Shown piece by piece: positions 1-37,157 of a stretch of DNA of 37,157 bases. Position 1 is the stretch's first letter; each line of letters begins with the position of its first letter. The stretch spans positions 1 to 37,157 of IMG/VR virus record IMGVR_UViG_3300025889_000364. The stretch is one strand, 5' to 3'. Below the pieces are notes generated by a model. The model worked only from the letters and a program-made list of their open reading frames with translations. It ran no database searches and was not told the origin of the DNA. A program made the position numbers and the translations under genes. Source of the DNA: a virus.

Positions 1-1
1 A

Positions 2-1630
2 CATTACGGAGCAATCGGTAAAGTAAAAGAGGTAAATCCAGAATATGTTACTTTTGTCGTGACGAACAACGGAGATAATTTTTCCAAAGGACAAACATTA
101 GAAAAATCACACGACCAAATGAAAAAAGTAAACGAAGGTTCAATGGATTGGGAAAAGAAACATTTCCCTTGGGCAAATAAAGAAGAACAAATGATGATTG
201 CTAAACTTGTGTTTTCAAATAAAGATGGTATTGATGGTGAAGTAAAACGTCAAAAGAAAAATCCGAGTTCTTATAAAGACCACATAAAAAGAATGGTTAA
301 AAAAGGATTACACGAATCAGTAAATGAATCCAAAAAAGAAAAAGACCAAATCATTACATATTTACAAGGTCTTGGATTTGATGAAAGAACTGCAAAAAAC
401 GCAGTAGCTAAATCTTATGATTACATTAGTAAAGCATATAGAAACACCGGAACTCGATACAAAGGTGATTTAATTGCAAACATTTTAAATAAAAAAGAAT
501 CAGTAAACGAAACAAATCCAAAAGATACTATTGCGACTATCGATATGGTAAATGCATTGTTAAAAATTAAAAGTCCAATGTCAAGACAAACCTTAGACGC
601 ACTAAAAATGATGGTTAGACATTATGGACTTGACAACATTAAAAAAGAAGTTCAAAGAGATGCCAGAAAATTTTACAAAAGTTTACAAAAAATGGAAAAA
701 GGTTTAACTCAAGACATTGAACTTGAAAGTATCATCAAAGAAGATTACTTTGTTCGTAGTGGTGAAGAATTTTCAAAAAACTTTTTAACCGGACTTGATT
801 TAGTTATTTCACAGGCAAATAATTTAAAAGGTCAATTGGCAAAACACCCAGTTAAAAGAGATGTCAATAAATTAAAAGCAGTTCAAACAATTTATAAAAA
901 GTTTTTACAACCATCAATAGATAAAGAAAATGACCGTTTCAAATCAGTTGATTTAACTCGATTAAAAGACTTTTTAAAAGACGGAAAATTTAGAAACGCA
1001 ATTCAATTTGAAATATTAAGTGCACTTGATACAAGTAGTTACAATAGTAATTCTTATTATTTCTTAGATGATAAACACAAAGAATTAATAAAAAAACTTA
1101 CCCGTTCTTTAAAAGATATAACCAATAAATTAGACAAAGGACAATTTGAATCAGTAAATGAAGCAAGTGTATCACAAGTTCGTTCAACTATATCAAGAGT
1201 TAAAAAACAATTGATGCAAAAATGGGCTAAAAAAGGTGGATACGAAAACTTTGGTCAAAAAGAACTTCGTAATTTAAGAGATAAGTTTAAAGAAAATCCT
1301 TATGGTAGTCCAGAAGAAAGAAAGATTTCAGATATGTTAAGTGCATTTGATAATTGGGCTATGAATTATAGTGGTGATATGAGAGAAACAGTAATTAAAG
1401 AAGCTGGTGGTGTAGAAAAGATTTTAGATATGGCAAGAAATAATTCATATGGAAAACTTGGTGGACAAACCGTTGATGGTCTGACTGCAAATTTATTCAA
1501 AGCAGTTTATGATAAAGCACCACAAGCCGCAAAAGATAAAATTAACACAATGAACGAAAAACAATTAATCAGATTTATGGGTAATTTGTGGAATAAGTTC
1601 GGTAAAAACGTTACTTTAAGGAGTGTTTAA
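2..1630 (+). CDS. Polyprotein-like putative internal head protein, 5' end outside window
   Basis: The reading frame is open from base 2, so the GTG at 59 is not a necessary start; 542 residues are visible and the true N-terminus lies upstream. No family is recognised. The protein is lysine-rich and mostly helical, and it is divided by near-identical linkers: E-S-V-N-E at bases 314-328, 497-511 and 1148-1162, V-N-E at 128-136, E-S-I-I-K-E at 725-742 and another I-K-E near base 1400. These resemble the (I/L)-x-E sites cut by the T4 gp21 prohead protease, with Val in place of Ile/Leu in several. I infer a chain of internal head modules cut apart during head maturation. The position just before the scaffold and capsid genes supports this. 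Portal and protease genes would be expected upstream, and fusion to one of them cannot be excluded. Confidence 0.6.
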   Translation, partial: HYGAIGKVKEVNPEYVTFVVTNNGDNFSKGQTLEKSHDQMKKVNEGSMDWEKKHFPWANKEEQMMIAKLVFSNKDGIDGEVKRQKKNPSSYKDHIKRMVKKGLHESVNESKKEKDQIITYLQGLGFDERTAKNAVAKSYDYISKAYRNTGTRYKGDLIANILNKKESVNETNPKDTIATIDMVNALLKIKSPMSRQTLDALKMMVRHYGLDNIKKEVQRDARKFYKSLQKMEKGLTQDIELESIIKEDYFVRSGEEFSKNFLTGLDLVISQANNLKGQLAKHPVKRDVNKLKAVQTIYKKFLQPSIDKENDRFKSVDLTRLKDFLKDGKFRNAIQFEILSALDTSSYNSNSYYFLDDKHKELIKKLTRSLKDITNKLDKGQFESVNEASVSQVRSTISRVKKQLMQKWAKKGGYENFGQKELRNLRDKFKENPYGSPEERKISDMLSAFDNWAMNYSGDMRETVIKEAGGVEKILDMARNNSYGKLGGQTVDGLTANLFKAVYDKAPQAAKDKINTMNEKQLIRFMGNLWNKFGKNVTLRSV

Positions 1631-2068
1631 ATGGACAAAAAATTAGCAATGAAAATAAGTGATTCTTGGAAAGACTTTCGTTTAAATTCTTTAAATGAAG
1701 CAATGAAAATTTTTAAAGACGGAGCACAACACGGATTTGATTTAACAGACTTCAAACCAGGTGGATTTAAAAAGTTTTTAAAAGCACTAAGTATTCCAAC
1801 AATAGCAAAAGGTTCATCAACAGGAGTAAGTTGGTCTGCAGGAAATAATTTTTATTGGAGAAACAAAGATATTATTATCATTACTGCAAACAATCCAATT
1901 ACAGGTCAATATTATGCACCAGACAGAAGAAGTCCAGAAAAGAATTACGCATCATATGTGGGAATTGAAACAAAAAACCCAAATGATATGGAAAAAGTAG
2001 TTAAATTATTTAAACAACATACATCTTATCGTAAAGGTGAATCAAAAGGTAGAAGGGATTTTGTATAA
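1631..2068 (+). CDS. Putative internal head protein, 145 aa
   Basis: The ATG follows the previous stop directly, with AAGGAG at 1618-1623. The protein is basic and has no recognised family. Its first 23 residues are helical and end in L-N-E before Ala, which fits the T4 prohead protease consensus (I/L-x-E). This would be a longer version of the ten-residue leader seen in the next genes. The remainder (F-K-x-G followed by beta-prone segments such as D-I-I-I-I-T-A) looks like a compact folded domain. It overlaps the next gene by one base (TAATG). Capsid packaging is inferred from the leader and the neighbours. Confidence 0.6.
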   Translation: MDKKLAMKISDSWKDFRLNSLNEAMKIFKDGAQHGFDLTDFKPGGFKKFLKALSIPTIAKGSSTGVSWSAGNNFYWRNKDIIIITANNPITGQYYAPDRRSPEKNYASYVGIETKNPNDMEKVVKLFKQHTSYRKGESKGRRDFV

Positions 2069-3120
2069 TGATTAAAATTAAAGATATCATCAAAGAACAT
2101 AAAATCATAATGACTGAGGCATTTGCAGCAGGTAAACTTCGTGCATTGACAAACAATTGGAGGTCAAACGACTCAGACTTCTGGTCATACGGAGCAAAAC
2201 TTGGTATCGAGTGGGACAAAATCACAGACCAAGAAATCAAAACCAATACCAAACCACTTAAAAAAGGAATTGAACTTGTTTATGTTGATAAAGATGTATC
2301 GGTTCCACAAAAAGGTAACACAGGAAATTGGGGTAAATATGATATCGGTCTTGAAAAATTTACATTGATTAGTGTATTGAGAGACGGAAAACCACTTTGG
2401 TATACAAAAAGTTGGAAACCATTAACCAATGTAATGACTGCAACCGGTAAAACAACTAAAACAAGTCGTTATGGTAGAACAACCAGTAGAGTTCCAGATA
2501 TAGACGCAGGTTCAAGAAGTTATTCAAAAAATAGACAATTTGGATTAAATATGACCGGATATCAATCATTAGCAGGTATGATGTCAATACCAGGAGTTAA
2601 ATTCCACCATATTGATTTATCAGAAGACCAACCTTATATGGGTGCTGGTATCAAACGACAAATGAGACAAGCAGCTCAATTTGGTGCAGCAAAATTCACC
2701 ACTAATGATGAATTTGCAAGAATTAACAAACAATACTTTGATGAATTGTTGAGAGCAAAATTAAACGACCCTAAAAAATTAGCAGCAAAAGTAAAACAAG
2801 CAGCTAATTTTTGTCAACAAATTTTGGACTCAGCACTTGGTGGTGTTAAAGCAACGGGTAAAGTAAAAAGTATTATTGACAAATATCAATCCAATAGAAC
2901 AGTTGCAACACAAGAATCAGACGCTTATCAGTTAGCATCAGAAGTAGGTGATGAATTAAGTAGATTGTATAGATACTATGGATATTATTTAGAGGCAATC
3001 CAAAAAGAAAAAGAAGATAAAATTAATTACGGAACCACAGACTTTGCAAGAGATGATGTTGAAAGACACGCAAAAGATGTTCAACAATATTACAATTATA
3101 TTATGTCAGGAAAATTTTAA
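2068..3120 (+). CDS. Putative internal head protein with capsid-targeting-like leader, 350 aa
   Basis: It starts with MIKIKDIIKE, followed by His. This ten-residue peptide ends in I-K-E and matches in length and pattern the leader of T4 internal proteins (IPIII begins MKTYQEFIAE), which targets the prohead core and is removed by gp21. A second possible site, M-T-E before A-F-A, lies at residues 15-17. The body is unrecognised: a beta-rich first third, a Thr/Arg/Ser-rich stretch near residues 125-150, and an Ala/Lys-rich helical second half. It has one-base overlaps with both neighbours, so expression is probably translationally coupled. It could be an effector ejected with the DNA, but no catalytic motif is visible. 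Confidence 0.6.
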   Translation: MIKIKDIIKEHKIIMTEAFAAGKLRALTNNWRSNDSDFWSYGAKLGIEWDKITDQEIKTNTKPLKKGIELVYVDKDVSVPQKGNTGNWGKYDIGLEKFTLISVLRDGKPLWYTKSWKPLTNVMTATGKTTKTSRYGRTTSRVPDIDAGSRSYSKNRQFGLNMTGYQSLAGMMSIPGVKFHHIDLSEDQPYMGAGIKRQMRQAAQFGAAKFTTNDEFARINKQYFDELLRAKLNDPKKLAAKVKQAANFCQQILDSALGGVKATGKVKSIIDKYQSNRTVATQESDAYQLASEVGDELSRLYRYYGYYLEAIQKEKEDKINYGTTDFARDDVERHAKDVQQYYNYIMSGKF

Positions 3121-3374
3121 TGATAAAATTAAAAAACATATTATCTGAACAAGACAACACCATTGATAAAAAAGAATGGAAAAAAGTCAGCACAACCATT
3201 TATGACGGAATGGATACTTTGTTTTTTAAAGGTGTTAAGTATTTAAGAGATTACGATAGGTCAAACTTACCACCAAAAGAAAAAAGAATGTTAACAGATT
3301 TTTTCAATGATTTCTCAGCACTTCAAAGAAGATTTGGAAAAATAGAACGAGAAATAGAGAGGTATGCAAAATGA
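3120..3374 (+). CDS. Small putative internal head protein, 84 aa
   Basis: The leader MIKLKNILSE, then Gln, fits a ten-residue capsid-targeting peptide ending in L-S-E. The rest is charged and helical (K-K-E-W-K-K near the start, E-R-E-I-E-R near the end) with no known domain. After cleavage about 74 residues would remain, close to the size of small T4 internal proteins. The start overlaps the previous stop (TAATG) and the stop overlaps the next start (ATGA). Function unknown. Confidence 0.6.
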   Translation: MIKLKNILSEQDNTIDKKEWKKVSTTIYDGMDTLFFKGVKYLRDYDRSNLPPKEKRMLTDFFNDFSALQRRFGKIEREIERYAK

Positions 3375-3664
3375 TTAAATTAAAAAATTTACTAAAAGAA
3401 ACAAAAGTATCTGCAGATTTAGGTAAAATTGTTAAAATGTATGGTTACAAGAAACCGTATGGCCAAGGGCCGGAAAGTTTTGAAAGTAAAACACCAATTT
3501 CACCAAAGGCATATAATCTATTACGTAGAGATGTAAAAGTTTTGAAAATGGCAGTAGACCAATTACAAAGGGGTGTAGAATCACAACGTGATGTAGGTGT
3601 AATGAATGATGTTGTATATTTAGTATTAAAGGCACACGAAGCTTTACAGGATATGCAAAAATGA
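3371..3664 (+). CDS. Small putative internal head protein, 97 aa
   Basis: The leader MIKLKNLLKE, then Thr, is almost identical to that of the previous gene, while the rest of the two proteins is unrelated by eye. That pattern suggests a shared sorting signal on different cargo rather than recent gene duplication. The body is helical and basic with a possible coiled coil near residues 50-95. GAGAGG before the start serves as the ribosome binding site. Both ends are ATGA overlaps. No domain recognised. Confidence 0.6.
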   Translation: MIKLKNLLKETKVSADLGKIVKMYGYKKPYGQGPESFESKTPISPKAYNLLRRDVKVLKMAVDQLQRGVESQRDVGVMNDVVYLVLKAHEALQDMQK

Positions 3665-4176
3665 TTAAATTAAAATCTATATTACAAGAAGAAATGAATC
3701 CAAGAGACAAACGAGAGTTTGAAGCAGCAGCTCGTGGTATCGAAACTAATTTAGAATACATCAAAGAAGAAGTCACAAGACTTGTCAAACTACTCAACAA
3801 AGAAGGTATGAGAAAGTCAGCAAACGAACTTCAAATATCATACAAAAGACGAGTAGTAGAATTTGGATTAGATGTTCAAAACATCACAAAACAACATCTT
3901 GGAGAAGCAACAACAGGATTTACAGACACAGGTAGAGGATATCAAAACAAAGAAACTCAAACCTTTTCAGTAAACGCAGTTAAAGATGCAAGTAAACAAG
4001 TTGGTAAACTACAACAAAATGTTGTTGGGCAATTTATTAAAGATATTAATCAAAAGAAATATGATGCTATGGACTTGGTTCGTGCAATCAAAACCACACC
4101 ATTGGGTGATGCATCATTTAGTAAAAAAGATTTTTTTATGTCTTTGTTTGATTTGATTAAAAAACGAACAAGATAA
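3661..4176 (+). CDS. Putative internal head protein, 171 aa
   Basis: The leader MIKLKSILQE, then Glu, carries an L-Q-E site. A second candidate site, L-G-E before Ala, lies near residue 82 and would split the mature protein into two helical halves. The first half is heptad-like (E-T-N-L-E-Y-I-K-E-E-V-T-R-L-V-K-L-L). The second is Lys/Gln-rich and ends in a basic tail. No family is recognised. It is last in the tightly overlapping run; a late-promoter-like motif follows immediately. Confidence 0.6.
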   Translation: MIKLKSILQEEMNPRDKREFEAAARGIETNLEYIKEEVTRLVKLLNKEGMRKSANELQISYKRRVVEFGLDVQNITKQHLGEATTGFTDTGRGYQNKETQTFSVNAVKDASKQVGKLQQNVVGQFIKDINQKKYDAMDLVRAIKTTPLGDASFSKKDFFMSLFDLIKKRTR

Positions 4177-4183
4177 TATTTAT
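4176..4183 (+). promoter_or_regulatory. Late-promoter-like motif before 4202
   Basis: ATATTTAT, continuing AT, 18 bases before the ATG and directly before AAGGAG. Member of the recurring set. Confidence 0.5.
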
Positions 4184-4201
4184 ATACAAGGAGAAAACAA
4201 A

Positions 4202-4975
4202 ATGGCTAAATTAAAAAAATTAATCAAAGAAAACTTCTCATTAGTCGGTGGGGTAGTTTCAACACCAGCAATAGGTGGTGGATATACTTCTTTATCAAGA
4301 ATCGTTAAAGAAAAATATGGTGAAACACCAACACAAAAGATTACTTCTAAACAAGTTGCAGAAGCATTGAGAAATTATAATCAAATTGGTAAATCACTTT
4401 ATCAACAACAATCATTAAAAGAAACTGCAAAAAGATTATCATCAATCGCAGAAATGGCAGCTTCTCACACATTACAAGAAACAGAAGATTGGTTTGATAA
4501 AGTTACGGTTTCTCGTAATATGAAAGAGTTAACCAATCACTCAAAAGCATTTTCAAAAATCGCAGAAGAAGCATCATCCGTTCAACAAAGATTAGCCAGT
4601 TTGTATGAAGATATGGGTATGATTCTGAATCGTTATTATGATATTCCAGAAAATGAAGAAAAAGATAAAGAAGAATACGGAAGTAATACAATTGAAGAAG
4701 GTGATTACGAAGAATTCTTCCAATCAGCAATGAAAAAGTTTGGTATTTCTTCACCAGATGAATTAGGTTCAGACGAAGAAAAGAAAAAGTTCTTCAATTA
4801 TGTAGATAAAAATTATCAAGCAAAATCTGAAGGTAAAGTATATGAAGGTGGGCCAGGAAGTGGTAAACCAGGTGGTAAGATGCCACAACCAAGTGATTTC
4901 GGTGGAAATATGGATAAATACTTTGATGCGTTAAACAAAAGAATGTCTGACGACGAAAAAAGAAAGAAAAAATAA
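4202..4975 (+). CDS. Putative internal head or core protein, 257 aa
   Basis: The leader MAKLKKLIKE, then Asn, has an I-K-E site. Next come a Gly-rich segment (residues 14-28), a helical middle and an acidic C-terminal third (E-N-E-E-K-D-K-E-E, later a G-G-P-G-S-G-K-P-G-G linker) ending in a basic tail. The acidic, helical, low-complexity make-up would suit a prohead core component. It has its own ATATTTAT motif at 4176-4183 and AAGGAG directly before the start. It overlaps the next gene by one base. Confidence 0.6.
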   Translation: MAKLKKLIKENFSLVGGVVSTPAIGGGYTSLSRIVKEKYGETPTQKITSKQVAEALRNYNQIGKSLYQQQSLKETAKRLSSIAEMAASHTLQETEDWFDKVTVSRNMKELTNHSKAFSKIAEEASSVQQRLASLYEDMGMILNRYYDIPENEEKDKEEYGSNTIEEGDYEEFFQSAMKKFGISSPDELGSDEEKKKFFNYVDKNYQAKSEGKVYEGGPGSGKPGGKMPQPSDFGGNMDKYFDALNKRMSDDEKRKKK

Positions 4976-5241
4976 TGAAACTTAAAAAATTATTAAACGA
5001 AAATCTTTGGAACGAAAGAAAGTTTGGTGAGTCATTACCAACACTTGAAGACACTGCCAAAGCATATAAATTAAAACAAGAACAAGAAATCAACGAAGAA
5101 CCAATCGTTGAAAATAATTCATCACTTAAAACTAAAATGATTAAACACATACAAGATATGGTAAAATATAGTGATAGACTTGGTAGTGATGAAATTGATG
5201 AATTAAAAGAATTGTTAAAATTAATACAAAAAATTAAATAA
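4975..5241 (+). CDS. Small putative internal head or core protein, 88 aa
   Basis: It begins MKLKKLLNE then Asn, a nine-residue version of the recurring leader with an L-N-E site. A second W-N-E follows three residues later, then a short conserved-looking patch F-G-E-S-L-P-T-L-E-D. The C-terminal half is an amphipathic helix with heptad Leu/Ile. The start overlaps the preceding stop (TAATG) and no strong Shine-Dalgarno is visible, so translational coupling is likely. Function unknown. Confidence 0.6.
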   Translation: MKLKKLLNENLWNERKFGESLPTLEDTAKAYKLKQEQEINEEPIVENNSSLKTKMIKHIQDMVKYSDRLGSDEIDELKELLKLIQKIK

Positions 5242-5258
5242 CAGAAAGAGAGTAAAGG

Positions 5259-5459
5259 TTGTTAAAAGTACAGATTCGTAAGGGTCAATCAGTAGAAAAA
5301 GCACTTAAAATATTCAAACGAAAAGTCAAAGACTCAGGTATGATGTTTGAATTGAAAGAGCGTTCTTTTTATAAAAAGCCGTCGGCAATCAAAAGAGAAC
5401 AAAAAAACAAAACAAAACTGAGAGCCAAATACGAAAAATTAAAAAATCAAGAAGATTAA
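5259..5459 (+). CDS. rpsU: Phage-encoded ribosomal protein bS21
   Basis: The 66-residue product has the bS21 pattern throughout: V-x-I-R-K-G-x-S-V-E-K-A-L-K-x-F-K-R, then F-E-L-K-E-R-S-F-Y-K-K-P-S-A-I-K-R, then a Lys-rich helical tail. The family sits on the small-subunit platform near the anti-Shine-Dalgarno helix and helps initiation; phage copies of bS21 are known from marine viruses, including a T4-like SAR11 phage. The start must be TTG at 5259, because an in-frame TAA lies at 5253-5255 and no ATG follows early. Only a weak purine run (5244-5252) precedes it, so initiation may be deliberately limited. It lies in the late head cluster, suggesting it alters ribosomes late in infection. Confidence 0.92.
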   Translation: MLKVQIRKGQSVEKALKIFKRKVKDSGMMFELKERSFYKKPSAIKREQKNKTKLRAKYEKLKNQED

Positions 5460-5487
5460 AAAATACACACTTTGTGTGAATTTTTTT
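5458..5487. terminator. Hairpin terminator after the bS21 gene
   Basis: CACAC (5466-5470), TTT loop, GTGTG (5474-5478), then one mismatch and an A-run/T-run that extends the stem, ending in seven T at 5481-5487. It could work in both directions. It separates the internal-protein/bS21 block from the scaffold-capsid unit. Confidence 0.65.
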
Positions 5488-5488
5488 C

Positions 5489-5595
5489 AGTTTTGTGATA
5501 TTTATATTATACAAAACTAAATACACTATCGTATATTCATACATCATATAGTGTAATCTATTAAAACTATATTATAGTTCCTAATAACTATATTG
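5489..5595. promoter_or_regulatory. Regulatory leader with three inverted repeats before the scaffold gene
   Basis: Three inverted repeats lie in about 100 bases. AGTTTTGT (5489-5496) with ACAAAACT (5511-5518) brackets the late-promoter-like ATATTTAT. TACACTAT (5522-5529) pairs with ATAGTGTA (5548-5555). AACTATA (5565-5571) pairs with TATAGTT (5573-5579), and AACTATA occurs again at about 5587. The leader from the motif to the scaffold start is about 110 bases, the longest in the window. The repeats may be protein binding sites or RNA hairpins; which is unknown. Confidence 0.45.
5498..5505 (+). promoter_or_regulatory. Late-promoter-like motif before the scaffold gene
   Basis: ATATTTAT inside an eight-base inverted repeat and behind a terminator; it would drive the scaffold and capsid genes. 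Confidence 0.55.
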
Positions 5596-5616
5596 AATCC
5601 AAACGGAGATTATAAA

Positions 5617-6765
5617 ATGGATGATTTACTAAGAGAAGCTATTGCAGATGCTAAAGCAGTTCGTGAAACCGCACTTGCAAATGCTAAAATAGCACTTGAA
5701 GAAGCATTCACACCACGTTTGCAATCTATGTTGTCTAAGAAAATCGCAGCAGAAGCAGAAGAAATGGACACAGAAGAAGAAATGGACGCAGAAGAAGGCG
5801 AGCACGAAGAAGGCATGCATGACGCTGAAGAAATGGACGCTGAAGAAATGGACGCTGAAGAAATGGACGCAGAAGAATCTGAAGACGAAATGACTGAAGA
5901 AGAAGATGCAGAAGAATCTGAAGACTCAGAAGAAATGAGAGAAGAAGAAGATGCAGAAGAATCTGAAGAAATGAGAGAAGAAGAAGCTGAAGAAGAAGAC
6001 TCAGTTGAAGAAGCTGAAGACGCTGAAGAAGAAGATGAACTTGATTTAGAATCAGTTCTTCGTGAATTAGAAGCAGACTTAGATGATGAAGACGATATTG
6101 AAGAAGCAGAAGATAAAGAAGAAGAAGATACAGTAGATGAAAATGATGTATCATCTGATATCGGTGATGCTGACAATAAAGTCAATCCAGAAGCAAATGA
6201 TTCTTCAAAAACAGGTGCACAAGGCCCAGAAGGTGAAGGTTCTGACGAGGCAGCAGGTAATGAACTTGATGACCACGACGTTGTTGACGACTTAACAGAA
6301 GTTGAAGACAAAGAAGAAGAAGACCTTGACTTAGATGAAGTCTTAAGAGCACTTACTGAAGAAGAAGATGCAGAAGAAGAAGCAGACAAAGTTGAAGAAC
6401 TTCAAAAAGAAATCAAAGAGTATCGTAAAGTAATTAACTTTATGAGACAAAACTTAAACGAAGTTAATCTCTTGAACGCTAAATTATTGTTCTCAAACAA
6501 ACTATTTAGAGCATATGGATTGAACAATGACCAAAAATTAAAAGTTGTTGAAACTTTTGATAGAACTAAAAACTTAAGAGAAGTTAAATTGGTTTACGCT
6601 ACATTAGCAGAATCATTTAAAAAACCTTCTAAACCTATAAGTGAGTCAGTTTCTAAGGGTTCAAGTTCAAAACCAGTTGCTTCTACAAAACCTGCAAAAC
6701 AGGAAGTATTGTCAGAAGGAGCAGAATTGAGAAATAGATTCAAGAAATTAGCAAACATACTTTAA
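5617..6765 (+). CDS. gp22: Prohead core scaffolding protein, T4 gp22-like
   Basis: ATG at 5617 is chosen over the upstream TTG at 5593 because GGAG at 5605-5608 is correctly spaced; the product is 382 aa. The N-terminal helix (about residues 1-45) is followed by a long Glu/Asp-rich region (about 45-265) with little else. A helical domain of about 80 residues then carries the pattern L-N-E-V-N-L-L-N-A-K-L-L-F-S-N-K, typical of gp22-like proteins of marine T4-type phages. Near the C-terminus, L-S-E before Gly is a likely prohead-protease site. The family forms the inner core around which the capsid assembles and is then degraded. It lies 16 bases before the capsid gene, with the leader AGGAG of that gene between. 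Confidence 0.82.
   Translation: MDDLLREAIADAKAVRETALANAKIALEEAFTPRLQSMLSKKIAAEAEEMDTEEEMDAEEGEHEEGMHDAEEMDAEEMDAEEMDAEESEDEMTEEEDAEESEDSEEMREEEDAEESEEMREEEAEEEDSVEEAEDAEEEDELDLESVLRELEADLDDEDDIEEAEDKEEEDTVDENDVSSDIGDADNKVNPEANDSSKTGAQGPEGEGSDEAAGNELDDHDVVDDLTEVEDKEEEDLDLDEVLRALTEEEDAEEEADKVEELQKEIKEYRKVINFMRQNLNEVNLLNAKLLFSNKLFRAYGLNNDQKLKVVETFDRTKNLREVKLVYATLAESFKKPSKPISESVSKGSSSKPVASTKPAKQEVLSEGAELRNRFKKLANIL
5824..5868 (+). repeat. Three tandem 15-base repeats in the acidic region
   Basis: The unit GCTGAAGAAATGGAC occurs three times in exact succession (5824-5838, 5839-5853, 5854-5868), encoding A-E-E-M-D three times; degenerate copies flank it. Such repeats can change copy number by slippage, which an acidic scaffold could tolerate. 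Confidence 0.9.
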
Positions 6766-6781
6766 TTAGGAGACTAAAGAA

Positions 6782-8440
6782 ATGAGTAAATTAAACGCAA
6801 TCGAGAAATTGATGGACGGATATAATCCGCAAAGACAATTGCTTGAGCAAACTCGTCAGTTAGTCAAGAAATGGGAACCAACAGGTCTTTTAGAAGGTCT
6901 TAACGACGAAACTAAAAGACACGGAATGGCAGTTCTTCTTGAAAACCAAGCTTCACAGCTTATTCAAGAAGCTTCCGTAACAGGAACATCTGCTAATTCT
7001 GAGGAGTGGTCAGGTGTAGCTTTACCATTAGTTCGTAGAATTTTTGGTGAGTTAGCAGCACAAGACTTTGTGTCAGTTCAACCTATGAACTTACCATCAG
7101 GTCTTATTTTCTATCTTGACTTCAAATACGGAACAGCACAAACTGGTCTTCACACAGAAAATTCTGATGTATATGGTAATACTTCAGGTTCTGGTGATGC
7201 AAGTGGTGGTCTATATGGCGCAGGTAAATTCGGCTACACAATCAATGACCATTCTTCATCAGCATTGACATATGCAGCTACTGCAACTTCAACAAAGTTC
7301 AGTACTGGTTCAGTTGACTGGGAAGATGTTGATTATGAAGGTGATTTATCAGCATCTCAAGCTATTGCAGATAGTGCAGACAATGCACTTATCAAAGTTG
7401 TTATCGCAGACGCAGCAATCTCAGGTCTTGACAAGGACGGAGTTAGAGCATTCTCTATCTCAGGTTCTGGTTTTGACGAGTTCTTCCCTGCATACACAAA
7501 ATATAGTGCAGCAAACGCAGAAACTACATTTATTGTTAGAAGAAGTGTTGCTCAAGCTACATCAGAAATTGTTAACGCAGTTGTTACTTTCCACAAACAA
7601 CCAACAACTGATTACAACAGAACTGATTTTGAAACAGATGCAAACAGCATCGACGCAAACCCAGAAGCAGATATCGATATTCCTGAATTAGATATCGCAT
7701 TAAAGAGTATTCCAATCATTGCGAAAACTCGTAAGTTAAAAGCAGTCTGGACACCAGAACTTGCACAAGACTTAAATGCATATCACTCAGTTGATGCAGA
7801 AGCAGAATTAACATCTCTACTTTCTGAGTACATTTCTATGGAAATTGACTTAGAAATCTTAGATATGTTGATGTCAAACGCTTCAGCAAAAACAGAATAT
7901 TGGTCAGCAAGAGTTGGATATGAGCACGACGCTACAAACAACACTTTCTCACAATCTTCTGGTGAGTCAAATGCATACACCAAAGGTACTTGGTTCCAAA
8001 CACTTGGAAACAAAATACAAGCAGTATCTAATGCAATTCATCAAAAAACTCTAAGAGGAGGTGCAAACTTCTTAGTTGTTTCTCCAGAAACAGCAACAAT
8101 CATAGAGTCAATTCCTGGATATGCAGCAGACACAACAGGTGATGCTTCAACAAATCAATTTGCAATGGGTGTACAAAAAGTTGGTGCATTAAACAACAGA
8201 TACACTGTTTACAAAAACCCATATATGTTAGAAAATAGCATACTTGTTGGTTTTAGAGGTGCAAACTTCTTAGAAACAGGTGCTGTATATGCTCCATATG
8301 TACCGCTCATTATGACACCATTAGTGTACGACCCTAAAAACTTTACACCAAGAAAGGGTGTAATGACTCGTTACGCTAAGAAGATGGTTAGAAGCGAATT
8401 CTACGGTAAAGTTATCGTATCAGACGTTTCTTATGTCTAA
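6782..8440 (+). CDS. gp23: Major capsid protein, T4 gp23-like
   Basis: The 552-residue product matches the T4-type capsid protein in position and pattern: a helical N-terminal arm, then V-R-R-I-F-G-E-L-A-A-Q-D-F-V-S-V-Q-P-M, typical of gp23-like proteins, and near the C-terminus Y-A-P-Y-V-P-L-I followed by P-x-N-F-T-P-R-K-G. Residues 61-63 are I-Q-E before Ala. T4 gp23 is cut after Glu65 at an equivalent site, so removal of the 63-residue arm by the prohead protease is expected. AGGAG lies at about 6767-6771. It has richer codon choice than its neighbours and is followed by a strong terminator, as expected for the most abundant product. Confidence 0.93.
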   Translation: MSKLNAIEKLMDGYNPQRQLLEQTRQLVKKWEPTGLLEGLNDETKRHGMAVLLENQASQLIQEASVTGTSANSEEWSGVALPLVRRIFGELAAQDFVSVQPMNLPSGLIFYLDFKYGTAQTGLHTENSDVYGNTSGSGDASGGLYGAGKFGYTINDHSSSALTYAATATSTKFSTGSVDWEDVDYEGDLSASQAIADSADNALIKVVIADAAISGLDKDGVRAFSISGSGFDEFFPAYTKYSAANAETTFIVRRSVAQATSEIVNAVVTFHKQPTTDYNRTDFETDANSIDANPEADIDIPELDIALKSIPIIAKTRKLKAVWTPELAQDLNAYHSVDAEAELTSLLSEYISMEIDLEILDMLMSNASAKTEYWSARVGYEHDATNNTFSQSSGESNAYTKGTWFQTLGNKIQAVSNAIHQKTLRGGANFLVVSPETATIIESIPGYAADTTGDASTNQFAMGVQKVGALNNRYTVYKNPYMLENSILVGFRGANFLETGAVYAPYVPLIMTPLVYDPKNFTPRKGVMTRYAKKMVRSEFYGKVIVSDVSYV

Positions 8441-8496
8441 TAGCAATTGACATATTGACTAATTGATATTTAATAATATTAATTGACTAATAAGAG

Positions 8497-8522
8497 AAAA
8501 CCCCACTTCGGTGGGGTTTTTT
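8497..8522. terminator. Strong intrinsic terminator after the capsid gene
   Basis: AAAACCCCAC (8497-8506), TTCG loop, GTGGGGTTTT (8511-8520), then T T. A ten-pair stem with a UUCG tetraloop and T-run terminates the forward capsid transcript. The A-run on the left lets it also stop reverse transcription coming from the promoter at 8562-8590. Confidence 0.93.
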
Positions 8523-8556
8523 CGTATATTAAGTGTTTTCAATAACCAAAGAAGAC
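8497..8556 (-). ncRNA. Possible ~60-nt small RNA antisense to the capsid 3' region
   Basis: A reverse-strand promoter (8562-8590) would start transcription near 8555, and the hairpin at 8497-8522 ends in four T on that strand. The result would be an RNA of about 60 nt, half of it terminator hairpin. It would be fully complementary to the 3' end of the capsid messenger. The RNA itself is inferred from promoter plus terminator only. Confidence 0.35.
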
Positions 8557-8561
8557 TTTAT

Positions 8562-8590
8562 AATATAAAAAGAAAAAACATAAAAGTCAA
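8562..8590 (-). promoter_or_regulatory. Reverse-strand promoter, TTGACT-N17-TATATT class
   Basis: On the reverse strand TTGACT is at 8590-8585 and TATATT at 8567-8562, with exactly 17 bases between, and the sequence continues ATAAAG. It matches four other sites in the window in the hexamers and spacing. It points back toward the capsid gene terminator and no reverse-strand gene follows. Confidence 0.65.
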
Positions 8591-8618
8591 GGGTTTTTTT
8601 CTAAAAATCAATAAGTTT

Positions 8619-8626
8619 ATATTTAT
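8619..8626 (+). promoter_or_regulatory. Late-promoter-like motif before 8664
   Basis: TTTATATTTATTATT, 37 bases before the ATG and after the capsid terminator, so a new transcript must start here. Confidence 0.6.
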
Positions 8627-8663
8627 TATTGGAACATTTTATTTCAAACATTAGGAGAATTTT

Positions 8664-9074
8664 ATGGCTGCCGGAAAATATAATTTTACCATTGAACAAG
8701 GAGCAACAACAGATTTTGAAATCGTATATAAAGATTCAAGTGGAACACCAGTAGATTTATCAGGATATACAGCTCGTATGGATTTAAGACCTTCACCAGG
8801 TGCATCTACATCATACTTGACTCTTTCATCAAGTCTTGGCCCGTGTGGAACAGGATTGAATATGAGTGGTTCCGGTGGATTATCTGCATCAAACCCTTTA
8901 ACTTCTGGTAGTATTGGTATTTATATCAATTATGTTTCTTCATCAGCATTAGATTTTACACAGGCTTCATATGATTTAGAAATTGTTTCCGGTAGTGGTA
9001 ATTGTGCAGTAGTAACAAGATTATTAGAGGGAACAATAACACTTTCAAAAGAAGTCACAACAGGTAGTTATTAG
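8664..9074 (+). CDS. Virion structural protein, BppU-like fold, 136 aa
   Basis: The opening pattern Y-N-F-T-I-E-Q-G-A-T-T-D-F-E-I-V-Y-K-D-S-S-G-T-P-V-D-L-S-G-Y-T-A-R-M is characteristic of the beta-sandwich domain at the N-terminus of baseplate upper (BppU-like) and virion structural proteins. The C-terminal Y-D-L-E-I-V and L-L-E-G-T-I-T-L-S-K-E-V-T complete it. The length is that of the domain alone. It lies ten bases before a large fibre-like gene and probably adapts or decorates it. A late-promoter-like motif is at 8619-8626 and AGGAG about ten bases before the ATG. Confidence 0.65.
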   Translation: MAAGKYNFTIEQGATTDFEIVYKDSSGTPVDLSGYTARMDLRPSPGASTSYLTLSSSLGPCGTGLNMSGSGGLSASNPLTSGSIGIYINYVSSSALDFTQASYDLEIVSGSGNCAVVTRLLEGTITLSKEVTTGSY

Positions 9075-9084
9075 GAGTTATTAA

Positions 9085-11448
9085 ATGGCCGTAACTATTA
9101 GACCGGACTCACCAAATCAAGTAACGACTACACAAGATAGAAAAACTATCGAAATCAATAAGTCGGACAATACTTTAACTGTAGAAAATCAAACAACATC
9201 AATTGTTAATGTTGTGGCACGAGGCCCACAAGGAACTGCTGGTGTGTTAACCACAACAAGTGGTTCGTTTAGTGGTTCATTTATTGGTGACGGAAGTGGA
9301 TTAACCGGTGTAACTGCATCTGCACAAGACGACAATGCATTATATACGGCATCCATAAGTGATGACACCATAACATTTACCAAAGGTGGTGGTGATACAT
9401 TTAACATTACGATTGATAATGTTGTTTCATCTTCATACTCGGTAACATCATCTTATGCAATTTCATCTTCATACTCGATAACTTCATCTTTTTCAACAAC
9501 TTCATCATATGTAGATTGGACAAATATAGATTCAATTCCAAGTGGAATTATCAGTAGTAGTGAACAAATTTCAAACGACATTAGTGGGTCTTGGCAAGGA
9601 TATTTAAGTGGAAGTGGAATTCTTAGTTCATCTGACCAAATAGATTTAAGTAATTATGCAATCATTAGTGGTGGTAATGATTTTATCGGTGGCCAAACTA
9701 TAACTGGTTCATTCTTAGTAACTGGTTCAACAACTCAAATTGGTAACAATACTTTAACTGGTAATACTGAATTAGATGGTTATATCAATATTGTTGGTGA
9801 TTCAACTTTAACTGGTTCATTCTTAGTAAGTGGTTCAACAACTCAGTTTGGTGATAATATTTTAGTTGGTTCAACAACTTTAACGGGTAGTATTTTTATA
9901 GCTGGTGATATTATTCCACAAGTATCCGCTTCTTATAATTTGGGTTCCGCTGATAATCCTTGGAAAGAAATTTATCTACAATCGGGCTCAATCAATGTTC
10001 AAAGTGATATACCTGGTGAACCATACGCAACCATTACAAACGAAACCGGTGATATATCAATTCGTTCTGCTGGATTTAAAGTTAAAAGTGGTTCTGATTC
10101 CGACACAAAAACACCATTTGAAGTAAGACCTTCAGGTAGAGTTATTATAAAAACCGATTATGAAAATCCAGATAATCGTGCATTATTGGAAGTAGTTGGT
10201 AATGTATCGGGTTCACAACAAGCAGCAGTAAATACTGGAACAATTATTCAGACAACTTCTTATAATGGTAGAACCAATAGAACAATTTTTGATTCTTATG
10301 GTAGTGGTTCGTATTCACAATTAAATTTACGAAGGGCAAATGGTACGGTAGAATCACCTTCAACAACAACTGCAGGTTTAATCGGTAGAATTGGTGTTTC
10401 TGGTTGGGTTGACGGAATTGATTATGGTATTCCTGGTGTAACTGGACTACCTGCTCGTATAGATTTTAGAGCACCAGTTGATTATGCAAGTGGAAGTAGA
10501 CCAACAGAAATATGGTTCTATACTACACCGGAAAATCAATTAGACTCACAAGGAGAGTATGCAGTAAAAATCTTTGGTAATAATCATATGGCAGTATCAG
10601 GAACATTTACCGCATCTTTACAAGAAGATTATATTTGGGTCGGACAATCAAACGGATACAGTAGAGAAGTTTCAAAAACAGATTTCTTCGATACCACAGG
10701 ACTTATCAGTAGTTCAGTTCAAATAGCATCAGACATAAGTGGTTCTTTCAATCAAGCAAGTGCAAGTTTTTCAACAAGAATCACAACAGCAGAAACAGAA
10801 TTAAACAACACATTGGTATCAAGTTCTACACAAATAGACATTACACAAACCCAAAACTACGGAAATGTAATGGTAACAGGTTCGATATCAGGTTCAACAC
10901 TAACCTTTACCAAAGGAGATTCATCTACTTTTGATATTCCATTATCGTCTTCTTTTCAACCAGGAACAGGTGGTAGTGGTTTAGGTTGGGCAAGATATGA
11001 TGATAATCAATACACAACATCATCATATTTAACAGTATCACAATCCACACAAACTGTTATACCGAATAATTCTTCTTATGAAGATGAGTCATTTATGAAC
11101 TCAAGTGTTAAATTTTACAATTCTGGAAGTCAGAAAATTCAAATGGAAAATGTTGGAGATGTTTATGAAATGGTCGTAACATTTAAAGCTAAAGCACCTA
11201 ATGCAAATCAAACTCATATTGACCTTACATTAACATCAACCGGTGAAACACCATATGACAGAGTATCAAAAAGTTTAGTTTTTGCAAAAGGTAATGATGA
11301 ATGGCAAAATTTCTATCAAACATTCAATTTTTATGCTGATTCTGATTTTGTGTTGAATGGAAATCAATGGAAAATAACAGCAGATGGTGGAGAAGTTCAT
11401 TTAGCTTCTGCTATATACTTTATCCAAAGAACTTTCAACGGAACATAA
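9085..11448 (+). CDS. Large fibre-like virion protein, 787 aa
   Basis: A Ser/Thr/Gly-rich, beta-repeat protein. Features in order: a short N-terminal head; G-P-Q-G-T-A-G (collagen-like turn) near residue 52; a G-S-F-S-G-S-F-I-G-D-G-S-G-L-T-G-V module near 60-77, common in marine phage fibres; a run of S-S-Y/S-S-F units near 114-145; a 36-residue direct repeat near 205-275; a compact domain near 340-520; and a C-terminal domain that looks like a carbohydrate-binding beta sandwich. It most likely forms a trimeric fibre or whisker. Its place between capsid and neck genes could mean a neck or head fibre, but this is not decidable here. Confidence 0.7.
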   Translation: MAVTIRPDSPNQVTTTQDRKTIEINKSDNTLTVENQTTSIVNVVARGPQGTAGVLTTTSGSFSGSFIGDGSGLTGVTASAQDDNALYTASISDDTITFTKGGGDTFNITIDNVVSSSYSVTSSYAISSSYSITSSFSTTSSYVDWTNIDSIPSGIISSSEQISNDISGSWQGYLSGSGILSSSDQIDLSNYAIISGGNDFIGGQTITGSFLVTGSTTQIGNNTLTGNTELDGYINIVGDSTLTGSFLVSGSTTQFGDNILVGSTTLTGSIFIAGDIIPQVSASYNLGSADNPWKEIYLQSGSINVQSDIPGEPYATITNETGDISIRSAGFKVKSGSDSDTKTPFEVRPSGRVIIKTDYENPDNRALLEVVGNVSGSQQAAVNTGTIIQTTSYNGRTNRTIFDSYGSGSYSQLNLRRANGTVESPSTTTAGLIGRIGVSGWVDGIDYGIPGVTGLPARIDFRAPVDYASGSRPTEIWFYTTPENQLDSQGEYAVKIFGNNHMAVSGTFTASLQEDYIWVGQSNGYSREVSKTDFFDTTGLISSSVQIASDISGSFNQASASFSTRITTAETELNNTLVSSSTQIDITQTQNYGNVMVTGSISGSTLTFTKGDSSTFDIPLSSSFQPGTGGSGLGWARYDDNQYTTSSYLTVSQSTQTVIPNNSSYEDESFMNSSVKFYNSGSQKIQMENVGDVYEMVVTFKAKAPNANQTHIDLTLTSTGETPYDRVSKSLVFAKGNDEWQNFYQTFNFYADSDFVLNGNQWKITADGGEVHLASAIYFIQRTFNGT
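9703..9845 (+). repeat. Direct repeat of a 108-base (36-codon) unit within the fibre gene
   Basis: Bases 9703-9737 and 9811-9845 match at 34 of 35 positions, 108 bases apart, and similarity continues more weakly on both sides. It encodes two G-S-F-L-V-(T/S)-G-S-T-T-Q units. This is consistent with beta-helical fibre growth by unit duplication. Confidence 0.8.
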
Positions 11449-11494
11449 TTATAGTGTTGTTTTCTTAATAATAACACTAAAAATCATCTTTTTT

Positions 11495-11502
11495 ATATTT
11501 AT
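11495..11502 (+). promoter_or_regulatory. Late-promoter-like motif before the gp13-like gene
   Basis: TTTATATTTATTAAT, 36 bases before the ATG, nearly the same spacing and flanks as the site at 8619. Confidence 0.6.
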
Positions 11503-11538
11503 TAATGTATACAAATCACTATTAATAGGAGAATTTTA

Positions 11539-12693
11539 ATGCAAGAACCAATATGGCCAGGTTCAGGTTCCAGTGTTGTTGGAAATACACCATTTGCGTT
11601 GTATGATAATGACCTTGAATTTCAATTGGAAGCCCCACAAGTTGCAACTTGGTGTGCAAGAAGATTAGGTTATCCAATCGTAGATATCGAATTACAAGAT
11701 AATCAGTTTTATGCTTGTTTTGAAGAAGCAGTTTCAGAATATAGTGCCCAAGTAAACCAATTCAATATTCGTGACAACTTATTACATTTAAGAGGAGCTT
11801 CAACAAGTTCTAATTTTACCCACAAAAGAGTACAAGCAGGACTTTCAGAAAATATTTTTATATCTGAAAACTATGGTTCTGAAGCTGGAGTTGGTGGTAA
11901 TGTAGAATATAAAAGAAAGAAAGTCAATATACATTCAGGTAGTCAAGTTTATGATTTGAACGAATTGATTGGTGAGGCAAGTGAATCTGGAGCATCCATT
12001 GAAGTTAAAAGAGTTCATTATGAAGCAAGACCAGCGGTATCAAGATACTTTGACCCATATGCTTCAACCGGATTTGGAACATACAATATGTTGGACGGAT
12101 TTGGATTTGGTAGTTATTCACCGGCAATTACTTTCGTATTACAACCAATCTACGCAGATTTGTTAAGAATACAAGCTATTGAGTTCAATGACCAGATTAG
12201 AAAATCAGCATATAGTTTTGATATCAAGAATAATCAAATGAGAATTTTTCCAATTCCTTCAGAAGAATCAGGTTCAGTTTGGGTTGATTATATATTGACA
12301 TCAGATAGAGACAATCCATTGAGAACTCGTTATAGTGGTTCAAATGATGTAGTATCTGATTATTCAAATGCTCAATATGACTTTATGGTTTATTCAAACA
12401 TCAATGATGTTGGTAAACAATGGATAAGAAAATATTGTTTAGCATTATCAAAAGAGTTATTAGGTATCGTTCGTTCTAAATATGGAACTATTCCAATTCC
12501 AAATTCAGAAGTTTCATTAGACGGAGATACTTTAAGAGCAGAAGCTACTGCAGAAAAAGAACAATTAGTAGAACAATTAAGAGAAACACTTGAACAAACC
12601 AGTCGTAAAGCATTGTTAGAAGCACAACGAGATGAGAATGAAGCAAATCAAAGTACTTTAAACAAATCACCTTTACCTATATTTATCGGATAA
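11539..12693 (+). CDS. gp13: Neck protein, T4 gp13-like
   Basis: The 384-residue protein has an N-terminal helical part with R-R-L-G-Y-P-I-V-D-I-E-L-Q-D-N-Q-F-Y-A-C-F-E-E-A-V-S-E-Y-S. This pattern of short helix, acidic turn and E-E-A-V-x-E-Y is found in head-tail connector and neck proteins. A Gly/Tyr-rich loop segment (about residues 165-200) and a helical C-terminus follow. In T4-type genomes gp13 and gp14 are adjacent, and the next gene is gp14-like, which supports the call. Both would seal the portal after packaging. A late-promoter-like motif is at 11495-11502. It is somewhat longer than T4 gp13 (about 310 aa). Confidence 0.65.
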   Translation: MQEPIWPGSGSSVVGNTPFALYDNDLEFQLEAPQVATWCARRLGYPIVDIELQDNQFYACFEEAVSEYSAQVNQFNIRDNLLHLRGASTSSNFTHKRVQAGLSENIFISENYGSEAGVGGNVEYKRKKVNIHSGSQVYDLNELIGEASESGASIEVKRVHYEARPAVSRYFDPYASTGFGTYNMLDGFGFGSYSPAITFVLQPIYADLLRIQAIEFNDQIRKSAYSFDIKNNQMRIFPIPSEESGSVWVDYILTSDRDNPLRTRYSGSNDVVSDYSNAQYDFMVYSNINDVGKQWIRKYCLALSKELLGIVRSKYGTIPIPNSEVSLDGDTLRAEATAEKEQLVEQLRETLEQTSRKALLEAQRDENEANQSTLNKSPLPIFIG

Positions 12694-12697
12694 TACT

Positions 12698-13183
12698 ATG
12701 CCACAAAGATACTATGGAACAAAAGATTTGGCAACCATAGAAAAGTTCAATAGAGAACTTTTAGGTGAACCAAACAAAGATGATTGCGGGATTATAGACC
12801 AGTTTGTTATTTTATACCGAGTTTCAGTTTACGATACAGAAACAAATATGTATGGTGAAGCATCACAAGGTAAAACTTACAAACAAGGTGTCAAACTTCC
12901 GTGTATTGTGGATGCCGAAGATTTCAATTTTGAATATGATGACTTTGGGCCAGATAATAAACAAAATGTTTCGTTCGCATTCCAACGAGCATACTTAGTT
13001 GAGGTAAATTTAAAACCAGATATTGGTGATATATTAAAATGGAACGAGGGTTATTTTGAAGTAAATTCTTACAATGAAAATCAATTAGTTGGTGGAGACC
13101 CAAATAAATCACACTCAATAGTGGTTCAAGCACATTTAACAAGAATGCCAACCACAAACTTAGAAGAATATAGAGGATTTTAA
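12698..13183 (+). CDS. gp14: Neck protein, T4 gp14-like
   Basis: 161 residues; the C-terminal half has G-D-I-L-K-W-N-E-G-Y-F-E-V-N-S-Y-N-E-N-Q, a pattern of gp14-like neck proteins. It is shorter than T4 gp14 (256 aa), and the N-terminal part is reduced. Four bases separate it from the gp13-like gene and it overlaps the gp15-like gene by one base (TAATG), the conserved order 13-14-15. The family forms the neck that joins head and tail. Confidence 0.7.
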   Translation: MPQRYYGTKDLATIEKFNRELLGEPNKDDCGIIDQFVILYRVSVYDTETNMYGEASQGKTYKQGVKLPCIVDAEDFNFEYDDFGPDNKQNVSFAFQRAYLVEVNLKPDIGDILKWNEGYFEVNSYNENQLVGGDPNKSHSIVVQAHLTRMPTTNLEEYRGF

Positions 13184-14883
13184 TGGCACGAAATAAACCA
13201 ATACCAAGAAGTCAACGAATTACTTTTAATCGTGGAGAAAAGATTAGTCGTAATTCACCAGGAGCAAAAGATGATGTAAAGAACTTATCCGTTGGTTTAA
13301 TGGATATGGATAGTGCTATTATGTATTACTTCAACGAAGTAATCAAACCAGAAGTAGAACTTAATAATGAAAAAGTTAAAGTTCCTTGTATTTATGCATC
13401 ACCGGAAAGATGGAATGCAATTTCAAAACAAGGATTTCTACGAGATAAGAAACGACAAATTATTGTTCCATTGATTGTATTTAAAAGAACAGGTATGTCT
13501 CGTAGTGATATGATACAAGTAGATAAATTAGATGCAAACAAACCAAATTTATTTTATACTTTTCAAAAGAAATATTCACAATTTAATCGATTTGATAAAT
13601 TTTCAGTATTACAAAAAATAGAACCTGGAACGGAATATTATAATGTAGCAATGCCAGACTATGTTCAATTAACATATGAATTTACCATATGGACTTCTTA
13701 TATAGACCAAATGAATCGTATCGTTGAAAAGATTAATTATTCTGACGGAGCATATTGGGGTGAACCAGGTAAAATGAGATTTAGAACTCAAATCGATAGT
13801 TTTTCAGATGCGAGTCAAATAGAAGGTGAAAGGTTGATTAAAAATACATTTAGTATGACTCTAAATGGATATATTTTACCAGAATCATTTAACAATTACA
13901 ACACCACACAAAAATATCTAACACCTAAAAAATTAATCATTAGAGAAAGTACAGATAAAAAACTTGTTGATGACCAAGGTAGAAAAGTTAGTTTGGCATC
14001 CAACGCATCTGAATTTGGTGAAAACACAAAAGATGTATTTTCAATTAGTATTTCAAATGGTTTAGTATTTGAACAAGGAACAGGTGTAACTTTATCTAAT
14101 AATGGTGCAATATTTGATGGTTCAAGTACATTAACACAAGAATTTTCTATCGGACAATCAGTCGGAACAACAGATGATGTTGAATTTAATACCTTAACTG
14201 CAAATTCAGTTCAAATAGGAACAGGAACTACTGTAATTGCAGATGGAAGTATCAGTAGTTCAGACGGAACAATCGAAATAACAGGTTCATCAGTCGTAAC
14301 GGGTAGTTTAACAGTATTGGGTGATGTTAATATTACCGGAAGTGTAACTGCAGACTTATTCATCACACAAGCTACAACTCGTTCTATTGATTTCTCAACC
14401 GGTTCAAATGACTTTGGAGATTCATTAGATGACCAACATCAATTTACAGGTTCAGTAGAGATAACAGGTTCATTTAGTTTGAATGGATATGAAGTTGATG
14501 AGATTTCCAATGATACAACCTTAACAGATGCAAGTCAAACTGCATTAGTAACGGAATATGCACTCGCAAACTTTACACCTGGAGCAGTTACAACAGACGA
14601 AACCACATATTTAAGAAAAAATTTTTACAAAACATCTACCGGAGTCACAGGAACCAATACTGCAAGTTTTACCGCAACGACTGCATCAGCACCAAGTGGT
14701 ATGACTGCAACATCTGAAAATGACTTCGTATTCTTTATCAATGGACAATATATGGAACACGATGCAATTACTATTCGACAAGTTTCAACTGGAAGTTTTC
14801 ATTTAATGGTAAATACTGATTCCATAGGATATGAATTAGAATCAGACGACGAGATATTAGCAATCGGTAAATTTAATACTTAG
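13183..14883 (+). CDS. gp15: Tail terminator (gp15-like) fused to a fibre-like domain
   Basis: 566 residues, about twice T4 gp15 (272 aa). Residues 1-250 form the gp15-like tail sheath terminator, with D-Y-V-Q-L-T-Y-E-F-T-I-W-T-S-Y-I-D-Q-M-N at 159-178 and Y-W-G-E-P-G-K-M-R-F-R at 191-201. Residues from about 270 are fibre-like: T-G-V-T-L-S-N-N-G, then S-I-G-Q-S-V-G-T-T-D-D-V-E-F, then G-S-V-T-G-S-type turns. A C-terminal domain (about 440-566) is duplicated as the end of the next protein. There is no stop or frameshift at the junction. This would put a fibre-like extension on the ring at the head-tail junction. Confidence 0.72.
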   Translation: MARNKPIPRSQRITFNRGEKISRNSPGAKDDVKNLSVGLMDMDSAIMYYFNEVIKPEVELNNEKVKVPCIYASPERWNAISKQGFLRDKKRQIIVPLIVFKRTGMSRSDMIQVDKLDANKPNLFYTFQKKYSQFNRFDKFSVLQKIEPGTEYYNVAMPDYVQLTYEFTIWTSYIDQMNRIVEKINYSDGAYWGEPGKMRFRTQIDSFSDASQIEGERLIKNTFSMTLNGYILPESFNNYNTTQKYLTPKKLIIRESTDKKLVDDQGRKVSLASNASEFGENTKDVFSISISNGLVFEQGTGVTLSNNGAIFDGSSTLTQEFSIGQSVGTTDDVEFNTLTANSVQIGTGTTVIADGSISSSDGTIEITGSSVVTGSLTVLGDVNITGSVTADLFITQATTRSIDFSTGSNDFGDSLDDQHQFTGSVEITGSFSLNGYEVDEISNDTTLTDASQTALVTEYALANFTPGAVTTDETTYLRKNFYKTSTGVTGTNTASFTATTASAPSGMTATSENDFVFFINGQYMEHDAITIRQVSTGSFHLMVNTDSIGYELESDDEILAIGKFNT

Positions 14884-14891
14884 GATTAGTT

Positions 14892-15764
14892 ATGGCAGAT
14901 ATTACATTTAAAGTAAATAATCCCATAACACTAAAAGCCGGAACAGGTGTTTCACTATCAGCAGACGGCAAGGGATTCACACAAAAACAATTTGACGGAA
15001 GTGATAGGTCTAACATTAGAATATCAATCGGACAAGATGTAGCAACAACCGCAAATGTTCAGTTTGCAAGTGTGTTGTTGGCACCAAATACAATGACCGT
15101 GGGAACTGGTTCTGAAAATGTTTTGGTGTTTAATGACGGAAGAATAGTTGGAGATTTACACTTTGATAATAATCTTTTGATAACTGAAAATTTAACAGTT
15201 ATTGGCCCATTTACTTATAAAGGATTTTTTACATCATCAAATTTTACAGCAGATGCATCCAATGTAACACAATCCATTAATTCAGGTTCAACTAAATTTG
15301 GAACTGAAACCAATAATCACAATCAAAGATTTACAGGAAGTTTTGACATTACGGGTTCATATAATTTGAATCGTTTAAATAGTTCTATAACGGAAATATC
15401 CAATGATACATCATTAACTGATGAAAGTCAAACTTCATTTGTAACGGAATATGCTGCATATAACTTTTTATCAAATTTAGCATCAACAAGAGATTATTTA
15501 AGAAAATCATTTGTTCATACGGGTAGTTTTGTCAATAGTTCAACATCAAGATTTACTGCAGTAACTGCATCCGCACCATCAGGATTTACCGAAACAACTG
15601 AAAATGATTTTATGTTTTTTATCAATGGTATGTTGATAGAAAATGACGCATTAACAATACAACAAAATTCATCTAATTTAGATTTAACATTAGATACTAC
15701 TTCATTAGGATATAGTTTATCCGCAGATGATGAGGTAATTGGGTTCGGTAAATTTAACAATTAG
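14892..15764 (+). CDS. Fibre-like protein, paralogue of the gp15 fusion tail, 290 aa
   Basis: The order matches the second half of the preceding gp15 fusion. An N-terminal K-A-G-T-G-V-S-L-S-A-D-G-K-G-F segment leads to S-I-G-Q-D-V-A-T-T-A-N-V-Q-F, then G-S-F-D-I-T-G-S-Y-N-L-N. The closing domain has E-I-S-N-D-T-S-L-T-D-E-S-Q-T and F-F-I-N-G-M, and ends G-F-G-K-F-N-N versus A-I-G-K-F-N-T. It is a stand-alone copy of that fibre module, so it may co-assemble with the fused one or form a ring of its own. It uses a TAG stop. Confidence 0.7.
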   Translation: MADITFKVNNPITLKAGTGVSLSADGKGFTQKQFDGSDRSNIRISIGQDVATTANVQFASVLLAPNTMTVGTGSENVLVFNDGRIVGDLHFDNNLLITENLTVIGPFTYKGFFTSSNFTADASNVTQSINSGSTKFGTETNNHNQRFTGSFDITGSYNLNRLNSSITEISNDTSLTDESQTSFVTEYAAYNFLSNLASTRDYLRKSFVHTGSFVNSSTSRFTAVTASAPSGFTETTENDFMFFINGMLIENDALTIQQNSSNLDLTLDTTSLGYSLSADDEVIGFGKFNN

Positions 15765-15772
15765 ATATTTAT
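15765..15772 (+). promoter_or_regulatory. Late-promoter-like motif before 15799
   Basis: ATATTTAT, starting one base after the preceding stop codon and 26 bases before the ATG. Confidence 0.5.
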
Positions 15773-15798
15773 AAGTAAGGAAAATAACATTTAGTATT

Positions 15799-16119
15799 AT
15801 GGCAAATTTAAAATCAAAACAATTAGCAAGTTTATTAACATTCACTACCGCAAGTATTGATGTGGTGAGTGGTTCGTTAATACCAGATGCTGCAAATTTA
15901 TATAATATTGGTAGTTCTACCGTTCCTTATTTAAGTGGTTCATTCACAAATTTAGATGTTACGACTGGTGGTCAAGTTCAAATCACTAATCTTTTCGTAA
16001 CAGACATCAGTAGATTTACAGGTTCAATCGTATTGAAAGAACAAACCACATCACCAACCGCACAAGAAGGTGGTTTGATGTATAGTGGAAGTAATTTTTA
16101 CTTAGGTTTTGATTCTTAA
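15799..16119 (+). CDS. Short fibre-like protein, 106 aa
   Basis: A Ser/Thr/Gly-rich product with A-A-N-L-Y-N-I-G-S-S-T-V-P-Y-L-S-G-S-F-T-N-L, the same kind of unit as Y-N-L-G-S-A-D-N-P-W-K-E-I-Y-L in the 787-aa protein. It may be a capping or adaptor segment for the fibre array or a reduced fibre. A late-promoter-like motif is at 15765-15772. The GG nearest the start is AAGG at 15777-15780, further than usual from the ATG. Confidence 0.6.
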   Translation: MANLKSKQLASLLTFTTASIDVVSGSLIPDAANLYNIGSSTVPYLSGSFTNLDVTTGGQVQITNLFVTDISRFTGSIVLKEQTTSPTAQEGGLMYSGSNFYLGFDS

Positions 16120-16133
16120 AATTCTAAATCTTT

Positions 16134-16141
16134 ATATTTAT
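16134..16141 (+). promoter_or_regulatory. Late-promoter-like motif before 16212
   Basis: TTTATATTTATATTTAG, with a second, imperfect ATATTTAA at 16170-16177; the two may act in tandem. Confidence 0.5.
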
Positions 16142-16211
16142 ATTTAGTAGGAATTTAGGTTAAATTCTTATATTTAAACAAATAAAGAGATAATCTTATA
16201 GGAGAAACATA

Positions 16212-17594
16212 ATGGCAAGTTGGAAAAAAGTCATTGTTAGTGGTTCCGATGCTGAGTTAAATGGATTGACTCTAAGTGGTGACTTGACCGTAGCAGGTGG
16301 AGACATTACTTTAGGTTCAACAAGTATTTTTTCAGGTGGAGACACAACATCATTAAACAATATTGACGCCATTGACGCAACAACCGAAGCAACAATTGAA
16401 GCTGCTATCGATACTCTTTCAAACTTGGTAACCGTAGGAACACTTGATAGTGGTGCCATTACAAGTAATTTTGGAAATATCAACATTGGTACTTCCACAT
16501 TAGACGCTGGTAATACAACTATTGATACATTGACAAATGATTCATCAGTAGCAGCATCACACATTACAGGTTCTTTCACCGGTTCATTTACTGGTGATGG
16601 TTCAGGTTTGTCCGGAGTAACAGCAGCAGTTGATATTGATTCGTTGTCAACAGGCCCAATAGACCAAACAGACAAATTAATATATTCAGACGCTGGAACT
16701 GAAAAAGCTATCACATTTAGTGATTTTGAAGATACAATCTTCGGAAACTTTAGTGGAGATGCAACAGTTGCAGCAGGTGGTGCTATAACAATCGCAGCTG
16801 ATTCAGTTGAAGGTACTATGTTAAACACTAATGTAGCAGACACCACAACAATAGAACTATCAAGTGATACATTATCCGTATTGAAAGTTCCAAATGTATT
16901 AGCATTTGGTGCTGGATTAGTTGACCCAGGTGACTTTGATGGTTCATCTGGACTAACACTAAGTGTTGACTCTGGTTCTATGGTAGCATATTACTCAAGT
17001 TCAACATTTGCAGCAGTTAGTGGAGACGCAACAATCGCAGCAGGTGGTGCATTAAGTATCGCAAACAATGTAATTGATGAAAATAACTTAACTACATCAG
17101 TCGCTGGTAATGGTTTAACCGGTGGTAATGGTTCAGTATTAGCAGTTGGAGCAGGAACAGGTGTTACTGTAAATGCTAATGATGTAGCTATTGGACAAGA
17201 TGTAGCAACATCAGCAGATGTAACATTTGCAACCGTAACAACTACCGGTAATGTAACTGTAGCTGGTGACTTAACTGTTCAAGGAACACAAACATCACTA
17301 AATACTACAAACCTATTGGTTGAAGATAGATTTATCTTGGCAAATAGTGGTTCAGCAACAGGTGATGGTGGTTTGATTGTTCAAACAGAAGCAGCATATA
17401 GTGGTAGTGCATTCGCTTGGGACGACTCAGAAGGTCGTTGGGGTTTCCAAATCGGAACCAAACTTGGTGAAAGTGCAACCGCAGTAGCACCAGACGCTTA
17501 TGCTTCATCAGTTGTAACATCTGATTTAGCAGATTACCAAAAGAATGGTAACATTAGAGTTGAATCTGGTGAAATCTACATTTATGTAGAGTAA
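16212..17594 (+). CDS. Fibre-like virion protein, 460 aa
   Basis: It begins M-A-S-W-K-K-V-I-V-S-G-S-D-A-E-L, an N-terminus shared with the S74 fibre at 17908 and probably the docking end. Then come beta-repeat modules: G-S-F-T-G-S-F-T-G-D-G-S-G-L-S-G-V (about residues 117-133), two G-D-A-T-(V/I)-A-A-G-G-A-(I/L) units, and A-I-G-Q-D-V-A-T-S-A-D-V-T-F. A C-terminal domain has R-F-I-L-A-N-S-G and W-D-D-S-E-G-R-W-G-F-Q. It is a typical marine T4-type fibre or structural protein. AGGAG is at 16200-16204. Confidence 0.72.
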   Translation: MASWKKVIVSGSDAELNGLTLSGDLTVAGGDITLGSTSIFSGGDTTSLNNIDAIDATTEATIEAAIDTLSNLVTVGTLDSGAITSNFGNINIGTSTLDAGNTTIDTLTNDSSVAASHITGSFTGSFTGDGSGLSGVTAAVDIDSLSTGPIDQTDKLIYSDAGTEKAITFSDFEDTIFGNFSGDATVAAGGAITIAADSVEGTMLNTNVADTTTIELSSDTLSVLKVPNVLAFGAGLVDPGDFDGSSGLTLSVDSGSMVAYYSSSTFAAVSGDATIAAGGALSIANNVIDENNLTTSVAGNGLTGGNGSVLAVGAGTGVTVNANDVAIGQDVATSADVTFATVTTTGNVTVAGDLTVQGTQTSLNTTNLLVEDRFILANSGSATGDGGLIVQTEAAYSGSAFAWDDSEGRWGFQIGTKLGESATAVAPDAYASSVVTSDLADYQKNGNIRVESGEIYIYVE

Positions 17595-17625
17595 TCTTAG
17601 AATAAACAATTAATTAAGGTTTATA

Positions 17626-17838
17626 ATGGGATTAATAGATAATAAAAAAACTCAGGAATTAAGATTATCGAATAAAGACGAGGGTGTTTCGAAAGAGACA
17701 CCTTCGTTAAAGTTATCAAAACAAGAAATTGAATTTTTGTTGTTTATGATACAAGAAGGAATGATTCCTGGAAAAAGATTAATTGAAGCAATATCCGTAG
17801 TGGAGAAACTTCAAAAAAGTTATAAAGAACAAGAATAA
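17626..17838 (+). CDS. Small hypothetical protein, 70 aa
   Basis: AAGG at 17616-17619 precedes the ATG. The N-terminal third is polar and probably disordered. Residues 28-70 form a helical segment (K-L-S-K-Q-E-I-E-F-L-L-F-M-I) that could dimerise. It is not Ser/Gly-rich like its neighbours, so it is more likely an assembly factor or chaperone for the fibres than a fibre part; that role is inferred from position only. Confidence 0.55.
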   Translation: MGLIDNKKTQELRLSNKDEGVSKETPSLKLSKQEIEFLLFMIQEGMIPGKRLIEAISVVEKLQKSYKEQE

Positions 17839-17843
17839 CTTTA

Positions 17844-17876
17844 TTGGCCTTGTGTGGCAACAAGGAAGTGGGCCGA
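17844..17876 (+). promoter_or_regulatory. Structured RNA element in the gap before the S74 fibre gene
   Basis: TTGGCC (17844-17849) pairs with GGCCGA (17871-17876, one G-U). Directly inside, TTGT (17850-17853) pairs with ACAA (17860-17863), leaving a loop GTGGCA and a seven-base bulge GGAAGTG. A competing stem CCTTGT/ACAAGG (17848-17853/17860-17865) is possible. It is far more GC-rich than other gaps and has no T-run, so it is not a terminator. The purine bulge resembles a ribosome binding site, but the real one (AAGGAG) is 13 bases before the ATG of 17908. Confidence 0.45.
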
Positions 17877-17907
17877 AAGGTAACCAACCATAAGGAGAAT
17901 GAATTAA

Positions 17908-18963
17908 ATGCCAAATTGGAAAAAACTTATCACAAGTGGTAGTGCAGCATCATTATCATCTTTAACATTAGACACTGCTTTACCCGTATCTGAGGGTGGA
18001 ACAGGTGCTACATCTTTAACATCAAATGGAATTCTTACAGGTAATGGAACAAGTGCAATTCAAGCAGAATCTAATCTTACTTTTGATGGAACACATTTAT
18101 CAATAGCAGCTACTGGTAGAATTTACTTAGATGGTGGTAGTGATACTTACATACACGAAGCAAGTGCAGGAATTTATGAATTAAGAGTAAACAATTTAGA
18201 TGTTATGTCTGCTGATATGAATGCAGGTGCTAATGTAGTATTCAATGACCAACAATTAGATATAGATTTTAGAATTGAATCAAATAATGCTTCTCATACT
18301 TTCTTTGTAGATGCAGGTGAAGATAGAGTCGGTATAGGAACCAACTCACCAGACTCATTTGTTCATATTTCAGCATCAGTAGGAAGTTCAACCGCATCAC
18401 TTCACGTTGAAGGTAGTGGTTCAGAAGTATTTGCAGTAGATGGAACAAACGGAAGATTATTTACCGTAACAGATGAACTATCAGGTTCATTATTTTCAGC
18501 CAATACAATCGCAGGTTTACCCGTAATTGAGGCATTTAGTGATTACAAAGTAACACTTGGGCCATATTCAAGTCAAACTACCGTAGATTCAAGTGGTAAT
18601 TTATCAGTATCGGGAGAAATTAGAGCAACCGGAGATGTAATTGCATATTATTCATCAGACGAAAGATTTAAAGACAACATACAACCAATTCAAGATTCAC
18701 TTTACAAAATAAGTAAAATTGGTGGATACGAATATGATTGGAACGATAAACAATCCACATATGAAGGGCATGATGTTGGGGTTATTGCACAAGAAATTCA
18801 CAAAGTATTACCAGAAGTCGTAACCGAAAGAAACGACGGGTATTTAGCAGTTAAATATGAAAAAATCGTTCCGTTATTAATCGAATCAATCAAAGAATTA
18901 AAACAAGAAGTTGATGATATTAAGAAAAATTGTAAGTGTTTGAGCGATGGCAACGAGTTATAG
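17908..18963 (+). CDS. Tail fibre with C-terminal S74 self-cleaving chaperone
   Basis: 351 residues. Residues 1-22 (N-W-K-K-L-I-T-S-G-S-A-A-S-L) match the start of the 460-aa fibre and probably dock it. Residues 30-245 are beta-repeat shaft, including V-G-I-G-T-N-S-P-D near 141-149. Residues 249-340 are a Peptidase_S74 intramolecular chaperone, with S250-D-E-R-F-K255 as the Ser/Lys pair, then G-Y-E-Y-D-W-N, G-V-I-A-Q-E-I, L-P-E-V-V and the final helical stalk K-Y-E-K-I-V-P-L-L-I-E-S-I-K-E-L. In the family the domain trimerises the fibre and cuts itself off before the Ser. Its end overlaps the next gene by 17 bases. Confidence 0.88.
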   Translation: MPNWKKLITSGSAASLSSLTLDTALPVSEGGTGATSLTSNGILTGNGTSAIQAESNLTFDGTHLSIAATGRIYLDGGSDTYIHEASAGIYELRVNNLDVMSADMNAGANVVFNDQQLDIDFRIESNNASHTFFVDAGEDRVGIGTNSPDSFVHISASVGSSTASLHVEGSGSEVFAVDGTNGRLFTVTDELSGSLFSANTIAGLPVIEAFSDYKVTLGPYSSQTTVDSSGNLSVSGEIRATGDVIAYYSSDERFKDNIQPIQDSLYKISKIGGYEYDWNDKQSTYEGHDVGVIAQEIHKVLPEVVTERNDGYLAVKYEKIVPLLIESIKELKQEVDDIKKNCKCLSDGNEL

Positions 18964-19651
18964 TCCAAATACCATTACCAATGGTTTAATTTTAGCAATA
19001 GACGCAGGAGATACTAATTGTTTTGTTAGTGGTGATACCACTTGCACCAATTTAGTTACAGGTAATACCATTACTGGTGCAAACGGAGAACCCGGTAGTG
19101 GAACTCATACACCAAATACAGCAAACTTTCCAGCTTACAATTCTATAAATGGTGGTGTTTTTGATTTTGCTGGCTCAAAGGGAATGAATTGTGATGAAGA
19201 TTTAGGAACGGCCACCGAATCATCAATTTGTATGTGGTTTTATAAAAATAGTAGTGCTACTCAATACTTTACAGATGCGAGAAATAATGGTGGACAATGG
19301 TTTTTATCAAATTACACCGAAGATAATATCAATTGGACAGAACAATTAACATATAATTTTTCAGGAACATATGATGCTTCAGATTCTGCATTTCTTAATC
19401 AATGGATACATATGGTGGCAACATCTAATACTACTGAATCTAAATTATATTTAAATGGACAACTCGTAACAGGAGGAAATAGAACTTCTGCAGATGAAGA
19501 TTTTGGAAAAAATTTTAGAATAGGAACTCGTTATACAACTTCAGCCGAGTGGACAGGATATATGGGGCCAATTTATCTTTACAATAGAGTGTTGTCTGCT
19601 CAAGAGGCATTAGAAGTTTTTAACGCACATAAAATAAGGTTTGGTAAATAA
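18947..19651 (+). CDS. LamG/concanavalin-like lectin-type surface protein 1, 234 aa
   Basis: The fold is recognised from N-G-L-I-L-A-I-D-A-G-D at the start, S-S-I-C-M-W-F-Y-K in the middle, W-I-H-M-V-A-T and K-L-Y-L-N-G-Q-L-V, and the closing F-R-I-G-T-R with Y-L-Y-N-R-V-L-S-A-Q-E. These are the strands of a LamG_3-type jelly roll, a sugar-binding fold. It likely sits on the fibre or virion surface and binds host glycans. The ATG lies inside the 3' end of the S74 fibre gene; it is first of three paralogues joined by one-base overlaps. Confidence 0.78.
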   Translation: MATSYSPNTITNGLILAIDAGDTNCFVSGDTTCTNLVTGNTITGANGEPGSGTHTPNTANFPAYNSINGGVFDFAGSKGMNCDEDLGTATESSICMWFYKNSSATQYFTDARNNGGQWFLSNYTEDNINWTEQLTYNFSGTYDASDSAFLNQWIHMVATSNTTESKLYLNGQLVTGGNRTSADEDFGKNFRIGTRYTTSAEWTGYMGPIYLYNRVLSAQEALEVFNAHKIRFGK

Positions 19652-20385
19652 TGGCATTTTCACACAATCCTAAAATACCCACATCAGGTTTAGTTTTTAA
19701 TTGGAATGGACTTGATAAAATTTCTTGGGACGGTTCATCATCATCTCATAAAGATTTAGTTAGTGGTGCCACCGGAACAAAAGGTGGTGCAAATTCTTTA
19801 TCATTAACAAATAATCACGTCTCTTGGACAGGAAATGGAGATAGAGTTTGTGTTGTAACTTTTAATTCATCAGACATCACGGTTCCAACAGGAGATGAAG
19901 GAACTTGGATATGGGCGAGTTATTTTTCAGATGCCGGTAGTATTGACCACCCTAATTTCGGTAAAGAAACAGGTTCCAGTTGGGACGGAACAAATGGTTT
20001 TGTATTTGGAACAGGTTGGGGAACTGATGGATTAAGGGCAGGAGTTGGTGGAACCGCATATACACCATTTGATGAAACAGGTGCAGACACAGGAGATTAT
20101 AGACCAGATGTTTGGCAAATGTATGCAGTAACTTATTTGAGAAATGATGGAAATGGTTTAAAAACTTATTTACACGACTCAAATGGACAAAGATTAGTCA
20201 ATACCAAAACAACAAGTGATTCTGCTATCGGTAGTAATTCTAATGCATTATATTTAGGAGCTACTAACTCAAGAGGTGGAAATTGGAATGGTAATATGGA
20301 TTTTGTTTTAATGTATAATAGAGTATTGACACAAGATGAAATTTTTTCAGTATTTAATAATCATAAACATAGGTTCGGATTATAA
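19651..20385 (+). CDS. LamG/concanavalin-like lectin-type surface protein 2, 244 aa
   Basis: It has the same strand order as its neighbour: S-G-L-V-F-N-W-N-G-L-D, then W-Q-M-Y-A-V-T-Y and K-T-Y-L-H-D-S-N-G, then L-Y-L-G-A-T-N, and M-Y-N-R-V-L-T-Q-D-E-I-F-S-V-F-N-N-H-K-H-R-F-G-L. The tail H-K-x-R-F-G is shared with protein 1, while the faces between strands differ, as expected for variants binding different ligands. One-base overlaps on both sides suggest coupled translation. Confidence 0.75.
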   Translation: MAFSHNPKIPTSGLVFNWNGLDKISWDGSSSSHKDLVSGATGTKGGANSLSLTNNHVSWTGNGDRVCVVTFNSSDITVPTGDEGTWIWASYFSDAGSIDHPNFGKETGSSWDGTNGFVFGTGWGTDGLRAGVGGTAYTPFDETGADTGDYRPDVWQMYAVTYLRNDGNGLKTYLHDSNGQRLVNTKTTSDSAIGSNSNALYLGATNSRGGNWNGNMDFVLMYNRVLTQDEIFSVFNNHKHRFGL

Positions 20386-22142
20386 TGGGTGCAAAAGGTG
20401 GACAAAGAATAAAAACTGAAGGTTTACTCTTTACCATTGATGGTTCAGATAGTAAATCTATGCCATTACAACCAGAAATTGACCCATTAAAAAATCACGC
20501 AGCAGGAGAATGGGTATGTATGTATGGTGGAACAGGAACTTTATTTCGTCCTTATCCACAAACTCTTGTTTATGAAAGAACCAGTATTAGTGGAAGTGAA
20601 ACATTAGTCAAAGACCCAAATTCAATCCCAACAACAGAAGCATTTACATTTTCAAAAGGAGATATCATCAGAGGAACCAAACCGATTGTATTGTTTGATA
20701 GTGCTCATCAACATCATATGACCACCATAGGAAGTAGAGGTAGATTATTTGGTAATTTTTCAAGTCGTTATGGTGATTCTACATATGATATATATGCATT
20801 AGGAAATGGAACAATTTATTTTTATGACAATGTTACCGGCGGAGTAGGCGGAACAGCGACTTCTTCATCAGTCGTAACTGAGGGTAATTTTGCTTCTTGG
20901 ACGGTATCGAGTAATAGTTATCATTTTATAAGTTCAAGTTGTGATATTATAGTTACGGCAGGAGAAGCTCAACCAGGCGATAGATTAAAAGTTCCACCAG
21001 TAAGAGAAAGAATTTATACCGGTAGAGCTGGTTCTGAAAGAACAATATTAAATGCAGCACCAACTACAACAGGAAATTATTTAACCAAAGACTCAAATTT
21101 ATGTTTTGCAGTAGAAATTGCAGATGGAGCAGGTGGAGATGCTACACAAGGATTAGGATTGGAAAATCTTTCCAACACTTATGGTTGGGGAGAAGAATTA
21201 CCAGATTATCAAATCGTTGCTATGTATCCAAATACAACTTGTAGTGTTTATTATTACAATAGTGGTTGGGTATTGGGAGAAGAACATCACTTGGACGGAA
21301 CATTAGATTCACCAGTAACTCATAGAAGAAGTGGTGATGATGGATTTGGTGTTGATAGTGGAGATGAAAGTGGTAATTCATCTGATATGGCGAGTGGAGC
21401 AACTATGTGGAAATGGGAAAGTAATAATGATGTGTTTATTTCCATTAATGATAATAGTGCAGACGAAGAAACTTTATTGGGTTGGCAAACCCCCACCACT
21501 TCAAACCAAGTAGAACCACAAGATTTAACCGGTAGATTTAGTCCAAAAATCAGTAATACTAAATCACACAAACGAGATAGAAAGAAAAAATTAAGAAGTT
21601 TTGGTGGTGGAACAGGTAATTTCATTAGAGTTCCTTATTCATCAGATTTCAACAATACATCATTTTCATTTACTTGTTGGGTTTATGTTAGTGGAACAAC
21701 CAATTCAGATGAAAAGATAGCAACATTATCAAGAGATACGGAAAGTGCAGGTGGTGCAGTTTGGCAATTAAGAACATCAACAACATCTAATCAATTATTA
21801 TATCAAACTAAAAACGCATCAACTTGGCAAACCTATACAATGAATAGTTTTTTTGATGGTGCAGGTTGGTATCACATAGCAGTAACACATACACAAGGTT
21901 CAAATCCTATTGTGTATCGTAATGGAAAAGTATTTAGTGGTAGTGGAACCGTAACACAAAACTTTGATTTTGCAACTGATGACTTTTTTATCGGTTGTAG
22001 CTTGAGTAGTGGAACCCCAACAGACTTTTGGTCAGGTGAAATTATTAAAGCATCATACTATAATGTAATCTTAACACCAAGAGAAATAAGAGAAAATTTT
22101 AAATCAAATTCAAGACGATTTTTCCGTCGTTTTGATAATTAA
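20385..22142 (+). CDS. LamG-type surface protein 3 with a long internal insertion, 585 aa
   Basis: The opening T-E-G-L-L-F-T-I-D-G-S-D is the first strand of the same family. The remaining LamG strands appear only after about residue 405 (F-I-R-V-P-Y-S, F-S-F-T-C-W-V-Y-V, W-Y-H-I-A-V-T-H-T, V-Y-R-N-G-K-V, F-F-I-G-C-S-L, and Y-N-V-I-L-T-P-R-E-I). About 370 residues therefore sit inside the fold. The insert has a Tyr/Gly/Ser-rich part, an acidic D/S/G stretch (near 320-335) and a basic K-R-D-R-K-K-K-L-R at its end. It is probably the largest receptor-binding member of the set. Confidence 0.7.
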   Translation: MGAKGGQRIKTEGLLFTIDGSDSKSMPLQPEIDPLKNHAAGEWVCMYGGTGTLFRPYPQTLVYERTSISGSETLVKDPNSIPTTEAFTFSKGDIIRGTKPIVLFDSAHQHHMTTIGSRGRLFGNFSSRYGDSTYDIYALGNGTIYFYDNVTGGVGGTATSSSVVTEGNFASWTVSSNSYHFISSSCDIIVTAGEAQPGDRLKVPPVRERIYTGRAGSERTILNAAPTTTGNYLTKDSNLCFAVEIADGAGGDATQGLGLENLSNTYGWGEELPDYQIVAMYPNTTCSVYYYNSGWVLGEEHHLDGTLDSPVTHRRSGDDGFGVDSGDESGNSSDMASGATMWKWESNNDVFISINDNSADEETLLGWQTPTTSNQVEPQDLTGRFSPKISNTKSHKRDRKKKLRSFGGGTGNFIRVPYSSDFNNTSFSFTCWVYVSGTTNSDEKIATLSRDTESAGGAVWQLRTSTTSNQLLYQTKNASTWQTYTMNSFFDGAGWYHIAVTHTQGSNPIVYRNGKVFSGSGTVTQNFDFATDDFFIGCSLSSGTPTDFWSGEIIKASYYNVILTPREIRENFKSNSRRFFRRFDN

Positions 22143-22146
22143 GTTT

Positions 22147-22154
22147 ATATTTAT
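22147..22154 (+). promoter_or_regulatory. Late-promoter-like motif before 22178
   Basis: TTTATATTTATTATT, the same 15-base form as at 8619, 23 bases before the ATG. Confidence 0.58.
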
Positions 22155-22177
22155 TATTACACAAAATAGGAGTTATA

Positions 22178-22462
22178 ATGGCAAAAAAATCTAAAGAAAT
22201 CAAATTTACTCAAGAAGAACTTCAATCATTAGAAGATTTAAGAAATCGTTATAATGGTATTACAAGTGCTTTTGGTAATTTAGAAATCAATAGAATCCAA
22301 ATTGAAAATCGTTTAGAACAACTTGATAATGAAAAAGTTCGTTTAGAAACACAATACAACGAAACAATTCAACTTGAAAGACGATTAGTTCAAGACTTAA
22401 CCGAGAAATACGGAGCAGGTAATTTGGATATAAATACCGGTGTTTTTACACCAAATAATTAA
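22178..22462 (+). CDS. Small coiled-coil protein, 94 aa
   Basis: Residues 10-75 are strongly heptad-like (I-E-N-R-L-E-Q-L-D-N-E-K-V-R-L-E), followed by L-T-E-K-Y-G-A-G-N-L-D-I-N-T-G. Similar short coiled-coil proteins sit beside tail genes in T4-type phages. A trimer-forming assembly factor or fibre chaperone is plausible (T4 gp57A is a 79-aa coiled-coil chaperone), but homology to it is not shown. A late-promoter-like motif is at 22147-22154. Confidence 0.6.
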   Translation: MAKKSKEIKFTQEELQSLEDLRNRYNGITSAFGNLEINRIQIENRLEQLDNEKVRLETQYNETIQLERRLVQDLTEKYGAGNLDINTGVFTPNN

Positions 22463-22506
22463 TTAAAAAAATTGACTCAGTAGATATATTTTGGTAAATC
22501 TCAATA

Positions 22507-22514
22507 CTATTTAT
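22507..22514 (+). promoter_or_regulatory. Variant late-promoter-like motif before the sheath gene
   Basis: CTATTTAT, one base off the consensus, 44 bases before the sheath ATG. Confidence 0.42.
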
Positions 22515-22558
22515 ATATACTGAAATCTTATCCAAGATAACCAATTAGGAGAAACAAA

Positions 22559-24922
22559 ATGGCTGAAAGAATAGTCAGTCCTGGTGTTTTTACCAGAGAA
22601 AAAGATTTATCATTTCTTCCACAAGGAATCGGAAACATTGGAGCAGCATTAATCGGGCCAACAGAAATGGGGCCTGCATTTGTTCCTACGGTAGTTCGTA
22701 ACTTAGGAGAATTTGAAACTGTTTTCGGTAAAGATAATCAAGACTTTTATGTTCCTTACACTGCGAAACAATATCTTCGTAATGCAGGAACACTTACAAT
22801 CGTTCGTGTTTTAGGATTAGGTGGATACTCAAATGATACCATTACATTAGGTATTAGTGGTTCAGGTCACGCAGTTGCGGCAACACTAAAACCTTCAAGA
22901 GGTGCATCAGACCCAGACAATTTAGAAATTGCAGGGCCAGGAAGTGCTTCTTTAAGTGATGGTGGAACAAAATCATCATTTACTTTAACAGTTCAAGGAA
23001 CTTCATATTCATTATCATTTGATTCAAGTTCTGCAAACTATATTACAAAAGTATTTAGTGATAACCCACAAGATGCAAACAAATCACTTTATGTGTATTC
23101 AAATTTCCAAAACACACAAAATGGTGCAGGCTCTTCCGATACAATAACTATCGCAAGTAGTTCAGATGAATTATTTTCATTTGATTTCCAAGAAGCAGCT
23201 ACACCTTACATTCAATCACAATTAGTAAACTCAGCAAGAACAAGTTTATTTAAAATCAGAACATTATCACACGGAAGTAACATCAATAGTAAATACAGAA
23301 TTGGTATTTCTGATGTTAAAGAAGCTGCAGATGTTCCTGGTTCAGATTATGGTTCATTTAGTTTACAAGTGATTGTAAATAATCCAGGCAAAAACGACGA
23401 CGGAGTAGTATTGGAGAACTTCCAAAATTTAAATTTTGATGAAGATTCACAAAACTATCTACCAAGAGTAATTGGTGACAAATATACCACAATTGATTCA
23501 AACGGAAAACTAACCAACAATGGTGATTATCCAAATCAATCAAGATATATTCGTGTTTCTGATTATTCTAATTTAACAGGAATTTCAAAAGAATTAGTTC
23601 CTATGGGATTTGCAGCACCATTAAATCCACACAATGTAACTCTTGCATCATCAGGAGGTAGTGGTTCAATGGCGTTCCCAACATCTTCATACCTTGGAAC
23701 TTCAGCAGATACAGGTCAGTTAAACTCTCGTGGTTCATATGACCAAAATGCTTACTATGGATTAGACTTTAATAATGTTGACCACCAACAATTGTTAGCA
23801 CCATTACCTACATCAGCAGGTGCTGGTAACAATATAACAATGAGTTTGGAAGATGCATACGGACACGACGACGCGTCAGTATTGGGTTCAACCTACACAG
23901 ATGGTAGTAATTTACTAACCATTACAGGTTCTGATTACAGACAATTAAAGTTCCAAGTTCCTTTCCAAGGTGGATTTGACGGTTCAAATCCTGCAAAAGC
24001 AAGATTAACCGGAACAAATATCGTTGGTAACAACACACAAGGTTTTGATTTAAGTTCAGCGAGTGCTACTGGTTCATTGTCATACATCAGAGCAATCAAT
24101 GCTATTTCAAATCCAGATGAGTTTGATATCAACTTATTGGCTTTACCAGGTGTTATTCACTCAATTCACTCATCAGTAACTAACCACGCTATTGATAAAA
24201 TAGAAGCAAGAGCAGATGCTTTCTTTATTATGGACGGCTCTCACTATTCAGCTTCTATACAGAATGCAATAGATGATGTTAAAACAATAGATTCAAACTA
24301 TGTTGCAACATATTATCCTTGGGTTAAAATTACTGATGATGTTAAAGGTAAACCAACTTGGGTTCCACCTTCAGTAGTTCTACCAGGTGTTTATGCAAAC
24401 AATGATAGAATTGGTCAAGAGTGGTTCGCACCAGCAGGTCTAAATCGTGGTGGTTTAACAAGTGTATTAGAAGCAAAAACAAGACTAACCAACTTAGAAA
24501 GAGATGATTTATACGAAAATCGTGTAAACCCAATCGCATCTTTCCCAGGTCAAGGTGTAGTCGTGTTCGGACAAAAAACACTTCAAGGTAAACCAAGTGC
24601 ATTAGACAGAATCAATGTAAGAAGATTGTTGATTAACTTGAGAAAGTTCATCGCATCAACTTCAAGATTCTTGGTATTTGAACAAAACACAGCAGCTCTA
24701 AGAAACAGATTCCTAAATATTGTGAATCCTTACTTAGAACAAGTTCAAGCAAATTCAGGTCTATCTGCTTTCAGAGTAGTTATGGACGATTCAAACAACA
24801 CACCAGATGTTGTTGATAGAAATCAGTTAGTAGGACAGATATTTATCCAACCTACAAGAACTGCTGAATTTATCGTATTGGACTTTGTAGTTCAACCAAC
24901 AGGAGCAGCATTCCAAGACTAA
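22559..24922 (+). CDS. gp18: Contractile tail sheath protein, T4 gp18-like
   Basis: 787 residues, in the range of T4 gp18 (659) and its longer relatives. The start S-P-G-V-F-T-R-E-K-D-L-S, the G-A-A-L-I-G-P-T-E-M-G-P-A-F-V-P segment and the V-F-G motif are diagnostic. The C-terminal domain has V-N-P-I-A-S-F-P-G-Q-G-V-V-V-F-G-Q-K-T-L, then R-I-N-V-R-R-L-L-I-N-L-R-K. The middle (about 100-500) is the variable surface domain. It forms the outer contracting tube. AGGAG precedes the ATG and a strong terminator follows. Confidence 0.95.
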   Translation: MAERIVSPGVFTREKDLSFLPQGIGNIGAALIGPTEMGPAFVPTVVRNLGEFETVFGKDNQDFYVPYTAKQYLRNAGTLTIVRVLGLGGYSNDTITLGISGSGHAVAATLKPSRGASDPDNLEIAGPGSASLSDGGTKSSFTLTVQGTSYSLSFDSSSANYITKVFSDNPQDANKSLYVYSNFQNTQNGAGSSDTITIASSSDELFSFDFQEAATPYIQSQLVNSARTSLFKIRTLSHGSNINSKYRIGISDVKEAADVPGSDYGSFSLQVIVNNPGKNDDGVVLENFQNLNFDEDSQNYLPRVIGDKYTTIDSNGKLTNNGDYPNQSRYIRVSDYSNLTGISKELVPMGFAAPLNPHNVTLASSGGSGSMAFPTSSYLGTSADTGQLNSRGSYDQNAYYGLDFNNVDHQQLLAPLPTSAGAGNNITMSLEDAYGHDDASVLGSTYTDGSNLLTITGSDYRQLKFQVPFQGGFDGSNPAKARLTGTNIVGNNTQGFDLSSASATGSLSYIRAINAISNPDEFDINLLALPGVIHSIHSSVTNHAIDKIEARADAFFIMDGSHYSASIQNAIDDVKTIDSNYVATYYPWVKITDDVKGKPTWVPPSVVLPGVYANNDRIGQEWFAPAGLNRGGLTSVLEAKTRLTNLERDDLYENRVNPIASFPGQGVVVFGQKTLQGKPSALDRINVRRLLINLRKFIASTSRFLVFEQNTAALRNRFLNIVNPYLEQVQANSGLSAFRVVMDDSNNTPDVVDRNQLVGQIFIQPTRTAEFIVLDFVVQPTGAAFQD

Positions 24923-24939
24923 TAGGAATATTGATTAAG

Positions 24940-24969
24940 AAAAACCCCCGATACTCTCGGGGGTTTTTT
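24940..24969. terminator. Bidirectional intrinsic terminator between convergent genes
   Basis: CCCCCGA (24945-24951), loop TACTC, TCGGGGG (24957-24963), with five A on the left and six T on the right. It ends the sheath transcript going forward and would also end transcription of the reverse-strand gene at 25016-25390. Confidence 0.93.
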
Positions 24970-25015
24970 GTTTAAGGAAACAAAATAGGTTCCAAGCGGA
25001 TTACGATATTAACAC

Positions 25016-25390
25016 CTATTTAGGATAAATTGCGAAGGTATCAGCATATTCTGCTATGGTATTGTATTGACTTCTTACAAAACCATATTGTGGTTTGCTA
25101 CCACCACGATACCTAATTCTAAAACCACCAGTCATCATCATTTCTCTAATAACTGGATTAAATCTAAATCTCATAGGAATACCCTTGTAAAGAGCTACTT
25201 CATTATAATCATCATTATTATAATCTTCAAGATTTAATCTTGGTTGATTTTCATTAGCTTTATATAATTCCATAGGATTATGGTTATATCTATAAACATT
25301 TAAAGTAGTAGTTCCATATTCACCTAAGTCAAATGTTTTCTCGACTAATGTATTATTAAAATTTCTCGGTTTAATTGTTAAATTTTCCAT
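25016..25390 (-). CDS. Reverse-strand hypothetical protein, 124 aa, early-type cassette
   Basis: The start is taken at 25390 (M-E-N-L-T-I) because AAGGA lies nine bases upstream on that strand; an ATG ten codons earlier has no such site. The protein is Asn/Tyr/Arg-rich (N-H-N-P-M-E-L-Y, F-R-F-N-P-V-I-R, G-F-R-I-R-Y-R-G-G) with no recognised family, signal peptide or membrane segment. It is the only convincing reverse-strand gene. Tandem TTGACT-N17-TATATT promoters precede it and the sheath terminator closes it. It therefore looks like a self-contained unit inserted between sheath and tube genes, probably expressed at a different time from them. Confidence 0.75.
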   Translation of the reverse strand: MENLTIKPRNFNNTLVEKTFDLGEYGTTTLNVYRYNHNPMELYKANENQPRLNLEDYNNDDYNEVALYKGIPMRFRFNPVIREMMMTGGFRIRYRGGSKPQYGFVRSQYNTIAEYADTFAIYPK

Positions 25391-25425
25391 TTTATTGTTT
25401 CCTTTATTATTATCAATCATATTAT

Positions 25426-25454
25426 AATATACAAAGACTTTTTGTAAAAGTCAA
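25426..25454 (-). promoter_or_regulatory. Reverse promoter P1 for the inserted gene
   Basis: On the reverse strand TTGACT is at 25454-25449, then 17 bases, then TATATT at 25431-25426, continuing ATAATAT. The start codon is about 35 bases downstream, leaving a short leader with the ribosome binding site. Confidence 0.75.
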
Positions 25455-25525
25455 GTATTTTTTTAAATTATTTTTTAACTTATATACTTGCCTAATTGTC
25501 TTTGTTTTTAAATTATCCATATTAT

Positions 25526-25554
25526 AATATACAGATAAAAAACAACAAAGTCAA
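25526..25554 (-). promoter_or_regulatory. Reverse promoter P2, tandem copy
   Basis: TTGACT is at 25554-25549 and TATATT at 25531-25526 with 17 bases between, followed by ATAATATG as in P1. It lies exactly 100 bases upstream of P1. The 70 bases between them contain no credible gene. It may be a duplicated promoter or the remnant of a lost small gene. Confidence 0.7.
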
Positions 25555-25587
25555 GAAAAAACTTCAAAAAAACTTCTAATAATTATA

Positions 25588-25595
25588 TATAAATA
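25588..25595 (+). promoter_or_regulatory. TATAAATA box, possible T4-type late promoter
   Basis: An exact forward TATAAATA, the T4 late consensus, lies 75 bases before the tube gene. The phage's own recurring motif (ATATTTAT at 25631-25638) is closer to the gene, so use of this box is uncertain. Confidence 0.25.
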
Positions 25596-25630
25596 ACTTG
25601 TCGTAGATTATCATCTTTTTCAATTTGATT

Positions 25631-25638
25631 ATATTTAT
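25631..25638 (+). promoter_or_regulatory. Late-promoter-like motif before the tube gene
   Basis: GATTATATTTATTACT, 32 bases before the GTG; needed because the sheath terminator and the reverse gene lie upstream. Confidence 0.6.
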
Positions 25639-25670
25639 TACTGAAGTAAAAATTTTATAGGAGAAATAAA

Positions 25671-26156
25671 GTGGCATTTTTAGACCCGAACGAAATATTC
25701 TTTACACCATTTGAACCTAAGATGAAAAATAGGTTTATTATGGAGATTGACGGAATACCTTCATATCTTATTAAAACTGCAGCAAGACCACAGGTTAATT
25801 TTGAAACCGTAACCCTTGACCATATTAATGTCAAACGATACATAAAAGGTAAAGCTAGTTGGCAACCAATTTCAATTACATTATATGACCCAATTGTTCC
25901 TTCAGGAGCACAAGCAGTTAATGAGTGGATTAGAATACATCAAGAATCAACAACAGGTGTAGACGGATATTCATCAGAATATAAAAAAGATATTACTTTC
26001 AATTTAATAAGTCCTAATGGAGAAAAAATTGAACAATGGGTTTTAAAAGGTGCATTTATTACAGATGCAAATTTCAATGATGTTAGTTGGGATAGTAGTG
26101 ATGTAACTGACATTTCACTAACACTACAATATGATTACGCTATATTAGAATTTTAG
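25671..26156 (+). CDS. gp19: Tail tube protein, T4 gp19-like
   Basis: 161 residues, the usual length of gp19 (163). The start is GTG with AGGAG at 25660-25664; no ATG is available until residue 15. The pattern K-N-R-F-I-M-E-I-D-G-I-P-S-Y-L-I-K-T-A-A-R-P is the family N-terminus, and V-K-R-Y-I-K-G, L-Y-D-P-I-V-P-S-G-A and L-T-L-Q-Y-D-Y-A follow. It forms the inner tube through which DNA passes. In T4 the sheath and tube genes adjoin; here the reverse gene lies between them. Confidence 0.93.
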   Translation: MAFLDPNEIFFTPFEPKMKNRFIMEIDGIPSYLIKTAARPQVNFETVTLDHINVKRYIKGKASWQPISITLYDPIVPSGAQAVNEWIRIHQESTTGVDGYSSEYKKDITFNLISPNGEKIEQWVLKGAFITDANFNDVSWDSSDVTDISLTLQYDYAILEF

Positions 26157-26166
26157 GAGAAAAGTT

Positions 26167-26385
26167 ATGTGGGCAATTTTTAAAGACGACAACGATTACA
26201 ATGAAAAATCCATTATCGGTTTTGCAGCATTTGCAGTAATGACATTATTCGCAATTGTTGATTTAACAACTGGTATTTGGGGACAAGATTTGGTCATTAA
26301 TGATATGGTATACAATTCATTTGTATTCATAACATTAGGTTCTTTCGGTATCGCAGGTGCTGAAAAGATAATGGGCAAAAAATAA
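26167..26385 (+). CDS. Small two-helix membrane protein, possible holin
   Basis: 72 residues with two hydrophobic segments (about 16-36 and 46-66), a charged N-terminus (K-D-D-N-D-Y-N-E-K) and a basic end (K-I-M-G-K-K). Size and topology fit class II holins or small phage membrane proteins. There is no lysin gene nearby, so a lysis role is only a possibility; it could equally be tied to tail assembly or host membrane changes. AGGAGA stands before the ATG. Confidence 0.65.
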   Translation: MWAIFKDDNDYNEKSIIGFAAFAVMTLFAIVDLTTGIWGQDLVINDMVYNSFVFITLGSFGIAGAEKIMGKK

Positions 26386-26418
26386 GTTATTAATTCTTAA
26401 TAATATCAAGGAGTAAAA

Positions 26419-27189
26419 ATGGCTGAAAATCAGTATGGTTTTCCTACTGAAGTTCTATCTTTACCATCACAGGGATTATTATATCCCGAAGATAGTCCTT
26501 TGCGTAGTGGAACAATTGATGTCAAATATATGACAGCAAAAGAAGAAGATATATTAACTTCTCAAAATCTAATTGAACAAGGTGTAGTTATTACCAAATT
26601 ATTACAGAGTGTGATTGTTACACCAAATGTAAAATTAGATGACTTGTTAATCGGTGATAAAAATGCTATAATGATTGGAACTCGTATTTTGGGTTATGGT
26701 GCTAACTATGATATAATGTTAACAGACCCTGACACAAAGGAAAGAGTTGAATATTCGGTAGACTTATCAAAACTTGAAAATAAACCTATTGATGTTGAAC
26801 TTTACAACAATGGTAATGATTTCCAATTTGAACTACCAAATTCTAAAAGAGTATTGACATTTAAACTATTGACTCAAGGTGACGAGAACGAAATACAAAA
26901 TATAATCAAAGATTATGAAAAGGTCGAAAAACTTACAGGAGTATCACAAACCTTAACCACCAGGTTAAAATATCAAATCAAATCAGTTGACGGAGATACT
27001 AATCAGAAAACAATTGACAATTTTGTTGATAATGAATTTTTAGCATTAGATACAAGAGCATTTAGAAAATTTGTTTTAGATATCACACCCGATATTGATA
27101 TGAGTTTTGAATATACAAGTAAGAGTGGGAATAAACACAAAATCGATATTCCTTTAGGGATTGACTTTTTTTGGCCAGCCGCCGAGTAA
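26419..27189 (+). CDS. gp26: T4 gp26-like baseplate protein, probable tail assembly chaperone
   Basis: 256 residues with F-P-T-E-V-L-S-L-P-S-Q-G-L-L-Y-P, then V-K-Y-M-T-A-K-E-E-D-I-L and L-L-I-G-D-K-N-A-I-M-I-G-T-R-I-L-G-Y-G, ending I-D-F-F-W-P. This matches the phage T4 baseplate protein family (Pfam T4_baseplate), to which gp26-like proteins belong. It lies between the tube and tape measure genes, the place of the lambda G/GT chaperone pair. The final codons cross a run of seven T (27166-27172), and the TAA lies inside a hairpin loop. I infer that part of the ribosomes shift frame into the next ORF, giving a longer form of about 325 residues. Confidence 0.72.
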   Translation: MAENQYGFPTEVLSLPSQGLLYPEDSPLRSGTIDVKYMTAKEEDILTSQNLIEQGVVITKLLQSVIVTPNVKLDDLLIGDKNAIMIGTRILGYGANYDIMLTDPDTKERVEYSVDLSKLENKPIDVELYNNGNDFQFELPNSKRVLTFKLLTQGDENEIQNIIKDYEKVEKLTGVSQTLTTRLKYQIKSVDGDTNQKTIDNFVDNEFLALDTRAFRKFVLDITPDIDMSFEYTSKSGNKHKIDIPLGIDFFWPAAE

Positions 27190-27397
27190 TAGGGCGGCTA
27201 TTCACGAAGAAATCTTCAACATCGCCTATTATGGAAATGGGTTCAATCACAATGAACTCTACAATATGCCTATACCATTGAGAAGATTTTATGCTCAAAA
27301 GTTAATCAATGCCAAAAATAAAGAAGCGGAAGAAATCAAAAAGTCAACAGAGAGAAGGGATTCTAAAATGTCCCAACCTTCTTTCCAAAAATCTTAA
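27158..27397 (+). CDS. Frameshift extension or gp51-like small ORF
   Basis: The frame is +1 (equivalently -2) to the gp26-like gene and opens after a TAG at 27155-27157. It has no ATG near its start; the only early start is a TTG at 27161 with AGGGA touching it, too close to work well. The product has I-H-E-E-I-F-N-I-A-Y-Y-G-N-G-F, then Y-N-M-P-I-P-L-R-R-F-Y-A-Q-K-L-I, then a charged tail. This is typical of the short ORF that follows gp26-like genes in T4-type phages. Missing start signals and the slip site make translation as a C-terminal extension the likeliest route. The family role would be tape measure chaperoning or hub assembly. Confidence 0.65.
   Translation, partial: GLTFFGQPPSNRAAIHEEIFNIAYYGNGFNHNELYNMPIPLRRFYAQKLINAKNKEAEEIKKSTERRDSKMSQPSFQKS
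27166..27199 (+). promoter_or_regulatory. Putative programmed frameshift site with stimulatory hairpin
   Basis: Seven T (27166-27172) read as TTT TTT TGG in the upstream frame. Four bases later a perfect seven-pair GC-rich stem forms, AGCCGCC (27177-27183) with GGCGGCT (27193-27199). The nine-base loop holds the zero-frame TAA and part of a second stop. No T-run follows, so it is not a terminator. A +1 slip of the Phe tRNA on TTT T, or a -2 shift, would enter the downstream ORF. Confidence 0.6.
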
Positions 27398-27403
27398 AAT
27401 TTG

Positions 27404-27411
27404 ATATTTAT
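27404..27411 (+). promoter_or_regulatory. Late-promoter-like motif before 27427
   Basis: ATATTTAT, 15 bases before the ATG, leaving a very short leader. Confidence 0.5.
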
Positions 27412-27426
27412 TGATAGGAAAAATCT

Positions 27427-27672
27427 ATGAATAAAAAATTTATAACAGAAAACAAACAATTAGTTAGAGAGTTTCTTGGAAACTTAATAAAAGCTATTGT
27501 TAGAAAACAAGCAGACAAACTTGTTAAAGATTTGGAAAAGAAAAGTCCAGAGAACGCTCAATCTATTCAGAAAATGCGTGATATAACTAACGATATGAGA
27601 AAAACTTTAAAAGACTTAGAGAAAAAAGACCCAGAGTTAGTTAAAAGACTTAAACAAAGATACGGACAATAA
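27427..27672 (+). CDS. Small helical virion-associated protein, 81 aa
   Basis: Almost wholly helical and very Lys/Glu-rich (L-E-K-K-S-P-E-N-A, L-K-D-L-E-K-K-D-P-E-L). It begins M-N-K-K-F-I-T-E then Asn, an eight-residue leader ending in I-T-E that resembles the capsid-targeting peptides of the first genes, though this gene lies in the tail module. Small proteins of this kind stand before the tape measure in related phages. It may coat the tape measure or be packaged in the head. The late-like motif ATATTTAT (27404-27411) ends 15 bases before the ATG. Confidence 0.58.
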   Translation: MNKKFITENKQLVREFLGNLIKAIVRKQADKLVKDLEKKSPENAQSIQKMRDITNDMRKTLKDLEKKDPELVKRLKQRYGQ

Positions 27673-27698
27673 TCAAAAAACAATCAACTTAGGAATTT

Positions 27699-29003
27699 AT
27701 GGCTAATAAAGATTTAGTAGACAACTTAAATCTGCAGCAAAAAATTGAAGAATCTTTAAAGAATCAAAAAGCTGCACAACTTGACATCAACTTAAAACGT
27801 GCAGAAAGTGTAAAATATGCACAACAAGTAATTGATAGAGAAAAAGAGTTTCAGAAATTTGCTAAAGAAAATTCAGAAATACTTGGGAAGTCATTAGACA
27901 GAGCTCAAAATATTGGTGATTCTTTGGAAGAAAAAATTAAGAATTTACCATTTTTGGGTGGTTTTTTAGTTGATAAATTAGGCATAAAAAATATTGGTGA
28001 AGATTTACAAAATGCTGTAGTAAGTGTAGTAAAAGGTGATTTAAGTTCAGCAGTTAGTATATTGTCAAAGGGTGGAATATTGTTTGCTGGATTGACAGCC
28101 ATATTCTTACTGGTGAGAAGTATCGGTAGACAATTCAGAGATTTAGCCGGAGAATTGGGTACATCAGTAAAGTTTGCAAAAGAACAATTTATCAGTTTAA
28201 AATCACAAGAGTTAATATTAAAGGCACAAAATTTAAGTGCAGATAATTTACGAGGAACCTTTAAATCAATAGTTGATGAGTTCGGTTCATTAGAAAACGC
28301 AACCGCAGTCAATGCAGCTAATCTCGAAAGAATTGCACAAAGAACAGGAACATCTGCAACAGATATTGTTAAGTTTAACAAAGTTATGACAGACTTAACA
28401 GGTGTTTCATTTGATGTCGCTACTAATATGGCACAAACAGCAATTAGTATGGCGGAATCAGCAAATGTTTCTACAAACAAAGTAATGTCAGACATTGCAG
28501 AAAGTTCAGCTTTATTTGCAGAATTTTCAAGAGATGGAGCCAATGGTTTGGCAGAAGCAGCAGTTGAAGCAGCAAAAGTTGGTTCAAGTTTAAATTCTAT
28601 TTTAAGTGCAGCAGATAAATTATTAGATTTTGAAAGTAGTATTACTGACCAATTTGAAGCTCAAGTATTGACAGGTCGTATGATTAATACAGAACGAGCA
28701 AGACAATTGGCACTTGACGGAGATATCGCCGGATTAACACAAGAAATACAATCAATCGTAGGTGGTGTCGGTGATATACAACAATTAAATGTATTACAAA
28801 GAAGAAGTATTGCAGATGCAATCGGTATATCAGTAGAAGATTTAAGAAGAATATCTCGTGGTGAACAAATACAAGAAAGAAAGTCAGTTCAAGATTATCA
28901 AAAAGAAACTAACGAGATACTTAGAGCAGGATTAAAAGTTAGTGAAGAACAACTTGAAGCTTCAAAAGATAAGAGAGTATCTATAATTCAACCGGCATTT
29001 TAG
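27699..29003 (+). CDS. Tail tape measure protein
   Basis: 434 residues: a helical coiled-coil N-terminus (1-80), a hydrophobic segment at about 126-143 (G-I-L-F-A-G-L-T-A-I-F-L-L-V), then long Ala/Ser/Glu-rich helices. The C-terminal part has A-L-D-G-D-I-A-G-L and L-N-V-L-Q-R-R-S-I-A-D-A-I-G-I-S-V-E-D-L, a pattern of phage tape measures. It is the T4 gp29 role: it fills the tube and sets its length. At about 1.5 angstrom per residue the tail would be roughly 65 nm, shorter than T4's (gp29, 590 aa). Its position after the gp26-like gene and before the tube initiator fits. Confidence 0.75.
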   Translation: MANKDLVDNLNLQQKIEESLKNQKAAQLDINLKRAESVKYAQQVIDREKEFQKFAKENSEILGKSLDRAQNIGDSLEEKIKNLPFLGGFLVDKLGIKNIGEDLQNAVVSVVKGDLSSAVSILSKGGILFAGLTAIFLLVRSIGRQFRDLAGELGTSVKFAKEQFISLKSQELILKAQNLSADNLRGTFKSIVDEFGSLENATAVNAANLERIAQRTGTSATDIVKFNKVMTDLTGVSFDVATNMAQTAISMAESANVSTNKVMSDIAESSALFAEFSRDGANGLAEAAVEAAKVGSSLNSILSAADKLLDFESSITDQFEAQVLTGRMINTERARQLALDGDIAGLTQEIQSIVGGVGDIQQLNVLQRRSIADAIGISVEDLRRISRGEQIQERKSVQDYQKETNEILRAGLKVSEEQLEASKDKRVSIIQPAF

Positions 29004-29012
29004 GAATAAACA

Positions 29013-30137
29013 ATGATAACAATCAATCCAGATAAATTAGTTCGTAATGTAAGTAAATCAGGAGAATTTATTTTTAGAGGTGGTTTGTCTTTACAGGCAG
29101 AACTTGGTAGACAAAATGTTCAAAGATATCAGAAGTTTCTCACAACACCAAAAGGAAAACTTTTTGTTGCAAAACAAGTTTTGTTACAGGCATTAAATCC
29201 TAAAAAAGATACAAGAATATACAATCCATTAGCAGCAGTTGTATCAAAAGCTTTACCACAAGAACTGACTGCATTCAAACCAAAAAGACACGTTGAAACA
29301 AATAGTCGTGGAATAATTAGTTTATTTAGAAACTTTGTCAATAATGGTTCTACAAAATCAAGTCAAGAAAACGCAGTAAAGTTTTTTGACAATAGATTAA
29401 AGAAGCAAGTTAATTTACAAGTTCGTTATGGTGGTGAATTAAATAATTTGGCTAGTTTTCCAAACAGACAAACTTCTCGTGGAAATAGAGAAGTAAAAGA
29501 TTTTATTAAATTTAGAATTAGAGATGCAGTCAACGGAAAGTATATTATCTTTCCAGCAATCTTACAAGGTGGTATCAATGATAGTTCAAATGCTGAAACC
29601 ACATCATATAATTACATTGGTAGAGCAGACAAAGTTTATGTTTATGGTGGATATACAAGAAATATAAGTTTTAGTGTTAATATTGTTTCTCAAAGAAAAT
29701 CAGATATTGGAATTATTTGGGAAAAAATAAACTATGCAAAAGGATTAGTTTTACCACAATATAAAGAATTTTTTAGTCAAGATAGTGTAAACGATACAAC
29801 AAGACCAGTATCACCGATTGTTTATTTAACATTGGGTGACTTATTTAATGATGCTCCTGGATTTTTTAACTCGGTTAATTTAGAAATTCCAGAAAACTCA
29901 ACTTGGGAACTATCAGACGGAACACAAGTTCCACACATTTGTACATTATCATTTGACTTTACTTATATTGGAAAACAAAATCCAACAATGACATCAGCAC
30001 ATTACAATAATATTGGTAAGAAATTTCCTTCAGGAGACCCAAATGAAACACCAGAAGATATTTTGAGAAATGAACTTACCACAGAACAAGAACTTGAAGT
30101 TGCAATTCAAGGCTTACGAAACTTAGGAAACTTCTAA
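29013..30137 (+). CDS. Tail tube initiator / baseplate protein, T4 gp48/gp54-like
   Basis: 374 residues. Residues 150-260 carry the tube-like fold, with V-Y-V-Y-G-G-Y-T-R-N-I-S-F-S-V-N-I-V-S-Q and W-E-K-I-N-Y-A-K-G-L-V-L-P-Q-Y, and a final beta segment L-S-F-D-F-T-Y-I-G. Such proteins (gp48 and gp54 in T4) cap the hub and start tube polymerisation. The N-terminal 120 residues are basic and probably bind the tape measure or hub. It sits between tape measure and gp53, and overlaps gp53 by one base. Which of gp48 or gp54 it matches best cannot be told. Confidence 0.6.
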   Translation: MITINPDKLVRNVSKSGEFIFRGGLSLQAELGRQNVQRYQKFLTTPKGKLFVAKQVLLQALNPKKDTRIYNPLAAVVSKALPQELTAFKPKRHVETNSRGIISLFRNFVNNGSTKSSQENAVKFFDNRLKKQVNLQVRYGGELNNLASFPNRQTSRGNREVKDFIKFRIRDAVNGKYIIFPAILQGGINDSSNAETTSYNYIGRADKVYVYGGYTRNISFSVNIVSQRKSDIGIIWEKINYAKGLVLPQYKEFFSQDSVNDTTRPVSPIVYLTLGDLFNDAPGFFNSVNLEIPENSTWELSDGTQVPHICTLSFDFTYIGKQNPTMTSAHYNNIGKKFPSGDPNETPEDILRNELTTEQELEVAIQGLRNLGNF

Positions 30138-30433
30138 TGTCAAATCGTTATAACAAATCAAAATTATTTCAAGACCAGAACGGAACACAATATTTAAATC
30201 GTATTGAGTATCCAAAAATTCCTATCCGTGATTCTGATATTTTTATTCGTGGAGTCTTTGGTGAAACTTTTATAAATCTCGCATACAAATACTATGGAGA
30301 CAAAAATCTATGGTGGATTATTGCTCGTGCAAATAATCAAGCCGAATCAATCATAACCAAACCAGGAAAAGAATATCGTATACCACAAAATATAAATTTA
30401 ATTTTACAAGAATTTAAACAAATTAATTCCTAA
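30137..30433 (+). CDS. gp53: Baseplate wedge protein, T4 gp53-like, LysM domain
   Basis: 98 residues with a LysM-type core: D-I-F-I-R-G-V-F-G-E-T-F-I-N-L-A-Y-K-Y-Y-G-D-K-N-L-W-W-I-I-A-R-A-N-N, then G-K-E-Y-R-I-P. The L-A-x-K-Y-Y-G-D and W-W-I-I-A steps are typical. In T4, gp53 is 196 aa and links wedges to the hub; here only the LysM part and a short tail remain. One-base overlaps with both neighbours. Confidence 0.75.
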   Translation: MSNRYNKSKLFQDQNGTQYLNRIEYPKIPIRDSDIFIRGVFGETFINLAYKYYGDKNLWWIIARANNQAESIITKPGKEYRIPQNINLILQEFKQINS

Positions 30434-33138
30434 TGTTTAAAAGAAAAAATATAGACCCTAAAATACAAGATGCATTATTTAAAAAAATAAATGCTCTTGA
30501 TAGAAAAAACTTTGAATCTAATTCTAACTTTTTTCTTGGTGGTGTATTAGATACTAACGAAAACAATCCTATATCTGAACAAATTTACAGAGCGTGTTTT
30601 GCTAAAGTTAGTGTTGCAGTTCCAGATACAATTCAAGAATCAAATATTATACAAAGACCACTCAGTATATCAAGTCATCTCAATCAACGATTTGATAATG
30701 AAGGTAATTTATTAGGAGTTTCTAACAAAAATATACCATTAACATTTCTTCAAGGATATGGTGAAAGAACTGACAATAGATTTCGTGGACATTCCGGTAT
30801 TACAAAAATATCAGTAACACAACAAGAATACTATACTTATAAATTTACAATCGATTGGGTTTGTCCAGACCCAGTTTATTTTGAAGATGTGTTTGAACCA
30901 AACTTTTTAAAGTTAGGTGCATATAGTGCGATAGAATTTGGTTGGGGTACAGAAGATGATAGTTTTAAAATTCCTTCATTAAGTATTGAAGAAATGGTTA
31001 ACTTGTTAGAGGGAACAAATTTATTAGAAAGAAATAAAGAATCAAGTGGTAATTATTATTGTGGTGTTGGAACCATTACGAAGTTTGATTGGAAAATAGA
31101 ATCAGACGGAACCTATACCGGAAATATAGAAGTGTTGACACCAGGTGCATCTGCATTATTAGAAACTACTCAACAAACATCTATATTTTCTGAAACTATA
31201 CCAGCGACAATTCAGTATCAAAAAATAAGAGAAAAATTAAAAACAACAGAAATAGAAAATGCTTCTTTAAATCAAGAAGTTGATAAGTATTTAGGAGAAT
31301 CTAAATCTGCAGAAGATGTTGTTGATGAATTAACAGAAAATGCAATTACTTTTAATATGGTGATAAAAAATTTAAAAGATGTATTTGATGAATATTTAAA
31401 AAATGTAGACGAATTAGATGTTGTTGTTGGTTCAAGTCCTGATTCAAGTCCTTATGGAAAAAATGCAATAGGAAATGACGCTCCACGTTTTGAACCAATA
31501 CGACCTACAAATATAAAACATAAATCTATTAAAAATGGTTTGTTGAACATAAAAGTCGGTGGTTTAAAAGCACCTGATTATTATAAAAATAGATATTGGT
31601 GTAGTTGGGGTTGGTTTGAAGATAATATTTTAAAGGATTTTTTCGAACTACAAATACAAATCAATGGAAAAGACGAAAAATTACAAACCATAGGAAGTTT
31701 TACAGATGAACCAAACTATTGTCAATCAACTGAATATCTTTACTCTATTGGATTAGACCACATCATATTACCAAAAAAACATAATCCAATTTTAAACGGT
31801 GGATTTACTTTAATAGATGATAAGAAAAAAATATTAGATTGGTATCCATTAGAAACAAGAAGAAACTTAAGAAGAACACATGCAATTTATTATCAAATAG
31901 ATGAGACTTTTGATGATTTTGAAGTAACCAAAAATCAAAAAGGTTCTATTAGAAATATGGTGTTTCCAATGGAAATGTTCCAAAAGCATTTTCAAAATAT
32001 TCCTTCACTACGACAAGGGTTAAGAAACTTCTGGACAGATGTAATGAATCAGTATGGTGGATATTGGGATTTTCAAATAGGAGAATCAAAAGAACAACCA
32101 AATAAAGTTGGTGTGTTTGATTCAAATTATGCACCAGAATTGTTAAATTTTGTAGAAAATTCCAATGAAGAAGATAAAGACCCGAAAGGACTTTTTAACT
32201 TTTCAATATTTTCAAAAAAATCAATTGTTAAATCTTTTGATATATCCTTAGATTTGTCAGCAGAGGCCGCAACACTGGCAAGATATGGTAGTATGTCTGA
32301 TTATCAAAGTGGTAATCAAAAAGTAGATGGTAAAAAATCTTTACCACTTGAAGCTTGGAATATATTATCATCAAAATTATCTTCTAAAGATGCAGCAACA
32401 AAACAAGATTTGAATAATGTTAGAAATTTTAAAAATGTAGTTACAAAAGTTAGTTATCCAAGTGAAAATAAATCTTTTTACAAAAAAATAGATTCTATCA
32501 AAAAAGATGAAAAGAAATATAAAGAACAAGTAGAAACACAAAAATCAAATATCGTTAATGGTGTTGGTTGTTATGATAATAGAGGAAACTTCTCTCAATA
32601 CTTTAAAAGTGTAATGATATATTTGATAACATTTGCTGATGCAAAAAATAGTGGTTCTTATATTGAAAGAGGTCAAATTGTTATACCGGTTTCACTAACA
32701 TTTACTTTAGACGGTATTGGTGGACTTAATGTAGGTGATATATTTAACATTGATTATTTACCAAAAACTTATAGAGATAATGTTTATTTTATGATTACAA
32801 AAGTTGAACACGATATCCAAACTTCAGGTTGGGAAACATCAATCGAAGCTCGTATGGTAGTTAGAATGAAAAAAGTTTGGCAAGATAGTGGTAAAAAACT
32901 ACAAGAGGGTTTGGAAGATTATTTAGAATTATTTAAATTAACAAGAATTGATGATAAAAATGCATCACTTTTATATACAAGACCTGAACGAGAAACAAGA
33001 TTTGATACTTCAATATCAATTTCCAATGTAGAGTCAGCAGCAGTCAGTCTTACTGATGGAAGTGGTGAACCAGTTCAAGCCGGTGCTGGAAGGTCATTCC
33101 AACAAACACCAGTAGTAGGTCAAGGCCCACAATCATAA
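30433..33138 (+). CDS. Large baseplate hub protein, gp27/GpD-like, 901 aa
   Basis: Residues 60-240 include F-R-G-H-S-G-I-T-K-I-S-V and F-L-K-L-G-A-Y-S-A-I-E-F-G-W-G, the first hub barrel. The C-terminal part (about 740-815) has L-T-F-T-L-D-G-I-G-G-L-N-V-G-D-I-F-N-I-D-Y-L-P, then V-Y-F-M-I-T-K-V-E-H-D-I, then G-W-E-T-S-I-E-A-R-M. This pattern closes many phage hub and late-control-D-type proteins. Between lie long helical, Lys-rich insertions. It is more than twice T4 gp27 (391 aa), so it may also supply functions of other hub proteins. No lysozyme motif is visible. The disordered end is Gly/Gln-rich. Confidence 0.68.
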   Translation: MFKRKNIDPKIQDALFKKINALDRKNFESNSNFFLGGVLDTNENNPISEQIYRACFAKVSVAVPDTIQESNIIQRPLSISSHLNQRFDNEGNLLGVSNKNIPLTFLQGYGERTDNRFRGHSGITKISVTQQEYYTYKFTIDWVCPDPVYFEDVFEPNFLKLGAYSAIEFGWGTEDDSFKIPSLSIEEMVNLLEGTNLLERNKESSGNYYCGVGTITKFDWKIESDGTYTGNIEVLTPGASALLETTQQTSIFSETIPATIQYQKIREKLKTTEIENASLNQEVDKYLGESKSAEDVVDELTENAITFNMVIKNLKDVFDEYLKNVDELDVVVGSSPDSSPYGKNAIGNDAPRFEPIRPTNIKHKSIKNGLLNIKVGGLKAPDYYKNRYWCSWGWFEDNILKDFFELQIQINGKDEKLQTIGSFTDEPNYCQSTEYLYSIGLDHIILPKKHNPILNGGFTLIDDKKKILDWYPLETRRNLRRTHAIYYQIDETFDDFEVTKNQKGSIRNMVFPMEMFQKHFQNIPSLRQGLRNFWTDVMNQYGGYWDFQIGESKEQPNKVGVFDSNYAPELLNFVENSNEEDKDPKGLFNFSIFSKKSIVKSFDISLDLSAEAATLARYGSMSDYQSGNQKVDGKKSLPLEAWNILSSKLSSKDAATKQDLNNVRNFKNVVTKVSYPSENKSFYKKIDSIKKDEKKYKEQVETQKSNIVNGVGCYDNRGNFSQYFKSVMIYLITFADAKNSGSYIERGQIVIPVSLTFTLDGIGGLNVGDIFNIDYLPKTYRDNVYFMITKVEHDIQTSGWETSIEARMVVRMKKVWQDSGKKLQEGLEDYLELFKLTRIDDKNASLLYTRPERETRFDTSISISNVESAAVSLTDGSGEPVQAGAGRSFQQTPVVGQGPQS

Positions 33139-33166
33139 AAAAATTACATTTTGATATAATAAAATT

Positions 33167-33174
33167 ATATTTAT
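33167..33174 (+). promoter_or_regulatory. Late-promoter-like motif before the polymerase-like gene
   Basis: TTATATTTATAAAC, 14 bases before the ATG. It suggests the polymerase-like and nuclease genes are expressed with the virion genes. Confidence 0.5.
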
Positions 33175-33188
33175 AAACAAAGGTTATA

Positions 33189-34442
33189 ATGGTTATAGTA
33201 AATACAGATATTCTATTCAACCAACTCAAACAACACATGCAATCAAAACCATTTGTATTATTGCAAATGTATTCAGATGTTCAACAACATCCACAAGAAA
33301 ATCGTATCAGTTGTTATTGGGTTGATTTTCAATTCGAACAATATATTGTTCCGGTTCACCATACGGAAAAATATCGTGATGATATTCCAATGATAGAAAC
33401 CGACCAAACCATTTATGTTCAAGATTTAAAACAATATCGACACAACACTTTGGTATTCGGTAAAGACATCAGAGATTTAAATTGGGCATACTATCAACAA
33501 ACCAATCAACCATATGATTTTGACGAACACCTAACTAATGCACATCATCATCAATACAGATTAAACTATGATAAACAAAACATCAATGATGTTATACCAT
33601 TGGTCAAACACGCAGAATACTTTCAACCAATATCCAAAGAATTATACAAGTCTTACGAACAACACGACCAAACCATATTGGAAAACTTATATCAAATAGA
33701 ACAAAACGGATTGAAAACTTATGAAAAAATCATATATTCAGAATACAATCCATTTACATCAACCGGTCGTCCAAGTAATCGTTTCGGTGGATTGAACTTT
33801 GCTGCACTAAACAAATCAGACGGAAGTAGAAAACAATTCATCAGTCGTTTTAACAATGGAGTATTGGTTGAAATGGACTTTGACGGATACCACTTACGAT
33901 TAATCGGTGAAATCGTTGGTTATGATTTTCCACAAACATCAGTCCACGAACATATGGCAAAATTATATGGATTACCTTATGATGAAGCAAAAGCCCTATC
34001 ATTTAAATATTTGTATGGAGGAATATCAGATGATGTATCCAATAACCCATTTTTCTCAAAAGTAAATGATTATATTAAATTACTTTGGAACGACTATCAA
34101 AGGAATAATTTTGTTCAATCTTATATTTATAATAGAAAGATATTTAGGAAAAATCTACACGATATGAATCCAAATAAATTGTTCAATTATATGATACAAT
34201 TAATGGAAACAGAAAATAATGTAAAGATTTTAAATGAATTACAACCTAAATTACAACAATACAATAGCAAATTAATATTGTATAACTATGATTCATTTTT
34301 GTTTGACTTTGATACCAAAGACGGATTAGAGTTTTTAAATATGGTAAAACAAACAATAGAAAGTGGTGGTAAGTATCCGGTTAAAATCAGTAGAGGAGTA
34401 AACTATCACGAAATGGACGACATAACGGAGAAATTTAAATGA
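33189..34442 (+). CDS. Divergent family-A DNA polymerase-like protein, 417 aa
   Basis: Motifs line up with the polymerase core of E. coli Pol I. T192-G-R precedes motif A, which reads D230-F-D-G-Y-H-L-R (Pol I D705-Y-S-Q-I-E-L-R), with the catalytic Asp kept and Glu710 replaced by His235. Motif B is K268-x3-F272-x3-Y276-G, an exact match to the O-helix spacing, but the first Arg is lost. Motif C is Y367-D368-S369 in place of H-D-E, with the Asp kept. Residues 40-110 resemble a worn 3'-5' exonuclease lacking clear acidic motifs. It is much smaller than normal Pol A. It may be an active minimal enzyme or a repurposed one. It has its own late-type motif (33167-33174). Confidence 0.7.
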   Translation: MVIVNTDILFNQLKQHMQSKPFVLLQMYSDVQQHPQENRISCYWVDFQFEQYIVPVHHTEKYRDDIPMIETDQTIYVQDLKQYRHNTLVFGKDIRDLNWAYYQQTNQPYDFDEHLTNAHHHQYRLNYDKQNINDVIPLVKHAEYFQPISKELYKSYEQHDQTILENLYQIEQNGLKTYEKIIYSEYNPFTSTGRPSNRFGGLNFAALNKSDGSRKQFISRFNNGVLVEMDFDGYHLRLIGEIVGYDFPQTSVHEHMAKLYGLPYDEAKALSFKYLYGGISDDVSNNPFFSKVNDYIKLLWNDYQRNNFVQSYIYNRKIFRKNLHDMNPNKLFNYMIQLMETENNVKILNELQPKLQQYNSKLILYNYDSFLFDFDTKDGLEFLNMVKQTIESGGKYPVKISRGVNYHEMDDITEKFK

Positions 34443-34633
34443 GCAACGATTTAAAACAATTATCAAAAATCACTACTCGTTATACGAATCGTGAAGGAGT
34501 GGTAAATCCAGTAAACCAAAAATACGATTTCAAAAAACCTACAATCGTTCGTATTTCTAAACAAGAAATGGAATTACTACATCAAGACGGAACATTAGAA
34601 AAAAACGGAATAACGATTATAGCTGATGAATAA
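34439..34633 (+). CDS. Small hypothetical protein, 64 aa
   Basis: An ATGA overlap couples it to the polymerase-like gene, and it overlaps the nuclease gene by eight bases. The product is mixed helix and strand (P-T-I-V-R-I-S-K-Q-E-M-E-L-L) with no recognised family. Sandwiched between a polymerase-like and a nuclease gene, it could be an accessory to either. Confidence 0.6.
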   Translation: MSNDLKQLSKITTRYTNREGVVNPVNQKYDFKKPTIVRISKQEMELLHQDGTLEKNGITIIADE

Positions 34634-35942
34634 TTGGAAAAAAATACTCAATGAGTTAAGTTATAGAGTTTCATCAGGAATTCCAGACCTAACCAACGAA
34701 CAACACTTGTTAAAATTATGGGACATTTTAAAAGAAGAAAAATGGCCTATTGACGCTCGTGTGGAATTATTAAAGAACTTAAATGAATTAGATTTTTCAA
34801 ACAAACAAGACCTTTCTACTTATGCATCAAAACACAAAATCAGACCAACAACCAAAGTTAATGTTGGTGGTAAAGAAACCACTGCCGGTGAGGAATTACC
34901 AGATTTAGAAAAGAAAAAAGATGATAAAGAAAAGATAAATAAAGAAAAACATCAAGAAAAACAAGAATTTTTATTAAATATGGTAGATGGAATTTTAGCT
35001 TCATCAACAGAAGGTAAAGGTGTTGGTAGATTCAATATGAGTAGAGAAGATTTACAAAAATACAAAGACTATCTTGATGGTAAAAAACCAGAAATTCCTA
35101 ATTATGATATAAATGATGAAGAAGTTAATGAAGTTATCGGTATATTAAAATCAACTTTGGGTGAAGATTATAATAAATTTATTCAACGAGTGAAGAAAAA
35201 AGGAGACCCACCCAAATCATATTCAACAGGTGAAAATGGTAATAAAAGATATTTTGAAGCTTTGAAACATTACTTAACAACAGGTGGAATTAGTACAATA
35301 ACAGGTGAATTTGTTCCCTTTTCAGAATCACAATTAGACCACGTTGTATCATTAGACAATGGTGGTGTTGATGGTGCAGAAAATTGGGAGTGGATGGAAT
35401 CAAGATTTAATCAGTTTAAAGGTGCATTATCAGATGACAAAGTGATGAAGAAGATTAAAAAAGAGCTTAGTAAATCACCAGATGAAGAAAAATTAAAAGC
35501 AATGAATCAAGAATTAAAAAAATACACACAAGTTGCAACTATTCAATATTATGATGAAATTTTTAAAGATGGTGGAACCGCTGGTTTAAGTGAAGATACC
35601 TTGAATGGTATGTCAACTGATAATATTGACTATATTATCAAGGCTTGGAATGAATCAAATCCAGAAGGTGGAAAGTTTTTCGTTCCAAGATATGGTTCAA
35701 AAAAAGATGATACTGGTAAAGCTATTGATAGAAAATCAGGTAGAGCATCTGGTGGTAGAAGAGCGGATAAACCCACACTAATACAAAGACTTATCACAAG
35801 TATGAGAAAAAAAGGTTTAGACGTACCTACGACCGCAGAGGAAAGAAAAGTAGACCAAAAATTTGAAGTTATTGCTAAAGAAATAGAAAAAAGAAAAGGT
35901 GATATCACTAACTTAAAACAAAAAATACAATTAAATAAATAA
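34626..35942 (+). CDS. HNH endonuclease with capsid-targeting-like N-terminus, 438 aa
   Basis: Residues 1-10, MNNWKKILNE then Leu, have the length and L-N-E ending of the leaders in the head cluster. Residues 11-60 (L-S-Y-R-V-S-S-G-I-P-D-L-T-N-E-Q-H-L) form a small N-terminal domain that recurs in marine phage proteins. A Lys/Glu linker follows (about 85-115). The nuclease core is T225-G-E-F-V, D238-H239-V-V-S-L, E252-N253, R260-x-N262-x2-K265, an HNH arrangement with the third His replaced by Asn (H-N-N type); no Cys zinc knuckle is seen. A basic C-terminal region probably binds DNA. It is not inside another gene or an intron. Confidence 0.78.
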   Translation: MNNWKKILNELSYRVSSGIPDLTNEQHLLKLWDILKEEKWPIDARVELLKNLNELDFSNKQDLSTYASKHKIRPTTKVNVGGKETTAGEELPDLEKKKDDKEKINKEKHQEKQEFLLNMVDGILASSTEGKGVGRFNMSREDLQKYKDYLDGKKPEIPNYDINDEEVNEVIGILKSTLGEDYNKFIQRVKKKGDPPKSYSTGENGNKRYFEALKHYLTTGGISTITGEFVPFSESQLDHVVSLDNGGVDGAENWEWMESRFNQFKGALSDDKVMKKIKKELSKSPDEEKLKAMNQELKKYTQVATIQYYDEIFKDGGTAGLSEDTLNGMSTDNIDYIIKAWNESNPEGGKFFVPRYGSKKDDTGKAIDRKSGRASGGRRADKPTLIQRLITSMRKKGLDVPTTAEERKVDQKFEVIAKEIEKRKGDITNLKQKIQLNK

Positions 35943-36349
35943 TGAAAACTCAATTACTATGCACCTTTACCACTAAACCAAGATTAAACGAAACCTTGGA
36001 CATTATTATTCTGAACAATGATGTATTGTATGAAAAAGTATATGTGTTTCAAAATGAAAATGATTTAGGACAATTAATTTGCACATACAACATAGAATAC
36101 AAATACGAATACGAAGAAAGCATTATCGATACTATTTCTCTACATAGAAAAAAACAAAGTAATACACTCTACACAATCAACGCACTAAACGAAGTCATCA
36201 GAGAAAAGAATGGTGGTGTATTAGACAAATCTTATATGGTGGATTGGAACGAGTTTTCCAATACATTACTTCTGACAAACGAAATGGGATTACAAAAAAT
36301 CCCTACCCGAATATTTCAAATCGTAGATACGACTTCTTGGAAAAAATAA
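35942..36349 (+). CDS. Conserved-looking hypothetical protein, 135 aa
   Basis: It starts at a TAATG overlap with the nuclease gene. The product alternates strand and helix (Q-L-L-C-T-F-T-T-K, L-D-I-I-I-L, Y-T-I-N-A-L-N-E-V-I-R-E-K-N-G-G-V-L-D), suggesting a compact alpha/beta domain. I recall proteins of this pattern in T4-type marine phage genomes but know no function. It is the last protein gene before the RNA region and has no visible terminator. Confidence 0.7.
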   Translation: MKTQLLCTFTTKPRLNETLDIIILNNDVLYEKVYVFQNENDLGQLICTYNIEYKYEYEESIIDTISLHRKKQSNTLYTINALNEVIREKNGGVLDKSYMVDWNEFSNTLLLTNEMGLQKIPTRIFQIVDTTSWKK

Positions 36350-36359
36350 AAAAAAGTTC

Positions 36360-36388
36360 TTGACTTTTTCATTTTTTATTCATATATT
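36360..36388 (+). promoter_or_regulatory. Forward promoter of structured RNA unit 1
   Basis: TTGACT (36360-36365), 17 bases, TATATT (36383-36388), continuing ATAATATAAG. An A-rich tract (about 36340-36357) lies directly upstream, as an UP element would. Hexamers and spacing are identical to the other four sites of this class. Confidence 0.78.
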
Positions 36389-36395
36389 ATAATAT

Positions 36396-36521
36396 AAGTT
36401 ATTTGATAATTAAACAAGGTTCGTAATGAGACGAACGACTCTGATGTGAGAACGCGAAGATTCGATTTAGATGAAAAGGTTCGTTATTCGGAGTCAGGCG
36501 AGGTGTGGTGTGGGTTCTCAT
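36396..36521 (+). ncRNA. Structured RNA unit 1 (about 125 nt)
   Basis: It starts just after a strong promoter and has no open frame of note. Visible pairings: hairpin GTTCG (36419-36423)/CGAAC (36432-36436); directly after it GACTC (36437-36441) with GAGTC (36491-36495); and TGAGAAC (36447-36453) with GTTCTCA (36514-36520). The last two cross, so they form a pseudoknot or are alternatives. The shared 42-base element is at 36442-36483. No T-run ends it, so it may read into unit 2 and be processed. Identity unknown. Confidence 0.5.
36442..36483 (+). repeat. Shared 42-base RNA element, copy 1
   Basis: It matches 36806-36847 at 40 of 42 positions. One change (T36466 for C) keeps a pair with G in a possible AAG/(C or T)TT hairpin (G-C to G-U), which is consistent with selection on RNA structure. 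Confidence 0.9.
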
Positions 36522-36546
36522 TTAGAAAAAAAAAATAAAAAAGTTC

Positions 36547-36575
36547 TTGACTTTTTGATTTTTCCTTTGTATATT
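36547..36575 (+). promoter_or_regulatory. Forward promoter of structured RNA unit 2
   Basis: TTGACT (36547-36552), 17 bases, TATATT (36570-36575), continuing ATAGTATAAG. The A-tract before it and the first transcribed bases (AAGTTATTT, then A-A-C-A-A-T-T) copy those of unit 1, so promoter and leader were duplicated together. Confidence 0.78.
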
Positions 36576-36584
36576 ATAGTATAA

Positions 36585-36862
36585 GTTATTTAACAATTGG
36601 GTAGTAAATTCATCACGAAAATCTTATCGTGCCCTGCGGGGGCGATGATATCGACGGTAAGACAGGTGGTTAGGCAAACAAACAAACAGAATCACTTTGG
36701 AAACATTGTGTGGTTTGTTCCGATATGCCGGTTGGATTGACATTGAATTAGATACTGGTCTTGGAAACTTGACTTGGAGTTCTTTGCCGACCGGGTGTCA
36801 AGGGGTGATGAGAGAACGCGAAGATTCGACTTAGATGAAAAGGTTCGCATTTACTACCAAAA
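36585..36862 (+). ncRNA. Structured RNA unit 2 (about 270 nt)
   Basis: A perfect ten-pair helix closes it: GGTAGTAAAT (36600-36609) with ATTTACTACC (36849-36858). Stacked on its 5' strand, TCATCAC (36610-36616) pairs with GTGATGA (36805-36811), leaving the shared element as a side domain between the two helices. Further hairpins: GCCC (36631-36634)/GGGC (36640-36643); AACAAAC/GTTTGTT in 36673-36728; and one near 36757-36773. The last two carry TTGGAAAC in the loop. The region is visibly richer in GC than the coding DNA and has no credible ORF. It does not match tRNA, tmRNA, RNase P or group I intron signatures that I can recognise. Confidence 0.62.
36806..36847 (+). repeat. Shared 42-base RNA element, copy 2
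   Basis: Second copy of the element at 36442-36483, with two mismatches. It sits exactly in the gap between the two long-range helices of unit 2. Confidence 0.9.
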
Positions 36863-36876
36863 ACTTCTTAAAAAAA

Positions 36877-36914
36877 TAAAAAAAATCTCAAAAAAAATAC
36901 ATTTTGAGATTTTT
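36877..36914. terminator. Hairpin terminator behind RNA unit 2
   Basis: AAAAATCTCAAAA pairs with TTTTGAGATTTTT across a short A-rich loop, ending in a T-run. The stem is AT-rich but long, and symmetrical, so it may work in both directions. Confidence 0.6.
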
Positions 36915-36932
36915 GTATAATATATATAAATA
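36904..36932 (+). promoter_or_regulatory. Weak or composite promoter of RNA unit 3
   Basis: TTTTTGTATAATAT (extended -10 type) and an exact TATAAATA (36925-36932) lie in a TA-rich tract. A hairpin TATACTT/AAGTATA (36931-36937/36949-36955) follows. The TTGACT hexamer of the other units is replaced by TTGAGA and the spacing does not fit as well. Confidence 0.35.
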
Positions 36933-36956
36933 TACTTAGAAGTTTTTTAAGTATAG

Positions 36957-37157
36957 TTCTTTGACAATTTGGAATTGAAAAGTAGAACCACCGACGGGTG
37001 TTTCTATGGGATTGGCTGAAAAATGGGTAATTCATTAGAAGCCCATAAAGCAATCTGGACAAAGTTGTGGTGACTGATAATTGGTAAAATTCTAATTATC
37101 TACCGACAGGTGTTGTCTAATGTATTTTCGTAAAACCATAAGATGATTCTTATGACT
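36957..37157 (+). ncRNA. Structured RNA unit 3, cut by the window end
   Basis: The leader TAGTTCTTTGACAATT resembles those of units 1 and 2. A hairpin TAGAA-C-CACC, loop GACG, GGTG-T-TTCTA spans about 36983-37005. TATGGG/CCCATA form a larger loop (about 37005-37047). ACC-GACA-GGT follows near 37102-37111 and CATAAG/CTTATG closes the visible part (37137-37154). The CC-GACn-GG tetraloop occurs twice here and a similar one at 36787-36798 in unit 2. No open frame. Confidence 0.42.

Follow-up and report, generated by a model that had tools for sequence, protein, structure and literature searches.

Organisation of the RNA island

The window, which is the whole 37157-base virus record, ends in an island of real, conserved and structured RNA genes. 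Three RNA units and no credible gene were found at positions 36350-37157, and the contig end falls inside the third unit. On the left, the island is bordered by the gene gpX, while its right border was placed from relatives, in which the RNA island is followed by two genes that we take, from our own reading of the sequences, to be gene 32 and uvsX. The features of the region are as follows:

35942..36349, + strand: gpX, the upstream gene (135 aa), left border of the RNA island
36360..36388, + strand: unit 1 promoter, TTGACT-N17-TATATT
36398..36408, + strand: unit 1 boxA-like leader GTTATTTGATA, compared with 16S leaders
36418..36525, + strand: unit 1 RNA, carrying a 45-nt insert here
36442..36486, + strand: insert of 45 nt within the loop of the unit 1 hairpin, ACTC^TTCGGAGT, duplicating the variable module of unit 2
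36547..36575, + strand: unit 2 promoter, TTGACT-N17-TATATT
36585..36595, + strand: unit 2 boxA-like leader GTTATTTAACA
36600..36858, + strand: unit 2 RNA, about 260 nt, no Rfam match, present in 32 contigs
36811..36849, + strand: variable module of unit 2, flanked on both sides by a closing helix
36881..36914, + strand: A+T-rich terminator-like hairpin after unit 2, AAAAATCTC...GAGATTTTT
36916..36921, + strand: TATAAT, tentative -10 of unit 3, read from the sequence, with no -35 recognised
36931..36955, + strand: hairpin 5' of the unit 3 boxA-like element, in a boxB-like position
36956..36966, + strand: unit 3 boxA-like leader GTTCTTTGACA
36977..37157, + strand: unit 3, copy 1 of a tandem manA RNA (RF01745), ended by the contig end
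37008..37012, + strand: GGGAU, 5' pseudoknot strand, whose partner, AUCCC at the 3' terminus of copy 2, lies past the contig end
Beyond the contig end: gene 32, right border of the RNA island

The first-pass annotation had described this region as three units lacking a credible ORF, and most of its description was borne out. The + strand holds no ORF of at least 60 aa, and the sole frame of that size is a 64-aa antisense frame. The proposed promoters of units 1 and 2 were recovered, with TTGACT at 36360 and 36547, TATATT ending at 36388 and 36575, and a 17-nt spacing in both. The leaders of these two units, reported as near-identical, share 86% identity over 71 nt, and the units have in common a 42-nt element that is 95% identical. 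For unit 3, the similar leader is represented by a boxA-like element, yet the TTGACT promoter is absent. The reported shift in base composition was also observed: the GC content is 0.327 for the whole window, 0.463 for unit 1 and 0.448 for unit 2, and this last value is unmatched by any 259-nt window across positions 1-36000.

A search of the island for tRNA and tmRNA genes found none, and its scan with 4227 Rfam covariance models gave zero matches at the gathering score. Phage T4 encodes two stable noncoding RNAs, C and D, also called species 1 and 2. The island RNAs would resemble these as stable noncoding RNAs of T4-like phages, their stability being presumed, and differ from them in that the island holds no tRNA cluster. 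At the protein level, a Pfam search of gpX, the small gene orf80 of the relatives and neighbouring genes returned nothing above cut-off. The gene two upstream of the island (34626-35942), also with nothing above the Pfam cut-off, contains the stretch LDHVVSLDNGG...NWEWMESRFNQFKG, which by eye resembles an HNH endonuclease motif.

The phage has a major head protein of the T4-like family. The best matches of this protein were an uncultured phage (56.5%), Microcystis phage Mel-JY01 (55.8%) and Flavobacterium phages of the immuto group (51.8%). Among the relatives of gene 32, one lies in a Saprospiraceae MAG contig and one in a Euryarchaeota MAG. The window represents a marine T4-like phage and, judging from these other genes, its host is likely a member of the Bacteroidota.

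Unit 2 and its variable module

Unit 2 is a structured RNA family that is absent from Rfam 15. A combined pattern and profile search identified it in 32 contigs, window included. Its core is enclosed by an outer helix (GGTAGTAAA/TTTACTACC) and an inner helix (CATCAC/GTGATG). In an alignment of 19 sequences, 99.3% of the cells were paired, compared with at most 54.3% in slid controls, although the structure was derived from the same sequences on which it was tested and is thereby favoured over its slid versions. In the same alignment, 33 cells were changed on both sides, against 12.7 in shuffles, and the compensatory pairs sit in helices 4, 7, 8, 9 and 10. The long-range complementarity that had been noticed across the units was supported for unit 2, whose pairing beats that of shuffles (z -2.14, 5/200), whereas unit 1 alone was not clearly better than its shuffles (z -1.02). 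In some relatives, the stem of the terminator-like hairpin after unit 2 consists of TCCC/GGGA.

The site enclosed by GGTAGT/ACTACC and CATCAC/GTGATG contains a class a module in 8 contigs and a class b module in 14, while the module is absent in 9. The unit 2 core stays highly similar while the module is swapped, lost or copied between units. Such a copy (45 nt) lies inside the unit 1 loop in the window and in contig L004. In 8 other contigs, unit 1 is a short RNA with a small hairpin and a loop such as GCGAAAGCC or ACTCTTCGGAGTC, and many relatives display a promoter plus a stub at this position and nothing more.

Permissive Rfam scans of units 1 and 2 returned only chance-level antisense matches (E of at least 6), located over the leaders and the start of unit 1. 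Outside its close clade, unit 2 was found neither by profile HMM nor by the calibrated covariance model R1, in a search that included Flavobacterium phage immuto and Microcystis phage Mel-JY01 as complete genomes. Comparison of the RNA bodies with 50,697 phage records by blastn gave no convincing match, and antisense complementarity between the units and the 16S region of the host was no higher than in shuffles.

In many relatives, a small gene (orf80; L001 3307-3555 and homologues) is placed between unit 2 and the tandem manA RNA. It encodes about 83 aa, has a ribosome-binding site, matched no family above cut-off, and is missing from the window. Since unit 2 lies directly upstream of orf80 in several relatives, a cis role may be possible there.

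Unit 3 as a tandem variant of manA RNA

Unit 3 is a tandem variant of manA (RF01745), as opposed to a single domain with an internal pseudoknot. A permissive scan placed manA on 36983-37157 with 21.5 bits (E 0.0046), as a fragment stopped by the contig end. Contig L004 is 99.5% identical to the window here, and in it the RNA continues at 2709-3094, with a terminator near 3183; the second manA copy of L004 scored 59.2 bits against a gathering score of 55.2. This score was passed in 6 of the 13 searched records, copy 1 alone was under the cut-off wherever it was reported, and two adjacent manA matches per record were found in four other records. The earlier statement that no family could be recognised in the island is therefore only partly retained: Rfam is silent on units 1 and 2 and gives nothing at the gathering score within the window, whereas unit 3 belongs to RF01745 and exceeds that score in its L004 continuation.

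A profile built from six tandem RNAs yielded near-full matches at many loci, and the 68 extracted stretches correspond to 55 unique sequences. In an alignment of 26 tandem RNAs, 25 of the 40 named pairs were changed on both sides and 99.0% of the cells were paired, compared with at most 48.6% in slid controls; the pairs were named after viewing the same sequences, and it is the shuffle and slide controls that carry weight, not the bare percentage. The pseudoknot spans the two copies, with GGGAU in copy 1 pairing with the AUCCC that ends copy 2 (100% paired in 26 sequences). Two compensatory events within the tandem set, GGAAU/AUUCC in L093 and L101 and GGGGU/ACCCC in L148 and L153, provide good but not overwhelming evidence for this cross-copy pairing. 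The single manA of L015 has the pseudoknot GGGAG/CUCCC. Conserved pairing was thus seen in both RNAs analysed for covariation, and with unit 2 in 32 contigs and 55 unique near-full tandem manA sequences, the array of promoter-driven structured RNAs proposed by the first-pass annotation is upheld.

Unit 3 fits the manA model and shows recognisable forms of the GACG-loop hairpin, of the conserved CUGAA segment and of the terminal pseudoknot. It differs in that the RNA is doubled, a single pseudoknot runs across both copies, and the RNA has a boxA leader and its own terminator. The cyanophage manA RNAs examined are single copies, in contrast to the tandem form of the phage island. In the literature, no description of a tandem form was found, nor any report of a manA ligand or a tested target, and no manA was detected in immuto or Mel-JY01. 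A consensus-like promoter is located a few bases before manA in all 6 annotated cyanophage records that were viewed and in L015. In four cyanophage loci (L181, L183, L184 and L186), the -35 TTGACA lies within the terminator-like hairpin of the preceding gene (e.g., GAGGGTGCTTGACACCCTCTTTTTTT), so that the terminator and the manA promoter appear fused. Another grouping of RNA elements is the wcaG-manA-abiF cluster of S-CREM1, at 9745-9842, 10215-10429 and 10531-10567 (PMC9964418). Like the island, it brings several RNA elements close together in a T4-like phage; unlike the island, it has other partner RNAs, and neither the wcaG nor the abiF family of Rfam was hit by unit 1 or unit 2.

The tandem manA RNA sits upstream of gene 32 but closes with its own terminator, which has a conserved loop and lies ahead of that gene. 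Of the 80 loci chosen by gene 32, the tandem-manA profile did not match 44, a number that includes contigs starting too near gene 32. Ten of the 44 were read by eye and leave no space for the RNAs, as a coding gene stops only about 110 nt short of gene 32. Where relatives lack the RNAs, gpX or a different gene extends directly to gene 32. Locus L099 has no tandem manA but retains, some 120-190 bases ahead of gene 32, a terminator hairpin whose loop is similar (TTTTAGTATCCACC...CTTAAAA), and this hairpin may therefore have a role of its own near gene 32.

boxA-like leaders and the synthesis of the island RNAs

All three leaders contain a boxA-like element (GTTnTTTRAnA), and this rRNA-type leader is the most informative new feature of the island. 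The pattern TT.TTT[GA]A.AATT is confined to the three units on the + strand of the window; the other strand has two further matches, inside genes. Among the loci collected at that stage, 69 distinct promoter-like sites were identified. A boxA was present at 33 of them, and none of these was followed by an ORF, while all 16 sites that precede an ORF with a ribosome-binding site lack a boxA. The association (Fisher p 4e-6) overstates independence owing to related contigs, as the relatives of units 1 and 2 that contribute to the 33 boxA promoters are closely related. Some of the 20 sites that have no boxA and no ORF are chance matches within genes.

No 16S gene was found in the two MAGs holding gene 32 relatives, and the 16S leaders were consequently drawn from further genomes belonging to the same order and class as the Saprospiraceae MAG. 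Of 21 Bacteroidota genomes, 18 have GTTCTTTGA or GTTCTTTAA at 75-177 nt ahead of the 16S gene (expected 0.03 each). The elements of units 3, 2 and 1 (GTTCTTTGACA, GTTATTTAACA and GTTATTTGATA) match GTTCTTTGAA, the leader form of the Bacteroidota, the putative host lineage. Against the published gamma-proteobacterial boxA consensus GYTCTTTAANA (PMC5725501), units 3 and 2 are one position off and unit 1 is two. In E. coli rRNA, boxA recruits NusB/S10, and Rho-dependent termination is prevented (PMC5725501, PMC4807359, PMC6614801).

The boxA-like element near the 5' end of the units is shared with the boxB/boxA signals of rRNA and with phage nut sites, and the hairpin just upstream of boxA in unit 3 repeats the boxB-boxA order of rRNA. 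Among 33 distinct unit 3 leaders, 31 have a hairpin stem of at least 6 pairs that ends within 7 nt of boxA, compared with a mean of 12.4 and a maximum of 19 after shuffling. The island differs from rRNA leaders and nut sites in that the element precedes small noncoding phage RNAs and in that no boxC was identified. The first-pass annotation had considered an early action on host transcription, translation or RNA decay; the one concrete link that emerged is the host rRNA-type boxA leader, which suggests that the RNAs are themselves made with the help of the host's Nus antitermination machinery.

Leaving function aside, we consider it fairly probable that the island encodes autonomous, stable phage RNAs that are transcribed behind a host rRNA-type antitermination signal. 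This reading builds on established observations: the conservation and covarying structure of the RNAs, the boxA match, the absence of boxA at ORF promoters, and the terminator hairpins after unit 2 and the tandem manA RNA. The island between gpX and gene 32, the gene for the single-strand DNA binding protein of this T4-like phage, would then consist of autonomous transcription units, with strong sigma-70-type promoters for units 1 and 2 and a less clear one for unit 3. Every transcript would start with a boxA-like antitermination element of the type seen in host 16S rRNA leaders, which would recruit NusB/S10 and other Nus factors, and the polymerase could cross the untranslated structured RNA with no Rho termination. 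The RNA would fold and accumulate as a stable trans-acting RNA. More speculatively, the RNAs might act as structured scaffolds or decoys during infection, and the exchangeable module that unit 2 carries, and of which unit 1 has a copy, might be a fast-evolving part related to target or escape.

An alternative that appears unlikely is that the tandem manA RNA is a cis-acting riboswitch or leader controlling gene 32, with units 1 and 2 as accessory leaders of the same operon or of orf80. The RNA lies directly upstream of gene 32 in most relatives, as does the single manA of cyanophage P-HM2, and it is followed by a terminator, as in many riboswitches. Moreover, manA was found in potential 5' UTRs and classed as cis-regulatory by Weinberg et al. 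2010 (PMC2864571), and its type in Rfam is 'Cis-reg'. However, L027, L034 and L046 have the tandem RNA with no gene 32 match nearby, L099 retains the terminator hairpin and not the RNA upstream of gene 32, and the manA neighbours vary across six annotated cyanophage records (regA, ferredoxin, the major head gene twice, NAD synthetase, and gene 32 downstream in P-HM2). A boxA at the start would also be unusual for a leader closed by a terminator.

Two further explanations assign the RNAs a decoy role, and we give little credence to either. Abundant phage boxA RNA could titrate host NusB/S10 and weaken rRNA synthesis, the RNA bodies serving mainly as stabilisers. The three boxA copies of the island, described as promoter-driven, and their match to host 16S leaders point in this direction, but conservation and covariation of the bodies go far beyond what a stabiliser requires, and the needed stoichiometry has no support. 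It is comparably improbable that units 1 and 2 are decoys or mimics directed at host defence (e.g., an RNA anti-CRISPR or a toxin-antitoxin RNA), with the module as the mimic. The replacement, deletion and copying of the module around a highly similar core would fit such a role; against it, DNA of units 1 and 2 had no match in 295 Bacteroidia genomes, in a search run without a positive control, and Rfam is silent on both units, with decoy families covered by Rfam models only.

If the island RNAs are indeed autonomous, a wider statement may be ventured, which we regard as possible but tentative: T4-like phages of Bacteroidota would run autonomous ncRNA genes under rRNA-type boxA signals, the module of the new family would be a rapidly evolving recognition element, and manA would generally be a stand-alone RNA and not a riboswitch. 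For manA, we infer this autonomy against the cis-regulatory class given in Rfam and in PMC2864571. manA has been a candidate riboswitch since 2010, and the stand-alone hypothesis becomes testable with a tandem form that has a start signal and a terminator of its own. The boxA leaders suggest a route by which a phage could make untranslated RNAs despite Rho, using a borrowed host rRNA signal, and unit 2 offers a new family with a visible hot spot of module exchange as an experimental target.

Elsewhere in the window, just downstream of the major head gene on the - strand (8590 to about 8497), a TTGACT-type promoter is followed by about 60 nt without an ORF and by a GC-rich terminator-like hairpin (CCCCACCGAAGTGGGG) with a subsequent T run, which may represent a further small RNA.
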